From: Gemmatimonadota bacterium
Lineage (GTDB): Bacteria > Gemmatimonadota > Gemmatimonadetes > Longimicrobiales > Gaopeijiaceae
Assembly (NCBI GenBank): GCA_022560615.1
Contig: JADFSR010000028.1
Location: 1-59,015, forward strand
Direction of reading: 5' to 3'
Length of the DNA: 59,015 nt
Shown: piece after piece, positions 1 to 59,015 of the stretch
Layout of the letters: each line of letters begins with the position of its first letter
Position numbering within the stretch: position 1 is the first letter of the stretch
Program-made: the position numbers and the translations under genes
Notes under the pieces: generated by a model
Told to the model about the DNA's origin: nothing
Database searches by the model: none
Seen by the model: only the letters and a program-made list of their open reading frames with translations

Positions 1-2
1 CG

Positions 3-137
3 AGCAGCCGAGCGCTGGACGACGAAGGAGGCCTGAATACCGGGGCCCCCGCCCACTTCATCGTGGCCGAGGACTCCGAGGGCCGCCGCATCCGCTTCCG
101 CTTCGAGGGGGGGCCGCCGAAGCGGGAGGAGTCGTGA
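3..137 (+). CDS. C-terminal end of an unidentified protein (5' end outside window)
   Basis: An open frame enters from the left edge and ends at TGA 135-137. The last residues read HFIVAEDSEGRRIRFRFEGG and then a short charged tail. The even codon use and alternating hydrophobic and charged residues look like real coding sequence, possibly a beta-sheet domain. Too little is visible to name a family. The stop falls exactly where a glyoxalase-like fragment begins in another frame, so the gene may end naturally here or be joined to foreign sequence. Confidence 0.45.
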   Translation, partial: SSRALDDEGGLNTGAPAHFIVAEDSEGRRIRFRFEGGPPKREES

Positions 138-456
138 CTTCTACTCGGACCTGATGGGCTGGGAGGTTCGCAACGACAACGGAGAAAACCAGGCGTCGCT
201 CCGGATCGGTGACGTGGGCAACATCATCATCCGCAATAGCCGTCGACCCATCAGCGAGAGCCGACCCAACCGGCCTCCACTCACGGGCGTCATCAACCAC
301 ATTTCATGGCGCATCGACAACTTCGACACCGACGAGGTGCGGGCCGAGCTCGAAGGTCGTGGCCTCAATCCTCGCCGCGATCAGGCCGGTGGGGCCGACT
401 ACGACAGCTACCACGTCCTCGACCCCGACGGCTGGGACCTGCAAATCGCCAAGTAG
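136..456 (+). pseudogene. VOC (glyoxalase/bleomycin-resistance fold) protein, 5'-truncated
   Basis: The frame reads DFYSDLMGWEV near its beginning and ends with YHVLDPDGWDLQIAK, the typical first-helix and last-strand signatures of a vicinal-oxygen-chelate domain. The usual 10-25 residues before DFYSDLMG (first beta strand and first metal ligand) are missing, because another gene ends at 137. The first ATG in frame is 154, inside the domain. I read this as a VOC gene that lost its 5' end; translation from 154 would give about 100 residues and half a fold. An assembly joint near 135 is possible. Confidence 0.6.
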
Positions 457-503
457 GGAGATGCTCCGCGCGGAGCACCCACACCTAGTCGGGAATCAGG
501 TCT

Positions 504-3221
504 TCACTGCGCCCTCAGTGCTTCCGTCGGGTCGCCCCGAACCGCCCTTCTCGCGGGAATCCAACACGCCACGAGCGCGACGCTGACGAGCAGGAGAGGC
601 ACTGTCGTGAACGTGAGCGGGTCGAGCGGACGCACTCCGAAGAGAATCGTGTCGAGCACCTGCATGACCACGGTCGATGCGGCGAGCCCCACGATCGCGC
701 CTGCCAGGACGGGGCGCATGCCGCTCGCCACGACCATGCCGACGACCCCTGCGCGCGGCGCGCCAAGCGCCACGCGGATGCCGATCTCGGGAATGCGGCG
801 GCTCACGGAGTGGGACACGACACCGTAGATGCCTACGCTCGCCAGGAGGAGCGCGAGGACTGCGAAACTGGTGAGCAACAGGGAGAAGAACCGAGGCTGG
901 GCGGTCGAGGAATACACCACGTCGTCCATGACGGCGAGGTGCTCGATGGGCTGGTCGGGGTCGATGGCATGGACCGCCGCACGCACTCGAGGGAGGAGCG
1001 ACTCAGGATCGGACTCAGCCCGCACGATGAAAGCCATTCCTCGCCGGGGGTTCTGCGCTTGAGCAAGATAGAGCGTGGGACGTGGGTCCTCGGCCAGGCT
1101 CTGCTGGTGGATATCCCCGACGACTCCAACGATCTCGGCCGGCGTGCCCCCGAAGAGCAGGAAGCGGCCGACGGCCGTTCCACCGGGCCAGTATCGCCTC
1201 CGCAATGCGTCATTGATGATTACGACCGGCGCCACATCCATTCTGTCTTGCCTGGTGAAGTCCCTTCCGGCCACCAAAGGCACACCGGCTGCCCGGAAGA
1301 AGCCCGGGCTCACCTGGAGCAGGTCCGCTCGCTGTGGACCGCCGGCGATCGGCTCGGACCGGTCGGCTATGGAGAACTCCGTCGACTCCCCCGAGCGACG
1401 AAGAGGTAGATACCGAATCGAGCCTACGGACTCGACGCCAGGCAGACTCTCGAGACGCTCCATGAGGGCCTCATAGGCCGCCAGATAATCAGAGCGCTCA
1501 GGATAACGCGCGTCGTTGATCGTCAGGCTCAGAGCTACCAGCCGGTCGGACTCCATGCCCACGTCTACGCTCTGGAGCGCCCAAAGGCTGCGCAAGAGGA
1601 GACCGGAAGCGATCACGATGAGCATCGCGAGGCTCACCTGGCTCGCGACCAACACTGCCCATGTGCGTGACGCACCGGGTCGGCTGGCGCCCGCCCGCCC
1701 AGCCGCGCCACGGAGACGATCCGTACCGACGTGACGTGTGAGGTTCAGCGCCGGGAGCAAGCCGAATGCCAGCGCGGTGCCCACCGTCAGGGCGAGCGAA
1801 AACATCAGCACGGGGGCGTCGATTCCAATCTCACCCGACCTTGGCAGGAGACCTGCGCTCCGGCTCAGGAGCGCCTCCGTGCCCCAGAAGGCGAGGGCCA
1901 CGCCTGACGCTCCACCGGCCACACTGAGGAGTACGCTCTCCGTCATCAGTTGGCGGATGAGGCGGCCCCTGCTCGCACCCAACGCCTGCCGGATAACCAG
2001 CTCGCCGCGGCGCTCGACGCCACGAGAGAGGAGGAGGTTGGCCACGTTGGCGCACGCGATGAGGAGGATGAGACCCACGGCACCCAGTAGGACGAACAGG
2101 GTCGGTTCGACCCCAGCGGTCATGCTCTCACGGAGCGGTACCAGCTCGGCTTCTTCCAGACCCTCGTTCTCATCCGGCAGCTCGGCCACCAGCGCGGCCG
2201 AGACCGCCGAAAGCTCCTGGGTCGCCTGCTCGAGCGTCGTGCCGGTCTCGATACGGCCGATCGCCTCGAGAAACCGAACCTCCCGGACGTCCAGCGGAAT
2301 CGAGCTCGGTGGGATGATCGTGAGAAACACCCATACCTCCACATCCCTCGTCGGGTAGACGAAGTCGGGAGGCATGACCCCGGCCACCAGGAAGGCGGAG
2401 TCGTCGAGCCGGATGACGCCCCCGACGACGGTCTCGTCGGCCCCGAAACGTCTGACCCAGAAGTCGTGACTCAGAACTACGACGCGATTCTGGCCGCGCT
2501 CCTCAGAGTCGAGGAGCACGCGACCCAGATAAGCGTCGCGACCCAAGACGTCGAAGAAACCAGCCGAGACATACGCCGTTCTCACCTCGACCGCCTCGTC
2601 ACCCCCGGTGAGCAAGAGCCCACTCGGCGAAGTGGAGTAAACGGCCACCGCGCTGAGCGGCGTGGTACGTGCCGCCCAGTCCTCACGATCGGGCAGGGAA
2701 AACGACCCGCGCCTGTTTCCGGTGCGTGCATTGACGTGGTAGAGCCGCACGAGTTGTTGCGACTCCTGAAAGGGCAGCGGGCGGAGCAACACCCCGTTCA
2801 CCACGGAAAAGATGGCCGCGTTGGCGCCGATCCCCAGCGCCAGAGTTCCCACGGCCACGCTCGTGAAGACTGGTCGCGCGGCGAGCATGCGTATGCCCAC
2901 CAGTGTGTCTCGAATCAACGTCCCCATCGCCTCACCACCTCCCTCTCGTTCATCGACGCGCCATCCGTGTTCGCCGGAGCCCACTCGGGCCTGCAGCGTT
3001 CCTCTCTCCGAGACCGCGGTCATCACATTGTCCAGCAGTGCTCGGGCCAGAAGAGCCATCACCCCGAAACGTCCTCGGGTACGAAACGCCTCCTCGGCGC
3101 GCAGAGTAAACGCCTCGACCAACTCGGCCCCGAACTCCCGTCGAAATTCGGAGGGATGCACGATCAGCGAAGCGCGGTGCAGGCCCCGCGCGATGCGAAC
3201 GGCGCTCGGCAGGGCCGTCAC
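504..3221 (-). CDS. ADOP-family ABC transporter permease (MacB/FtsX-like, 905 aa)
   Basis: This is a membrane permease of the acidobacterial duplicated orphan permease type. After about 100 residues of cytoplasmic prefix comes a MacB-like half: a transmembrane helix followed by GIGANAAIFSVVNGVLLRPL, a periplasmic core domain, and FtsX helices with ANVANLLLSRG and RQALGASRGRLIRQL. A second copy follows, ending in FGVRPLDPLTF and a PARRAVRGDPTEALR tail. There is no ATPase domain, as usual for the family, and the length is normal. The GTG start overlaps the stop of the PadR gene by 4 bp (GTGA), so the two are translationally coupled. The substrate is unknown; the family may act in lipoprotein or peptide efflux or in mechanotransmission. 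An intact paralogue of the broken copy at 19440-22171. Confidence 0.92.
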   Translation of the reverse strand: MTALPSAVRIARGLHRASLIVHPSEFRREFGAELVEAFTLRAEEAFRTRGRFGVMALLARALLDNVMTAVSERGTLQARVGSGEHGWRVDEREGGGEAMGTLIRDTLVGIRMLAARPVFTSVAVGTLALGIGANAAIFSVVNGVLLRPLPFQESQQLVRLYHVNARTGNRRGSFSLPDREDWAARTTPLSAVAVYSTSPSGLLLTGGDEAVEVRTAYVSAGFFDVLGRDAYLGRVLLDSEERGQNRVVVLSHDFWVRRFGADETVVGGVIRLDDSAFLVAGVMPPDFVYPTRDVEVWVFLTIIPPSSIPLDVREVRFLEAIGRIETGTTLEQATQELSAVSAALVAELPDENEGLEEAELVPLRESMTAGVEPTLFVLLGAVGLILLIACANVANLLLSRGVERRGELVIRQALGASRGRLIRQLMTESVLLSVAGGASGVALAFWGTEALLSRSAGLLPRSGEIGIDAPVLMFSLALTVGTALAFGLLPALNLTRHVGTDRLRGAAGRAGASRPGASRTWAVLVASQVSLAMLIVIASGLLLRSLWALQSVDVGMESDRLVALSLTINDARYPERSDYLAAYEALMERLESLPGVESVGSIRYLPLRRSGESTEFSIADRSEPIAGGPQRADLLQVSPGFFRAAGVPLVAGRDFTRQDRMDVAPVVIINDALRRRYWPGGTAVGRFLLFGGTPAEIVGVVGDIHQQSLAEDPRPTLYLAQAQNPRRGMAFIVRAESDPESLLPRVRAAVHAIDPDQPIEHLAVMDDVVYSSTAQPRFFSLLLTSFAVLALLLASVGIYGVVSHSVSRRIPEIGIRVALGAPRAGVVGMVVASGMRPVLAGAIVGLAASTVVMQVLDTILFGVRPLDPLTFTTVPLLLVSVALVACWIPARRAVRGDPTEALRAQ

Positions 3222-3589
3222 GAGCCCAGATCGGCAACCGCTGAGTCGCGCGGCGCCGGGTTGGCCCGCGCCATGTCCAGGAGCGCAGCCATCCGCTCGG
3301 CCTCCAGAGCGGCGAGCTCCCGGCCCCGGTCGGTCATGCGATAGAGTCTACGTGGCCGTCCCGGCGCCGCATCCGATGCCTGGTCTCGCACCTCCTCGAT
3401 CCAGCCCTCCATGAGCATCCGTTTGATGGTCGCGTAGAGCGAACTCGGTAGGAGAGACACCCTACCCGCGGTCCGCTCCTCCACTCTCTTCATGATCCCG
3501 TACCCGTGGAGCGTCTCGTCGCCGAGGGCAAACAGCATGCTGAGCACAGCGATGCTGGGGGGTCCTGATCGGTCGGCTCTGGTTCTCAT
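3218..3589 (-). CDS. PadR-family transcriptional regulator (123 aa)
   Basis: A winged-helix repressor of the PadR family. The N-terminal part carries the wHTH signature LFALGDETLHGYGIMKRVEE, then SLLPSSLYATIKRMLMEGWIEE and the wing PGRPRRLYRMTDRGRELAALEAERM. It precedes and overlaps the ADOP permease by 4 bp, the standard arrangement in which the regulator controls its own transporter operon. The start at 3589 is ATG. Upstream on the minus strand lies a TATAAT-like box within an inverted repeat (3616-3629). Effector unknown. Confidence 0.9.
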   Translation of the reverse strand: MRTRADRSGPPSIAVLSMLFALGDETLHGYGIMKRVEERTAGRVSLLPSSLYATIKRMLMEGWIEEVRDQASDAAPGRPRRLYRMTDRGRELAALEAERMAALLDMARANPAPRDSAVADLGS

Positions 3590-3615
3590 GGCGTCCCGCT
3601 TGTATCAGTTATCCG

Positions 3616-3629
3616 ATTATACGTTATAA
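3616..3629 (-). promoter_or_regulatory. possible -10 and operator of the PadR/ADOP operon
   Basis: On the minus strand TATAAT (3616-3621) overlaps the inverted repeat TTATA-ACG-TATAA (3617-3629), 27 bp before the PadR start. A dyad on the -10 box would suit PadR autorepression. No convincing -35 box is visible, so this is tentative. Confidence 0.35.
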
Positions 3630-3654
3630 CATGATATATGGCCGAGCGGAACCT

Positions 3655-3909
3655 TCACGCCTCGAGCGCACGTCGCATGATCTCCATATCGCCGTCGAAG
3701 GAGCCGGGCTCGAGAGGCCCGAAGGAGAAACGGAAGAAGCGGTCGAGCGGAGACGCCGACCCACGGCGAGCCATGTCGCAGTCGGTACCCATCAGAACCG
3801 CCGCACCCTCGGGGAACAGTCGGTCGTTGAGATCGGCGGCGCTCTGCCCGCGGGGCAGCCTGCACCAGTGGTAAAACCCGCCTCCTCCTGAAAAGAGCTT
3901 CAGTCCCAT
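3655..3909 (-). pseudogene. C-terminal fragment of a PLP-dependent aminotransferase
   Basis: About 84 residues read GGGGFYHWCRLPRG, then FPEGAAVLMGTDCD and FFRFSFGPLEPGSFDGDMEI, matching the small C-terminal domain of class I/II (MocR-like) aminotransferases, where a glycine-rich strand leads to a conserved RFSFG arginine. The catalytic lysine domain is absent, so this is an orphan 3' fragment. It lies just upstream of, and divergent from, a small membrane-protein gene, in a stretch full of gene scraps. Confidence 0.55.
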
Positions 3910-3948
3910 CCGTTCGAAGGCCGCTCTTTGGCGCCCGGAAGCTTCCTC

Positions 3949-4322
3949 ATGGGCCAGTTGCCGCTGTGGGGGTCGATCCTACTCGGCCTGTTGGGCGCGC
4001 TCGTCTGGCTTTTCTGTTTGCTAGAACTCGTGAGCGAGCGGCTCACCACGTTTTTCATTGTCGGACTCGTTTTGTTCGGCGGTTCCATTACCGGCTACTT
4101 TGCGAGTCGCGGCTACCTTGAAGAAGGGCTGTACATGGCGACCGCGTTTGACCTACGTGATGACCCCGATTCCGACTTTGTGCGTGGGACGAAGTTGATC
4201 GACACCTTCAGTCCCATCGTTAACTCGAGCCTTTATGGGCTCGTCCTCTCGGTCCTCGCTTCGTCTCCGTGATCATTGTGAGCGCGCTGTTCGCGCTGGG
4301 GCTGCCGTTGGTGGTGCTGTAG
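3949..4322 (+). pseudogene. small integral membrane protein, probably frameshifted near 4258
   Basis: From ATG 3949 (GGAAG upstream) the protein has two hydrophobic helices, LWGSILLGLLGALVWLFCLL and TTFFIVGLVLFGGSITGYF, then a soluble loop, and enters a third helix at SSLYGLVLSVLA before a stop at 4270-4272. In the neighbouring frame from 4260 the sequence continues as FVSVIIVSALFALGLPLVVL and stops at TAG 4320-4322, which would complete the helix. A single indel near 4255-4262 explains this. The same segment recurs at 6193, which supports it being real coding sequence. Function unknown. Confidence 0.45.
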
Positions 4323-4499
4323 GAGGATCTGCTCGCGGTCTGGAGGAGGGTCAGGGCTCAGATCGAGCACGACCCCGCCCAACGCATCGGCGCGGCTCTA
4401 GGAAGCCCTCAGATTCTCGACCGCCGCTTCCTTGTGCGCCCAGCGTGCGCATCGGATGTTGACCCTCAGTGTTGACCCTCCCGTGCCGAGGACATCCCG
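4323..4499. other. intergenic stretch, no gene recognised
   Basis: No supportable reading frame. The only structure noticed is a directly repeated GTTGACCCTC about 14 bp apart just before the hydrolase gene. GAGGAC upstream of 4500 may serve as that gene's ribosome binding site. Confidence 0.3.
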
Positions 4500-5528
4500 A
4501 TGTCTGCTCTCAGCTCGTGCCTCGATTTCACCCGTTGTCTCGGTCGGCCCTGGGTAGGCGCTTTGGTCGTGCCGCTGTTGTTGTCCGCTTGCATAGGGGA
4601 CACGAACAGTGAGGCCAGGGTGAGTCAGTCACAGTTGCTGAGATCCATCCGGTCTCAGACCTACGCGTACAAGACCGTCGAAGGGCTCCAGATCAAGGCA
4701 GATGTTCATCGGTTCGACGACGATGTGACTCGTCCCGTGGTCATATGGATTCACGGTGGTGCATTGATCATGGGCAATCGCGGAGGGGTGTTTGGCGTCA
4801 CCGAGATGATGCTGGAGGCCGGGTATGTGGTCGTATCGATCGATTATCGTCTCGCGCCGGAGACGAGGCTCCCCTCCATCATAGAAGACCTTGAGGACGC
4901 GTTCGCTTGGGTGCGCACACAGGGGCGTGAGCTATTCAATGCGGAAACGAGCAAGATCGCGGTAATGGGATCGTCGGCGGGTGGGTATCTGACGCTCGCC
5001 TCCGGGTTCCGCGTCGAGCCCCGACCAACGGTATTGGTCTCTTTCTGGGGCTATGGCGACCTCGTCGGGGACTGGTACAGCCAACCAAGCGAACATCCTC
5101 GACACAATCGGAGAGCGATCTCAGCGGAAGAAGCCTATGTGCAGGTCGGCGGGCCGCCGATCTCCGATGCCCGTGATCGAGACGGGAATGGAGGGATCTT
5201 CTACAACTACACGCGCCAGAAGGGGCTTTGGCCGAGAGAGGTGTCCGGGTGGGACCCGCACACGGAGACTGAGAAATTCTACCCGTTCATGGCTGTAAGG
5301 AACGTGACGGGTGACTATCCACCGACGATGCTCATTCACGGGACCGACGACACTGATGTGCCGTACGAACAATCGCTGATGATGGCCTCGGAGCTTGAAG
5401 AGCACGGTGTGTCCTACGAACTCGTCACGATTCAGGAAGCCGAGCACGGATTGGCAGGTGCGGACCCAGAACGCGTGGCCAGGACCTACGACCAGGCGTT
5501 GGCCTGGGTGAACCGATACATGCGCTAA
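4500..5528 (+). CDS. alpha/beta-hydrolase lipoprotein (HSL/BD-FAE-like esterase, 342 aa)
   Basis: A secreted or membrane-anchored esterase-like enzyme. The N-terminus is a lipoprotein signal peptide with lipobox LLSAC (lipidated Cys near residue 31). The hydrolase core shows the oxyanion motif WIHGGALIMG, then VVVSIDYRLAPE, the nucleophile elbow GSSAGGYL, the acid in LIHGTDDTDVPYEQS and the catalytic His in EAEHGLAG. All members of the Ser-Asp-His triad are present. The order and HGG motif place it with hormone-sensitive-lipase/BD-FAE-type carboxylesterases. An insert of roughly 60 residues after the elbow is rich in charged and Gly residues. Substrate unknown. It appears monocistronic. Confidence 0.85.
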   Translation: MSALSSCLDFTRCLGRPWVGALVVPLLLSACIGDTNSEARVSQSQLLRSIRSQTYAYKTVEGLQIKADVHRFDDDVTRPVVIWIHGGALIMGNRGGVFGVTEMMLEAGYVVVSIDYRLAPETRLPSIIEDLEDAFAWVRTQGRELFNAETSKIAVMGSSAGGYLTLASGFRVEPRPTVLVSFWGYGDLVGDWYSQPSEHPRHNRRAISAEEAYVQVGGPPISDARDRDGNGGIFYNYTRQKGLWPREVSGWDPHTETEKFYPFMAVRNVTGDYPPTMLIHGTDDTDVPYEQSLMMASELEEHGVSYELVTIQEAEHGLAGADPERVARTYDQALAWVNRYMR

Positions 5529-5548
5529 GCAGACCGAGTGCCGAACTG

Positions 5549-5650
5549 ATGGACCCCGTCACCCGCCTGAACGCAGCCCTAGAGGGCCGCTACCGCATCG
5601 AGCGTGAACTCGGTGAAGGTGGCATGACGACGGTCTACTTGGCCGGATGA
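5549..5650 (+). pseudogene. N-terminal stub of a Ser/Thr protein kinase (33 codons)
   Basis: ATG 5549 opens MDPVTRLNAALEGRYRIERE, followed by LGEGGMTTVYLAG and an immediate TGA (5648-5650). This is the start of a Hanks-type kinase up to the glycine-rich loop; the invariant Lys, catalytic loop and DFG are missing. The stop overlaps the ATG of the next gene (ATGA at 5647-5650). Either the rest was replaced by the DinB gene, or the stub is kept as a translated leader coupled to it. I favour deletion. Confidence 0.6.
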
Positions 5651-6147
5651 CCACCGAGGCGGCCCTTCGCGAGCACCTTGTGAAGCTCCTCACGAGCGCA
5701 TGGGCGCACGTCACGGCGGAAGACGGCATTGCCGGTGTGCCCCCCGATCAGCGTGGCGCCCGCCCACCAGACCACCCGCACACCATCTGGCAGCTTCTGG
5801 AGCACCTTCGGATCTGTCAGGACGACCTGGTGGGGTACAGCCGAGATCCGAACCATGTCTCGCGGGACTTCCCGGAGGGATACTGGCCCGAGTCGGACGT
5901 GCCCGAGGATGAGGAAGCGTGGGAGGCGAGCGTGGTGGCCTTCATGAATGGTCTCCAGGAGATGGTCGCGCTCGTGTCCGATCCCTCGAGGGACCTCTTC
6001 GAGCCACTTGCGTGGAGCGACGAAGGCCACACGTTGCTCCGCGAGGCGTTGATCCTGGCGGACCACAACGCATACCACCTTGGACAGATCGTGCAGTTGA
6101 AGAAGGCGCTGGGGGTCGGCCAGAGCAATCCCTGGGAGATGCCCTGA
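5647..6147 (+). CDS. DinB-family protein (166 aa)
   Basis: A four-helix-bundle protein of the DinB/YfiT superfamily. Conserved features are TIWQLLEHLRICQDDLVGYS (first metal His) and LADHNAYHLGQIVQLKKALG near the C-terminus (HxxxH pair), giving the three-His metal site. Length is normal. Members include thiol-dependent transferases and proteins of unknown role. The start ATG overlaps the stop of the kinase stub, so translation could be coupled to it. Confidence 0.8.
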   Translation: MTTEAALREHLVKLLTSAWAHVTAEDGIAGVPPDQRGARPPDHPHTIWQLLEHLRICQDDLVGYSRDPNHVSRDFPEGYWPESDVPEDEEAWEASVVAFMNGLQEMVALVSDPSRDLFEPLAWSDEGHTLLREALILADHNAYHLGQIVQLKKALGVGQSNPWEMP

Positions 6148-6192
6148 GGCGTTCTCCGCGTCACCGACGTTGAGCGCCAGCCCTTCCGCTCG

Positions 6193-6384
6193 ATGGGCTT
6201 CGTGAGCGTGATCATCGTGAGCGTGCTGTTCGCGCTGGGGCTGCCGTTGGTGGTGCTTGGAACAGAGGTCGAAACTAGGAAGCCTGTGCGGGACCCTCTA
6301 GCCGTTAATACGACGACGATAACGCAGGCAATGCGAAGTGAGTTGTCCCCGTTCGGTCGGGGCGTCAACCTCGTCGGGCGCTAA
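6193..6384 (+). pseudogene. duplicate of the terminal membrane helix found at 4260-4322
   Basis: The frame reads MGFVSVIIVSVLFALGLPLV and matches FVSVIIVSALFALGLPLV of the 4260-4322 segment almost exactly, also at nucleotide level. After VVL the frame runs on into unrelated residues to 6384 because the TAG is replaced. This is a short partial duplication with no visible upstream part. It could be expressed as a 63-residue peptide, but I see no ribosome binding site. Confidence 0.4.
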
Positions 6385-6693
6385 CCGGAGCCCGCACCCC
6401 TGGACCGAGAAAGTGATCGGGAAGCTCGTCCACACAGGAACCGGTTCCCCACGGAGCATCACGGGGCTGAAGCGGAACACCTCCGCGAGCCTCATCGCCG
6501 CCTCGTCGAGCGGCGCGTGGCCGGACGACTGATAGACGCCCCAGACCACGACATCACCCTCGGTGTCGATGAAGAAGTGGACGAATACCGTGCCCTCGAT
6601 CTCGGCGTCGCGAAGGAGCGGCGGATAGGCGGCCCCCATCGCCGTGACCACTTCTTGTCGGTAACCACCAAGGGCCCGAAGGAGAAACTACTC
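6310..6693 (-). pseudogene. TonB C-terminal domain fragment, 5'-truncated
   Basis: The minus-strand frame is open from a TAG near 6690 and reads YRQEVVTAMGAAYPPLLRDA, then GTVFVHFFIDTEGDVVVWGV, SGHAPLDEAAMRLAEVFRFS and PVPVWTSFPITFSVQ. This is the complete C-terminal domain of an energy-transducer TonB (contacts TonB-dependent receptors in the periplasm). The N-terminal transmembrane anchor and proline-rich linker are absent, because the next gene starts there in the opposite direction. Translation from GTG 6651 would give a soluble domain with no signal peptide, so I call it a remnant. Confidence 0.6.
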
Positions 6694-7221
6694 ATGAGAT
6701 TAACCCGAACCCTCATCGGCATCGCGGTGGCGGCGTGCTTGTTCGGGCAAAGCGCGGACGGTCAAGTCTTCGCGGCCGATGAAACCGCCCTGGCCGGTAT
6801 TTCGGCAGTGGACCCAAAGCTCCTAGTGACTTGGGATGCACAGATTACCGCTAATGGTGGCAGGGAGTCGCAGTACACGATGAACGTCATGGATGCGTTC
6901 GAGTTGGGATTGCTGCGTGCCGGCGTGACAGTGAGCGGGGACGGCAGATTCCTTCGGTGCTCCGTTCAACTTCAGTACCGGGAAATAAGCACGTCGAGTA
7001 GCATAGTCGCATACAGTGTTAGCACCAACTTGCACGAGCTTATCGGAGCACCGGAGCAGATGCAGTGGGCCATCACATGGGATGTTAATGCGCTGGGAAC
7101 TGTCGGTATCGACGAACTCGACGGCGCAAGCGTCGGACGGTGGTGCGCGGAGACGTTCGAGCTTGACTGGCGGCGGGCGAACCAGGGCGGAAGGGGACTC
7201 GCCGTGGAGCCAGTCCAGTAG
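6694..7221 (+). CDS. secreted protein of unknown function (175 aa)
   Basis: Start at ATG 6694 is chosen because GAAGGAG lies 8 bp upstream and the protein then begins with a good signal peptide (MRLTRTLIGIAVAACLFG..ADG). The mature part has regular beta-rich segments, for example KLLVTWDAQITANGG, LRAGVTVSGDGRFLRCSVQL and IVAYSVSTNLHEL, and one Cys pair. I do not recognise the family. It resembles small periplasmic proteins that sit alone in Gemmatimonadota-type genomes. Confidence 0.6.
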   Translation: MRLTRTLIGIAVAACLFGQSADGQVFAADETALAGISAVDPKLLVTWDAQITANGGRESQYTMNVMDAFELGLLRAGVTVSGDGRFLRCSVQLQYREISTSSSIVAYSVSTNLHELIGAPEQMQWAITWDVNALGTVGIDELDGASVGRWCAETFELDWRRANQGGRGLAVEPVQ

Positions 7222-7314
7222 GAGCGCCCGCACCGATCTCGGGACCGACCCTCGGGTCATGGGCACTAGTCAACAACGCTGCCAACTACCTGACATCGAG
7301 CGAGGCGACGGCAT

Positions 7315-7596
7315 CTACCGCTTCGATGCTCGTCGCGTCTGGGCGGCGGAATATTGTGCAGCGTGATACGCCTTTATGTCCGACACTGAAACGCGTGGCT
7401 CCCACGGCTTCCTGCACAGATTGCGGGTCACGATATCTCCCCACATTTCTAAGGTCGCCTCCCACTCGTCATCAAGTGCCGGTTTCTGTTCGCGTCGTAT
7501 CTCGCCCACCGTCACCTCTCCCGTTGTCGGGCTCCAGAGCACGAGCGCGTCGGGTAGCTCGGCTAGGGTCATCGGCGCTGCGTCTCTGCGGTTCAT
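7315..7596 (-). CDS. small hypothetical protein (93 aa)
   Basis: The ATG at 7596 (MNRRDAAPMTLAELPDALVL) is chosen over a further-upstream in-frame start because coding character begins there. Residues such as LWSPTTGEVTVGEIRREQ and WEATLEMWGDIVTRN suggest a small compact fold. No signal peptide or known motif is seen. About 90 bp upstream lies the tandem dyad at 7684-7725, so transcription is probably controlled by a dedicated DNA-binding protein. Confidence 0.45.
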   Translation of the reverse strand: MNRRDAAPMTLAELPDALVLWSPTTGEVTVGEIRREQKPALDDEWEATLEMWGDIVTRNLCRKPWEPRVSVSDIKAYHAAQYSAAQTRRASKR

Positions 7597-7683
7597 ACCG
7601 TGGGCCCTCGCGGTGACGGGATTCGTGCCTTGGGCGAGTCCTAACCGCCACCAAAGATACGGCCGCGCGCAAGGATGTGCAGC

Positions 7684-7725
7684 TTGTACGCTAAACCGTA
7701 CAATGTTGTACGCAATACCGTACAA
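7684..7725. promoter_or_regulatory. tandem dyad operator, two copies 22 bp apart
   Basis: Two inverted repeats of identical design follow one another: TTGTACG-ctaaac-CGTACAA (7684-7703) and TTGTACG-caatac-CGTACAA (7706-7725). Arms are 7 bp and perfect, spacers 6 bp, and the start-to-start distance is 22 bp, about two helical turns. Arms are conserved while spacers vary, as expected of a protein-binding site. It lies between the divergent genes at 7596 (minus) and 7839 (plus). Confidence 0.7.
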
Positions 7726-7838
7726 TCCGCGCAGGGAGAGCGTCGGGTCAAATGGGCAGGGCGCCGGAGCCGCCGAGTTGGGTCCGAGGTCGCCCGCCAC
7801 TACTGAAGGCGTCCCGGGGAGACCGTTAGATTAGGGTC

Positions 7839-8039
7839 ATGGACTTGACGTCTGAGGAGCAACCTGTCGTCCGTCGTGCCGTGGCCGCGTACAACGCGAA
7901 GAAAGGGTACGAGGGTCCATTCAAAGGGACGACTGCTGACGAGGTTCTCGAAGAATTGAAGCCGTCTCCCGTGCGTTGGACTGAACTCGCCGCGTACGTG
8001 ATAGGAATGGCAGAAGGACCCGCACGAAGGAGTCGTTAA
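7839..8039 (+). CDS. small hypothetical protein (66 aa)
   Basis: ATG 7839 opens MDLTSEEQPVVRRAVAAYNA, then GTTADEVLEELKPSPVRWTELAAYVIGMAE. This is an acidic, probably helical protein without a known motif. It ends just before the left end of the IS at 8045, so the IS may have altered its natural 3' end. It shares the operator region with the divergent gene at 7596. Confidence 0.4.
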   Translation: MDLTSEEQPVVRRAVAAYNAKKGYEGPFKGTTADEVLEELKPSPVRWTELAAYVIGMAEGPARRSR

Positions 8040-8044
8040 CGTCG

Positions 8045-9366
8045 CTGTGGGTGGCGAAAACCTCATCTGCCGCGAAATTACTGGCCTTTCACGGTTCAGT
8101 GAAAGCAGGCGTCGATGTTGGATTGGGTACGTATCGTGTGGTGGAGTGTCGTTTCCGCGCTGAAGGGTCAACGGGATCTCACGCTTGAGAACGTAGCGCT
8201 CCGGCACCAACTGATGGTGCTCCAGCGGCAGTCTGGGAGGCCACGGCTCAGGGACCGTGACCGGCTCTTCTGGATCTGTCTGCGCCGTCGCTGGCCCGGT
8301 TGGCACCGGGCCCTCGTCCTGGTCCAGCCTGCCACAGTCGTGAACTGGCACCGCAACGGGTTCAGAGCCTATTGGCGTTGGAAGAGCCGGTCCAACGGTG
8401 GCCGTCCGAGAATCGATCGCGAAGTGCGAGAGTTGATCCGCGACATGTGGCGCTCGAATCCTACCTGGGGCAAGCCGCGCATCCAGGCCGAGTTGAACAA
8501 GATCGGCATCGAAGTCAGCGACTCCACGGTCTCGAAATATCGGCCGAGTCAAGACAGGCCACCCTCTCAAAGCTGGCGTGCGTTCTTGGACAACCACCTC
8601 AGGGACGTCGTAGCGATCGACGTCTTCGTGGTTCCAACGTTGACGTTTCGTGTCCTGTCGTTTTCCTCGTCATGTCCCACGACCGGCGTCGCATCCTGCA
8701 CTTCAACGTCACGACCTCGCCTTCGGCTCGGTGGTCCGCCCAGCAGATGCGTGACGCCTTTCCCTACGATACCGCACCTCGCTATTTGCTTCGTGACCGT
8801 GACGGTATCTTCGGTACTGAGTTCGTCAGGTGTGTCGAGTCGATGGGCATCAAGGAAGTCGTCACGGCCCCCGCCTCGCCGTGGCAGAATCCTTTTTATG
8901 AACGTTTGATCGGATCGATCCGGCGAGAGTGCCTCGACCATGTCATCGTCCTGAACGAACGCCACCTCATGCGGGTTCTTCGCAGCTACGCGTGCTACTA
9001 CCACTCGTCGCGAACTCATCGGTCATTGGACGACGACTGCCCTGATCCGCGTCCTGTGGAGCCGCCCGAGATGGGCGATGTCATAGCAATCGCCCAGGTT
9101 GGCGGGCTTCATCACCGCTACACCCGCCGGCTCGCTGCCTGATCCCTCGCCTCCCCGAGGCTGATTGATCCCACCGTCGCGTGCACATAGCGGGGGGAGG
9201 GCCATCCTTGCGTGCTCAAAGCCGGGTCATCATGTGCTCAAGTCTGAAAAGGCCCAGCCTGATGCCTACTCTACCTGACACCACCAACCGAATCGCCGGT
9301 TGATCCATCCGTGTGCCACTCTTGAGTCACCCGTCGTCCCTCGGATGAGGTTTTCGCCACCCACAG
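8045..9366 (+). mobile_element. insertion sequence with perfect 23-bp terminal inverted repeats (1322 bp)
   Basis: The left end starts CTGTGGGTGGCGAAAACCTC and the right end is its exact complement, GAGGTTTTCGCCACCCACAG at 9347-9366, inside 23-bp perfect repeats at 8045-8067 and 9344-9366. It contains one rve-type transposase gene (8115-9142) and about 200 bp of non-coding tail. No target duplication is evident. A truncated copy (13706-14273) and solo ends near 23503 and 24298 occur in the same window. Confidence 0.85.
8115..9142 (+). pseudogene. rve/DDE integrase-type transposase of the 8045 IS, frameshifted
   Basis: Residues from ATG 8115 read LRHQLMVLQRQSGRPRLRDR, LVQPATVVNWHRNGFRAYWR and a second HTH (NPTWGKPRIQAELNKIGIEV), then the integrase core. 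The first catalytic Asp lies in VVAIDVFVVPTLTFRVL, the second in PRYLLRDRDGIFG and the Glu in NPFYERLIGSIRREC. The tail GGLHHRYTRRLAA is typical of this group (IS481/IS3-like, no separate OrfA). The reading frame changes near 8660-8670, in the strand after the first Asp, so a full protein needs a -1 shift. The site has no strong slippery heptamer, so I read it as an inactivating indel. Confidence 0.8.
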
Positions 9367-9443
9367 GATGAGGGTCGACGGGCGACCATGAGAGGGCCGC
9401 AACACAACCTGTATCAACGCTCGCCAGCGCTGGTCGGGCCCAA

Positions 9444-10748
9444 TCAGCCCGGCAAATGCTTCCTGAGCGCCTGGATGGTCATGTTCACATGGCGTATTCC
9501 CGCGCCCTCATCGTAGACGATCAGCCCGGCCGCACGCCCGCGGAGCTGCTCGCCCTTCGAGCCCGCATAGTCCGCCAACGTGCGAGCGAGAGCTCCCCGA
9601 ACATCTGGCTCTCCGTTCCAGTCTGCGACGAAGAGCGAGTCGAGTGGCAGCTCATGAGCCGACCCCTGGAGCAAGGCGGTCGTTACTACCGCGACGAGCG
9701 TGTTGGGTAGGAAATTGGTGTGGAAGCAGATCGGGGAAAACTTCCCCCGCTTCGGACGATGTCGATCGAATTCCGCCAGCAGGTCCTCCCGGTAACGGTT
9801 GAGGAGCCCGTATAGCTCCGCATGCTCGGCGGTGTGATCCGCCAGGGCGGGAGGCGCTTCGTCGACGAACGCCCAGGGGTCGGGCGTGAGGCCGTTCAAC
9901 AGAGCGTCGACCACATTCTCGCGCACCGCTCCGTCGATCCCGGCTTCGTTCAACCGCGCGTACTCGCGCATCAGCGTCACGAGGCAGAACAGAAGCCACG
10001 GATAGTCCGCGACGTTGTCCTCTCGTAGGCGACCAAGATCTCGCTTGTACATGAGCGCGAGACCCCAGCGCAGGTGGCTCCCGAGAACGGCCGAGGCGAT
10101 CAGCGTGAAGCGCAGCTGATGCGCCTCGGTGAGTCTCTGCACCCTTTCGATGAGGCCTTCGTAGCCCTGCTCCTCAGGGTGATAGTGAGAGACCGCGAGC
10201 ACCAGAAGTGTCTCGGCGTTCTCGACAAACCGCTGGCCACTCCCCCACGGCCCCTGCAGATGGCCCACGAGCCGGGTCACGCGGTCGAGCGTGGCAATCG
10301 CGTCTCCTCCGTCCCACGCCCGCACCGCGCACAGCGCCAAGACGTGGAGGAAGTAGTAGTCCAGCAGAATGGCGAGCGAAGCCCGTGTCTTGAGCACCGC
10401 CGGCCCAAAAGAACTGCAGTGGTCGAGCATGAGCGTGGGCAGGTTGTCTTTGCTGAACCGATGGTCCGCAAACTCCCACGCGTGAAACACATGGAGCCCC
10501 TCTTCGCGCGTCCGGCTGTCGAGCTGGAAGATCATGTCTCGCAGCGAAAGCGGACCCGCGGCGGGGCGGAGGACGTGGGTCTTCATGCTGGAACGGAGGC
10601 GTTTCACTGCCGTGCCGAAGCTCCGCCCTTCGAGCGCCCAGTCGAGCATCTCACCGCGCGCGGGGCCGGCGAGCACGGTCTCGAGGACCGCGCACGCGTC
10701 GTCGCAGGTGACCTCGGATATCGATGGATGACGGTCGGGCTCGAGCAT
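9444..10748 (-). CDS. hypothetical cytosolic protein (434 aa), no recognised domain
   Basis: Start at ATG 10748 (MLEPDRHPSISEVTCDDACA); an in-frame start at 10823 would add residues of low coding character. The protein is mainly alpha-helical, with LRDMIFQLDSRTREEGLHVF, LAILLDYYFLHVLALCAVRA and RFTLIASAVLGSHLRWGLAL, and lacks a signal peptide. The pattern of paired helices with few charged surfaces recalls TPR-like or terpenoid-cyclase-like helical solenoids, but no motif fixes it. It is divergent from the dehydrogenase gene at 10927. Confidence 0.6.
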   Translation of the reverse strand: MLEPDRHPSISEVTCDDACAVLETVLAGPARGEMLDWALEGRSFGTAVKRLRSSMKTHVLRPAAGPLSLRDMIFQLDSRTREEGLHVFHAWEFADHRFSKDNLPTLMLDHCSSFGPAVLKTRASLAILLDYYFLHVLALCAVRAWDGGDAIATLDRVTRLVGHLQGPWGSGQRFVENAETLLVLAVSHYHPEEQGYEGLIERVQRLTEAHQLRFTLIASAVLGSHLRWGLALMYKRDLGRLREDNVADYPWLLFCLVTLMREYARLNEAGIDGAVRENVVDALLNGLTPDPWAFVDEAPPALADHTAEHAELYGLLNRYREDLLAEFDRHRPKRGKFSPICFHTNFLPNTLVAVVTTALLQGSAHELPLDSLFVADWNGEPDVRGALARTLADYAGSKGEQLRGRAAGLIVYDEGAGIRHVNMTIQALRKHLPG

Positions 10749-10926
10749 GGGCGGGCATCCACTGTTTGGCTGCAGGGATGGTACCCGGCCATCCGCCGCG
10801 GTGGCAAGGATGGCCCACCACATTCTCCCGTTCTATTCTTGCCAGACTGCCAACTCCCATAGCTCTTCCCGGGAGATCGGCCTCGCCGTAATCCGCACGT
10901 GACTTCTCCGACAAAGCAGGGAAATC

Positions 10927-12159
10927 GTGATACCGACAACGCAGCGGAGATACAGGCCCCGCACCCCTGGGCTGGCCGTGGCCAGCTTATGCGCCCTTGC
11001 GGTCGGTTGCTCTCCTCGCGCCGGAGGCACACCTGAGCCAGAGGGCCTCCCGAGCGGCTCGTACGAAGACTTTACGCCTGAAGAGCTGGTTCGCGTATTC
11101 AACCTTCGGGAGAGTGAGGTGCCCGTACGCCAAATGCCGGGCTGGGCCCCGCCGACCAAAGTCGTGGTCGTGTTGCCCGAGGAGTGGGAAATCCGAGAGG
11201 AGCGCATGGCGTTCCTCCAAGCCGTCGCGCCCGGGGTCGAGCTCGTCCCCGTGAGGGACCAGCGCGATGCAGTGGATCGCGGCGTGTTGGCCGACGCTCA
11301 GGTCGTCATGGGCCTTGGCTGCAGCGCGAGCACGGTAGCCGTGATCGGGCCGGAGACCCGCTGGATCCAGTCCGGTAGCGTGGGGGTCGATCGATGCTTC
11401 ACCAACGGAGTCGATGCGCCAGCAACCAACGCGTTCCTACAGGAAAACGACATCCTCGCTACGTCCATCCGCAGCATGACCGCATCGGCTAGTGCCCAGC
11501 ACTCCCTGACGATCATTCTGTCGCTGATCGGTGGGATGGACATCCACTTGGACCGGCAGAGAGCCCATGTATGGGGGCGGACGACCACCGATGTCGTGAA
11601 GGACGCGAACCTCGACCGGGAGTTCCAGGACAACACGCTCCTGCTCGTCGGCTTGGGTAGCATCGGGACCGAGGTGGGTCGCCTCGCGCACGCGCTGGGG
11701 ATGAGGGTGATCGCGACGCGAAATACTCGCACGCGAGGGCCCGACTTCGTGGAGTACGTCGGACTGTCGGACGAGATGTACGAGCTCGCGGGCGAAGCCG
11801 ATGTGGTGTTCGCCGCGGTACCGATGACGCCTGATACCGAGGGGATGTTCGACGCCAGGTTCTTCGACTCCATGAAGGAAACGGCCTACTTCGTCAGCGT
11901 GGTCCGCACACCTGTGATCAACTGGGACGACCTCAAGGCGGCCCTCGCCTCAGGGGCGATCGCCGGATATGGCACGGACGACCTGCCTCAGCGGGACTTC
12001 GAGCTCTGGGATATGCCGCGGGTTATCATGACACCTCACGTGTCGGACTACTCGAATCGATATCGCGACAACCAATTCCTTCTGTATCGTGAGAACCTGC
12101 GGCGGTACATCGCGGGAGACCGAATGCTGAACGTAGTGGACCTCACCCGGGGTTATTGA
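10927..12159 (+). CDS. D-2-hydroxyacid dehydrogenase, lipoprotein (410 aa)
   Basis: An NAD(P)-dependent oxidoreductase of the D-isomer 2-hydroxyacid dehydrogenase family. From GTG 10927 there is a lipoprotein-type leader ending LCALAVGC. The substrate domain contains GVDRCFTNGVDAPATNAF, and the Rossmann motif is LLLVGLGSIGTEVGRLAHAL (GxGxxG). The catalytic Arg is probably the one in VSVVRTPVINWDDLK and the His in VIMTPHVSDYS. The Glu usually found after the GxGTDD strand is not obvious (TDDLPQRDFELWD). Export of such an enzyme is unusual; it is likely membrane-tethered with an unknown substrate. An A-T poor gap of 178 bp separates it from the divergent gene. Confidence 0.8.
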   Translation: MIPTTQRRYRPRTPGLAVASLCALAVGCSPRAGGTPEPEGLPSGSYEDFTPEELVRVFNLRESEVPVRQMPGWAPPTKVVVVLPEEWEIREERMAFLQAVAPGVELVPVRDQRDAVDRGVLADAQVVMGLGCSASTVAVIGPETRWIQSGSVGVDRCFTNGVDAPATNAFLQENDILATSIRSMTASASAQHSLTIILSLIGGMDIHLDRQRAHVWGRTTTDVVKDANLDREFQDNTLLLVGLGSIGTEVGRLAHALGMRVIATRNTRTRGPDFVEYVGLSDEMYELAGEADVVFAAVPMTPDTEGMFDARFFDSMKETAYFVSVVRTPVINWDDLKAALASGAIAGYGTDDLPQRDFELWDMPRVIMTPHVSDYSNRYRDNQFLLYRENLRRYIAGDRMLNVVDLTRGY

Positions 12160-12326
12160 TCCCGTCCTGTTCCAAACCCTGCCGAACGTGAATCATGGAC
12201 TTCGCAGGGGTTGGGGCCAGCCGACGGACAGAGCTCTGGCACCCCTCCGCTCCGCCCATTGTCGGCGAGCCACCCTGCGAGTTCTCTTGCATGAGTATCC
12301 CATCGATCGGAGAAAGGGAGATGATC

Positions 12327-13370
12327 ATGCGGCAATCGAGCCTTCTAGTTGGACTCTGCATCGCGATCGTCGCTGCAGGGCTGCTTTCTCCGGCCGCGGC
12401 CCAGCAGTGGCAAGTGCCGCGCACGCCTGATGGGCATCCCGACCTTCAAGGCAACTGGTCGAACCAGACAATGACGCCCGTCGAGCGGCCCGAGGGACAG
12501 GAGCCCGTGCTGACCTGGGAAGAGGTCGCTGAGCGCGAAGGGCGCGCCGCCGCCGCGTATGAGGCCGGGTCACGTCCGAGCGACCCGAACCGCCCCCCGC
12601 TCGAGGTGGGCAGCGCCGTCGGTGGGTACAACCGCGTGTACCTCGATCCCGGAATGCGCGTCGCCGTCGTCGAGGGAGAGCCGAGGAGCTCGCTCATCAC
12701 CGACCCGCCCGACGGTCGCAGGCCGCCCCTCACCGCGGAGGCCCAGCGGATCCGCGACGAGGTCCAGGCCTTCATGGACTCCTTCGGCCCGTTCGACAAC
12801 CCGGAGAACCGTACGCTGGCCGACCGCTGCATCGTCGGCTTCGGCGCCCACGGGGGCCCGCCGATGACGCCCAACTACGGGTACAACAGCAACTACACGA
12901 TCGTGCAAACCGCCGATCATGTGATGATCCACACCGAGCAGGTCCACGACACCAGAATCATCCATCTGAGAGAGCCTGAGCCGGTGCCGGATCACGTCCG
13001 CCCGTGGTTCGGTGTCTCCTATGGCCGGTGGGAGGGCGACACGCTCGTGGTGGAGACCACGAACATCCACCCGTTGCAGCAGTACCGACCCCGAGGTTTC
13101 GTGGACGCCGGAGTGTGGGAGGTCCGGCCCTCGCCGAGCATGAAGATCACGGAGCGGCTCACGCGGGTCGACGAGGACACGATTCTCTACGAGTTCACGA
13201 TCGAGGATCCGGAGACCTACACGCGCCCCTGGAGCGGACAGGTCCCGTTCTGGCGCTTCGACGACCTCCTGTACGAGTACAACTGCCACGAGGGGAACTA
13301 CGCGATGTCCAACATCCTGAGTGGCGCGCGCTTCCAGGAGAGGGGGGCCAGTCATAACGAGCCCGAATAA
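12327..13370 (+). CDS. secreted conserved protein of unknown function (347 aa)
   Basis: ATG 12327 is preferred over 12321 because the purine-rich GGAGAAAGGGAG then sits 6 bp away. A clear signal peptide ends at SPAAAQQ. The mature protein begins WQVPRTPDGHPDLQGNWSNQ and contains RVYLDPGMRVAVVEGEPRSS, FGVSYGRWEGDTLVVETTNI and TRPWSGQVPFWRFDDLLYEY. This DGHPDLQG/WEGDTLVVET pattern is a widespread periplasmic family in Acidobacteria and Gemmatimonadota with no assigned function, likely beta-sheet rich. It follows the dehydrogenase by 167 bp in the same direction. Confidence 0.75.
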   Translation: MRQSSLLVGLCIAIVAAGLLSPAAAQQWQVPRTPDGHPDLQGNWSNQTMTPVERPEGQEPVLTWEEVAEREGRAAAAYEAGSRPSDPNRPPLEVGSAVGGYNRVYLDPGMRVAVVEGEPRSSLITDPPDGRRPPLTAEAQRIRDEVQAFMDSFGPFDNPENRTLADRCIVGFGAHGGPPMTPNYGYNSNYTIVQTADHVMIHTEQVHDTRIIHLREPEPVPDHVRPWFGVSYGRWEGDTLVVETTNIHPLQQYRPRGFVDAGVWEVRPSPSMKITERLTRVDEDTILYEFTIEDPETYTRPWSGQVPFWRFDDLLYEYNCHEGNYAMSNILSGARFQERGASHNEPE

Positions 13371-13385
13371 GGGCGGGCCGATGGT

Positions 13386-13490
13386 CGCACCACACTCCCG
13401 CCACAGTGGGGTTCACACCCGCGCAGGTTGTGAAGGAGCTGCCGTCGACGATGAGCGCGTTGGTCTTGCCGTAGAGGACCGCTCGCGGTT
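13386..13490 (-). pseudogene. C-terminal scrap of a GMC oxidoreductase
   Basis: The minus frame reads VLYGKTNALIVDGSSFTTCA followed by GVNPT. This matches the conserved C-terminal signature of GMC (glucose-methanol-choline) flavoenzymes, in which N-L-(Y/F)-V-x-DGS is followed by S/T-AGVNPT. Only about 35 residues survive, and neither the FAD-binding N-terminus nor the final helix is present. It sits in the 330-bp gap between the secreted protein and the truncated IS copy. Otherwise that gap (13371-13705) shows no gene. Confidence 0.5.
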
Positions 13491-13705
13491 TTCTGACCTG
13501 CGCCGCATCTTGAGCGCATGAGCGTCCCAGGGATAGGCGTTTCAACCGCCCTATCGGGAGGGGAAGCGCGGTAGGTGGTAGTGTGGCGTGGGACGGAGAG
13601 TAAGGGTCGGGCGAGTCGGGCGGAGAGCCGTTGCCGAGCGAGGCGCGGGTGACGCTCGGATGATGGAGAGGGACGTGGGGATGTTCAGACGGGCGGAAGG
13701 ACGTG

Positions 13706-14273
13706 GCCGCATCTTCGGCGCCGATTTCGTCAGGTGCGTCGAGTCGATGGGCATCAGGAAAGTCGTCACAGCCCCGGGGCTCGCCGTGGCAGAATCCTTA
13801 TTGTGAGCGTCTGATCGGATCGATCCGCCGCGAGTGCCTCGACCATGTCATCGTTCTCAGTGAACGACACCTCATGCGGGTTCTTCGAGGCTACGCGTCC
13901 TACTATCACTCATCGCGAACACACCAGTCATTGGACAACGACTGCCCTGATCCGCGTCCGGTGGAGCCGCCCGAGATGGGTGATGTGGTCGCCCTCGCTC
14001 AGGTCGGTGGGCTTCATCACCGCTACACGCGCCGGCTCGCTGCCTGATCTCCCGCCTTTCCGAGGCTGATTCTACCGTCCCGTGCACGTGGCGGGATGGG
14101 CCTCCTTGGGTGCTCAGATCCTGATTGTCACCCCACAAGCGTGCAACAGCCCACCCAGATGACCCAGCCCACCTGGTCCGGTCTCTCGCCGGCCCTTCAC
14201 CCCTCGGCGTACCGCCTTTGAGCCGCCCGTAGTCCCGCGTCCCCAACTCGGATGGAGTTTTCGCCACCCACAG
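13706..14273 (+). mobile_element. truncated second copy of the 8045 IS (right part only)
   Basis: Homology to 8045-9366 starts near 13706 (transposase residues RIFGADFVRCVESMGI) and runs to the right end GATGGAGTTTTCGCCACCCA at 14251-14273. The transposase remnant (to stop 14047) has its own frameshift near 13775, then PWQNPYCERLIGSIRRECLD and GGLHHRYTRRLAA. The left half, including the left terminal repeat and both HTH regions, is missing. The end differs from copy 1 by one base, so it is an older, decayed insertion. Confidence 0.8.
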
Positions 14274-14394
14274 GGGTCGCCGAGAATTGGGAATCGACTC
14301 GCCTCAACGTATTTCACCCCTGTCCGGGGCACCAACGGTTGCCCTCCAGCATTGTGGGCGTTCGGCGGGTCTGTACGACAAGGGGGAAACGATC

Positions 14395-14577
14395 ATGAGA
14401 ACGCGCAGCACGCCGACTCCGGTAGCCATCCTCGTCATGACAGCTTGCGGGGTGCTGGCGCCCCCGGCCGTCGTCCGTGCGGCTCCACAGCAAGCCGCCC
14501 CGAGCACCCGTACCCCCGCGGTAGTGGGTCAGTTTGAATCGAGAAGGGGGTTGACGAACGATTCCTTCCGATCCTGA
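14395..14577 (+). CDS. short secreted peptide or gene stub (60 aa)
   Basis: ATG 14395 is preceded by AAGGGGGAAACGATC, a strong ribosome binding site. The product is a signal peptide (TPVAILVMTACGVLAPPAVV..AAP) followed by only about 25 residues and a stop. It may be the surviving 5' end of a larger secreted-protein gene cut down to its leader, or a genuine small secreted peptide. The strong start argues for the 5' end being real. Confidence 0.4.
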   Translation: MRTRSTPTPVAILVMTACGVLAPPAVVRAAPQQAAPSTRTPAVVGQFESRRGLTNDSFRS

Positions 14578-14656
14578 CGGGTGATTCACTCGATACTGAT
14601 CTTTACGCAGTAAATTTCAGCCGTGAATCGCACGGGCACCCGACTATGCACTGGTT

Positions 14657-14690
14657 TTGACTTGACTTTTGGTCGCGAGATTTCGATACT
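14657..14690 (+). promoter_or_regulatory. sigma70-type promoter of the 14.7-kb small transcript
   Basis: TTGACT at 14662-14667 (a second TTGACT overlaps at 14657) is followed, 17 bp on, by GATACT (14685-14690). The predicted start is near 14697. The surrounding sequence is AT-richer than the rest of the window. Confidence 0.55.
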
Positions 14691-14696
14691 GTAAGC

Positions 14697-14785
14697 ACTC
14701 AGACCGTGTGGGTGCACCGCTCGTTTGGTGAGCCCGTATCACGATTGGAAGGACCCCGGGCGATTGGATGCCCGGGGTTTTTTTT
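14697..14785 (+). ncRNA. putative small RNA, about 89 nt
   Basis: The span between the promoter above and a strong terminator holds no start codon with a ribosome binding site. Its 5' part can fold: GGGTG-CACC-gctcgttt-GGTG-a-GCCC makes a hairpin near 14711-14735. The 3' part is the terminator at 14754-14785. Promoter, structured body and terminator together make a free-standing small RNA likely. Family unknown. Confidence 0.5.
14754..14785 (+). terminator. Rho-independent terminator, perfect 8-bp stem and T8
   Basis: CCCCGGGC (14754-14761), an 8-nt loop, GCCCGGGG (14770-14777), then eight T (14778-14785). This is the clearest intrinsic terminator in the window and it faces the plus strand. 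Confidence 0.85.
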
Positions 14786-14796
14786 GCTTGGTAGCA

Positions 14797-14880
14797 CGGA
14801 GGGGTGGGGAATTGAACCCTGCGCCGAAGCGCCCACGATTTCTCAGACCATGTGAGATAAACCAGTCTCGACACCCCTCC
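14797..14880 (-). tRNA. tRNA-like gene with long variable arm; anticodon GAG, Ser-like body
   Basis: On the minus strand the ends GGAGGGG and CCCCTCC form a perfect acceptor stem with discriminator G. A D-arm GAGA..TCTC with GG in the loop follows, then an anticodon stem with loop CTGAGAA (T33, anticodon GAG), a variable arm GCGC-TTCG-GCGC and a T-loop GGGTTCAATTCCC. The anticodon reads Leu codons, but the acceptor stem and G73 are those of tRNA-Ser. The outer two pairs of the T-stem do not match, and no CCA is encoded. It may be a decayed or mobile-element tRNA. Confidence 0.5.
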
Positions 14881-14940
14881 GCGCCGCATGGAGTGTCGCA
14901 CTGATCGGCGGAAAACGCTAACCCCGTATTCCCGTACCGC

Positions 14941-14967
14941 GGTAGTGGTACAAACTGTACCACTACC
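14941..14967. promoter_or_regulatory. perfect 12-bp inverted repeat operator (spacer 3)
   Basis: GGTAGTGGTACA at 14941-14952 and TGTACCACTACC at 14956-14967 are exact complements around AAC. The site ends 11 bp before the TTGACG box at 14978, the position of an upstream operator or activator site. Confidence 0.65.
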
Positions 14968-14977
14968 TGGAAAAGGA

Positions 14978-15007
14978 TTGACGATGCCCCAAGGGGGGCG
15001 TTAGGAT
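14978..15007 (+). promoter_or_regulatory. promoter before the tandem-hairpin transcript
   Basis: TTGACG (14978-14983) and TAGGAT (15002-15007) are 18 bp apart, with a start expected near 15014. A GC-rich dyad GCCCC-aa-GGGG lies in the spacer. The big palindrome at 14941-14967 is directly upstream. Confidence 0.5.
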
Positions 15008-15013
15008 CGTGCA

Positions 15014-15137
15014 AGCGAGCGCCGGCATTGTAGGCCGGAAACCGCTGTGACTACCGCCGGCACTGTTGGCCGGGAACCGTCACGGAGGAGACTCCGCCCG
15101 TTCTGAGGGAAGGCCCCCAGAGCGGGTTTTGTTGTTG
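15014..15137 (+). ncRNA. putative structured leader or small RNA with two repeat hairpins
   Basis: Two 24-bp near-copies, GCCGGCATTGTAGGCCGG..ACCG at 15021-15044 and 15056-15079, each fold as a CCGGC/GCCGG hairpin and are 35 bp apart. A long terminator-like stem then follows (CCCGTTCTGAGGG with CCCCCAGAGCGGG, 15097-15126) and a T-rich tail, TTTTGTTGTTG. It ends 44 bp before the gene at 15181, so it may be an attenuating leader of that gene or a separate small RNA. Confidence 0.45.
15097..15137 (+). terminator. intrinsic terminator or attenuator before the 15181 gene
   Basis: A 12-13 bp stem (15097-15109 with 15114-15126, one mismatch and one G-T pair) is followed by TTTTGTTGTTG. The T-run is interrupted, so termination may be partial. 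Confidence 0.6.
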
Positions 15138-15180
15138 TGGGGGCTTGGTTCGAGGAGAGATCGTCCGTACCTTCTAAGGT

Positions 15181-15468
15181 ATGCCAAAGCGCTCAAGCAA
15201 GACACGGAAGCAGGAAGACGATGCGGACGACCCCAACGTCACCGCGTTCAACGTCATCCAACAGGTCATTGGTGAAGCTGAGCCCGCGCCGCTGGAGCCT
15301 GAGAAGCCCCAGCCCGAGAAGAACCCCGCCGCCGTCGCCCTGGGGCGTCTTGGGGGCCTCAAGGGCGGCAAGGCCAGGGCGAGGGCTCTGAGCGATGAGC
15401 GCAAGTCGGAGATCGCCAGAAAGGCTGCCCGCGCACGTTGGGCGAAGGAGCCAAACGACGACATGTAA
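15181..15468 (+). CDS. small basic/acidic conserved protein with GGLKGG-type C-terminus (95 aa)
   Basis: ATG 15181 follows AAGGT closely. The N-terminal half is charged and Pro/Glu-rich. The C-terminal half is ALGRLGGLKGGKARARALSD followed by ERKSEIARKAARARW. This Gly-Lys-rich plus AARARW pattern recurs in small proteins on plasmids, phages and islands and suggests nucleic-acid binding, but no function is established. Transcription is probably governed by the promoter, palindrome and attenuator just upstream. A strong terminator follows at 15495. Confidence 0.65.
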   Translation: MPKRSSKTRKQEDDADDPNVTAFNVIQQVIGEAEPAPLEPEKPQPEKNPAAVALGRLGGLKGGKARARALSDERKSEIARKAARARWAKEPNDDM

Positions 15469-15494
15469 GCGCCCTGTCTACACTGAGTAAGACA

Positions 15495-15531
15495 AAACGC
15501 CCTGACGCCAGTTGCGCGCGTCAGGGCGTTT
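15495..15531. terminator. bidirectional terminator, perfect 14-bp stem
   Basis: AAACGCCCTGACGC (15495-15508) and GCGTCAGGGCGTTT (15518-15531) are exact complements with a 9-nt loop. The stem ends in A/T pairs on both sides, so it can work on both strands. It closes the 15181 transcript. Confidence 0.75.
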
Positions 15532-15574
15532 GCTTATCGTGTCTGCTATGGAGTGCGTCGCACCCCAAAAACAA

Positions 15575-15618
15575 GGCGGCTCCGGGTGTGGTACCTGGGC
15601 AAGGTCCCCGGAGCCGCC
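15575..15618. repeat. 12-bp perfect inverted repeat with 20-nt loop
   Basis: GGCGGCTCCGGG (15575-15586) pairs with CCCGGAGCCGCC (15607-15618). No T-run follows, so it is not a normal terminator. It may be an RNA structure or the arm of a protein-binding site in the leader of the 15758 gene. Confidence 0.5.
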
Positions 15619-15757
15619 GCAACCTACAAAGGACGGTGTTCAGTATGATAATCTGATCGCCCTTGGACGGGGTGAGGGGGTCGGGAAACTGGCCCCCAAC
15701 GTCCCCGTCTGCGTGAGAACGTAGGTAAGATGTGAATTTTCGGCAAGGGGGAAAGTC

Positions 15758-16180
15758 ATGTCAGGCGACATGAGATTGCTGCAATACGTTGCTGAGCTAG
15801 ACAAGCAAGGGGCGCTGCTCAAGGAGAAATTGAAGGAGCTAGAGATCGCCAAGGCACACGCCGAAGCGGTACTCTCGGCCCAGGGCTCGGCAATCCTACC
15901 AACGGGAACCGAAGCGAGATCGAAGACGGCTGACGGGCCCTACGCCACCATGACCAACCCGAAAGCGATCCAAGCATTTCTCGCCACGGCAGCGAAACCA
16001 CAGAAGACAGCCGAAATCGCGCGCGGCCTCCGACGAGGAGGTATAGGCAGCTCAGCCTCCAAGTTCGACAACACTGTCTATGGCACGCTCCGACGCTTGG
16101 TAGAGGCTGGGGTGGTCGAGAAGGTGGGGCCAGGGCTTTGGAGGCTTCCCGAGGAACCTTCTCCGGGGCTGAGAGCTTAG
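15758..16180 (+). CDS. coiled-coil plus winged-helix protein (140 aa)
   Basis: ATG 15758 has GGGGGAAAG 4 bp upstream. Residues about 5-45 form a coiled coil (LDKQGALLKEKLKELEIAKA). Residues about 70-130 look like a winged helix: KAIQAFLATAAKPQKTAEIA, then NTVYGTLRRLVEAGVVEKVG and GLWRLPE as the wing. It is probably a small DNA-binding regulator. It lies in the patch of small regulators, RNAs and palindromes between 14.6 and 16.5 kb, and lacks a partner enzyme. Confidence 0.6.
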   Translation: MSGDMRLLQYVAELDKQGALLKEKLKELEIAKAHAEAVLSAQGSAILPTGTEARSKTADGPYATMTNPKAIQAFLATAAKPQKTAEIARGLRRGGIGSSASKFDNTVYGTLRRLVEAGVVEKVGPGLWRLPEEPSPGLRA

Positions 16181-16231
16181 ATTTGCATGACCCAAATAGG
16201 ACCCGAAACAAGCAAACGTCCACTTTTTGTC

Positions 16232-16260
16232 TTGACTGCTTGAGCGCTCAAGCATAGATT
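16232..16260 (+). promoter_or_regulatory. promoter with a perfect 16-bp palindrome filling its spacer
   Basis: TTGACT (16232-16237) and TAGATT (16255-16260) are 17 bp apart, and 16 of those 17 bp are the perfect palindrome GCTTGAGCGCTCAAGC (16238-16253). A protein on this site would block RNA polymerase. AGGAGG follows the -10 box and the 46-residue HTH gene begins at 16294. Confidence 0.7.
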
Positions 16261-16293
16261 AGGAGGTAAGCAAAACAGAACTTGGAGTAGACA

Positions 16294-16434
16294 ATGAACG
16301 TGTCGAGCAAAGAGAAACAGGCCGCGATCCTCAGGGCACTCGTTGAGGGCAACTCGATCCGCGCTACATCTCGGATGGTCGGATGCTCCAAGAACACCGT
16401 CTCTCGGCTGCTCAGGATCATCGGTGACCCATAG
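16294..16434 (+). CDS. 46-aa helix-turn-helix protein (IS1-type N-terminus, free-standing)
   Basis: ATG 16294 reads MNVSSKEKQAAILRALVEGN, then SIRATSRMVGCSKNTVSRLL and stops after RIIGDP. This is the N-terminal HTH of IS1-family-type transposases (EG.SIRAT.RM.G.SKNTV..LL). The catalytic part is absent. The gene is either a stub of such a transposase or a reused mini-repressor. It has its own palindromic promoter, so I lean slightly to a functional small DNA-binding protein. Confidence 0.5.
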   Translation: MNVSSKEKQAAILRALVEGNSIRATSRMVGCSKNTVSRLLRIIGDP

Positions 16435-16535
16435 GCCTCTCGTCCCCACCCACCCCCCCGAAGCGGCTCAGTTCAATGCGTTCTTCCCGGCATCCCGCTG
16501 CGCGCACGCCGAGAAGAACCCTCTTCATTATACGG

Positions 16536-18469
16536 CCTAAGGGGCTGCTCAAAAACAATTTGGCATTTGTGAGTCGGAAGGACACCGGGTGATCAAGGGG
16601 AGATGGTGTAGTTCCAGAGGGGCAGGGTGTCGTTGTGCGCGATGTGGATCTCCTTCATCTGGGCGTTGCTGACTTCGACACCGGTGGCGTAGTGCTGGGT
16701 GTGGAGGGAGGCGTTGACCTCGAGTCCGGAGCGGGTGGTGGTGGTGCGCAGGTAGTTGAGGATGGTCTCGTAGTCGCGCAAAGGCACACCGGCCCAGTTG
16801 AGGCTGATGAAGCTGAAGAGGCGGTGGTCGGCGGGATTCCACTTGGAAGCGCCCGGGGGATAGTGGCCGACGGTGACGGCGATGCCGTGCTCGCGGACGA
16901 GTTGGGAGAGGGCATACTTCCACAGACGGGTGCGGTAGCCGTTGCTGCCACCGGCATCACAGAGGATGAGCAGCTCGCTCATGTCGGGATAGGTGTGCCA
17001 GCCTGTGGAGTCGAGCCAGAGGCCGACGGAGTCGACGGCGAAGGCGGCAGTATCGTGGGAGGTGCCGACGATGATCGTGCCGTGGTTGCGGGCCAGGTCG
17101 TAGATCCCGTACGGCAGAGCGACGCCCTGAGCATTGGAGCGGAAGTCGTGGATGAGCACGTCGTGGGGCTCACGACGCCAGGCGCGTCCTGGGTTGCGGA
17201 AGGCGCCGACGAGTTCGCGTTTCTTGCTGTCGACGCTGATGACTGGGACTCCCCGATCGAGGAAGTCTTGCTTGACAGTGGCGAGGTGGCGGAACTGCAG
17301 GTCTCGGTCCGGATGGTGGGTGGAGGCGACGCTCTTGCGGTTGACGCGCAGCGAGTAGTGTTGCTCGCGCAGGGTGGCGGCCACCGTGTTGGGACAGGCC
17401 TCGACCCCTCGGGCTTTGAGTTCGTCGCTGAGCGTGCGGGGGTTCTTGCGCGACCACTTCACGCCTGAGATGGGATCACCCGCGGTCTCATCGGCCAGCA
17501 GTTCTTCGAGTTCTTTGAGAATAGCGGTTTTTTTTAACCGAGGGTCGACCGGCTCCGGGTGCGCGGACGCGATCAGGGTGAATGTCCACAGCCCCCAACT
17601 CTTTGCGGCCTCGGGCCACGGTCTTGACGTTGAGACCTGTGATTTCGGCGATCCGGATGTCGCCGCCGTGGCCCAGCTTCATCGACTCGAAGCCCGCGTA
17701 GAGCCGACGCTGCTTCTCGTTGAGGGTGGCCAAGAACCGACGCAGGCTCTCGGCGACCTCCGGTGCCTCGAACCCCGGTGGCCCCGGCGGGCTGGGGGTT
17801 TTCTGCACCTGCTGATGCTGCGCCGCGGCCCGACGGCGTCGTGCAAACTGACGGTCACCGCCGGTGAGGGACACATACAGGAAGGAACCGCCGATCTGGT
17901 GACGCCTCACCTGACTACGCCCATGAAGAGTCGGCAGCGCGTTGTGCACCCCCACGCCGACGCGTTCCTCGAGTTCCTGGGCATAGCAACCGGCCGGGGC
18001 CGTGTCGATCAAATACTGGAGCGTCGCCAACAGCGTCCCATGACGAGAGAAGCGGATGCCCTGGTGCACCCACAGCCCGTCGTCATCCCATTGGGCGCGC
18101 TCCGTCAACGTGTAGTACTTCCCGGCGTGTGAGTAGCTGGCGCGGTACTCCAGCCCACGCAGCTTGCGGAACACGGTCATCTTCGCGCTCGTCCCGAGCG
18201 CGTCCATCATCTCCGGCAACGTGAGCACGTCGTGGCGCCGGAAGGCCTCGACGAGTCGATCGACGTGGCATCGGATGGGTCGCATGAGGCGTTACCATTG
18301 GGTGAGAGTCTACCGTACACACCCAACAGTACCACCGCAGGCTTGGGAAGGATACGCCTGATGTCCGTACCTACGAGTAGGTTCAGAGATGACCAGCCTA
18401 CAGATTATGGCTCGGTCAGGTATCTCTTGTTCTACTCAGTTCCCATTATTTCTTGAGCAGCCCCTTAGG
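16536..18469 (-). mobile_element. ISAzo13-family insertion sequence (1934 bp)
   Basis: Terminal inverted repeats begin CCTAAGGGGCTGCTCAA on both ends (16536-16552 and 18453-18469). The transposase on the minus strand fills the interior. The right end cuts into a beta-barrel gene remnant at 18470. No clear target duplication is seen. Confidence 0.85.
16593..18285 (-). pseudogene. ISAzo13-family transposase, split at an A8 run
   Basis: The upstream part (18285 to 17488) carries the N-terminal wHTH region and KKRLYAGFESMKLGHGGDI-like segments. The downstream part (open from about 17527 to 16593) carries the DDE core: VISVDSKKRELVGAFRN, LILCDAGGSNGYRTRLWKY and PPGASKWNPADHRLFSFIS, as typical of the family. 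The two parts meet at eight A on the coding strand (17528-17535); losing one A or gaining two would join them. This could be programmed transcriptional slippage or a decay mutation. Otherwise the sequence looks fresh. Confidence 0.8.
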
Positions 18470-18844
18470 TCTGTTGTATCCGGTAGATGGAACGCACACG
18501 GTCCACTCAGTCGATGTGGAGTCGGGGAGCTTCATGACAGTGGACGTGCGGGCCCGTATGCGTATCGGGGCAGCCGGCCGATGGCTGCTCGGGTTGGGGG
18601 TCGGTTGGGCGTCACCGAAGGACGTTCCATACCTGACGTCTAGCCTCGGAGTGAGGGGGGGAGCGGGGTCCGCTGGGGCGTGAACGTCGAAGTAGACGCG
18701 TACCGCGTGGCATGGCTTGCTCGCACGGCGGAATACGCGCAGGGTAGGACCATCAACGTACTTTCGGAGCGGCCCTACAAGGCGTGGGAGTCGGCGCTCG
18801 CGCTTCGCTTGGCCGTCGAAATTCCGGTGACGCGCGGGAGATAG
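18470..18844 (+). pseudogene. C-terminal part of an outer-membrane beta-barrel-like protein
   Basis: Immediately after the IS end the frame reads LYPVDGTHTVHSVDVESGSF, MTVDVRARMRIGAAGRWLLG and LGVGWASPKDVPYL, then shifts at a G-run near 18653-18662. It continues in the next frame as VRWGVNVEVDAYRVAWLART, NVLSERPYKAWESALALRLA and VEIPVTRGR up to TAG 18842. Alternating beta strands and an aromatic-flanked terminal strand fit a porin-like barrel. The 5' part was removed by the ISAzo13 insertion or an earlier deletion. Confidence 0.5.
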
Positions 18845-19051
18845 CAGGGTACCCAGACACAAGTGAAGTGTGTAGCTGTTCTGCCCACACAGGGCCAAGA
18901 CTTCAGTCTCACACCATTGAGAAGGACCGGGTCAAGGGGACGAAGAATTCCAGAGCAGTGGGCGAGGCCCGTCGCTTTGATTGCACAGCCGTAGCCCGGG
19001 TGTCTCCGATAGGAAAGACGGACTCTTGTAGCTTTTGTGGCATCTGACTAG
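18845..19051. other. intergenic stretch before the PadR gene
   Basis: No supportable gene. The last part holds the promoter and dyad listed separately. Confidence 0.3.
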
Positions 19052-19075
19052 TATGATGGTCCCTAGATTCCTAGG
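19052..19075 (+). promoter_or_regulatory. -10 box and dyad before the second PadR gene
   Basis: TATGAT (19052-19057) is followed by CCTAG-attc-CTAGG (19062-19075), which would cover the transcription start. The dyad position fits autorepression by PadR. The -35 region is weak. Confidence 0.4.
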
Positions 19076-19114
19076 TACCCGCAGCGATGAGATGGACACC
19101 TGCGAGGAGGGCGC

Positions 19115-19429
19115 ATGGGCCGACTTTTCAGCCTGACCTATCCCACCGCGACCGTGCTGCTGGCCATCCGGAACGGCCACCGCTACGGCTTCGACATCAT
19201 GGACGCCACGGGGCTTCCCGACGGCACGGTCTATCCCCTCCTGCGGCGGCTGGAACGGAGGGGGGTATTGGAGGGGAAGTGGGAGGAGGAGGACGAGGCG
19301 AAGGCCGAGCGGCGGCCCCAGCGGAGGTATTACGAGCTGACGCCGGTGGGGGAGTTGTCCATGGCCGATGTCGAGGCCCGCTTTGGTGCCCTACCTCGTC
19401 TGTTCCAGCCGCGGTCAGAGCCGGCCTGA
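19115..19429 (+). CDS. PadR-family transcriptional regulator (104 aa)
   Basis: A wHTH protein of the PadR family: TVLLAIRNGHRYGFDIMDAT, then PDGTVYPLLRRLERRGVLEG and the wing RRPQRRYYELTPVGELS. GGAGG precedes the ATG at 19115. It lies 10 bp upstream of an ADOP permease gene, as in the pair at 504-3589. Compared with that regulator it lacks the C-terminal extension. Its target transporter is now frameshifted. Confidence 0.88.
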   Translation: MGRLFSLTYPTATVLLAIRNGHRYGFDIMDATGLPDGTVYPLLRRLERRGVLEGKWEEEDEAKAERRPQRRYYELTPVGELSMADVEARFGALPRLFQPRSEPA

Positions 19430-19439
19430 GGCGGGGAAT

Positions 19440-22171
19440 ATGATCGATCACCCTCGAGGACCCGTACCCGGAGCACGAATCCTTGGCTGGGCGGCGCGGC
19501 TCGTCCCACGCCCGAGACGGGACGCCTGGCGCCGCGAGTGGGAGGCCGAGATGGCCTACGCGTGGACGCGGATGAACCGACAGGGACCGCCCACCCGATT
19601 CGCGGTCTGGCGGCTACGCATGCGGGTCACGGCTTCCTGCATCGACGCACTCGCAGAGAGGGGGGCGACGATGACGATGACGGGACTCTGGAGCGATGGG
19701 CGATTCGCGCTGCGGGGACTTCTACGTGCTCCGGGCTTAGCGGTGATCACGATCGGCACGCTCGCGCTGGGCATCGGCGCCACCACCGCGATGTTCACCG
19801 TGGTCAACGCCGTCCTGCTGCGTCCGCTCCCGTATCACAACCCCGATCGAGTCGTCGCGGTGTATGAGACGTTACCGGGCTTCCCTCGCTTCTACGTCAG
19901 GCCGTCCCACTTCGTGGAGTACCAGCAGCACAACACGGTCTTCGAGTCTGTCGGGGCGCACCTAGGGCGCGGCGACGAGATCCTGACCGGGGGCGATGAG
20001 CCGTTGGTGGTTTGGACGGCCCGCGTCAGCGCCAATCTGTTCACGCTGCTCGGAGTCGCGCCGATTCACGGCCGCACGTTCTACCCCGAGGAGGATCAAC
20101 CCGGCAACGACGATGTGATGATCTTGAGCCACGGATTCTGGCAACAGCACTTCGGGGCGGATCCGGATGTGATCGACCGGCAGCTTGTGCTGAGCGATCG
20201 GACGTTCACGATCGTCGGTGTCATGCCGTCCGGCTTCGAGTTACCCGAGCTAGGGGTGAGCTAGGGGAGGTCGACGCGTGGCGTCCCTGGGCGTTGAGCG
20301 CTCGTGAGCGTCAGCTCGGCCCGGCGGTCGGCCACATCATTCCTTATCTGACTGCACGTCTGAAACCCGGAGCGACGGTAGAGCAGGCGCGTCAGGAGCT
20401 CGGGGCCATCGCCGCCCGACTCGGCGAGGAGTATCCCGACGGGACGGGCTTCGGCATTCGCGTCGAGCCGATGCTGGACCACACCGTGGGCCGCGTCCGG
20501 GCGGCGCTGCTGATGCTTCTCGCAGCGGTCGGTCTGCTGCTGCTCATAGCCGTCACGAACGTGGCGGCCATGCTCTTGTCGAGGGCGATCGAACGACAGC
20601 GCGAGATGGCGATACGCCGCGCCCTGGGTGCCGGTCGCTTGCGGCTCCTCCGGCAGCTGCTGACCGAAGGCCTGATCTTGGGATTGGCCAGCGCCGCGAC
20701 GGGCCTGGTGGCCGCGTACTGGGGAGTCCGTCTGTTGCTTGCGTTGACGCCCGAGAGCCTGCCGAGGACGGCCGACAGTTCCGTTGCTCCGTTCGGGACT
20801 AGGACCTACGAAGTGGCCATCGATGGCCAGGCCCTCGGCTTCGCGCTGGGCGTAGCCCTGTTGTCGGTCGTGATCTGTAGTCTCGTTCCTGCCCTGCGGG
20901 CCTCTGGCCTCAGTCCGGTCGAAGCTCTGAAGGGCGCGGCCGGCTCCCTGATGGGCGGTGGGCGCTCCATTGGACGGCGTGGACGACGCGTGCGACCGCA
21001 CGACGTCATCGTGATCGCCCAAGTGGCACTCTCACTGCTCCTGTTGGTCGGGGCCGGGCTTTTGGTCCGAAGCTTTGCGCAGCTTCAGCGGGTCGATCCG
21101 GGCATTGAAGCCAAAAATCTGTTGATGGCTAACATTAGTCTGCCGGCCTCGAGGTACAACACACGCGTCCAGCAGGCAGAGTTCTTCAGAGAGCTTATCG
21201 AGCGCGTCTCGGGGCTGCCCCCCGTGCGCGCTGTTGCGCTCACAGTCTCTCGTCCCATCAGGGACGGGACCTACCATGTCAATGGGGAGATCGGGGGAGC
21301 GGCACCGGGCCAGCCCACTGTGATCGAGAGGTTCCGGTCACATGTGGTGACGCCGGAGTACTTCCGGGCGATGGGCATTCCTCTGTTGAGGGGCCGCATC
21401 TTCTCCGCAAGCGAGGGGCGTCAAGAGTGGATCGGGGAGTGGTGGAAAGACGGGTCCGGTCTGGCGGTCATCAACGAGACGATGGCGACACGCTATTTCC
21501 CTGATGGAAACGCCATCGGCAAGCGAATAAACTTCAGTGAAATCGTGGGCATCGTGGGCGACGTCACGCAGGACGGGCGCTTCAGGCAGGCTCCCGCACA
21601 GGTGTATTATTCGCTGCTGCAAATGCCAGTCGGAGCTGCGTGGCTGGCCGTCCGCACGGATGGAGACCCACTGAGCCTTGTTCCGGCCGTGCGCGCGCAA
21701 GTCTTGTCGATCGATCCTGACCAGCCCGTCGCGCGGTTCGCCACGATGGAGGCACTCCTTGCCGATTCCTTGGAGGAACAGCGCATTTCGATGTTTCTCA
21801 TGTCCGTCTTCGGAGCGCTGGCGCTGATGCTGGTGGTCGGCGGGATCTACGGCGTGGCGTCATACTCCGTGGCTCGGCGAACGCACGAATTCGGCATCCG
21901 ACGGGCGTTGGGTGGTGGAGCCCCGGCCGTCTTCTTCCTGGTGCTGCGCGAAGGGTTACGTCTCTGCCTCACCGGTATTGCTCTCGGACTGGTTGCGGCC
22001 CTGTCGCTCACCCGCATGATCTCCAGTCAGCTTTACGGAGTGACGGCCACCGATCCCTTGACCTTTGTGGCCGTCTGCGTCGGGCTGGTTGCGGTGGTGC
22101 TTGTCGCCGGCTACGTGCCTGCGCGCCGGGCAACGCGCGCGGATCCTATGGAGGCGCTGCGGTACGAGTGA
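19440..22171 (+). pseudogene. ADOP-family permease broken by an 11-bp duplication
   Basis: The reading frame from ATG 19440 gives the prefix, first helix and GIGATTAMFTVVNAVLLRPL, the periplasmic domain to GFELPELG, then stops at 20262-20264. The second frame resumes with EVDAWRPWALSARERQLGPA and continues intact through both FtsX halves (TNVAAMLLSRAIERQREMAI; DPMEALRYE) to 22171. The break is exactly a tandem GAGCTAGGGG (20247 and 20258, one T between); removing 11 bp restores the ORF. Everything else is intact, so the lesion is recent or reversible. Confidence 0.88.
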
Positions 22172-22179
22172 GTTGGCTC

Positions 22180-23247
22180 CGGTACCCCTCAGCTGGAGGA
22201 ACTGTCTCCGCGGGCTCACTCCCCAGTCGGTGAGCGCCGGCTACGAGCACAGCTGCGGGGTGACGATCGTGGGGACCGCCCGCAGTCTTCGAGCTGGCCG
22301 GGACTACCCGCCCAGCTACGCGGAGCTGCGGGCGTGATTCCCCGACGATGCGGCCTGCTGCGACTACCTCGAGCGGCTGCGCTGGCCCGACGGCTTCGTG
22401 TGCCCTCGCTGTGGTACTACCGGCGGTTGGCGGACGGACGACGGGCGGTTCTGGTGCGCGCCATGCCGGCGTCGTGTGTCGGTGACCGCGGGAACCATCT
22501 TCCACGGGACGCGGACGCCCCTCACGATCTGGTTCGCGGCAGCCTGGTACGTGACGTCCGCCAAGAACGGCGTCTCGGCCAAGACCCTGCACAGGCTCCT
22601 CGGTTTCGGCTCCTACCAGACCGCGTGGACCATGCTGCATCGCTTCCGGACGGCGATGGTGCGACCGGGTCGAGATCGGCTTGCGGGAGAGGTCGAGGTC
22701 GATGAGACCTTCATCGGCGGTGTCAAAGCTGGGAAGCGTGGTCGTGGCGCCCACGGCAAAGCGCTCGTGGCCGTGGTCGTTCTTGCTCGACTGCGTGGAG
22801 CCGGGCTCGGTGATCGTCACGGATGGCTTTGCGTCGTACCCGCCCGCCATCGGCGATGACTACGGGCACAGGCCCTTCCCCGTCGCCGGCTCCGGCATCC
22901 AAGCCCATGTGGTTCTGCCTGGAGTACACCGTGTTGCGAGCCTCGTGAAGCGATGGTTGCTGGGCACGCACCAAGGAGCTGTGGCGGGGGACCACCTCCA
23001 AGCGTACCTCGACGAGTTTGCCTTCCGCTTCAACCGGCGCCGCTCCGAGTTCCGCGGCCTCCTCTTCAGGCGACTCCTCGAACAGGCGGTCCAAGTGGGC
23101 CCCCTCACCTACCAGTCCCTCGTTGTGAACCCGTCCCCCAAGCGCACGAAGCCTCGTCCGCCCAGGGCACACCGCGTAGGACCGTCGTCGCTCTTGGTCC
23201 AGCTATCCGCACGCCCGTGGCGTGACCACAACCTGTAGTGGGTACCG
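22180..23247 (+). mobile_element. decayed IS1595-family element
   Basis: The element begins about 9 bp after the ADOP stop. The outer ends share CGGTACCC in inverted orientation (left near 22180, right near 23241-23247), the rest of the ends being poorly conserved. The single transposase gene inside carries several lesions. Confidence 0.6.
22269..23238 (+). pseudogene. IS1595-family (ISXO2-like) transposase, multiply disrupted
   Basis: The N-terminal zinc-ribbon part reads RWPDGFVCPRCGTTGGWRTD and FWCAPCRRRVSVTAGTIFHG, followed by the ISXO2 core EVEVDETFIGGVKAGKRGRG and the later VIVTDGFASYPPA and HRVASLVKRWLLGTHQGAV. Just before FPDDAACCDYLERLRW the expected Trp (TGG) is TGA (22334-22336). 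Between AHGKALVAVV and the VTDG strand, a stretch of the core is missing and the frame changes (near 22782). The element is therefore dead. Confidence 0.75.
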
Positions 23248-23502
23248 CACTCAGATGGATACCCCCGTTACCGATTCGCCGCGTAGCTCAGATTCGTTCG
23301 CTGTCCTCGTAGCCAGCCCATGCGGGTCCCGTCCGATCTGGTCATGCCCCCGATGCCCGATTCTACTCTCGCCGGGCCCCGAGGTATCCCTCACCCTCGC
23401 CCGGTGACCCCGTTGGAGTCACGTCAGGAACATAGCTTCCACCGCGAAAGACCGACTAATTGCCCCAATAATCCCCGCGGATGAGATTTTCGCGGAGCAC
23501 GC
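23248..23502. other. intergenic, no gene recognised
   Basis: No supportable frame. Near 23480 there is a partial copy (GATGAGATTTTCGC) of the IS end that follows at 23503. Confidence 0.3.
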
Positions 23503-23522
23503 GAGGTTTTCGCCACCCACAA
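23503..23522. repeat. solo right end of the 8045-type IS
   Basis: GAGGTTTTCGCCACCCACAA matches the right terminal repeat of the 8045 IS except the last base. No transposase is attached. Confidence 0.65.
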
Positions 23523-23540
23523 CGGGTCTGGTGGCGCCAG

Positions 23541-23951
23541 CTACGGGCGTAGCGTCATCCGGTCGCGTAGATAAGCTGCGACCACCTGGTCATCGGCCTG
23601 ATCGGTTGCCGCCTGCATGGAGAGCGCGTAGAGCTCCTTGGAGGGAACATGCAGCTCCTGGCTGTTCAAACTCAGAAAGACGAGAGCACAAGCGAGCCCC
23701 GCGCGTTTGTTGCCATCGCTGAAGCCCTGCGAACGAGTGAAGCCAACCAGATAGGACGCGGCAAGGTCAGCGAGGTCAGCGTCATCGTCGTACGCCCAAC
23801 GTTGCTTGGGCCTCGCGAGAGCGGAGCGCACGACGTTCTCGTCAAGAACTCCGTGCGCCCCTCCGTACCGCTCGATCTGTTGAGCATGAATGGCCATCAG
23901 CATCGTCACCGTTAGCCATCGTGGTTCGTCCTGAGTCTCGGATTCGCTCAC
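23541..23951 (-). CDS. Doc/Fic-family toxin with altered active-site motif (136 aa)
   Basis: A death-on-curing type Fic protein: YGGAHGVLDENVVRSALARP, then LADLAASYLVGFTRSQGF and SDGNKRAGLACALVFLSLN. Doc enzymes transfer phosphate to EF-Tu using the motif HxFx(D/E)GN(K/G)R. Here the motif is QGFSDGNKR (residues 75-83), with Gln where the catalytic His is expected; the rest is intact. The gene overlaps the AbrB-type antitoxin by 4 bp (GTGA). The Gln may mean an inactive toxin or a divergent active site. Confidence 0.8.
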   Translation of the reverse strand: MSESETQDEPRWLTVTMLMAIHAQQIERYGGAHGVLDENVVRSALARPKQRWAYDDDADLADLAASYLVGFTRSQGFSDGNKRAGLACALVFLSLNSQELHVPSKELYALSMQAATDQADDQVVAAYLRDRMTLRP

Positions 23952-24181
23952 TTCGCCAACTTGCGAAACACGCCATCATACTCGGCCATGATCGTTTCAT
24001 GCGCTTCCAGCGCCTCCGTGAGCTCCGGCGTGTGGGGGACGACCCGGAAACCTCCCAGCCCATCCTCGATCCAGTCGAGTTCCTGGCCGGCCGGGATACC
24101 AAGGCGACGCACGACCTCGGCTGGCAGGGTGGTGACGATGGAAGCGCCCTGTGCTCGAGTCCTGCTGGTCAACGTGGTCAT
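23948..24181 (-). CDS. AbrB/SpoVT-type antitoxin (77 aa)
   Basis: A swapped-hairpin DNA-binding antitoxin: GASIVTTLPAEVVRRLGIPA, then GQELDWIEDGLGGFRVVPH, and a C-terminal helical tail (LEAHETIMAEYDGVFRKLAK) suited to bind the toxin. GGAGG lies 8 bp before ATG 24181. It is the first gene of a two-gene toxin-antitoxin operon with the Doc-like gene. Confidence 0.82.
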   Translation of the reverse strand: MTTLTSRTRAQGASIVTTLPAEVVRRLGIPAGQELDWIEDGLGGFRVVPHTPELTEALEAHETIMAEYDGVFRKLAK

Positions 24182-24207
24182 GTGTGCGCCTCCGTGCGCT
24201 AGGTTCC

Positions 24208-24230
24208 ATTATAGTGACACTTACAAGTGT
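24208..24230 (-). promoter_or_regulatory. promoter/operator of the toxin-antitoxin operon
   Basis: On the minus strand TATAAT (24208-24213) is preceded by the palindrome ACACTT-GT-AAGTGT (24217-24230), which lies in the -10/-35 spacer. This suits autorepression by the AbrB-type antitoxin. The -35 box is weak. Confidence 0.6.
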
Positions 24231-24297
24231 AGCTCGGTTCCCTCGTTGACGCCACGTTTCGCCCCGACCGCGAAACGTCAATGATGTCGGGGCAGAC

Positions 24298-24317
24298 AGA
24301 GTTTTCGCCACCCACAG
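24298..24317. repeat. solo right end of the 8045-type IS
   Basis: AGAGTTTTCGCCACCCACAG matches the right terminal repeat of the 8045 IS apart from the inner bases. Remnant of an excised or deleted copy, 100 bp upstream of the antitoxin. Confidence 0.65.
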
Positions 24318-24331
24318 CGATCAAGTGCCTA

Positions 24332-24411
24332 TCCATGGTCTTCCCGGGTCGCGCTCCAGCTCCTTCACCAGCGCGTACCCATGCCGCTCACCTGCCTCTT
24401 CGGGCGCCTCG
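24332..24411 (-). pseudogene. possible PadR-type HTH scrap
   Basis: The minus frame reads EAPEEAGERHGYALVKELER then DPGR, like the HGYALVKE.E helix of PadR-family regulators. Only about 25 codons are present, between a solo IS end and the aminotransferase gene. Assignment is tentative. Confidence 0.3.
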
Positions 24412-24446
24412 GGAGAATCGTGACCGGCCTTCGGGAAGCACGCGGC

Positions 24447-27400
24447 TCAGACGCCGGTGACCGCCCTCACGACGTCGTGAGCCAGCACCCCGTCCAGCTC
24501 GCGCACCAGGCGCTCGGCGTCTGCCGCGCAGAACGGCATAGGCGGCTTGATCTTGATCACGTTGTGGTCGGGTCCGTCTGTGCTCAGCAGGATCCCCCGG
24601 TCCTTCATGCGCGCCACCGCATAGCTGGCGACGTCAGCCGCGGGCTCCAGTGATTGACGATCGCGCACGAACTCGATGCCGAGGAAGAGCCCACGGCCGC
24701 GCACGTCGCCGATCACCTCGTGTGTGCCTGCGAGCATGCCCAGGCCGGCCTTCAGCTTTCCCCCCACTTCAGCCGCGTGAGCCTGCAATCCCTCGTCATC
24801 GATCACATCCAAGACCGCGAGACCGATCGCCGCGGATACCGGATTCCCGCCGAAGGTGCTGAAGAACTCCATGCCGTTGGCGAACGAAGCAGCGATCTCC
24901 GGGGTGGTCACCACTGCGCCTAGCGGGTGTCCGTTTCCGATCGGCTTTCCAAGGGTGACGATGTCAGGCACGACCCCCTGGGTCTCGAAGCCCCACATGT
25001 GGCTTCCGACGCGCCCGAAGCCGACCTGGATTTCGTCCGCGATGCACACTGCGCCGTTCGCGCGCGCCTGCTCGTACGCGGCGGCCAAGTACCCCTCTGG
25101 CGGCTCGATCTGACCGCCACACGAGAGGATGCTCTCCGCGAGGAACGCGGATGCGGCGTAGCCCGTGGCGGCCAGCCGTTCGAAGCCTTCGCCCACATGC
25201 GCGGCGTACCGGCTCGCACGTGCGGGGTCGTCCGAGCGGTACAGACCGCGGAAAGCGTCCGGCATCGGCGCCGCGGCCACCCAGGGGCGCGCGCCACCGC
25301 CACCCCGTCCCGCGAACTTGTAGTGGCTCACGTCGATACACGCCTGGGTACTGCCGTGGTAGCCGCCCTCGAGCGATACCACCGCTTCGCCTCCGGTGTG
25401 GGCCCGCGCCAGGCGCAGCGCGAGCTCGTTGGCCTCGCTGCCGGAGTTCACCAGGAAGCAGACCGAGAGCGGGTCGGGGAAGAGCGCCGAGAGCCGCTCC
25501 GCGTACTGTAGGATCGTCTCGTGCAGGTACCGGGTATTCGTATTCAGCACGCCCATCTGACGCTGGCCCGCCCGTACGACGACGGGGTGCTCGTGCCCTA
25601 CGTGCGCGACGTTGTTGACGCCGTCCAGGTACTCCCGCCCCAGCGAGTCGTAGAGGTAGGCGCCGCGGCCGCGCGCGACGTGGATGGGTTCGTCGTACGA
25701 AAGACTCAGGTTCAGGCCGAGGGCGCCCTTTCGCCGCTGCTCGAGACCGCTGGGCTCCACGTACGTCGTCTCTCCGGGCAGCCGGAGAACGAGATTCGGG
25801 TCCGGCGAAAACGACGCCCAAACCGAGCGCTCTCTCGGAAGTGCAACGCCGGGAAACTCGCCCTCGAAAGAGAGCAGATCCGTCATGATCTGGAAGTGCA
25901 GATGCGGCGGCCAATCTCCGTTCTCCGGGTACGGGCCTACGCGTGCGATCGTCTGCCCCGCCTCGACCGGATCCCCGGGGTCGAGGTTGCCGACAGAGGT
26001 GCGCTGCAGGTGGCCGTACAACGTCCAGAACGGCCCAGCGGGCCCGTCGTGCTCGAGGATCACCGTAGGTCCGTAGTCGAGCCGAGCGTCGTTGTCCCGA
26101 ACGCTTTTCACGCGGCCCGCGAGCGGCGCCCGCACCAGCGCGCCCGGCTCGTGGAATAGATCGATGCCGAGGTGGATCGTCCGGCGTTCGCGGGGATCGC
26201 CCTCGCGCCCGGCGAACGCGTCTGTCAGATAGAACGCGCGCGGCTCCAGGAAGCGCCCGATCCCGAGCGTGATTCCCTGCTCGCGCATGCGAGCGAAGAG
26301 CCGCTCTGTGAAGTCGCTCGTGTCGTCGGTATCGCGACCGGTCAGATTGGGACTGCCTACGCTCAGGTCGAGCACACCGATCGCGCGCTCGTCCTCGGGC
26401 TCTTCCATTACGGAGCTGAAGTTCTGCGTCGCCAGCCACTTCTTTAGCGGTGCGCTCCGCGGACAAGCGTCGAGGCCGCAGGCGTCTCGGAGAATGCCGG
26501 TGGCGATCGCTTCGGGCACCGAATCGAGCCTTCGCAGCATATGCCACGCCGGCTCCTCGGACACCAGATGGTACTCGTCGGCCTTGCCCTCTTCGCGTCG
26601 CCATGCCGCGATGCACACGCTCTGACCCAGCCGCGCCCGGACGAGCGACATCGTGACATCGAGCTCCTGCTCGAGCAGTGGCAAGGTCCCATGGTACCCG
26701 CGGGTCAGCGCGGCCGCGGCGGCGAATGGGTCTGGAGTCCCGAGGATCGAGTACGCGATCGCGATCGCGAGGTCGAAGGCGCGTGGCGCGGAGTGCGCGT
26801 CGCCCAGATCGATGATTCCCGTGACGCGGTGTTCGCCTCCGTCCGTGGGCGACACCAACACGTTGTGATCGTTGACGTCCCCGTGGATCATCTGAGAGCC
26901 GAGCCCGAGGAATTCTGATTCCTTGCCGCGGAACGAAGCGATCGCTCGTTCGATCAGGGCTCTCTGCTCGCCCTCGAGCAGAGAGAGCCCGCGCTCCATG
27001 ACGTCGCCGGCGTGTCCCAGCGCCCAGTCGAAGTCGACGCGCGCCGGGGGGTGGTCGGGGAGCGCTCCGAGTGCGCTGTCCAGGTCGGCCATGCGTCGCC
27101 CGATATCTACCAGGAGTGCTTCGCTACGAGGACGAACCGTGGCGAGTAGCGTACCCGGCAGGAAGTGGAGGATTCGGATGCGGTGCCTAGCGCCTGCTGG
27201 GTCCACGTGCTCGACGAGCGTCGCGCCGGAGCGTGCCGCGACGAGTCCGGGGACGAGACCGTTCGTGTCCGCGGTCAGCCGCTCGATCATGCGGTTCTCG
27301 AACTCGAGGATCGCCTGAGGCTCGTCGGGAGAACTCACTTTGACGACGTAGCGCACCCCGCTGTCGACCTCGAGCAGGAAGTTGCGATCCCGCTCCCCAG

Positions 27401-27497
27401 GCAACGGCGTGAGGGTGCCGTCGAGACCGTAGTGCTCGCGGACTGCGTCGAGGGCTACGGCTTCGTCGAGATCGGGACGGCTGTGGATGCGGATCAT
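24447..27497 (-). CDS. three-domain fusion: APH-type kinase, M23 peptidase fold, class III aminotransferase (1016 aa)
   Basis: Residues about 25-340 are an APH/choline-kinase-like domain with [15 protein letters not shown] (catalytic D207) and [11 protein letters not shown] (metal Asp). Residues about 430-545 are an M23/LytM domain with zinc ligands in HLGID (H442, D446) and HLHFQI. Residues about 590-1016 are a class III PLP aminotransferase with [36 protein letters not shown] and the PLP lysine in [13 protein letters not shown] (K851). All motifs look intact. In animals, hydroxylysine kinase (APH fold) and phosphohydroxylysine phospho-lyase (class III fold) act in sequence. I infer that this fusion phosphorylates an amino alcohol or hydroxyamino acid and then eliminates phosphate. 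The M23 domain has no assigned role and no signal peptide. Confidence 0.85.
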
Positions 27498-27577
27498 CTC
27501 GAGAGGATACGGGCGCCCGACACCGCCGGCGACCTCAGTCCGCTTGCAGAGCCTCGCGTGGATCGACCCGGCTCGCG

Positions 27578-28093
27578 CTACATACGCTCAACTACGAAGG
27601 TGTAGCTCGTGCCAAGAGTGTAGTGAGCCATCGTGCCGCCCAGGAAATCGACCACGGCGTAGCCCAGCTCGGCGTCCTCCGTCACGATCGAAATGCCCAG
27701 CAATATACCGGTCTCGGGGTGTTGGGGCAGCCCACTTGGCAAGACCCAGTTCTCCCAGTCCAGCCGATAGCCCGCTCCGCTGAAGTCGAAGTTCTCCGGC
27801 AGGAACTCGGCGAGCCCACTCGGGATCTGTCCGACATAGGCGTCTTCAGGCCACCGTAGGTGTTCGGCGTGATAGTTGTGCATCGCGCTGCGCACGGCCT
27901 CGAACTCAGCGACCACTTCGGCCGCGCGGGCCTTGAGAAGCACGTCGTGGAAGGACGGCAGCGCGATGCGCACGAGCGTGACCATGACCACAGCTAGGGT
28001 GATCACTTCGACCATCGTGAAGCCGGCAGCTTCGCGCGGCGCCTTCTCAGGTCGCGCAGGACGGTCCCGATCGAACCACGACGGGAGCCTCAC
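27578..28093 (-). CDS. pseudopilin-like protein with type IV prepilin leader (171 aa)
   Basis: After a cytoplasmic leader of about 25 residues comes AAGFTMVEVITLAVVMVTLV, a prepilin-peptidase site (G before F, Glu at +5) and hydrophobic helix. The globular part has a helix (VVAEFEAVRSAMHNYHAEHL) and then RWPEDAYVGQIPSGLAEFLP and beta strands, in the GspG/GspH manner. GTG start overlaps the upstream gene by 4 bp. Last of four linked pilin-like genes. Confidence 0.72.
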   Translation of the reverse strand: MRLPSWFDRDRPARPEKAPREAAGFTMVEVITLAVVMVTLVRIALPSFHDVLLKARAAEVVAEFEAVRSAMHNYHAEHLRWPEDAYVGQIPSGLAEFLPENFDFSGAGYRLDWENWVLPSGLPQHPETGILLGISIVTEDAELGYAVVDFLGGTMAHYTLGTSYTFVVERM

Positions 28094-28623
28094 CGTTCAC
28101 CGCGGGGATGGGGGTCTTCAGCCAGCGAGGCGGCTTCACCCACGAACGCCAGCGGGGACTGGCGCGAGTGGTACTGCAGTTCGACTCGGTCCGTGCGCCC
28201 GGTGATCTGGTATTGACTGTTATCGCGTCGTCGGTACTCCATGCCCCGAAAGCGTGGGCCGGCCTCGTCGAGTACGTAGGGTAGACGACCGCGTTCGGCG
28301 CGATAGGCCTCGACGCGCTGAGATTGGAGGTAGAGGTTGAAGCGGAGCGCGTTCGACTCATCCGCGACCGTCGGTACCGGTGGCGGCTCGACGGTGAGCC
28401 ACCCAGGTGTGCCCACCCAGATATAGGCGACACCGATCCACGTCGCGCCCACGGCTATTCTGCGAGCTCTCCTGATGCGCCGACGGCGTGCGGCTCGTTT
28501 GAGCGCCTTCTTCCGGCGCTCGTCCTGATCCCTCAGGAAGGCAGAGACGGCCTGAGCGCGTTCGTTCTCGTCGCTGACTTCCCGGGTGAAATCGTCTGAA
28601 CGGGTGCGGCGGTCGTCTATCAT
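28090..28623 (-). CDS. single-helix membrane protein, pilin-like C-terminus (177 aa)
   Basis: An N-terminal cytoplasmic segment of about 60 residues is highly basic (RRKKALKRAARRRRIRRARR), followed by one membrane helix (AVGATWIGVAYIWVGTPGWL). The outside part has LRFNLYLQSQRVEAYRAERG, RLPYVLDEAGPRFRGMEYRR and NSQYQITG. The helix plus RLPYxLDE motif resembles pseudopilin globular domains and is paralogous to the protein at 29164. There is no prepilin cleavage site. It overlaps its downstream neighbour by 4 bp. Confidence 0.6.
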   Translation of the reverse strand: MIDDRRTRSDDFTREVSDENERAQAVSAFLRDQDERRKKALKRAARRRRIRRARRIAVGATWIGVAYIWVGTPGWLTVEPPPVPTVADESNALRFNLYLQSQRVEAYRAERGRLPYVLDEAGPRFRGMEYRRRDNSQYQITGRTDRVELQYHSRQSPLAFVGEAASLAEDPHPRGER

Positions 28624-28624
28624 C

Positions 28625-29167
28625 TTACCGGGGGATCACGAGGGTCCAAGTGGTATCTCTCACGAAGGAAAGGCGCGTTCCGTAGTGTTCCAGCAGACCA
28701 GCGAGAAGCGCAGAATTACCTGAGTAGACCGTGAGTCCGCCCATCGTGCGGAAGAGGGTCGTCGGTCCCGCGGGCACGCTGTCTCCTGGCGAGTCTCCCT
28801 GCGAAAGCGCCACGGGTTCGGGCGGCAAGACGACTTCGGCGCGGTCGACGATCTCCCAGCGGTTCCATTCGAGCGCATAGCCCGCCACCGCGAGGCGTTG
28901 CTCCGCGGGGAACGCCGAAACGAGCTCAGGCGGCGTCACTCCCGCCGGGCTGGGCGCCGGCCAATCGCGGTTTTGGTTCAGGAAAGCGGAGGCGGCCGCG
29001 CGAAGAGTCTCGATCGCCGACACCGCACCATCCAACTGCTGCTCGAAGGCGCGTTCCTGCAGTCGCGGATACGCGAGCGCGAAGCCGAGCGTCAGGATCG
29101 AAAGAAAGACGAGGATGTCGCCCATACTCGCGCCGGACCGTTCGGTGTCCTTCCGGGAAGGTATCAC
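28625..29167 (-). CDS. degenerate pseudopilin-like protein (180 aa)
   Basis: A short N-terminus (SGASMGDILVFLSILTLGFA) gives a pilin-like hydrophobic helix with a Ser/Gly-rich start, then LAYPRLQERAFEQQLDGAVS and a helix rich in Ala (AIETLRAAASAFLNQNRDWP). The rest is beta-rich with GYALEWNRWEIVDRAEV. It resembles the 27578 protein in plan, including the NRDWP/LRWPED turn, but the Glu after the cleavage site is changed to Asp. GTG start overlaps the upstream gene. Confidence 0.58.
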   Translation of the reverse strand: MIPSRKDTERSGASMGDILVFLSILTLGFALAYPRLQERAFEQQLDGAVSAIETLRAAASAFLNQNRDWPAPSPAGVTPPELVSAFPAEQRLAVAGYALEWNRWEIVDRAEVVLPPEPVALSQGDSPGDSVPAGPTTLFRTMGGLTVYSGNSALLAGLLEHYGTRLSFVRDTTWTLVIPR

Positions 29168-29679
29168 GACCCGGGTCCGCGATCCCAGCCGTTCTCGACC
29201 TCCTCGAACTTCGGGTCCGGCTTCGCGGAATCGTAGACGAGAGCCCGTCCGTCTGGACGCGCTGCCACCAACTGGTAGACTCGGCTATTCGAGCGCACGA
29301 AGCGGACGCCGGGGATTCGAACCGGGACTTCGTCCAAGGTGCGAGGTAGGCGACCGTGCCGGGCCTGGAACACCTCGATCTGCCGTGCTTGCATCTGTAG
29401 CGCTGCGACTACGCCACGCCCGCGCTCCGCGCTCGAAACCTGCGGAAGTGGTCCTCCGGCGAGCCACGCGGGCGGGGCGAGACCGATGTAGCCGGCGAGC
29501 ATGAGCACGATGAATGCCAGGAGCACCTTCCATTGGCCTCCTCGGCGGCGCACCGGCGGGAGTTGCCGGTATCGGGCCTCTCGGTTCTCGGCGTGCGCGA
29601 TCGCCTCAGCCAGGAGTCGACTTCGGTCCTCTGGCGAGCTGATCCGTTCAGTTGGCGGGTCCAGATCTTCGATTTCCAC
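29164..29679 (-). CDS. single-helix membrane protein, paralogue of the 28090 gene (171 aa)
   Basis: A cytoplasmic segment of about 45 residues is followed by one membrane helix (VLLAFIVLMLAGYIGLAPPA) and an outside part with VVAALQMQARQIEVFQARHG, RLPRTLDEVPVRIPGVRFVR and NSRVYQLV. The order and spacing copy the 28090 protein (RLPYVLDE, FRGMEYRR, NSQYQI), so the two arose by duplication with their partner pilins. First gene of the four-gene operon; no secretion ATPase or secretin is nearby. Confidence 0.6.
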   Translation of the reverse strand: MEIEDLDPPTERISSPEDRSRLLAEAIAHAENREARYRQLPPVRRRGGQWKVLLAFIVLMLAGYIGLAPPAWLAGGPLPQVSSAERGRGVVAALQMQARQIEVFQARHGRLPRTLDEVPVRIPGVRFVRSNSRVYQLVAARPDGRALVYDSAKPDPKFEEVENGWDRGPGS

Positions 29680-29747
29680 AGGCGACCCCCCGGCATGCGT
29701 TCCTTCGCCAAACCACCCTCAATAATACGCTTCTGGGTGGATCCCGC

Positions 29748-31430
<1,683 letters not shown>

Positions 31431-31442
31431 ACGACGGCGGGG

Positions 31443-31608
31443 TCTAGTATCCCGTCCCAGAAGTTCGCCGGCATTCGGGCACCGATGTATCCACCCTGGC
31501 TGCGTTGCTTCTCCTCAAAATAGCCATGCTATTCCTCGTCGTCGCGCCTTACCAGGGCGGCACCTCGGCACCCTCGGTGCTCGCCGAACCTCTGGGACGG
31601 GAACTAGA
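31443..31608. repeat. MITE-like element with about 25-bp inverted ends (166 bp)
   Basis: The left end TCTAGTATCCCGTCCCAGAA (31443-31467 including GTTCG) pairs with the right end GTTCCCGTCCCAGAGGTTCG in inverse (31585-31608), with one indel and one mismatch. Internally there is AATAGC-CAT-GCTATT near 31525. CTAGA is repeated next to the right end. A half-copy lies at 57741-57792. It starts 12 bp upstream of the ettA start codon and lies in its leader. The rest of 31609-31788 shows no gene. Confidence 0.6.
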
Positions 31609-31788
31609 CTAGACTAGAAGCTGTGGAAGAACTACAGCGTGGCGCGCAGAATGTAACGCTGCACGCTGTCCCTTATCCCCACCGTGCGGGGCCTGAGAGA
31701 CAAGGTCCGACAGGTGCTCAATCGGACCGACGAAAAGCGATTGACTTGTCTGCCGCGTCTGGGAGCACCGAACACGGCTTAACGACAG

Positions 31789-34700
31789 CTAATTCCCACC
31801 CCCGCCCGGACGCCCTCGCGCGAGCGCCCTGTAGTACTCTTCGACAAGTTCGCGATACCCGTCGGGCACCTCATCGGAGCCGGTGAGCGTTGCGCCTTGC
31901 TCGGGCTCTCCCTCCACCTCACGGCGTAGCCCGAACTCGAGGCGCTTCAGGCTGTTGAGAATGTCCTCGTTGAGTCCCGCGACCTGGGCGGGATCAGCAT
32001 AGATGCCTTCGCGCTCCAGCCTGGCCATGGCCTCCAGCACCGCCTGGAGATCCCGGGCGGATCCCTGCCCTGCCTCGCGCAGCCGCTCCTGAAGCGCCCG
32101 GACCTGATCGATGCGTTGGCCGAACTCGCTACGCAGCTGTCGGATCTCCTCATCGGAGAACGGCCGCGGGTCTCCGCGCACGGCTCCACCGTAGTACGAG
32201 CCACCCAGTCGGTCTGACGCCAAACCGTCGGGCCCGCCGCCGCCTGCCTGGTTGCTCTGGTCTCCGCGCTGGCCACCTTGGCCCTGCTGACCGCCCTGAC
32301 CGTCTTGGCCCTGCTGGCCGCCTTGACCGTCTTGGCCCTGCTGACCTTGGCCTTGCTGGCCTTCTTGGCCTTGCTGACCGGCCTGGCGCTGGCTCTGGTC
32401 GAGGCGCCGGTCCATCGCTTCCATGCCGCGGACTAGCTCGCGGGCCTCCTCGAGTGCTTCTTCGAGCGGGTTCACCTGACGCTCACTGGAAGCGCTTGCC
32501 GCCCGCTCGAGTTGATCGTGCAGCGCTTGAAGGTCTGACTCGATGTCGAGCTCGAGAGTGACCGCGGACTGAGGGTCCCACTGCTCGATGGTACCGCGAG
32601 AGTACCGCAGCTTCTCCTTCAGCTTGGAATCTTGGATCTGTTTCGCGGCGGCTTCGAGTGCACGCGCAGCTGCCGGATTGTCGGCACGACTGTTCGCGGC
32701 GGCCTGGTGGAGCTCGCGCTCGAGGTCCTCGAGCGTTTCCGTCATCTGGTCCTTGCGTTCGCGGAGTCGGTTGATCGTCTCCGCTCGCTCGGCGCCGGTC
32801 GCTGGAAGCCCACGGACCTCCCGCTGAACCTCTCTCTGTTGCCGCTGCAGCTCCTCGACTCGCTCGATCGCGTTCTCCGCGTCACGCCGTGCCCGGTCCG
32901 CGCGTGCCTCTTCGAGTTGCCGACGCACGTCCTCCAGCCTCCGCTGCGCCGCCGCCGCTTCGCTCTGCCCGGCGCTACCGCCTTGCGCCGCGGACCGACG
33001 CATCGACTCCGCGGCCTGTTGCAGGTCACGCGCGGTCTGTTCGAGTTGGGCGTCGTTGTTCTCTCTCGCGAGGCGCTGAAGCTGCCGGGCGGCCTCTTCG
33101 ACCTGTTCCGCCAGATCCCGCTGAGCCTGGCCGCCACCTGCCGAACCTTGCTGCGCTTGCGCCCGTCGACGCTGCCTCTCGGCCTCCTGCTCCTGACGGC
33201 GCGCGAGCTCCTTCAACTGCTCGATCAGCTCGTCGACGTCGTTGTCGGACTGCTGTTGCTGCCCGCGACGGACGGTCTCGTATTGATTCTTGAGCTTGTC
33301 GAGCTCGAGCTCGAACAGGTCGGCAAGATCCTCGGCCGCCTGTTGCCCACCACCGCCACCGCCACCCTGCTGATCCTGCTGCTGGGTTACGTATCGCTCG
33401 TACGTCTCCTCAGCCTGCTGAAGGAAGCGCAACGCGGTCTGCTCGTCGGGCAACGCGTCGCGCAACTCCTCCGACGCGAGGTCCTCCTCCGCCTTGGACA
33501 TCGCCTCGACCGCCTGCGGCAGGATGGCGGACACGTCCCGGAAGCCGGGATCGGTTCGCGTCAGCCCCCGGTTCTGCATGCGTTGCAGGAGTGTCGCGAC
33601 TTGTTCCTTCAGTCGTCCCTGCGCGAGCGATACGCTGACCACGTTCTCGCTGAACTCGCCCGGGCCGTAGCTGTCCTCCTGGCGGATGAGATTGAAAGTG
33701 GCTGAGATCACCATCCGCTGCATCTCGGACAGCGCTGTCTCCTCCTGCTGGCCACCTCCACCACCGCCACCGCCCTGCTGTTCAGCCTGGCGATACGCGC
33801 GCTCGAACGGGCGCACGCTCAGGAAGAACATGTCGCTCGAGACCGGCTTGCCGCCGTCGCGCGTGCGGTTGTCCCGCACGAGGGCGTAGTAGGCCACCAA
33901 GTCGCCGGGCTCCAGTTCCCACTCCTCGAGGAAGAGCGTGTGGCCCGTAGAGACCTCTCGCAGCGAGGCACCCGATCCTTCGAAGATTACCAAGGTGTCT
34001 TCTTCACCGCCGTTGACCGAGTAGACGAGCCGGATGTCTCCGATGCCGTAGTCGTCGTCGGCCCGCACCTCGAGGTACACTTCCTCGATCGGCGACGCCG
34101 TGATGTCTCTTCCCGGGTCGGAGAACCGGATCGAAGGTGCCTGGTCCTCGAGCAGGTCGATGATGTACTCGGGCGAGGCGGGCACCATCTCGCCGTTGTC
34201 CCGCGCGAGCTCGATCGAGTAGAAGCCGCGCTCAGTGACGGTGAACGAAGCGAGCAGCGTACCGTCCGCCTCGAGCGCGAGGTCCGCCACGGGCTCCCCG
34301 TCCATGATCAGTTGGCCCGCGGTGGTCGCCATGGTGGGGTGAATGCGCACCTCGACGAGCGTGCCTGCGAGCGCCGCGATATCACCGCCGTCCTCCTGCG
34401 TCCGGGGGTCGAGGCCCGTGTACCGCGGGAAGTAGTAGGTGAGGTCGAGTCGATCCACGTAGGGAAGGTCCGCGACGTCGATCGAGAAAGTGGAGGACCG
34501 GATGCCCGCGGCCTCGACGAAGTACTCGGTGCGGTCGTCTACGGCCAACAGCATGACTTCGAAGCCGTTGGCCTGGTCTGGCAGCATGCTCAGTCGCTGG
34601 AACGTCTCATCGGATCCGGAACGCGTGAACACCGAGACGTCTGCGACGTCGAAGCCCTGAAGCGTCGCCGTGACCATCTGATCGGAGCCTCGAGAGATCG

Positions 34701-35310
34701 TCGTATCCCCCGGCAGCACGCCGATCGAATACGGGTTCACCGAGGCCGCGTCCGTCATGGGGAACAACAGTGCCGTTACCCCGTGCCGGAGGTGGGATGG
34801 GCCCATGAGGGCGAAAGCCAAACCGAACACGGCGACCGCCGTCAGCGCACCGGCGAACCGGTAGAGTGCGGACTGCTCCACGCGACGCCCGAACTCCACC
34901 TTCCGTGCGCGATCGAGCGCGCTTTGCACCAACTGATCTCCCAGAGCAGGCGAGAAGCTGGCGTTGCCCGCGTCGAGCGCTGAAACCACCGCGTGCTCGA
35001 GCGCCGGCTCATGCTCTTCGAGGTAGAGCGCCACCTGCTCGTCCGTAACGCGTCTGAACAACGGTCGCACGATGAACCAGATGGTGGTGAAGCCGAGGGT
35101 GCCCCATGTGAGCAGCCGCAGCCAGACTACAGCTTCGGCTGAAAAGCGCATCTGTTCCAGACCGATGGCCGACAGGAAGAGAACGGCGCCCGAAAGCGCT
35201 CCGACCCAGGTGAGTCCCCGCAGAAAGATCCGCGTGCGCCAGCGCCACCGAATGCTGGCGACCAGCTCGATGAGCCTGTGGTTCGTCATCCGTCTGTCAG
35301 AGCCCTTCAT
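31789..35310 (-). CDS. DUF4175-type membrane protein with long coiled-coil region (1173 aa)
   Basis: The ATG at 35310 has GGAGTGGAAG just before it. Two hydrophobic helices come first (LSGAVLFLSAIGLEQM; LTWGTLGFTTIWFIVRPLF), a third near residue 160, then Ig-like extracellular beta domains (TVELRIHPTM, DDDYGIGDIRLVYSV) and a cytoplasmic-size region that is very rich in Glu, Gln and Arg, forming coiled coils (residues about 500-960). Near residues 990-1030 there are short GQ-rich repeats (QQGQ/GQGG). The order matches DUF4175 proteins. Last gene of the MoxR operon, so probably part of the same envelope complex. Confidence 0.8.
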   Translation of the reverse strand: MKGSDRRMTNHRLIELVASIRWRWRTRIFLRGLTWVGALSGAVLFLSAIGLEQMRFSAEAVVWLRLLTWGTLGFTTIWFIVRPLFRRVTDEQVALYLEEHEPALEHAVVSALDAGNASFSPALGDQLVQSALDRARKVEFGRRVEQSALYRFAGALTAVAVFGLAFALMGPSHLRHGVTALLFPMTDAASVNPYSIGVLPGDTTISRGSDQMVTATLQGFDVADVSVFTRSGSDETFQRLSMLPDQANGFEVMLLAVDDRTEYFVEAAGIRSSTFSIDVADLPYVDRLDLTYYFPRYTGLDPRTQEDGGDIAALAGTLVEVRIHPTMATTAGQLIMDGEPVADLALEADGTLLASFTVTERGFYSIELARDNGEMVPASPEYIIDLLEDQAPSIRFSDPGRDITASPIEEVYLEVRADDDYGIGDIRLVYSVNGGEEDTLVIFEGSGASLREVSTGHTLFLEEWELEPGDLVAYYALVRDNRTRDGGKPVSSDMFFLSVRPFERAYRQAEQQGGGGGGGGQQEETALSEMQRMVISATFNLIRQEDSYGPGEFSENVVSVSLAQGRLKEQVATLLQRMQNRGLTRTDPGFRDVSAILPQAVEAMSKAEEDLASEELRDALPDEQTALRFLQQAEETYERYVTQQQDQQGGGGGGGQQAAEDLADLFELELDKLKNQYETVRRGQQQQSDNDVDELIEQLKELARRQEQEAERQRRRAQAQQGSAGGGQAQRDLAEQVEEAARQLQRLARENNDAQLEQTARDLQQAAESMRRSAAQGGSAGQSEAAAAQRRLEDVRRQLEEARADRARRDAENAIERVEELQRQQREVQREVRGLPATGAERAETINRLRERKDQMTETLEDLERELHQAAANSRADNPAAARALEAAAKQIQDSKLKEKLRYSRGTIEQWDPQSAVTLELDIESDLQALHDQLERAASASSERQVNPLEEALEEARELVRGMEAMDRRLDQSQRQAGQQGQEGQQGQGQQGQDGQGGQQGQDGQGGQQGQGGQRGDQSNQAGGGGPDGLASDRLGGSYYGGAVRGDPRPFSDEEIRQLRSEFGQRIDQVRALQERLREAGQGSARDLQAVLEAMARLEREGIYADPAQVAGLNEDILNSLKRLEFGLRREVEGEPEQGATLTGSDEVPDGYRELVEEYYRALARGRPGGGGN

Positions 35311-35363
35311 CTTCCACTCCTTCCGCAGCCCATTTCCAAAGCACTACAAGACAACGTGGCGAT

Positions 35364-37487
35364 TCAGCCCGTGGCCACGCCAGGGACTCCTGCCTTTCTG
35401 GATACCCAATTCGAGAGCAGTGTTTCGCTCACGAACAGAGAGAACGCAGCGATGAGAATCCATCGCCACAGCGACTGCCGCCGTTCCAGATCCTCCATGC
35501 GCATCTCGGTCGCCTGCTCGAAGTCCGGTCCACCGTCGGGCCCGGCCGCCGCGGTGCCCACCTGTGCCACCAACTCCTCTGCGTCGATCCTCGCCAGGTT
35601 CGACTCCTCGAGCTCGACATTCACGGCAATCACGAAGGGCCGGTCCGGATCCGATCCGGGAGCGCGCACCGTGTAGAAGCCGTGCTCATCGAGGAGCAAA
35701 TAGCGCGGCCCGTCCCCAGCGGGAAGCCGCACCGACTGCCCGGAAGGTGTCACTGCCACCTGATCGAGTCCCGCCACCAGGCCCGCGGCTTCCGCAGAAA
35801 CCAATCCGGCCATCTCCAGAGCCTCCGGGTCCGCGAGGTCCACGACCTGGCCAGCGACGAACCACGGCAGCGGCTCTGTCCGTCCGCCCACGTATTCGGA
35901 GATCCGGTGTACGAACGGCAAGTAGACCGGCTGAAGAGCGAGATCATTCCAGAAGTTGTCCAACGCCGACGTCCAGACCAGCACCGTGCCCCTCCCGTAT
36001 CGCAACTCCGCGAGTGCGACCGAGCCGTCGTCGAAGCGAGCGAGCACGGTTGCGGAGTCCGCGGGCGTGAAGTCCCGGGCCCGGAAAAAACGTGCACCAG
36101 TGAAGTCGCCGCTGCGCGGGCCCGAGAACGCCTCGAAGATCGGGTGTCCGTACTCGAGGAATCCGAGTCGGCCGCCGCGACCCTGTTGACGATCCTGAAC
36201 CTGGCCGATGGTACCGGGCAGCATGTCCGCGGCGGAGTTCGGCCAGCCTGACGATTGGCCCAGCACGAGCAGCAGGCCGCCGCCCGCCTCGACGAAGCGG
36301 CGCAGACGTTCCGCCGAACCGCCGTCGACGTTTGCGTCGTTTATGATGACGCCATCGGTCCCCTCGAGATCCTGCGGCCGCACCGTGTCGCTTCGACGGA
36401 AGGCGACGTCGAAGCGTCTGCCTTCTGAGATAGCCAACGCGCGTCGCAGGTACAGGCTGGCATCGCTCGCGGCAGAGCCACCTTCGACGATGAGCATCGA
36501 GAGCGCGGTTCCCGGAGAGACGACGAAGTGGCGCGCATCATCCGCTGGCAGTTCGTCGCCTGGCACACGCACTGAACCACGGGTGTGTGGCTGCGAGAGC
36601 GTGAACGGTTGGAACGTGACCGTCGCGGACCCGTTCGGCGGGATGGTCACCGAGCGCGACTGGAGTTCCTGGCCGTCGACTTCGAGGGACACCATCACCT
36701 CTCTGGCCTGCTCCCCTCCGCGGCGAGCGAGTCGCGCCGTAGGGGTCACCCTCTCCCGGCCCGAAACCGCCTCACGCGCCAGAGCGACATCAGTGACTTG
36801 GATGTTGTCCAAAGTCTTCTCACCGAGCTGGACGGGGGTGACCTTCGAGCCAGGCGGCAGCCGGATCCCCTCGTCTCCGGTCCAGCCGTTGCGCTGGAAG
36901 TCGGTGAGCAAGAAGACTTCGCCGTTGGGCAGCTCGGACTCCTCCAGAATCGTCTGAGCGACCTTGAGAGCCGGACCGAAGCGCGTGATGGACGAACTGA
37001 CCTGAATGGTGTCGAGGGCGCGACTGAGCTGCGAACGATCCGCTGTCGAGCGCGCAACGACGCGGGCGCCCCGCCCGAACATCACCAGGCTGGCGCGATC
37101 CAGCGGACCGAGCTCGTTGAAGATCCTGCGTGCTTCGTCCCGCGCGCGGTCGAATTGATCGCCGATCTCCATGCTGTACGATTGGTCGATCAGGACGACG
37201 ACCTCACGCGGGCCGGAGGACGCTCCCACACCGACGGTGTCCTGCTCGAAGAATGGGCGCGCGAACGCGACGGCCACCAGTGCGAGCGCGAGCGCACGCA
37301 GTGAGAGCAGGAACCAATAGTGAATCCGCCTTCTCCGCTGCTCCTGGTAGGGAATACGCTCGAGGAACATGAGCGACGGGAAGTGCACCAGGTTCCGCCG
37401 TTGGCGGCGTGTGAGGTGTAGGACGATCGGCACCACGACGCCTGCGACCCCGAGCAGGAAGAGCGGGACGAGCAGCGCCAAGCTCAT
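35364..37487 (-). CDS. BatA-type protein with N-terminal membrane domain and VWA domain (707 aa)
   Basis: The N-terminus LVPLFLLGVAGVVVPIVLHL then TRRQRRNLVHFPSLMFLE, with a second helix (FLLSLRALALALVAVAFARP), is the aerotolerance BatA N-terminal domain. The VWA domain has VVVLIDQSYSMEIGDQF (DxSxS metal site) and VFLLTDFQRNGW. A C-terminal Ig-like/GATase-like part ends in a helix (WRWILIAAFSLFVSETLLSN). BatA-class proteins bind metals through the VWA site and work with MoxR ATPases. The start overlaps the DUF58 gene by 4 bp. Confidence 0.85.
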   Translation of the reverse strand: MSLALLVPLFLLGVAGVVVPIVLHLTRRQRRNLVHFPSLMFLERIPYQEQRRRRIHYWFLLSLRALALALVAVAFARPFFEQDTVGVGASSGPREVVVLIDQSYSMEIGDQFDRARDEARRIFNELGPLDRASLVMFGRGARVVARSTADRSQLSRALDTIQVSSSITRFGPALKVAQTILEESELPNGEVFLLTDFQRNGWTGDEGIRLPPGSKVTPVQLGEKTLDNIQVTDVALAREAVSGRERVTPTARLARRGGEQAREVMVSLEVDGQELQSRSVTIPPNGSATVTFQPFTLSQPHTRGSVRVPGDELPADDARHFVVSPGTALSMLIVEGGSAASDASLYLRRALAISEGRRFDVAFRRSDTVRPQDLEGTDGVIINDANVDGGSAERLRRFVEAGGGLLLVLGQSSGWPNSAADMLPGTIGQVQDRQQGRGGRLGFLEYGHPIFEAFSGPRSGDFTGARFFRARDFTPADSATVLARFDDGSVALAELRYGRGTVLVWTSALDNFWNDLALQPVYLPFVHRISEYVGGRTEPLPWFVAGQVVDLADPEALEMAGLVSAEAAGLVAGLDQVAVTPSGQSVRLPAGDGPRYLLLDEHGFYTVRAPGSDPDRPFVIAVNVELEESNLARIDAEELVAQVGTAAAGPDGGPDFEQATEMRMEDLERRQSLWRWILIAAFSLFVSETLLSNWVSRKAGVPGVATG

Positions 37488-38410
37488 CGTTTTCGACTCG
37501 AGTGTTCGCGCGCCAACAGGTACCGGAACAGTGCCAGGTCGAGCGGCTTCGACGTATCGAGCAGCGTGTAGTCGATCCGGTTGTCGGTGAAGCGACGCTC
37601 GAGTTCTTCGAGGTGGTTCTTCACGAGTCGGATGTAGTCTTCCTTCAACCGATTCGGAATCACCGGGATCTGTTCCCCGGTCTCGAGATCCTCGAAACCA
37701 GACGGATGCTCGAAGGGGAAACCGAGCTCGTCCGGGTCCATGACGTGAAAGACGATCACGTCGTGGCCGCGGGCCCGGAGCGGCGCGATCGACGCGAGGA
37801 CGGTGTCTGGCTGCTCATAGAAGTCCGAGATGACGACGAGGATGCCCTTTCGCCCGAGCAGCTCCGCCATCTGCATCGCGGGCGCCTGGAGGCTGCCAGC
37901 GCGTCCGGCCTCGGCCTGATCGAGCACGTGCAGAATCGTGTCCATCCGCTTCATGGACGGGGGCACGTACTCTACGATCTCATGATCGAACGTGACCAGG
38001 CCCACTCGGTCACGCTGGCGATGCGAGAAGAAGGTCAGGCATGCCGCGAGGTACCTCGCGTAGTCGAGCTTCGAGACCTCGTGGCTGCTGTAGCTCATCG
38101 ACTTCGAGACATCGAGCAACACCATGAAGTTCGCGTTGGTCTCGGCCTCGAAGAGCTTGATGTAGTGACGGTCCGAGCGCGCGAAGAGTTTCCAGTCGAT
38201 GCGCCGCACGTCGTCGCCGGGCATGTATTGCCGATGCTCGGCGAAGTCCGTGCTGAATCCGAGGTAGGGCGAGCGATGCAGCCCGGTCAGGAAGCCGTCG
38301 ACGACTGTCCTGGCCAGCAACTCGAGGTTGCTGATGCGAGCGAGGACTGCGGGGTCGAGGAACTGGCTTCCGCCTCTCGCAGTTGCCGGGGCTCGCGCGT
38401 GCGCCGTCAC
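37484..38410 (-). CDS. DUF58 domain protein (308 aa)
   Basis: The sequence has the DUF58 core FSTDFAEHRQYMPGDDVRRI, DWKLFARSDRHYIKLFEAET and then a VWA-like fold with LLDVSKSMSY, LVTFDHEIVEYVP and ILVVISDFYEQPD. The Asp-x-Ser-x-Ser metal site (DVSKS) is present. DUF58 proteins are standard partners of MoxR AAA+ ATPases. GTG start at 38410, 9 bp after the MoxR stop; stop overlaps the BatA start. Confidence 0.9.
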   Translation of the reverse strand: MTAHARAPATARGGSQFLDPAVLARISNLELLARTVVDGFLTGLHRSPYLGFSTDFAEHRQYMPGDDVRRIDWKLFARSDRHYIKLFEAETNANFMVLLDVSKSMSYSSHEVSKLDYARYLAACLTFFSHRQRDRVGLVTFDHEIVEYVPPSMKRMDTILHVLDQAEAGRAGSLQAPAMQMAELLGRKGILVVISDFYEQPDTVLASIAPLRARGHDVIVFHVMDPDELGFPFEHPSGFEDLETGEQIPVIPNRLKEDYIRLVKNHLEELERRFTDNRIDYTLLDTSKPLDLALFRYLLAREHSSRKR

Positions 38411-38419
38411 GAGCGCCTC

Positions 38420-39460
38420 CTACATCCCCGACGAAGGTACCGGCACGGCCTCGAGCAGCATGTCGACCAGTTGGCTGGCGGTCTTGCCTTCGGATTCCGC
38501 GTGGAAGTTCGTTAGCACGCGGTGGCGCATCACCGGCTGCGCGAGCGCTCGGATGTCCTCGAACGAGACGTGGTAGCGTCCCTGCGTGATCGCACGGGCC
38601 TTCGAGCCCAGCACCATGTACTGCGCCGCTCGGACCGAAGCACCGTATGCGACCCACTTGTTCACGAAGTCGAGTGCGTCCCCGTTGGGGTTGGGCCTGC
38701 TCGCGCGGGTCAGCGCCACTGCGTACTTGAGTACCGACTCAGACACCGGAACACGCCGAACGAGCGCCTGGAACGCGACGAGGTCCGCGCCGCTTACCGC
38801 GTGGCTGAACTTCGGATCGAGGGTACTGGTCGTCGTGCGCACGACCTCCATCTCCTCGTCCTCCGGCATGTGATCGATGATGATCTTGAACATGAAGCGG
38901 TCGAGCTGTGCCTCGGGAAGCGAGTAGGTGCCCTCGAGCTCGATCGGGTTCTGCGTGGCGAACACGTAGAACGGCTCCTCGAGAGTGTACGTTCGGCCCT
39001 GCACCGTAACACGGTGTTCCTGCATCGCCTCGAGCAGAGCGGACTGCGTCTTCGGCGGCGTGCGGTTGATCTCGTCGGCGAGCAGGATGTTCGTGAAGAC
39101 CGGTCCCGGCGCGAAGACCATCTCGCGGCGTCCAGTCTCCCCGTCTTCCTGGAGGATGTCCGTGCCGGTGATGTCCGACGGCATCAGGTCCGGTGTGAAC
39201 TGGATGCGCGAGAAGTTGAGATCCACGACCTGCGCGATCGTGTGGATCAGGAGCGTTTTCGCCAAACCGGGCACACCCACGATCAGGCTGTTGCCGCCGA
39301 CGAAGAGCGTGAGCAAGACCTGCTCGATCACGTCCTCCTGACCGATGATCAGCTTGCGCAGCTCGCTGAGGATTTGCTCGCGGCCGTTCTTCATCTTATC
39401 CGCGAGTGCTACATCGTCTGGGCTGTCGAGCACAACCGTTCCGATCGCGTCATCCACCAA
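38420..39460 (-). CDS. MoxR-family AAA+ ATPase (346 aa)
   Basis: Walker A GVPGLAKTLLIHTIAQVVD, then RIQFTPDLMPSDITGTDILQ, Walker B with ILLADEINRTPPKTQSALL, and EEPFYVFATQNPIELEGTYS with sensor 1 and the MoxR-specific PLPEAQLDRF segment (here YSLPEAQLDRFMFKI) are all present. The C-terminal lid and LTRASRPNP region follow. MoxR ATPases act as chaperones that mature VWA or metal proteins. Start is TTG 39460 or GTG 39457, GGAG upstream. The next three genes downstream are its likely clients or partners. Confidence 0.92.
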   Translation of the reverse strand: MVDDAIGTVVLDSPDDVALADKMKNGREQILSELRKLIIGQEDVIEQVLLTLFVGGNSLIVGVPGLAKTLLIHTIAQVVDLNFSRIQFTPDLMPSDITGTDILQEDGETGRREMVFAPGPVFTNILLADEINRTPPKTQSALLEAMQEHRVTVQGRTYTLEEPFYVFATQNPIELEGTYSLPEAQLDRFMFKIIIDHMPEDEEMEVVRTTTSTLDPKFSHAVSGADLVAFQALVRRVPVSESVLKYAVALTRASRPNPNGDALDFVNKWVAYGASVRAAQYMVLGSKARAITQGRYHVSFEDIRALAQPVMRHRVLTNFHAESEGKTASQLVDMLLEAVPVPSSGM

Positions 39461-39541
39461 GATGTTTCTCCGGGGTCAGGGGGCGTTGGGGGCCCGCATT
39501 AGTCGTTCAGAGATGGGTTCTGCGCAACGCCTGAGCTGCTC

Positions 39542-40351
39542 CTAGTGCGTGTGCGCGTACACGATATAGTTGACTCCTAGCTTGAACGCTTCGTTCGTGA
39601 GGTCGATGGAATACCAGCCCACATCGCTGAACTCCCAGTACTCGGCGATGTCGTTGTTGAAGTTGAACACGACCATCATCCGCTTCTCCGGGTCGTTGTC
39701 CTCGAAGATCGCGTAATACTGCACGTCGCGTGGTCCGTAGAGCGGGATTACCGCCAGCGGATCGACGCGGAAGAAAGAGTCGAAGATGTCGTGGTCGTGC
39801 GCGAGAGGAACGAGTGATAGCCCGGGGAGCGCCCGTTCCATGTGAGAGGCGAAGTTCCGGTACTCGAAGCCACGCTCGCCGCGCGTGTCGTCGACGATCA
39901 GGAAGCCGCCCTTCAAGAGGTACTCGCCGAGCGCCCGTACCTCTTCGTCGCTCGGGTGCCAGTAGCCGACCTCCACGATGTACGCGATCGGGTACTTGAG
40001 TAACTCCGGGTCGTCAAACGTCAGGACGTTGGAGCCCTCCGCCTGCGTTCCCACGTACGTCGTCTCCTTGAGGATCTGCAGGAAGTTACGCTCGGCACGG
40101 GGATAGTCGTGCGACCACGTTCCGCCGCGACGCCCGCGTCGGAATCCTCCGAAGCCACCACCGCCCCCGTCGTATCGGACGCGCACGAAGTGGTACTTGC
40201 TGTCGTACGGGGTGTTGAAGTCGTCGTGCCACTGCGTTGCGGCGGCCGGGGCGAGCCCACTCGGGGCTGACGAGGGTTCGCCAACCGCCACGCGCCACGC
40301 CATGGCGGAGCCGACGAAGAGCAGGGCGATCAGGGCCTTCGCACTTCTCAT
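39542..40351 (-). CDS. DUF4159 domain protein (269 aa)
   Basis: A signal-like N-terminus (ALIALLFVGSAMAWRVAVGE) leads to HFVRVRYDGGGGGFGGFRRG, then SHDYPRAERNFLQILKETTY, GYWHPSDEEVRALGEYLLKG, GGFLIVDDTRGERGFEYRNF and a final DVGWYSIDLTNEAFKLGVNY with IVYAHTH. This is the whole DUF4159 fold. It is paralogous to the gene at 46286 (GGFLIVDD, NFN.D, G.N.IVYA.). The start overlaps the TPR gene by 4 bp. The domain resembles GATase-like ThuA/trehalose proteins, but no catalytic residues are established. Confidence 0.85.
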   Translation of the reverse strand: MRSAKALIALLFVGSAMAWRVAVGEPSSAPSGLAPAAATQWHDDFNTPYDSKYHFVRVRYDGGGGGFGGFRRGRRGGTWSHDYPRAERNFLQILKETTYVGTQAEGSNVLTFDDPELLKYPIAYIVEVGYWHPSDEEVRALGEYLLKGGFLIVDDTRGERGFEYRNFASHMERALPGLSLVPLAHDHDIFDSFFRVDPLAVIPLYGPRDVQYYAIFEDNDPEKRMMVVFNFNNDIAEYWEFSDVGWYSIDLTNEAFKLGVNYIVYAHTH

Positions 40352-42969
40352 CGAGCCGCTCTCGTTCGCGCCCGTATCTCGAGCAGCAGTTCCAGAGCCT
40401 CTTCGTAGTTGGGGGCTACGTCGAGCGCTTGCAGCACCGCTCGACGCGCGCTCACCAGGTCGCCTGCGTCCCGGTGAGCCACCGCGAGCAGATAGAGCGC
40501 ATTCGCCATGTCCGTGGGTTTGAGCGCAACGACTGCTTCGCGCTCGCGGACCGCTCCTTCGAAGAATCTCACCTGGCTGTGCAGCTCGGCGAGGCGCAGG
40601 TGCAGGTCGATGTCGTACGGCCAGATGAGCGCCGCCTTGTCCAACGCGCGCGCCGCCTCCTCGGGGCGACCGAGTTCCTCGAGTACGTCGGCCTGCAGCA
40701 CGAAGGCGTGGTAATTCGACTCTGAGAAGTCAGTCAGACGCGCGAGCGCGGCGGCTGCACGCTCCAAGTCGCCCTCCGCTCGGTGGATCTGGGCCAAATA
40801 CCAATACGGGCTGTCAGCTCCGCCGTTCTCGGGAAAAATGCGCAGCGCTGCGTCGAGATGAGGCTTGGCGTCGTCGAACCGCTCCTCATTGGTCAGCGCA
40901 GCGCCGAGCCGGAGCCGCCCGACCAAGTCACCCGGATTGCCCCGCACGAAGTCCTGTAGATCGCGAGTACTCGCCGCTGGGCCCGGCAGGTCACCGATTT
41001 CGACGAGTCCCCGGAGCGGCCCGCTGAAGCGTGTCTTCATGTAGTCGTCGAACTCGTCGTCGAACTCGTCGAGCGGCTTGTCCAGAACAGACTCGAAGAG
41101 ATCCACCGTCGTCTCCCCGCGGCGGTACCCGTCGAGCATGTCGCGGATGGCGTCGAAGCCATATCGATCCTCGATGACCTGAAAGACGAGCGATGCCTGG
41201 TAGTACGAGAAAATCACCTGCTGCGGATAGTCGGGCCGCATGAAACCGTCGTCCAGATCGCTCACCTTCTTGAGGTCGCCGTCCCGGAGCGCGCGCAGGA
41301 ACGGGACGTTCGGCTGGTGACCCCATCCGGCGCGGGCCTTGCGCTGTTCGTGCACCGCGAGGCCTTCGGAGAACCAACGCGGGACACGGTGGTCGGTCAT
41401 GGCCAGGTGGAACGTGTGCGCGAGCTCGTGCCAGAAGACCGACGCCCAGTTGTAGTCACCGAGCTCGCGGGCGCTGGGAGAGTCCATGACGAGCACGCTG
41501 CCGAAGCTCACACCGAGCGCGCCCAGCCCTGTCTCACCGAGAGTGCGTACCGAGAAGTCCGCGTGGCTCGGGAAGAGCTCAGCGCGAATGGGTAGCGGCG
41601 GTTCGACTCCGTACCGGCGGGAGAGGCTGTCGTACGCCTCTTCGGCAATGGGAGCGAGGTACGTCGCGAGCAAGTCCGACTCGGTGCCGTGCAAGAAGAG
41701 CTCGAAGTGCTCCGTCGAGATCGACTCGAAGCGCTCGAAGGTGTCGAGCAGGTCGAGGGTGTTCTTGAACCACGGGTTGTAAGGGTCACCCTTGAAGGCG
41801 CGCTCGAGGTCGGCGCGCCCCTGTTCGATATCGCCCACTCTCAACTCGTTCAGTCCGAGCAGGCCCCACGCCTCCCAAGACGCCGAGTCGAGCTGGATAG
41901 CTGCCTCGGCGCGCGTCACAGCCTGTGCATATCGGCGGGTCTGGACGGACAGCTCCGCGAGGGTCACGTCGAGTGCGGCGTAGCGTGGGTTGATCGCCAG
42001 AGCTCGCGAGCGAACCCGTCGAAATTCGGCGAGCTCTCCGGCCAGCAAGTGCGAGCCCGCGAGCACCGTCAGCGCCGGCAGCGCGTTGGGGTTCACCTCC
42101 AATGCCTTCTCCGCCTCTTCGCGCGCCTCTGCGTGTCCCTCGCGCGTGAGGTGCTGTCGGGCGACGATCGCCCGCGCCTCCACATGGTTCGGGTTCACTT
42201 CGAGCAGCCGACTCAGCACGTCGCTCGCCCCCGACGTACCGTCGAACTCGAGAGCCTCCGCGAGCCCGAGCAGCGCGCCCGGGTGACGCGGGTTCATGGC
42301 GAGCACTTTCTGAAACTCGGCCTGTGCCGAGGGGCTCTCGTACTTCCCGAGGAAGAGTGACCCAGCCCGGACGAGCGGTTCCGGCCATCCAGGGTCGGCG
42401 CTCGACGCCTCGTCGAAGGCCCGAAGCGCGTCGTGGAAGAGATCCGGCTCGGACCGCCCGAGGAAGCTCATCGCCCGCCCTACCGCGACGAGATCCGCCG
42501 CACGCAGCCGACCATCCGCGTCGTTGTAAACGTCGAAGAACCGGTCGAAGCTCCGCATCGCCTCGTCGATGTCGCCTCGGTTGAACAGCAACTCCGCGAG
42601 GTTGACCTCCGCCGTCAGTGCGTCGGCCGCGCGGTCGTCGATCGCGCGCTGAAAGGCCGTTGCGGCCTCGTCCAGTCTCCCCTTGAGGACGAGCACCTCT
42701 CCCATCGCATTCGCGACCTCGACGGGTTCCGGAGCCTCGAGCGCGACGCTTTGTGCTTCGTCGTATTCACCCCTCGTCGTGAGTACCTCGATCAAGCCGA
42801 GGCGCGCCCTGAGCGAGGTGGCGTCTCCTCTCAGGACGCGCCGGAACGTGCGTTCCGCGTCCTCATATTCGCCGCTGCGCAACTCTACGTACGCGTCGGC
42901 TACGGTCTGGCCGGTGGCGGGCGCCGCCCACAGCAACAAGAAGACCGGAAGCGACCCGGCCGGTCTCAA
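40348..42969 (-). CDS. TPR protein with gluzincin (peptidase MA-like) domain (873 aa)
   Basis: A signal peptide (PVFLLLWAAPATG) precedes many TPR-like helical repeats in two blocks (residues about 25-400 and 690-870). Between them lies a metallopeptidase-like domain with FWHELAHTFHLAMTDHRVPR (HExxH near residue 515) and WFSEGLAVHEQ (the third, Glu, ligand). The arrangement is typical of secreted TPR/MA peptidases of unknown substrate. TTG start at 42969 overlaps the stop of the caspase-fold gene (TTGA). Confidence 0.83.
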   Translation of the reverse strand: MRPAGSLPVFLLLWAAPATGQTVADAYVELRSGEYEDAERTFRRVLRGDATSLRARLGLIEVLTTRGEYDEAQSVALEAPEPVEVANAMGEVLVLKGRLDEAATAFQRAIDDRAADALTAEVNLAELLFNRGDIDEAMRSFDRFFDVYNDADGRLRAADLVAVGRAMSFLGRSEPDLFHDALRAFDEASSADPGWPEPLVRAGSLFLGKYESPSAQAEFQKVLAMNPRHPGALLGLAEALEFDGTSGASDVLSRLLEVNPNHVEARAIVARQHLTREGHAEAREEAEKALEVNPNALPALTVLAGSHLLAGELAEFRRVRSRALAINPRYAALDVTLAELSVQTRRYAQAVTRAEAAIQLDSASWEAWGLLGLNELRVGDIEQGRADLERAFKGDPYNPWFKNTLDLLDTFERFESISTEHFELFLHGTESDLLATYLAPIAEEAYDSLSRRYGVEPPLPIRAELFPSHADFSVRTLGETGLGALGVSFGSVLVMDSPSARELGDYNWASVFWHELAHTFHLAMTDHRVPRWFSEGLAVHEQRKARAGWGHQPNVPFLRALRDGDLKKVSDLDDGFMRPDYPQQVIFSYYQASLVFQVIEDRYGFDAIRDMLDGYRRGETTVDLFESVLDKPLDEFDDEFDDYMKTRFSGPLRGLVEIGDLPGPAASTRDLQDFVRGNPGDLVGRLRLGAALTNEERFDDAKPHLDAALRIFPENGGADSPYWYLAQIHRAEGDLERAAAALARLTDFSESNYHAFVLQADVLEELGRPEEAARALDKAALIWPYDIDLHLRLAELHSQVRFFEGAVREREAVVALKPTDMANALYLLAVAHRDAGDLVSARRAVLQALDVAPNYEEALELLLEIRARTRAAR

Positions 42970-43979
42970 GCGTCGCCTCCTTCGATCGCTCGGATCTCAC
43001 GCGCCTTGAGCGCCAATTCGACGAGCAGGTCTTCCATCTCCGCGAGGTACGCGTCCTCTTCGATGACGTCGCGCACCGCACGCAATTGACCGATGCGCTC
43101 CTGGATCTCGATGCGCTCTGCGTACAGGCGAGCGAGTTCCGGATCGTCGGGCACCTGAGCCGCTGTGCCGGCGATTCCGCCGAATTGGAACGTCGCCGCG
43201 AGCATACCGTCGGGTCCCGTGAGCCCCGCATCGTAACTGCCTTCGCCATCGCCGTTGTCGTCGAGCATCGCGTGCTCCGTCAGGATCTCGTTCTGTTCCT
43301 CGTACAGCCGCTCGACCTCCTGGCGGGCGTACAGAAACGCCTCGAGCAGAGAGATACGCTCGTCGTGGTCCAGGTCCGCACCTTCCTGGGTAAACGCCTC
43401 GACGAAGAACTGGGGGAATTCGGTAGCGTTGCGCTCTCGCCCCGTGCGCGTCGCGGTGATGATGATCCGGTTCGGACCCGAGAGCGGAGTCAGGAAGCCC
43501 CCGCTCGCGCTGCCCGTGTGCACGAGCGCCAGGGTTTGCGTCGGGAAGGGGATGAGCCCGGTCTGCAGGTCCGAAGGCGTGAGGTCGGGGCCTGGAAGGT
43601 TGAACTGAGCTTCGTTGCGATCCGACGTCCCGTGCCCAATGAGGACCAAGAGCAGGCGATCCATCGGCTGTGAGCGTCCACCAACCTCGCCCAAGACCTT
43701 GAAAAGGTTGGCTCGTGTCGACTTGTACGCGATGACGTCGGGCGCGTCCTCCGGTCGCTCGCCCAGATAGACGACGTTCTCCGCCGGGATGCCGTGCCGT
43801 TCCGTGAGCGCGGCCTTCAGCGCGACGGCCTGGCTGTGAAAGCGCTCCCGGTATTCGACGCTGCCACCCAGTCCGACGACGATGATCGCGTGCGTTCTCC
43901 CCTGCGCCTGCAGACCAAGCGGAAACGCCACACTCGCCAGAAGCGCGGCGAAAAGAACGCCCGAGCTCGCATTGGGCAC
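42966..43979 (-). CDS. secreted caspase-fold (C13/CHAT-like) protein without the catalytic Cys (337 aa)
   Basis: Start is GTG 43979, giving a signal peptide (SSGVLFAALLASVAFPLGLQ) and avoiding overlap with the upstream gene. The core has RTHAIIVVGLGGS, then MDRLLLVLIGHGTSDRNEAQ with the catalytic-type His116, followed by LALVHTGSASGGFLTPL. Where legumain/caspase relatives have D/E-x-C-x-S-G the sequence is TGSASG, so the nucleophile Cys is Ser157. A C-terminal helical coiled coil (AERIEIQERIGQLRAVRDVI) is present. Probably a pseudoprotease or scaffold; a Ser-nucleophile enzyme is not excluded. Confidence 0.75.
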   Translation of the reverse strand: MPNASSGVLFAALLASVAFPLGLQAQGRTHAIIVVGLGGSVEYRERFHSQAVALKAALTERHGIPAENVVYLGERPEDAPDVIAYKSTRANLFKVLGEVGGRSQPMDRLLLVLIGHGTSDRNEAQFNLPGPDLTPSDLQTGLIPFPTQTLALVHTGSASGGFLTPLSGPNRIIITATRTGRERNATEFPQFFVEAFTQEGADLDHDERISLLEAFLYARQEVERLYEEQNEILTEHAMLDDNGDGEGSYDAGLTGPDGMLAATFQFGGIAGTAAQVPDDPELARLYAERIEIQERIGQLRAVRDVIEEDAYLAEMEDLLVELALKAREIRAIEGGDA

Positions 43980-43990
43980 GCGACCCTGGA

Positions 43991-46270
43991 TCAAACCAAG
44001 CCCCTCAAACGGCGGAAGCCCCACTCCGCGCCCATGAGTGTGAGCATCAGGAAGAAGAGGAACGGCATGTCCCACAGGGCCATCTGTTCGACGAGGGTCA
44101 CGCCCGCACCGGTGATGGTGATGTCGTCCGGAAGCGTCCCGACGTCCTCTGGAGTGTAGAACCGACCACCCGTCTCATCGGCGATACGCCGCAGCGTCTG
44201 TGTGTGGCGGTTCGCGCCGAAGTATTCCTCGTCGCTGGGGGCCGTGTACAGGTAGGTCCGGTCGGAGCCGAGCGTCCTGCCGTCTCGCTCGGCGGTGATT
44301 TCGACCTCGTACTCACCGAGCTCGCTCGGGCGAAACTCGAGCACGTATTCGCCGTCGCGTTCGACGGTCCACTCTACCGGAACCTCCTCGACGAGCCCAC
44401 TCGGACTCGTGATGCGCGCGGTCACAGACGCGTCGTTCACCTCGATGTAGGTGGAGTCGCCGACCGTCGCGATGAGCCGCACGCTCTCCCCAGGCTCCAC
44501 CTGATCTTGGTCCATGACCACCTCGACGGCCTCTGGCACACCGTCGATGAGCCACCGCAGTAGCTGCTTCCAGAAGATCTCGTGGCTCTGATCTTCGAGC
44601 GCCGGAATCATCTGCCACAGCCACGAGTCCTGGACAGTCATCGCTATGGACTTGCCCCGCCCGTATCGCTGGAAGGCCAGTACCACCTGGTCGTCAGGCA
44701 GGTCCGGGCTCGTTCCGGTCAGCAACTCGGTCGCGCCGGGCCTGACTTCCGAGATCGGGTTGACGATCGTGACCGGAGGGAGCGAGTCCCAGCGCGCGCT
44801 CACGGCTTCGCCTTCCAGGCCGAGCTGAACCGCGGCGTGTGCCAACCCCGCTAGCGTAGGCCTTACGGCGATCTCCGCGAAAAAACCGTCTTCGCCGCCA
44901 GCGGGCTCGCCCAGCACCACGGGCATTACCTCCTCGACCACCGTACCCGCCCAGCCGCCTTCAGCGAAGGCGCTGCGGCCACCGAGCATGAGCAGGCCGC
45001 CCCCGCGCTCGGAGACGAAGTCCGCGATCATCTGAAGCTGATCGTGCGCGAAGAACGATGCCTCGACGCTTCCGATGATCAGGGAGCGATAGTGGTATAA
45101 CTCCTCGCGGCTGGCGGGAAAGCCGAACTGAAGCTCGGTGCTGTCGCTGATCTCGAGGCGCAGGAACTTGCCTTCAGCGGTGCGCTGCAAGATCACGAGC
45201 TGGATATTCTCGTCGTCCGTTACGGCTCGGCGCATGAACTTCAGCTCGAAGCGGGGCTCGCCCTCCAGATAGAGGATCTTCTCCCGTTCCCCGCGAACTT
45301 CGATCTGCACCGTGCGGGTGTTGTTTCGCTCGACGCGTTCCCCGGGTTGCGGCGGGATGCGGAAGTGAATGCGCCGCGGGCCTTCGCCTTCCAGCTTTAG
45401 GCTGATGCGTGCGACGACCGGCTCTCCGTCCGGACCGAGCTCGACGGTTTCCTCAGCCAGGATCTTCAGGTCGTCTTCAACGATGATCGGCACGGTCCTC
45501 CGTCCGAACCCGGTCTGCGTCACCACTACGTCCACGACGAGGGCAGAGCCCTCGAGCACGGCTCGCGGCATCTCCACCCGTCCGATCTCGATGTCGGGGC
45601 GGATCACTTCTTCGCCGAGTCCCACTGTGAAGACCGGAATGCCCGCGGCTTGGAGCGGGACCAAGGCCTCGGTCAGGGGCCGGTCGGCGTTGTGCGCGCC
45701 GTCGGTGATCAGGATGAGGCCCGACAGCGGTACACCCGACAGCTCCTCACGCGCGGCGTCGAGGGCGGCTGCGAGGTTCGTGTGTGTGCCCTCGAAGGTC
45801 AGGTCGCTCGGCCCGTCGATGCGACTGGCGACGTCGGAGAAGCGGAAGAAGCGGAGCACGAAGCGATCGGACAAGGCGGCGAGCAACTCGCTCTCGTCCG
45901 GCGTGAACGCCTCCTGCAGAAAAGACGTGCGGGGGGTGCCGTCCTCGTCTGGCAGCAGCATGCTCTGGGAGTCGTCGATGAGCACGCCGACGAAGTTCTG
46001 CTGCGGGACCACAGTCGAGAGAATGAGCGCCGGCTGCAAGAGACAGAAGACGAGCAGCGCGAGCAGAGCGACGCGCAACCCGGCCATGATCCCGCGATCG
46101 ACCACCGTGCTCTTGCCTCGGGCGATCGTGTAGCTCGCGACGGCGGCGGCTCCGACCACTCCGGCGGCGACCAGCCACAGCCGCACCGTGCCGGGGGCCG
46201 CGAACGTGAAGTCGCCCTGCTCGAAGACGAGCGGTCGGTACTTGAACAGAAGCTCGAAGATGCGTTCCAT
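43991..46270 (-). CDS. VWA/GATase-like membrane protein (759 aa)
   Basis: The N-terminus has two helices (WLVAAGVVGAAAVASYTIAR; MAGLRVALLALLVFCLLQPA), then a VWA-like core with FVGVLIDDSQSMLLPDEDG and GLILITDGAHNADRPLTEAL. Ig-like strands follow, and then a GATase1-like region with YRSLIIGSVEASFFAHDQLQ, GGGLLMLGGRSAFAEGGWAG and a C-terminal helix pair (MPFLFFLMLTLMGAEWGFRR). The VWA site motif is D-x-S-x-S. This organisation is known in MoxR-linked operons. It follows the first DUF4159 gene by 15 bp. Confidence 0.85.
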   Translation of the reverse strand: MERIFELLFKYRPLVFEQGDFTFAAPGTVRLWLVAAGVVGAAAVASYTIARGKSTVVDRGIMAGLRVALLALLVFCLLQPALILSTVVPQQNFVGVLIDDSQSMLLPDEDGTPRTSFLQEAFTPDESELLAALSDRFVLRFFRFSDVASRIDGPSDLTFEGTHTNLAAALDAAREELSGVPLSGLILITDGAHNADRPLTEALVPLQAAGIPVFTVGLGEEVIRPDIEIGRVEMPRAVLEGSALVVDVVVTQTGFGRRTVPIIVEDDLKILAEETVELGPDGEPVVARISLKLEGEGPRRIHFRIPPQPGERVERNNTRTVQIEVRGEREKILYLEGEPRFELKFMRRAVTDDENIQLVILQRTAEGKFLRLEISDSTELQFGFPASREELYHYRSLIIGSVEASFFAHDQLQMIADFVSERGGGLLMLGGRSAFAEGGWAGTVVEEVMPVVLGEPAGGEDGFFAEIAVRPTLAGLAHAAVQLGLEGEAVSARWDSLPPVTIVNPISEVRPGATELLTGTSPDLPDDQVVLAFQRYGRGKSIAMTVQDSWLWQMIPALEDQSHEIFWKQLLRWLIDGVPEAVEVVMDQDQVEPGESVRLIATVGDSTYIEVNDASVTARITSPSGLVEEVPVEWTVERDGEYVLEFRPSELGEYEVEITAERDGRTLGSDRTYLYTAPSDEEYFGANRHTQTLRRIADETGGRFYTPEDVGTLPDDITITGAGVTLVEQMALWDMPFLFFLMLTLMGAEWGFRRLRGLV

Positions 46271-46285
46271 GGTCGCCCGGAGTTC

Positions 46286-47164
46286 CTAGTGGCTCATCGC
46301 GTAGACGATCATGTTCGCACCCATTTCGTAGGCGTACGTCGAATACTTGAGGGGGTATCGGGGATCCTCGGCCCATTCCCAGGCGTCGCCCAGATCGGTG
46401 TTGAAGTTGATGATGACCATGAGCCGGCCTTCATCGTCGTACATGCCTTTGACCTGGGGGTCGCAGGGCCAATATCGGCACTCGGCGGTGTAGCCGTAGA
46501 TCGCGTTGTTGAGGGCGGGCACCTGCATGACTTGCTCGATGTCGTAGTACGCGGAGTAGATGTTGTGGTCGAGCGTGATATCGACGATCGCCTTGTCCGG
46601 GTACACGCGCCGGATGTTGTACTCGAACTGGTCCCATTCACGCGTGCCCCAGAAGTCGTCCACGATCAGGAAGCCGCCCGCGTCGAGATAGCCCCGCAGC
46701 CCATCCACCTCAGCCTCGGTCATGTCCATGTAGCCGGGCTCGACCATATAGATGACCGGGAACCGCCGGAGCTTTGGGTCGGCGAGGCTGATCGCGTTCT
46801 CCCAGTCGTACGCGTCGAGGCGCACGAGGCGCTTGAGCACAAAGAGGAACTGTCGGTCACCCTTCGGAAAGTCGATCGCCCAACTGCCGTAGCCACCCCA
46901 GCCGCGGCGGTAACCCGAGTAGATGGCCCGCGTCCAGTAGAACGGCCAGCGACCGGAGACCTCCGAAGGGTCCATACGGGGCCCGCGCGCACCCGTGAAC
47001 GTCGGGCGCTGGACCTGCGGCGCCTGCTGGGCCATGAGCTCCGAACCCGGTGAGACGACCTGCGCAGGCTCCTCTACTGCTTCAGCGCGCGGCTCGCATG
47101 CCCCGAAGAACGCGGAGACGGCGACAACGGCCAGGACTGAGCTGGCTTGGGAGGAGAACCTCAT
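46286..47164 (-). CDS. DUF4159 lipoprotein (292 aa), first gene of the MoxR operon
   Basis: ATG 47164 gives MRFSSQASSVLAVVAVSAFF ending in lipobox GAC (lipidated Cys near residue 23). The DUF4159 fold contains GRWPFYWTRAIYSGYRRGWG, SWAIDFPKGDRQFLFVLKRL, EPGYMDMTEAEVDGLRGYLD, GGFLIVDDFWGTREWDQFEY and a final YEMGANMIVYAMSH. It is the paralogue of the 39542 gene. As the promoter-proximal gene of a 15-kb minus-strand run it probably begins the transcript; 180 bp of non-coding DNA lie upstream. Confidence 0.85.
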   Translation of the reverse strand: MRFSSQASSVLAVVAVSAFFGACEPRAEAVEEPAQVVSPGSELMAQQAPQVQRPTFTGARGPRMDPSEVSGRWPFYWTRAIYSGYRRGWGGYGSWAIDFPKGDRQFLFVLKRLVRLDAYDWENAISLADPKLRRFPVIYMVEPGYMDMTEAEVDGLRGYLDAGGFLIVDDFWGTREWDQFEYNIRRVYPDKAIVDITLDHNIYSAYYDIEQVMQVPALNNAIYGYTAECRYWPCDPQVKGMYDDEGRLMVIINFNTDLGDAWEWAEDPRYPLKYSTYAYEMGANMIVYAMSH

Positions 47165-47351
47165 CGGCAAATTGTTCCGGATTGTCAGGCGCGGCGGGTT
47201 TCTTTCCTACGACCCCCTCAGGGGAAGGTTCCTGACCGCTCCTAGTCGACACCTGCCGCAACGGTGCCGCTGAACTCTTGGGTCTGAACCTCCTTCCCCA
47301 CCGTGACGTAAGGGCCTGTCACAACACACGCAAACATGATCCCTTGTAAAC
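47165..47351. other. divergent intergenic region
   Basis: No gene is seen. It must hold promoters for the minus-strand operon and for the plus-strand gene at 47352. I could not pick out convincing -10 or -35 boxes. Confidence 0.35.
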
Positions 47352-47738
47352 ATGTCTCGAAAAAAGCCTTTGACCGTCGCCACGCGCGGTGTGACACTCC
47401 GCGACTTCGCGATCTTCCAGCTCAAGCTGGTGCTTGACGGCGGCATCGACTTCGTAGCGCTCTGGCTGTCCATTCCGGCGATCATCCTCGACGTATTCGC
47501 CGGGCGAGGTAAGCGTCCCCGGCTGTTCTACTCGGTAGTGCGCATGAGCGAGCGAGCCGACAAGTGGCTCAATCTGCACGGTGTCGTCCAGCGGATGGAC
47601 GAAATGGAGACCGAGGACGGCCTGTTCGGTGGCACGGGCGATGCGGATGACGACAACCTGGTCAGCGAGATCGAGCGATTGGTGCGGCGTGGAGGCAGCG
47701 CGCGCGCTCAGGTGAAGCCTCCGCGCCAGCCGCTCTAG
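47352..47738 (+). CDS. conserved hypothetical protein with one hydrophobic region (128 aa)
   Basis: ATG 47352 opens MSRKKPLTVATRGVTLRDFA, then IFQLKLVLDGGIDFVALWLS and IPAIILDVFAGRGKRPRLFY with an amphipathic or membrane-associated stretch, then VVRMSERADKWLNLHGVV and an acidic tail. There is no known motif. It is divergently placed from the MoxR operon and may be regulated with it. It lacks a cleavable signal peptide. Confidence 0.55.
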   Translation: MSRKKPLTVATRGVTLRDFAIFQLKLVLDGGIDFVALWLSIPAIILDVFAGRGKRPRLFYSVVRMSERADKWLNLHGVVQRMDEMETEDGLFGGTGDADDDNLVSEIERLVRRGGSARAQVKPPRQPL

Positions 47739-47789
47739 CACGATTCGGAGGCGAGGCTGCTCGCTCACGCCGCGGTAGCCTGCTCTCTC

Positions 47790-47981
47790 ATGCTGATCAA
47801 GATCTGTTGCGTCCAGAGCGAGGCCGAAGTCGAGATGGCTGCGGCGGCCGTCGATCTGTGCCCAGGGTTACGGGACCCGCGAGGAGCTTCCCTTGCGCAG
47901 ACGCTCCCTAACAAACAATCCCTTTCTCGTGTCTTTCCTACAGGAAGGCAGCTCTTCGCACAGGACAGGAGTCCTCCATGA
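47790..47981 (+). pseudogene. N-terminal stub of a TrpF-like phosphoribosylanthranilate isomerase
   Basis: The frame opens MLIKICCVQSEAEVEMAAAA followed by VDL, like the first beta strand and helix of TrpF barrels (VKIC.I.S..EA..A). After about 24 residues the similarity ends; the frame then runs 40 more codons without family features to 47981. No downstream part of the barrel is present. It resembles the stubs at 5549 and 50873 in keeping only the first 20-35 codons. Confidence 0.45.
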
Positions 47982-48406
47982 ATTATCGTACAGTCGGGGC
48001 CGCGCTCGTCGCGGTAGCGGCCCTCTCCGCGGCACCGGTTGCAGCCCAGAACCTTACGGGAACGTGGGAGCTCTCGCAGGAGACACAGCGTGGGCCTCGG
48101 ACCTCGACGCTCGCGCTCGTGCAGGACGGCACCACGCTCACGGGTACCCTCACCCTCACCCTCGGTGGTCGACGCGGCGGCGGTGGCGGCGGCGGTGGTG
48201 GTCCCAGGGAGTTCGAGATCGAGGACGGGACGGTCGAGGGGAACAGCTTCAGTTTCACGATGACGCTGAGCTTCGGAGACAACTCCTTCACGCAGGAGTA
48301 CTCGGGTACCTTCGACGGTGACTCTATGGAGGGTGAGATCGCCGGCGGCGGTCGCCGCGGCGGCGGCGGCGGCCCTCGGCCGTTCACCGGCAAGCGGGGC
48401 AGCTGA
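47978..48406 (+). CDS. secreted glycine-rich beta-sheet protein (142 aa)
   Basis: ATG 47978 with GGAG upstream gives a signal peptide (MNYRTVGAALVAVAALSAAP..AQN). The mature sequence alternates strands: LTGTWELSQETQRGPRTSTL, then LVQDGTTLTGTLTLTLGG, a run of nine Gly, and FEIEDGTVEGNSFSFTMTLS, SGTFDGDSMEGEIAGGG. This strand/turn pattern (repeated TGTW, GT..GN, GTF.G) resembles small lipocalin- or DUF-like periplasmic proteins common in these phyla. Function unknown. A GC-rich hairpin follows. Confidence 0.65.
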   Translation: MNYRTVGAALVAVAALSAAPVAAQNLTGTWELSQETQRGPRTSTLALVQDGTTLTGTLTLTLGGRRGGGGGGGGGPREFEIEDGTVEGNSFSFTMTLSFGDNSFTQEYSGTFDGDSMEGEIAGGGRRGGGGGPRPFTGKRGS

Positions 48407-48419
48407 CGTCCTGACGCCA

Positions 48420-48447
48420 GGGTGACGCGGCTTCGGCCGCGTCACCC
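48420..48447 (+). terminator. strong hairpin after the glycine-rich gene (UUCG loop)
   Basis: GGGTGACGCGGC (48420-48431), tetraloop TTCG, and GCCGCGTCACCC (48436-48447) form a perfect 12-bp stem. No T-run follows, so it may act with Rho or stabilise the mRNA rather than terminate by itself. Confidence 0.55.
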
Positions 48448-48551
48448 CTGCCGGCCTCGATTTGCCCGTCGGCAGGTCCCCTTCCGATCTTGTACGATCT
48501 TGATGCGCGCCACTCCCGTCTGATCGCTGTCTCGTATCGTGGAGGAAGACC

Positions 48552-50861
48552 ATGCGGCTTCCCGCCGCCCTTTTCGCTCTTGTCGCATTCGCTGCTCCGG
48601 GTGCGGCTCAAGACACGATCCGCCAGCTCACCGCGGATGACTATGCTCGCTCCGAACGACTTCTGAGCGAGCACACCGAAGCGCTCGTTTACGGTGCTTC
48701 GGTGACGCCGCACTGGCTCGTGGACGGCCGCTTCTGGTACGAGAACCGCATTCGCGAAGGCATCGAATTCATACTCGTCGACCCCCGCGCTCGAACGCGC
48801 GAGCAGGCGTTCGATCACGGACGATTGGCCGCCGCGTTGGCGGCGGCCGGCGGCGGCACTTTCACCGCGCAGGCACTCCCCATCCAGAGCATGACGTTCG
48901 AGGGAGAGACGTTGATCGTGGAGTTGGCGGAGCTCGGCCGCTACGCCTGCGCCATGTCGTCTTACCGGTGTGAGCAGGCTGAGTCGTTTGAGGAGCCGAG
49001 CGCCTCGCGCCTCCTGGTCGTTTCGCCCGACGGCAGCCTCGTAGTGTTCATTCGCGACTACGACCTGTGGGTGCGCAACGTCGAGACGGACGAGGAGACG
49101 CGCCTCACCACGGATGGCCGGGAAGACTTCGGCTATGCGACCGATAACGCGGGATGGACCAAGAGCGACGAGGCGGTCGTGAAGTGGTCCCCCGACTCGC
49201 GGAAGATCGCAACGTTCCAGCACGACGCGCGTGGCGTCGGAATGATGTACTTGGTGAACACCCAGGTCGGTCACCCCGAACTCCAGGCGTGGAAATATCC
49301 GTTGCCGGAGGACTCGGTGATCTTTCGCATCTCGAGGATCGTGATCGACCTGGACCGCCCGACGGGCGACCGTGTCGTTCGCTTCGACATGCCTCCGGAT
49401 CAACACCGTTCGACGTGCAGCGATCACATCAGGTGTGGTCGGAGCTTCGGCGACGTCGAGTGGGCTGCCAACAGCGAGACGCTCGCCTTCGTATCGACCT
49501 CGCGGGATCACAAGAGCGCCAAGGTACGCCTCGCCGACGTCTCCACCGGTCAAGTGACGGACCTCTTCGAGGAGGTCGAGCAGACCTTCTTCGAGTCGAA
49601 CGGCTGGCGGTATCTCTCGGAGTCGAACGAGATCCTCTGGTTCAGCCAGCGCGAGGACTGGGGGCACCTGTACCTCTACGACTCGCGGACCGGTGTCCTC
49701 GAGAGCCAAGTCACCACGGGTGACTGGAATGTTCTTGACATCATCGAGGTCGACGAGTCGTCGCGCACGGTCACGGTCCTAGGCAACGAGCGCGAAGCGG
49801 GCGATCCCTACTTCCAATACTTCTACGAGATCGACCTAGACGATGGGGACGTCACGCTGTTGACTCCCGACAGCGCGAATCACACCGCCTCCTTCTCACC
49901 GGACGGCGAGTACCTCGTCGATACCTATTCGACGCCCGTGGTGCCGTCTGTGACGGTGCTGCGCGACCGCCGTGGCCGCCCACTCATGACGCTCGAGGAG
50001 GCGGATATTTCTGACTTGGTCGACTCCGGTTGGCAACCACCCATGCCGTTCAGCGTGAAGGCCAGAGACGGCGCGACCGACCTGTACGGCCTTCTCTTCC
50101 GTCCGATGGACTTCGACGAGAATGCCAAGTACCCGGTGGTGAACTACCTGTACCCGGGGCCACAGAGCGGGAGCGTGGGAAGCCGCAGCTTTCGGGCGTC
50201 GCACCGAGACCTCCAGTCGATCGCCGAGCTTGGCTTCGTAGTCATCGAGCTCGACGCGATGGGGACGCCGGGGCGCTCGAAAGAGTTCCACGAGGCGTAC
50301 TACGGCAACATGGGCGACAACGGACTGCCCGATCAGATCGCCGGCATTCGGCAGCTGGCCGAGCGTTATTCGTGGATCGATGTCGACAACGTCGGGATTT
50401 TCGGACACTCGGGCGGCGGGTTTGCCGCGGCGGGCGCTATCATGCGCTACCCGGACTTCTACCGCGTGGCGGTATCGCAGGCGGGCAACCACGACAACCG
50501 TAACTACGAGGACGACTGGGGCGAGAAGTGGCAGGGGTTGCTGGAGGTCAACCCGGACGGAACGACCACCTACGACAATCAGGCCAACCAGCTGCTCGCG
50601 GAAAACCTCGAAGGCAAGCTGCTCATCGCCCACGGCACGATGGACTCGAACGTGCCACCCTCGAACACCATGCTCGTCGTGAACGCGCTCATCGACGCGA
50701 ACAAGGACTTTGATCTGATCCTGATGCCAAACCGCGGCCACGGCTTCGGAAACGAGCCGTACATGATGCGACGCCGCTGGGACTATTTCGTGAGACATCT
50801 GCTCGGCGCCGAACCCCCCAAGGGGTACGAGATCGGCCAGCTTCAACCCCCGATCGGCTGA
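48552..50861 (+). CDS. S9 family (DPP-IV-like) prolyl oligopeptidase, secreted (769 aa)
   Basis: The start has GGAGGAAGACC before the ATG and a signal peptide ending APGAAQD. The N-terminal beta propeller shows SPDGSLVVFIRDYDLWVRNV, TDDGREDFGYATDNAGW-type blades and WSPDSRKIATFQHDARGV. The catalytic domain has YVPGPQ-like YLYPGPQSGSVGSR, the nucleophile in VGIFGHSGGGFAAAGAIMRY, acid in LIAHGTMDSNVPPSNTM and His in PNRGHGFG. The triad is complete. It removes dipeptides from peptides in the periplasm; physiological substrate unknown. Confidence 0.9.
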   Translation: MRLPAALFALVAFAAPGAAQDTIRQLTADDYARSERLLSEHTEALVYGASVTPHWLVDGRFWYENRIREGIEFILVDPRARTREQAFDHGRLAAALAAAGGGTFTAQALPIQSMTFEGETLIVELAELGRYACAMSSYRCEQAESFEEPSASRLLVVSPDGSLVVFIRDYDLWVRNVETDEETRLTTDGREDFGYATDNAGWTKSDEAVVKWSPDSRKIATFQHDARGVGMMYLVNTQVGHPELQAWKYPLPEDSVIFRISRIVIDLDRPTGDRVVRFDMPPDQHRSTCSDHIRCGRSFGDVEWAANSETLAFVSTSRDHKSAKVRLADVSTGQVTDLFEEVEQTFFESNGWRYLSESNEILWFSQREDWGHLYLYDSRTGVLESQVTTGDWNVLDIIEVDESSRTVTVLGNEREAGDPYFQYFYEIDLDDGDVTLLTPDSANHTASFSPDGEYLVDTYSTPVVPSVTVLRDRRGRPLMTLEEADISDLVDSGWQPPMPFSVKARDGATDLYGLLFRPMDFDENAKYPVVNYLYPGPQSGSVGSRSFRASHRDLQSIAELGFVVIELDAMGTPGRSKEFHEAYYGNMGDNGLPDQIAGIRQLAERYSWIDVDNVGIFGHSGGGFAAAGAIMRYPDFYRVAVSQAGNHDNRNYEDDWGEKWQGLLEVNPDGTTTYDNQANQLLAENLEGKLLIAHGTMDSNVPPSNTMLVVNALIDANKDFDLILMPNRGHGFGNEPYMMRRRWDYFVRHLLGAEPPKGYEIGQLQPPIG

Positions 50862-50872
50862 GGGTCCCGAGC

Positions 50873-51064
50873 GTGCATATCACCACTGGCCCGGCGAGTC
50901 TCAGAGCCAAGCCGACCGACGACCAGATCGACATCTACGCGCTGACGCATCAAGGCAAGTTGCGCACGCAGAACCTCGTCGTCCTTCCTACTCTTGAACT
51001 CGCGAGACCCCCGGGTACCCGCTTGCGGGTGGCGGCCCACTGTACTTCTGCCACGGGCTGCTAG
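50873..51064 (+). pseudogene. N-terminal stub of a PP2C-type phosphatase
   Basis: From GTG 50873 the frame reads HITTGPASLRAKPTDDQIDI then YALTHQGKLRTQN, the usual opening of bacterial PP2C phosphatases (short linker, then D-x-(Y/F)-GLTH.G..R..NED). The first metal-binding Asp of NED is not reached; from there it runs into foreign sequence and stops at a TAG formed by the repeat element at 51061. Probably truncated by that insertion plus loss of the rest. Confidence 0.5.
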
Positions 51065-51427
51065 AAGGGTGATCGGAAAGGGGGGTGGGCCGCGCACATG
51101 GTGCTTGCGCGCGTTCAGGCAAGGAACGACGAGGAGTCGTAGCCGAGCGGGCACCGCCGCCGAAGGCGGTGGTCCGACGAGGAGAGACGCAGGATCAACC
51201 GCGCAACCGCCATGTGCCCAACATCATGGTTGATATGATCTTACGCCTCTGTGGGTTGGGGTGCACGGCCCCATCTCCGTCGTTGGAGCGTCTCGGAGGA
51301 GCTACGGCTACGCCTTCGCCCCTCCGCGACCCGCGCAATGCGCGGGTGCCCTCTGGGGCCGTGGCACCCGGGGACCCGTGCGACAGCACGGGTGGCGGCC
51401 CGCCCCCCTTTCCGATCACCCTTCTAG
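51061..51427. mobile_element. 367-bp MITE-like element with 31-bp inverted ends
   Basis: Left end CTAGAAGGGTGATCGGAAAG (51061-51091) and right end, its inverse (51397-51427), differ in one base of 31. The interior includes GGCACCGCC-gccgaa-GGCGGTG and CCCGTGC-gaca-GCACGGG hairpins. It has no transposase gene. A second, inverted copy is at 58683 to the window end. Both ends begin CTAG, which provides TAG stops to the flanking frames (51062-51064 plus strand; 51424-51426 minus strand). Confidence 0.75.
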
Positions 51428-51915
51428 GCTTCCTCGGCAGGCGCACCATTGTTGACCGTCACCTTCTCCATCACGACGTCTTCGCGCGGCCGATCACCGG
51501 GGTTCGTGTCAACGACGCCGATCGCTTCCACGATGTCGAGTCCGGTCGTCACTTTTCCGAAGATCGCGTGCTTGCCGTCTAGCCACGGGGTCGCGGCCAG
51601 AGTGATGAAGAACTGGGAGCCGCCGGTGTCGGCGCCAGAGTTCGCCATCGAGAGGATTCCCGTGTGGGTGTGGGCGAGCCCTGGAGCGAACTCATCGGGA
51701 ATATTGTAGCCCGGACCACCGGTGCCGGTCCCCGTCGGGTCGCCGCCCTGGATCATGAATCCGCTGATCACGCGGTGGAAGATGATGCCGTCGTAGTAGC
51801 CTTTTCGCGCGAGCTTGAGGAAGTTGCCGGCCGTCTTGGGCGCGACATCCTCGAACATCTCCGCTGTGAACGTTCCGTGGTTCGTCTCAAACGTGACCAT
51901 GGGGTTGGCCATCAT
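51424..51915 (-). CDS. cyclophilin-type peptidyl-prolyl cis-trans isomerase (163 aa)
   Basis: The cyclophilin core is complete: VTFETNHGTFTAEMFEDVAP, YDGIIFHRVISGFMIQGGDP, GYNIPDEFAPGLAHTHTGIL, SMANSGADTGGSQFFITLA and WLDGKHAIFGKVTTG. The active-site residues (R in FHRV, F and Q in GFMIQGG, F/ITL) are present. No signal peptide, so cytosolic. The end PAEEA is followed by TAG that comes from the inserted repeat element, so the natural C-terminus may have been slightly different. Confidence 0.93.
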   Translation of the reverse strand: MMANPMVTFETNHGTFTAEMFEDVAPKTAGNFLKLARKGYYDGIIFHRVISGFMIQGGDPTGTGTGGPGYNIPDEFAPGLAHTHTGILSMANSGADTGGSQFFITLAATPWLDGKHAIFGKVTTGLDIVEAIGVVDTNPGDRPREDVVMEKVTVNNGAPAEEA

Positions 51916-52015
51916 GTCTCCGGAGCGGGGCTTGGAGCGCTACGCTAGCCGTGGCGCCGTCGAGCGGGAAGTCCCAGGTTCTTGCTTCCACGCTTACTCC
52001 CGGTAGCGACCCGCA

Positions 52016-53962
52016 ATGACAAGACTGGTCCGCTGTTGGGCGGTCGCCGCGATGTTCGCGAGCGCCTGCACGCCAGCCCTCAGGCTGACCCCCAGTGACG
52101 CCTCGGTGGTCCTCTCCCATCAAGTGCTCGACGCAGCGGATCCAGGTCAGCCCGGTCCGCGTGAGGTGCGCACGCTCTACTACGGCAGCGGCACTGACAA
52201 GAACCGGCCCGAGTACCGTGACTCGGTCGCGATCACGACAGAGCCTGTCGACGCCTCCAAGCTCGTCAGCCTCGGGGGTTCCGCGAGCAGTCGGAACTCT
52301 TACTGGGGCTTCACGCCCAAGGAGATGCCGCTCAACGCACGCGTCTGGTATCCGGAGGGTGACGGTCCTTTTCCGCTCGTCCTCGTGGTGCACGGCAACC
52401 ACAACATGCGTGATTTCTCGGACCCGGGTTACGACTACCTCGGGGAGTTACTCGCCAGCCGTGGGTACATCCTCGCGAGCGTGGACGAGAACTTCATCAA
52501 CGGTGGCATCCGGGGAGAGAACGACGCGCGCGGCTGGTTCCTTCTGAAGCACCTGGAGCTGTTCAAGGGCTTCAACGAGGAGGAGGGCAATGCGTTCGAG
52601 GGAAAGGTCGACATGAGCAACATCGCGCTCATGGGCCATTCTCGGGGCGGCGAAGCCGTGGCGAATGCCGCCGCTTTCAACAAGCTCACGCACTATCCCG
52701 ACGATGCATCGCTGAGGTTCGACTTCGACTTCGACATCAAGGGCATCGTCTCGATCGCGCCCGTCGACGGCCAGTACTTGCCCACCGGTCGCAAGGTCGT
52801 CGTCGAGGACATGAGCTATCTCACGTTTCACGGCTCGCACGATGGGGACGTGACGAGCTTCCACGGGTTGCGCATCTACGACCGGCTGAAGTTCAACGAA
52901 TCGGACGACTTCCACTTCAAGTCGGCGGTCTACGTGTACCGCGCGAACCACGGACAGTGGAACAGCGTCTGGGGATCGGGCGACAGCGGTCCGCGTAGCG
53001 CGCGCACGCTCGACCTGCGTGGCCTGATCCCGGAAGAGGATCAGCGCCGCTTCGCCGAGATCTACATCTCGGCGTTCCTGGAGGTGGTGCTGAAGGGCAA
53101 CAAGGAGTATCTGCCCATCTTCCGAGACCACCGGGTCATCGGGCAGTGGTTGCCCAATACGATGTACATCACGCGCTTCGAGACGAACGCCTTCCGGCCA
53201 CTCGCGACGTTCGAAGAGGACATCGACGTGACCCGAGGCACCGAGGATGGCGTGACGCTGCGGGGAGACTCACTAGCGACGTGGAAGGAGTCGACGCTGC
53301 TGCTCCGCTCCTCGAACCGGGAGAACACATCGAGCTCACAGGAGAACCAGGCGGTGACGCTCGGTTGGAACAACCGTATCACCGGTTCCGACACCACGCG
53401 CCATGGCCCGGCCGCGTCGTACACGGTCGAGTTGAATGGGCGCCTCGCGGCGCGATGGGCGCTCGGGCGGCAGCATTCGCTCGAGTTCATGCTCGGTCCC
53501 ACGAACTCGATGCCGGGACCGCGTCGAGATCCCTCGCCGGACACGGCATCCACGGCGGACGAGGAGGACCGCGATGAGCCCGACGATCGAGGAGGTCGCG
53601 GCAGCGATGATGACGGCGACAAGCCGCCCGTCGACCTCAGCATCGAGCTCGCAGACGCTGCGGGAAGAGTCGCGAGCGTCAGACTAGGCGACTATGGTGC
53701 GATACGTCGCCCGCTGGAGACGTACATACTGCGGCGAGGCGACCAGGAGGCCTCACGCTTCAGGGATCACTGGGAGTTGATCCTCCAGACGTACTCCATT
53801 CCGCTTGCGGACTTCGTCGAGGAGAACGAGTCGCTCGATCTCCGGCAGCTCACCGAGATTCGGTTCGTGTTCGACCGTGTGCATGCCGGCGAGGTGGTCG
53901 TGGACCAGATCGGCATCAGTGAGTTGGAGCCAGGCTTTCTGAGTGCACGAGTAGAGCGCTGA
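52016..53962 (+). CDS. large alpha/beta-hydrolase lipoprotein (648 aa)
   Basis: The N-terminus is a lipoprotein signal (MTRLVRCWAVAAMFASAC). Region 1 (about 90-330) is an alpha/beta hydrolase: GPFPLVLVVHGNHNMRDFSD, YILASVDENFINGG, the elbow IALMGHSRGGEAVANAA, then SYLTFHGSHDGDVTSFHGLR with an acid candidate and VYRANHGQWNSVWG with His. This resembles chlorophyllase/PETase-like secreted hydrolases. A C-terminal part (about 400-640) is beta-rich, with a very acidic Asp/Glu stretch (EEDRDEPDDRGGRGSDDDGD). It is followed after 2 bp by the asparagine-synthetase-like gene, indicating one operon. Confidence 0.8.
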   Translation: MTRLVRCWAVAAMFASACTPALRLTPSDASVVLSHQVLDAADPGQPGPREVRTLYYGSGTDKNRPEYRDSVAITTEPVDASKLVSLGGSASSRNSYWGFTPKEMPLNARVWYPEGDGPFPLVLVVHGNHNMRDFSDPGYDYLGELLASRGYILASVDENFINGGIRGENDARGWFLLKHLELFKGFNEEEGNAFEGKVDMSNIALMGHSRGGEAVANAAAFNKLTHYPDDASLRFDFDFDIKGIVSIAPVDGQYLPTGRKVVVEDMSYLTFHGSHDGDVTSFHGLRIYDRLKFNESDDFHFKSAVYVYRANHGQWNSVWGSGDSGPRSARTLDLRGLIPEEDQRRFAEIYISAFLEVVLKGNKEYLPIFRDHRVIGQWLPNTMYITRFETNAFRPLATFEEDIDVTRGTEDGVTLRGDSLATWKESTLLLRSSNRENTSSSQENQAVTLGWNNRITGSDTTRHGPAASYTVELNGRLAARWALGRQHSLEFMLGPTNSMPGPRRDPSPDTASTADEEDRDEPDDRGGRGSDDDGDKPPVDLSIELADAAGRVASVRLGDYGAIRRPLETYILRRGDQEASRFRDHWELILQTYSIPLADFVEENESLDLRQLTEIRFVFDRVHAGEVVVDQIGISELEPGFLSARVER

Positions 53963-53964
53963 CC

Positions 53965-55299
53965 ATGACCACACGCCTAGTCCCGCTCAACCGCGTCGTC
54001 GACCTGACCGACCACGACAAGAACGCCATCTTCAACATGACGGTCGACGAGGCCCGTGAGCTCCTGCGCTCCGGCCCCGCGCAGGCCGTAGAGACGATCG
54101 ACGGATCGTTCGCGCTCGTGAGCGTCGACGGCAGTACCGTTCGCCTCGCCCGCTCGATGGACCGCCCTCTCAGGCACTTCATCGCGAAGCTGGTCGACGG
54201 TCCGTGCCTCGTCGTTGCCGACCGCATCGACGCGATCCACGCCTGGCTCGCTGACAACGGCATGGAGAACCAGTTCCATCCGTACTACACGCGAATGGTG
54301 CCAGCGCATTACGTGACGCAGCTTCGGCTCGTCGGGTGTCCCGATCCGACCCCGACCTTCGAGCGCTTCTTCGATCCGCCGTGCGGCACGTCGACCGACG
54401 ACCTCGAGACCCTGGGCGAGGCGTACGTACGCGCCGCGTACGACGAAATCGAGAAGTGGATCGACCACCGTGCGCCCGAAGGTCCGCTCGGTGTGTGCTT
54501 CTCGGGCGGCATCGACTCCGGAGCCGTCTTCCTGCTCACTCTGCACGCGCTGCTCGAGCGCGGCGACGTGCCGACGCGTCTCAAGGCGTTCACATTGGCC
54601 GTGAACGGTGGCGGAGCCGACGTCGAACGCGCTCGCACGTTTCTGAAGCGACTGGATCTCGATCTGTACCACGAGACGATCGAGGTGAGCAGCGCCGATC
54701 TCGACTGGCGCGCGACCGTGCGCGCGGTGGAGGACTACAAGCCCCTCGACATCGAAGCCGCGACGATGGGGCTCGCGCTCGTGCGAGGCATCCGGGAACG
54801 GTATCCCGAGTGGAAGTATCTGCTCGATGGTGACGGCGGGGACGAGAACCTCAAGGACTATCCCATCGAGGATAATCCGGAGCTCACGATCCACAGCGTG
54901 CTCAACAACTCCATGCTGTACCAGGAGGGGTGGGGTGTGCACAGCATCAAGCACTCGCTCACCTACAGCGGCGGCCTGAGCCGCAGCTACGCCCGCACCT
55001 ACGCGCCCGCCGCGCTGAACGGCTTCGTCGGCTTCAGCCCGTTCACACGGCCTGGGGTCATCCGGGTCGCTGAGTCGATCCCGTTCATCGAGTGGACCGA
55101 CTGGGATCACGCCGAGCTGTACGACTTGAAGGGTCGCCTGGTATCGGCTGGCATCCGAGCGCTGACCGGTCAGGAGATGCCCGTATTCGAGAAGTGCCGG
55201 TTCCAGCGTGGCGCCGTCGAGAGCGATGTGTTCTCGTCTGCGTTCCCGACCGACGCGATGGAGTACCGCCAGGCGTTCAACGCGATCTACGTGTCGTAG
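53965..55299 (+). CDS. asparagine synthetase-like enzyme lacking the glutaminase Cys (444 aa)
   Basis: The C-terminal synthetase domain has the PP-loop LGVCFSGGIDSGAVFLLTLH (SGGIDS, residues 180-185), VNGGGADVERARTFLKRLD, the synthase acid in DLDWRATVRAV-EDYKP and LLDGDGGDENLKDYPIEDNP. The N-terminal half resembles a class II glutaminase (DGSFALVSVDGSTVRLARSM) but the protein starts MTTRLVPLNR, with no Cys at position 2, so glutamine hydrolysis is not expected. It probably adenylates a carboxylate and uses another amine or ammonia. Starts 3 bp after the hydrolase stop; its stop overlaps the next GTG. Confidence 0.85.
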   Translation: MTTRLVPLNRVVDLTDHDKNAIFNMTVDEARELLRSGPAQAVETIDGSFALVSVDGSTVRLARSMDRPLRHFIAKLVDGPCLVVADRIDAIHAWLADNGMENQFHPYYTRMVPAHYVTQLRLVGCPDPTPTFERFFDPPCGTSTDDLETLGEAYVRAAYDEIEKWIDHRAPEGPLGVCFSGGIDSGAVFLLTLHALLERGDVPTRLKAFTLAVNGGGADVERARTFLKRLDLDLYHETIEVSSADLDWRATVRAVEDYKPLDIEAATMGLALVRGIRERYPEWKYLLDGDGGDENLKDYPIEDNPELTIHSVLNNSMLYQEGWGVHSIKHSLTYSGGLSRSYARTYAPAALNGFVGFSPFTRPGVIRVAESIPFIEWTDWDHAELYDLKGRLVSAGIRALTGQEMPVFEKCRFQRGAVESDVFSSAFPTDAMEYRQAFNAIYVS

Positions 55300-56255
55300 T
55301 GGGTCCGGCCACGCTCGTCGATACCAATGCGTGGATCCGGAGCCTGAGGGCGCCCAAGCCCTCGTTCGATCCTTGGGTCCCTCAGGCGCTACAGGTTGAG
55401 GACGAGCGCGCACGCGACGGCTCGACCGCGTCCGTGGGCACGGTCTTCATCACGAACCGTGAATGCCCGTTCACCTGTCTGATGTGTGATCTGTGGAAAT
55501 ACACCACGGACGAGTCGGTACCGGCCGGGGCCGTGGACCGCCAGGTCGAAGTTGCGCTCGGACAGATGGGTGGCATCCGACAGGTGAAGCTGTACAACGC
55601 AGGGAACTTCTTCGACGACCGCGCGATCGCCCCGGAGGATCGTGAGCGCATCGCGAGGCGGCTGGGGCATTTGGACGTCGTGATCGTCGAGAACCACCCC
55701 AAGCTGGTCGACGACCGTGTTTCGGCGTTCTGCGACGCGGTCGCAACCGAGGTGGATGTCGCGATGGGGCTCGAGACCGTACATCCCGAAATCTTGCCTC
55801 GGCTCAACAAGCGAATGACCCTGGCGGACTTCGAAGCAGCGACGCGGCGATTGCGCGCCATGGGCCTGCAGGTTCGTGCGTTCATCCTCCTTCGAGCTCC
55901 CTTCATGTCGGAGGCAGAGGGTGTGGAGTGGGCGTGCCGCTCGATCGACTTTGCGTTCTCGGTTGGCGTCGAGTGCTGCTCGGTCATCCCGACGCGGGCC
56001 GGCAACGGCGCGCTCGACGCATTGGCGGCCGAGGGTCATTTCCTGCCACCGACGCTCGACTCTCTCGAGATCGTTGCCGCGTACGGCGTGGGCCTCGAAC
56101 AGGGCCGGGTCTTCGCCGACCTATGGGACGTCGAGCGTATCGCGACGTGTGACCGTTGCGCGGCCGCGCGCGTGGAGCGTCTTCGCAAGCTCAACCTCAC
56201 GCAAACGACTCCCCAACGCGTGCCATGTGACTGTCGCGAGACCCGTGCGGTGTGA
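55299..56255 (+). CDS. radical SAM enzyme (318 aa)
   Basis: GTG 55299 shares its G with the preceding TAG. The SAM cluster motif is ECPFTCLMCDLWKY (C56-x3-C60-x2-C63), within FITNRECPF. The barrel continues with VKLYNAGNFFDDRAIAPEDR, VDVAMGLETVHPEILPRLNK and VRAFILLRAPFMSEAEGVEW. The C-terminus has Cys pairs CDRCAAARVERL and PCDCRET, possible ligands of an extra Fe-S cluster. It resembles a family of unassigned (Elp3-like) radical SAM proteins found with oxidoreductases. Reaction unknown; tight overlap with both neighbours points to a common pathway. Confidence 0.87.
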   Translation: MGPATLVDTNAWIRSLRAPKPSFDPWVPQALQVEDERARDGSTASVGTVFITNRECPFTCLMCDLWKYTTDESVPAGAVDRQVEVALGQMGGIRQVKLYNAGNFFDDRAIAPEDRERIARRLGHLDVVIVENHPKLVDDRVSAFCDAVATEVDVAMGLETVHPEILPRLNKRMTLADFEAATRRLRAMGLQVRAFILLRAPFMSEAEGVEWACRSIDFAFSVGVECCSVIPTRAGNGALDALAAEGHFLPPTLDSLEIVAAYGVGLEQGRVFADLWDVERIATCDRCAAARVERLRKLNLTQTTPQRVPCDCRETRAV

Positions 56256-57741
56256 GGTCGCGGTCATCGGTGGAGGATTCGGCGGTACGCTCGTGGCCAT
56301 GTGCCTCGCCGCGCAGGGCCGTGACGTCATCGTGCTCGAACGTGATCGGCACCCACGCTTCGCGATCGGCGAGTCGTCCACACCGCTCGCGAACCTCGTG
56401 CTCGAAGACATCAGCAGACGGTACTCGCTCGATGCGTTGATCCCGCTCTGCCGTTACGGGACATGGAAGCGGAGTTATCCCGAAGTCCGCTGTGGGCCGA
56501 AGCGTGGATTCAGCTTCTTCGCGCACGAGCCGGGGCGCCCTTTCGAGTGGTTCACCGACCATCGCACCGAGCTGCTGGTTACAGCTAACCCGTCCGAAGA
56601 CGTCGCCGACACGCAGTGGCTGCGCTCCGACGTCGACTCGCTCTTCGCCAAGACCGCCAAAGAACACGGAGTGCGTGTTCTCGAGGGTGTGCACGTGGTC
56701 GGCGCTGAACGGGGGAAGGGCTGGCGGCTGACGCTCTCGCAGGAGGACACGGCCGAGTTGTCCCCCGAGACCACCGGCGGGTCGTTGTCCCTCCGCGCCG
56801 ACTTCGTGATCGACGCCTCGGGAGGTGCCTCTCCCCTCCCCGCGGCAGTGGGGCTCACCGATGCCAGCCAGAGCCTCGCCACACGGTCGCGCGCGCTTTT
56901 CTCGCACTTCGAAGGCGTTGCCCCCTGGCACACGATCTGCTCGGCGGCTGGAGGGACGCTCGCAGACCATCCGTTCCCGGCAGACGACGCGGCGCTCCAC
57001 CACGTAACGCCCGACGGCTGGTTCTGGATGCTGCGCTTCGACCACGGTGTGACGAGCGTCGGAGCTGTGGTCACCGACGAGGGAAAGAGTGGATCGGTCA
57101 GCGGGGAGTGGCAGGCGCTGCTCGAGCGATATCCGTCGGTGGCGGCCCAGATGTCAGCTGCAGAGCCGGTAAGACCGTTGGTGCGCACGGGCCGCTTGCA
57201 GCGACGCCTCCGTCCGGCGGCGGGACCGGACTGGGCACTGCTACCGGGAGCCGCCTACTTCATCGACCCATTCTTGAGCCCTGGCAACGCGCACACCATG
57301 CACGGCGTGGAGCGACTCTCTCGGATCTTCGAGTCGTGGCCGGACCGAGGCGCGATGGGCGTCCAGCTCGCTGAGTACGACCGCCGATTGCAGGCGGAGA
57401 TCGACTTCCTCGACGCTCTCATCCACGGGTGCTACCTGGCGCTCGCCTCGCTCCCTCTGCTGGCCGCGTTCACGATGTACTACTTCGCGGGAGCGATCTA
57501 CAGCGAGGAGCGGCGGCGAAACGGCACGGCGGAAGACGGTGACGGCTTCCTCCACTCGCATGACGTCGCGTTCCGCGGGCGGATGTTGGGGGCGTACCGC
57601 GATCTCGTTGGCATGACGGGTGGGTCCGTGCACTCCGACGTCGTTGAAGCGTTCGCGAGTCGAGTCGCGACGGACATCGAGCCGTGGAATACGACTGGCC
57701 TCTGCGACCCTGGGCGGCGGAACATGTACCCCTACAGATAG
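56245..57741 (+). CDS. FAD-dependent oxidoreductase of the halogenase/GGR superfamily (498 aa)
   Basis: GTG 56245 (or 56227) overlaps the radical SAM gene. The FAD site VIGGGFGGTLVAMCLAAQGR (GxGxxG) and VIVLERDRHPRF are followed by IGESSTPLANLVLEDI, typical of tryptophan-halogenase relatives. Later come FVIDASGGASPLPAAVG and the hallmark region GWFWMLRFDHGVTSVGAVV, where halogenases have WxWxIP; here the motif reads WFWMLRF, so chlorination is not certain. LPGAAYFIDPFLSPGNAHTM is a second FAD motif. Likely a flavin monooxygenase, halogenase or reductase acting on the product of the coupled enzymes. Confidence 0.84.
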   Translation: MRCEVAVIGGGFGGTLVAMCLAAQGRDVIVLERDRHPRFAIGESSTPLANLVLEDISRRYSLDALIPLCRYGTWKRSYPEVRCGPKRGFSFFAHEPGRPFEWFTDHRTELLVTANPSEDVADTQWLRSDVDSLFAKTAKEHGVRVLEGVHVVGAERGKGWRLTLSQEDTAELSPETTGGSLSLRADFVIDASGGASPLPAAVGLTDASQSLATRSRALFSHFEGVAPWHTICSAAGGTLADHPFPADDAALHHVTPDGWFWMLRFDHGVTSVGAVVTDEGKSGSVSGEWQALLERYPSVAAQMSAAEPVRPLVRTGRLQRRLRPAAGPDWALLPGAAYFIDPFLSPGNAHTMHGVERLSRIFESWPDRGAMGVQLAEYDRRLQAEIDFLDALIHGCYLALASLPLLAAFTMYYFAGAIYSEERRRNGTAEDGDGFLHSHDVAFRGRMLGAYRDLVGMTGGSVHSDVVEAFASRVATDIEPWNTTGLCDPGRRNMYPYR

Positions 57742-57792
57742 GGTGGACGCATCGGTGCCCGAATGCCGGCGAACTTCCGGGACGGGGCACTA
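57741..57792. repeat. half-copy of the 31443 MITE-like element
   Basis: GGGTGGACGCATCGGTGCCC to GGGACGGGGCACTAG matches the inverse of 31443-31495 with few changes. It starts in the TAG of the FAD gene and its terminal CTAG supplies the stop codon of the minus-strand gene at 57790. Confidence 0.6.
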
Positions 57793-58782
57793 GCGCCAAC
57801 GAACTCCGAAGCGGTGCGTCCCGGAAGCACCATCGACGTCCACGGGCTGGAACGCCCACTCCAGGGTGATGTTGTCGCCCCAGAACGCGAAGCCGAGACT
57901 CAGCCGACTGGCGTCGCCCTCCGGCACGCGCCGCGCGCCGATACGCGCCACGAAGGTCCGGCCACGGATTGGCCAGTAACCGATCTCGACACCGCCTGAC
58001 GGAATTGCCTGGTCACCCACATAGGTCAGGGCGCCCGTGACGCCGACGTCCAGGATGCCGACCGGCTCGCCGTATGCACCGACGCCGAACGTGACGCCAT
58101 CGGGCCGAGCCATATCGCGTCCGTCCAGGGATAGATCGCTTCCTACGTTGCGATAGGTGAGCCCGGCTTTTAGGGGGCCGAGGTCCGTGGCGACGCCGAA
58201 GTCGAAGAGCACGCCGGCGTCGCGCGTCGTCCCAACGCGCTGTTCGACGAGCTTCGTGGCGACGCCGAAGTCGATGCCGAACAGCTCCCGCGAATAACCG
58301 ACGGTCGCGACGCGTTCTGAGACCGGCGAGGGGCCGAGCGTGAACAAGTGATCCTGCCCGCCGGGAGCCGTGTCAGAGCCTTCGGCGGCCGCCCCGTATT
58401 GGAGCGTCTGTAGGCCGACACCGATGCCGCCGCCCAACCACTGCCGCGCGGCCGAGACAGTAGTGGAGCTGCTGTTTGCACCCCAACGCTGCAGGTCGAG
58501 CCCGAAGCCCGACGCACCGGTCAAGAGCGCTGGATGGTAGAACACGGCATCGGCGTGCCGAGCGTTCATCATGTATGCGTTGCCGAGCGCCATTGCGCGC
58601 GTGGAAGCGGGAAGCTCCAACACGCGAGGGAGGGCGCCAGCGGTCTGCGCGGCGCCGTTTGCCGTGAACAGGACGCAGTAGGCTAGAAGGGTGATCGGAA
58701 AGGGGGGCGGGCCGCCACCCGTGCTTACGCACGGGTCCCCGGGTGCCACGGCCCTATATCCTAGGCGGAGCTTCGAAGGCAT
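57790..58782 (-). CDS. PorV-like outer-membrane barrel protein with foreign 5' end
   Basis: The mature part reads ARVLELPASTRAMALGNAYM, HADAVFYHPALLTGASGFGL, and many antiparallel strands (GGGIGVGLQTLQYGAAAEGS, YSRELFGIDFGVATKLVEQR, GALTYVGDQAIPSGGVEIGY) ending SGTHRFGVRWR, like PorV/UPF0164-type barrels. The signal peptide has been partly replaced: ITLLAYCVLFTANGAAQT is preceded by residues encoded by the repeat element at 58683. The frame stays open through the element to 59007. The true start is uncertain; I give 58782 (ATG within the element). The stop comes from the 57741 repeat. Confidence 0.65.
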   Translation of the reverse strand: MPSKLRLGYRAVAPGDPCVSTGGGPPPFPITLLAYCVLFTANGAAQTAGALPRVLELPASTRAMALGNAYMMNARHADAVFYHPALLTGASGFGLDLQRWGANSSSTTVSAARQWLGGGIGVGLQTLQYGAAAEGSDTAPGGQDHLFTLGPSPVSERVATVGYSRELFGIDFGVATKLVEQRVGTTRDAGVLFDFGVATDLGPLKAGLTYRNVGSDLSLDGRDMARPDGVTFGVGAYGEPVGILDVGVTGALTYVGDQAIPSGGVEIGYWPIRGRTFVARIGARRVPEGDASRLSLGFAFWGDNITLEWAFQPVDVDGASGTHRFGVRWR

Positions 58783-59015
58783 AGCCGTCGCGGGCACCGC
58801 CGCCGAAGGCGGTGGTCCGAGGAGCTCCAACGACGGAGATGGGGCCGTGCCACCGCAACCCACAGACTCGTGTGTCCTTTCAGCCATGGTGTTGGGCACA
58901 TGGCGGTTGCGCGGTTGATCCATCGTCTCTCCTCGTCGGACCACCGCCTTCGGCGGCGGTGCCCGCTCGGCTACGACTCCTCGTCGTTCCTTGCCTGAAC
59001 CGCGCAAGCGCCATG
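58683..59015. mobile_element. second, inverted copy of the 51061 element (truncated by window end)
   Basis: It begins CTAGAAGGGTGATCGGAAAG and follows the inverse of 51427 toward 51061, with internal differences near 58740-58800. The far inverted end lies beyond 59015. Hairpin segments (CCCGTGC-ttac-GCACGGG; CACCGCC-ttcggc-GGCGGTG) are conserved. Its insertion point is inside the signal peptide region of the PorV-like gene. Confidence 0.72.

Follow-up and report, generated by a model that had tools for sequence, protein, structure and literature searches.

A cassette of an asparagine-synthetase-like ligase, a radical SAM enzyme and a flavoenzyme is conserved across bacterial phyla and associated with an exported CRTAC/UnbV lipoprotein

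CRTAC1 is a human protein family, and to our knowledge no biochemical role has been established for the bacterial CRTAC1, UnbV and UnbU proteins. UnbV and UnbU correspond to E4 and E5 of enediyne biosynthesis. All enediyne clusters share five genes, E3/E4/E5/E/E10 (PMC5181780). Quinohemoprotein amine dehydrogenase is an example of a protein modified before export, by QhpD and QhpG. In the annotated cassette of Streptomyces clavuligerus, which served as the reference for UnbV and UnbU identity in this analysis, the order is UnbL-UnbV-UnbU-PKS-thioesterase, and no open-access paper was found that names UnbV and UnbU beside enediyne. A two-step route of ligation followed by radical chemistry is found in archaea, where RaSEA converts the adduct that ArcS forms from preQ0 and lysine (PMC11298593).

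The window analysed here, a stretch of 59,015 nucleotides, is contig 28 of a 4.5-Mb Gemmatimonadota genome. It carries four adjoining open reading frames with coding-like GC3, all on the + strand:

52016-53962, + strand: gene A, 648 aa, alpha/beta hydrolase family, with a lipobox-like MFASAC
53965-55299, + strand: gene B, 444 aa, Asn_synthase; AsnS/beta-lactam-synthetase-like ATP-dependent ligase without the glutaminase cysteine
55299-56255, + strand: gene C, 318 aa, GTG start; RaSEA/Elp3-like radical SAM enzyme (PF04055)
56245-57741, + strand: gene D, 498 aa, GTG start; FAD-dependent halogenase/monooxygenase-like (PF04820, PF01266)

A and B are separated by a 2-base gap, the stop codon of B (TAG) and the start codon of C (GTG) share one base (TAGTG, 55297-55301), and C overlaps D by 11 bases with the GTG start of D at 56245, or by more with an upstream in-frame start. 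When re-derived, these coordinates, gaps, overlaps and strand agreed with the preliminary description of the locus, and family profile matches bore out its assignment of the four products to the alpha/beta hydrolase, Asn_synthase, Radical_SAM and Trp_halogenase/FAD families. There is no room between A, B, C and D for the precursor peptide of a lasso peptide or other RiPP cluster, and among the neighbours inspected no recurrent short open reading frame was recognised. No RNA family reached curated thresholds within the window.

The functional unit is the three genes B-C-D, not four, and its recurrence is far beyond chance. A locus scan of 84,980 species genomes yielded 80 loci, spread over Gemmatimonadota, Planctomycetota, Acidobacteriota, Bacteroidota and further groups; the gene order itself recurs in these four phyla and one myxococcote, in dozens of genomes. 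In addition, when relatives were searched with C as the query, the ordered set B-C-D turned up within the genus of the window, within its family and in a second family of the order. Of 81 analysed loci, 64 have B together with C and 56 have it together with D, many of the others being cut by contig ends; some planctomycete loci carry C, in part with D, but lack a nearby B. The intergenic gaps are short across loci, often 4-base overlaps, and B, C and D co-vary in pairwise identity, with correlations of 0.955-0.962 (46 rows). Within the Gemmatimonadota, B is present in 30 of 298 genomes, with one copy in each, and C in 29 of the 30 genomes with B compared to 0 of 38 without it. One genome (G230) keeps both B and C even though they lie 350 kb apart on a 5.5-Mb contig, and no plasmid-borne B was found in PLSDB.

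Neighbours considered as further core members (SusC/SusD, GH97, GH20, peptidase M28, tmk and a DNA polymerase III delta'-like gene) were rejected as lineage-specific context. An MFS transporter adjoins D in some Gemmatimonadota, and no regulator, resistance gene or carrier protein recurs beside the cassette. The check proposed in the preliminary description, a neighbourhood search for the ligase together with the radical SAM enzyme, returned a conserved unit across many genera that is named in none of the libraries or papers searched. No open-access paper was found on the B-C-D gene combination, and the system is apparently undescribed, an earlier description being possible outside the open-access literature and the libraries searched. 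The novelty lies at the level of the system, as all parts come from known superfamilies.

Gene A has a distribution of its own. It is present in many genomes of the same family and order that lack B, missing from most genomes that have B, and was found in none of six other-phylum genomes tested. A lies close to B in a few same-family relatives, and about 420 bases separate the two in genome G014. As the A-B junction is confined to close relatives of the window, the initial reading of a four-gene coupled set is one gene too wide; its B-C-D part stands, with an order kept across phyla, while A is a chance neighbour that plays no part in the B-C-D system. The accompanying proposal that A releases or processes the product outside the cell is not supported, given how often A occurs without B-C-D and its absence from most genomes with B.

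The motifs of the three enzymes lie at the following positions:

54502-54522, + strand: PP-loop SGGIDSG of B, residues 180-186; S180, G182, D184, S185 and G186 invariant in 48 aligned homologues
54829-54849, + strand: GDGGDEN motif of B, residues 289-295, invariant in 48 homologues
55464-55487, + strand: CxxxCxxC cluster motif of C; C56, C60 and C63 invariant in 46 homologues
56148-56234, + strand: C-terminal four-Cys motif of C (C284, C287, C310, C312)
56269-56286, + strand: GGGFGG FAD-binding motif of D, residues 9-14
56500-56502, + strand: Lys86 of D in G-x-K-R-G-F, aligned with G-Q-K-S-N-F of CtcP, invariant in 53 rows
57259-57285, + strand: FIDPFLSPG (FxxPxxSxG) of D; F339, S345 and G347 conserved in 95% or more of rows

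B matches PF00733 (E=4e-13), and the best full-length fold match of its AF2 model (pLDDT 90) is beta-lactam synthetase (Z 25.5, 376 residues aligned, 3.9 A), with asparagine synthetases tied (Z within about 1) and carbapenam synthetase at Z 22.3. Like the beta-lactam and carbapenam synthetases, B combines the full-length fold, PP-loop and ATP chemistry with loss of the N-terminal cysteine. However, it is only 13-21% identical to them, has a shorter chain (444 aa), lies near no clavam or carbapenem genes, and is partnered with a radical SAM enzyme and a flavoenzyme. A single-sequence search found no close relatives of B in the PDB, and a profile search reaches asparagine synthetases only, and weakly. 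The N-terminus of B reads MTTRLVPL, and 0 of 62 B homologues have a Cys within the first 6 residues that could serve as the glutaminase nucleophile. In combination with a TIGR01536 score (glutamine-hydrolysing asparagine synthetase) of 43.9 bits, under the curated cutoff of 267, the missing cysteine sets B apart from AsnB; the AsnB fold over both domains, the PP-loop and the lack of the glutaminase Cys are those of a beta-lactam-synthetase-like ligase. Of the amidation or ligation of a carboxylate proposed earlier, glutamine-using amidation by B is unlikely, because the cysteine is missing in all aligned members of the family. Given the fold, the invariant motifs and the lost cysteine, B should adenylate a carboxylate and take a substrate amine rather than glutamine.

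Judged by sequence, C is distantly related to archaeosine RaSEA, aligning with TIGR01210 over its full length at 103.6 bits. With a curated cutoff of 212, this is half of what is required, and C was rejected as RaSEA proper. It carries CxxxCxxC, PF04055 and the barrel fold of the radical SAM superfamily; its AF2 model (pLDDT 95.5) matches radical SAM folds with Z up to 17, the best including queuine lyase, HydE, biotin synthase and Elp3. No close PDB relatives of C were found in a single-sequence search, and the profile-search matches nearest to the window's copy are Gemmatimonadota MAGs. At least four Cys are found in the last 60 residues of 74 of 82 C homologues, and the C-terminal four-Cys motif, possibly a second metal site, is missing from some planctomycete copies. 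An order of ligation and then radical chemistry, as in the ArcS-RaSEA route, is conceivable here, but C is bacterial, has a flavoenzyme partner, and has no transglycosylase or ArcS seen beside it.

The best PDB sequence match of D is tetracycline 7-halogenase (E=1e-34), followed by PltM. D has kept the FAD motif, the conserved Lys and FxxPxxSxG of the FADH2-dependent halogenases CtcP, PltM and CmlS, and Lys86 is what we take to be the equivalent of their catalytic lysine. In contrast, the strict WxWxIP of these enzymes reads GWFWMLRF in D, almost every homologue having GW[WY]xL[RP]F instead, and halogenation by D is therefore not assured. D also matches the QhpG protein-maturase model at 64 bits, and its pairing with C recalls the radical SAM enzyme and FAD monooxygenase of QhpD/QhpG maturation. 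However, this score is below cutoff, the ligase B is extra, and no amine dehydrogenase subunit, protease or ABC exporter was seen alongside.

The likely outside partner of the cassette is not A and lies outside the window, namely a TPR-CRTAC1/UnbV lipoprotein. Among the neighbours of B-C-D in several phyla are FG-GAP/ASPIC-UnbV (CRTAC1-like) proteins and a membrane protein of the NQR2/RnfD type; these match the annotated UnbV and UnbU of the S. clavuligerus cassette with 28% and 33% identity, respectively. The largest partner is an exported TPR/FG-GAP/ASPIC (TPR-CRTAC1/UnbV) lipoprotein, whose C-terminal domain (P0008) matches nothing in Pfam. P0008 occurs in 26 of 30 Gemmatimonadota with B compared to 37 of 268 without (Fisher 3e-16), or, counted by genus, in 15 of 16 with B and 12 of 103 without; as the genomes are related, such p-values are inexact, with the genus-level count as the sole correction for kinship. 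Similarly, P0008 is found in all 21 Acidobacteriota with a strong C match compared to 47 of the 178 others (n=199), and in 48 of the 50 genomes behind the fetched loci. In 14 of the 26 Gemmatimonadota that have both B and P0008, the match lies on the same contig at most 12 kb from B. UnbU (E<=1e-50) is present in 18 of 30 Gemmatimonadota with B compared to 14 of 268 without, and 31 of 32 UnbU genomes have P0008. The TPR-CRTAC protein had no match in four Gemmatimonadota with B, two of which are fragmented assemblies, 87-88% complete.

The association also shows in gene linkage: in at least three phyla, the cassette lies with the same CRTAC/UnbV genes. UnbV-UnbU-B-C-D are contiguous in genome G047, and B-C-D are contiguous with TPR-CRTAC, UnbV and UnbU in three Acidobacteriota (G466, G487 and G500). 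In G487, D and the TPR-CRTAC gene lie on one strand and have a few bases in common, and in Dyadobacter luticola the TPR-CRTAC gene begins 9 bases past D. Two subtypes of P0008 can be distinguished, type I with EQxLKGSCP and type II with DRK[GP][ST]SCP. Type I is present in every genome with C that was examined, and type II is common in Acidobacteriota without C, about 15 of 178 of which have type I (an estimate from match starts rather than full alignments). The CRTAC protein is also found without the cassette, and so does not depend on it in every case. In the genome of the window, targeted searches located P0008 on contig 27, together with UnbV-like proteins and a multihaem cytochrome, such cytochromes adjoining the CRTAC/UnbV module in some genomes, and found no UnbU; the window therefore holds only the biosynthetic half of the system.

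The UnbV and UnbU beside B-C-D in relatives are homologous to those of the enediyne PKS cassette E3/E4/E5/E/E10 (PMC5181780). However, B-C-D is here the biosynthetic core, neither a PKS nor UnbL lies beside it, and the window's genome has no detected UnbU. In the window and the loci examined, neither the PKS nor the thioesterase of the S. clavuligerus cassette was recognised beside B-C-D, and identity with the enediyne cassette was rejected on this basis. Each known system considered thus fails a tested defining feature: AsnB the cysteine and cutoff, RaSEA the cutoff, a strict halogenase WxWxIP, and the enediyne cassette the PKS.

Since the cassette nearly always occurs with an exported, propeller-shaped lipoprotein, it probably makes a compound that works with that protein. 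Our leading but tentative interpretation is that B-C-D form a compact cytoplasmic ligate/radical/flavin pathway, with a product used or acted on by the exported CRTAC/UnbV module (the type I TPR/FG-GAP/ASPIC lipoprotein and a UnbV protein, often with the membrane protein UnbU). From its fold and lost glutaminase site, B would adenylate a carboxylate and join an amine to it. By analogy with RaSEA, C might then use a 5'-deoxyadenosyl radical on the ligated part, and could perhaps cut a C-N bond so that the amine donor lends only its nitrogen, a step that draws on the RaSEA match at half the curated cutoff. D would oxidise or halogenate the product with reduced flavin and O2, and the product would leave the cytoplasm, perhaps via the neighbouring MFS transporter in some genomes, and meet the CRTAC/UnbV module. 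This interpretation draws on the kept gene order, the joint inheritance of B, C and D, their co-occurrence and frequent linkage with the CRTAC module, and the intact catalytic motifs. Against it count the separate contig of the lipoprotein and the undetected UnbU in the window's genome, the four Gemmatimonadota with B that gave no TPR-CRTAC match, and the CRTAC proteins found where the cassette is missing. More doubtful is the idea that the product of B-C-D is a cofactor or ligand of a new kind, serving a widespread exported redox module (TPR-CRTAC lipoprotein, UnbV, UnbU and, in some genomes, multihaem cytochromes), with the enediyne warhead cassette sharing the UnbV-UnbU pair with such modules. 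Amide ligation, radical chemistry and flavin oxidation would be newly combined in the cassette. As a PKS-free system in cultured bacteria that keeps three recognisable enzymes beside a CRTAC lipoprotein, and in relatives beside UnbV and UnbU as well, it would make the role of CRTAC, UnbV and UnbU testable.

The phyletic coupling is strongest with one exported protein, which also suits a role in protein maturation, in which B, C and D would modify the type I TPR-CRTAC lipoprotein or UnbV before export and make no free small molecule. The sub-cutoff QhpG match of D (64 bits) and the conserved LKGSC stretch in the type I C-terminal domain, the type found in every C-containing genome examined, point in the same direction. 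However, type I also occurs in genomes without C, comparison by eye gave no clear candidate residue separating the two groups, and ligases of the AsnB/beta-lactam-synthetase type usually act on small molecules or peptides; on balance, maturation is unlikely. We would also not expect the product to be an ordinary secreted specialised metabolite, such as a halogenated or oxidised amide, with the CRTAC association reflecting shared habitat or general secretome content. Such a compound would agree with the resemblance of D to phenol and tetracycline halogenases, the MFS transporters adjoining D and a patchy distribution in which the window's B groups with planctomycete and Bacteroidota copies, as under horizontal transfer. 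The single copy per genome, the lack of a recurring regulator, resistance gene or carrier protein, and the recurring linkage, across at least three phyla, to the same CRTAC/UnbV genes, with statistics that hold by genus, argue against it.

It is very unlikely that C is a bacterial RaSEA/Elp3-like tRNA enzyme, with B adding lysine or another amine in nucleotide or tRNA modification. In its favour are the full-length match of C to archaeosine RaSEA, its best model, a fold close to those of Elp3 and queuine lyase, and the archaeal precedent of ArcS and RaSEA (PMC11298593), but the RaSEA score reaches only half the cutoff, D is a natural-product type of flavoenzyme, and coupling to an exported lipoprotein would be unexpected for tRNA modification. 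The original four-gene pathway, with the lipoprotein hydrolase A releasing or processing the product, has in its favour the 2-base spacing in the window and the closeness of A to B in a few same-family relatives. Against it stand the spread of A through the family and order without B-C-D, its absence from most genomes with B and from all six other-phylum genomes, and the distance of about 420 bases in G014, which together make it exceedingly improbable.

In a quick tree of 62 B proteins, built without bootstraps, the window's B is placed among copies from planctomycetes and Bacteroidota (SH-aLRT 98) and away from most of those from Gemmatimonadota. Its B, C and D proteins also have common nearest outside relatives (loci L014, L016 and L018). 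In combination, these two observations suggest horizontal transfer of B-C-D as a unit.

In the window, the region that holds the lipoprotein hydrolase gene A and the cassette of ligase (B), radical SAM enzyme (C) and halogenase-like enzyme (D) is bracketed by two pairs of long inverted repeats:

51113-51238 and 58875-59000, inverted repeat pair, 126 nt, 95% identity
51356-51430 and 58680-58754, inverted repeat pair, 75 nt, 96% identity

Further copies of these flanking repeats are found elsewhere in the same genome (L095, 4963-5309), and the sister genome (L008) has copies too. One possible reading is that the repeats are dispersed through intergenic DNA; another is that they mark the edges of a mobile segment. 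Within the bracketed region, gene A (52016-53962, + strand) is a conserved, mostly single-copy gene in its own right in the family and order of the window, and it is often found in genomes that lack B-C-D.

In four Holophagales loci (L057, L059, L062 and L080), B-C-D is directly followed downstream by genes that, on inspection of the sequence, resemble thymidylate kinase and the DNA polymerase III delta' subunit. In Schlesneria-type planctomycetes (L028, L030, L031, L034, L036 and L037), C is present with neither B nor D nearby in the loci retrieved, and has conserved surroundings made up of other genes.

The exported TPR-CRTAC lipoprotein that co-occurs with B-C-D sits, in the genome of the window, inside a cluster of CRTAC/UnbV-like proteins (L094; contig 27, 24001-44000), which also surround a multihaem c-type cytochrome with TPRs. 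On Sinorhizobium meliloti T073 pSymA (L092, 5739-15355), a stretch carrying no annotation in the record, homologues of the enediyne-cassette proteins UnbL, UnbV and UnbU lie immediately 5' of a PKS-like ORF of 1911 aa; this gene set is an enediyne-like cassette in a rhizobium.
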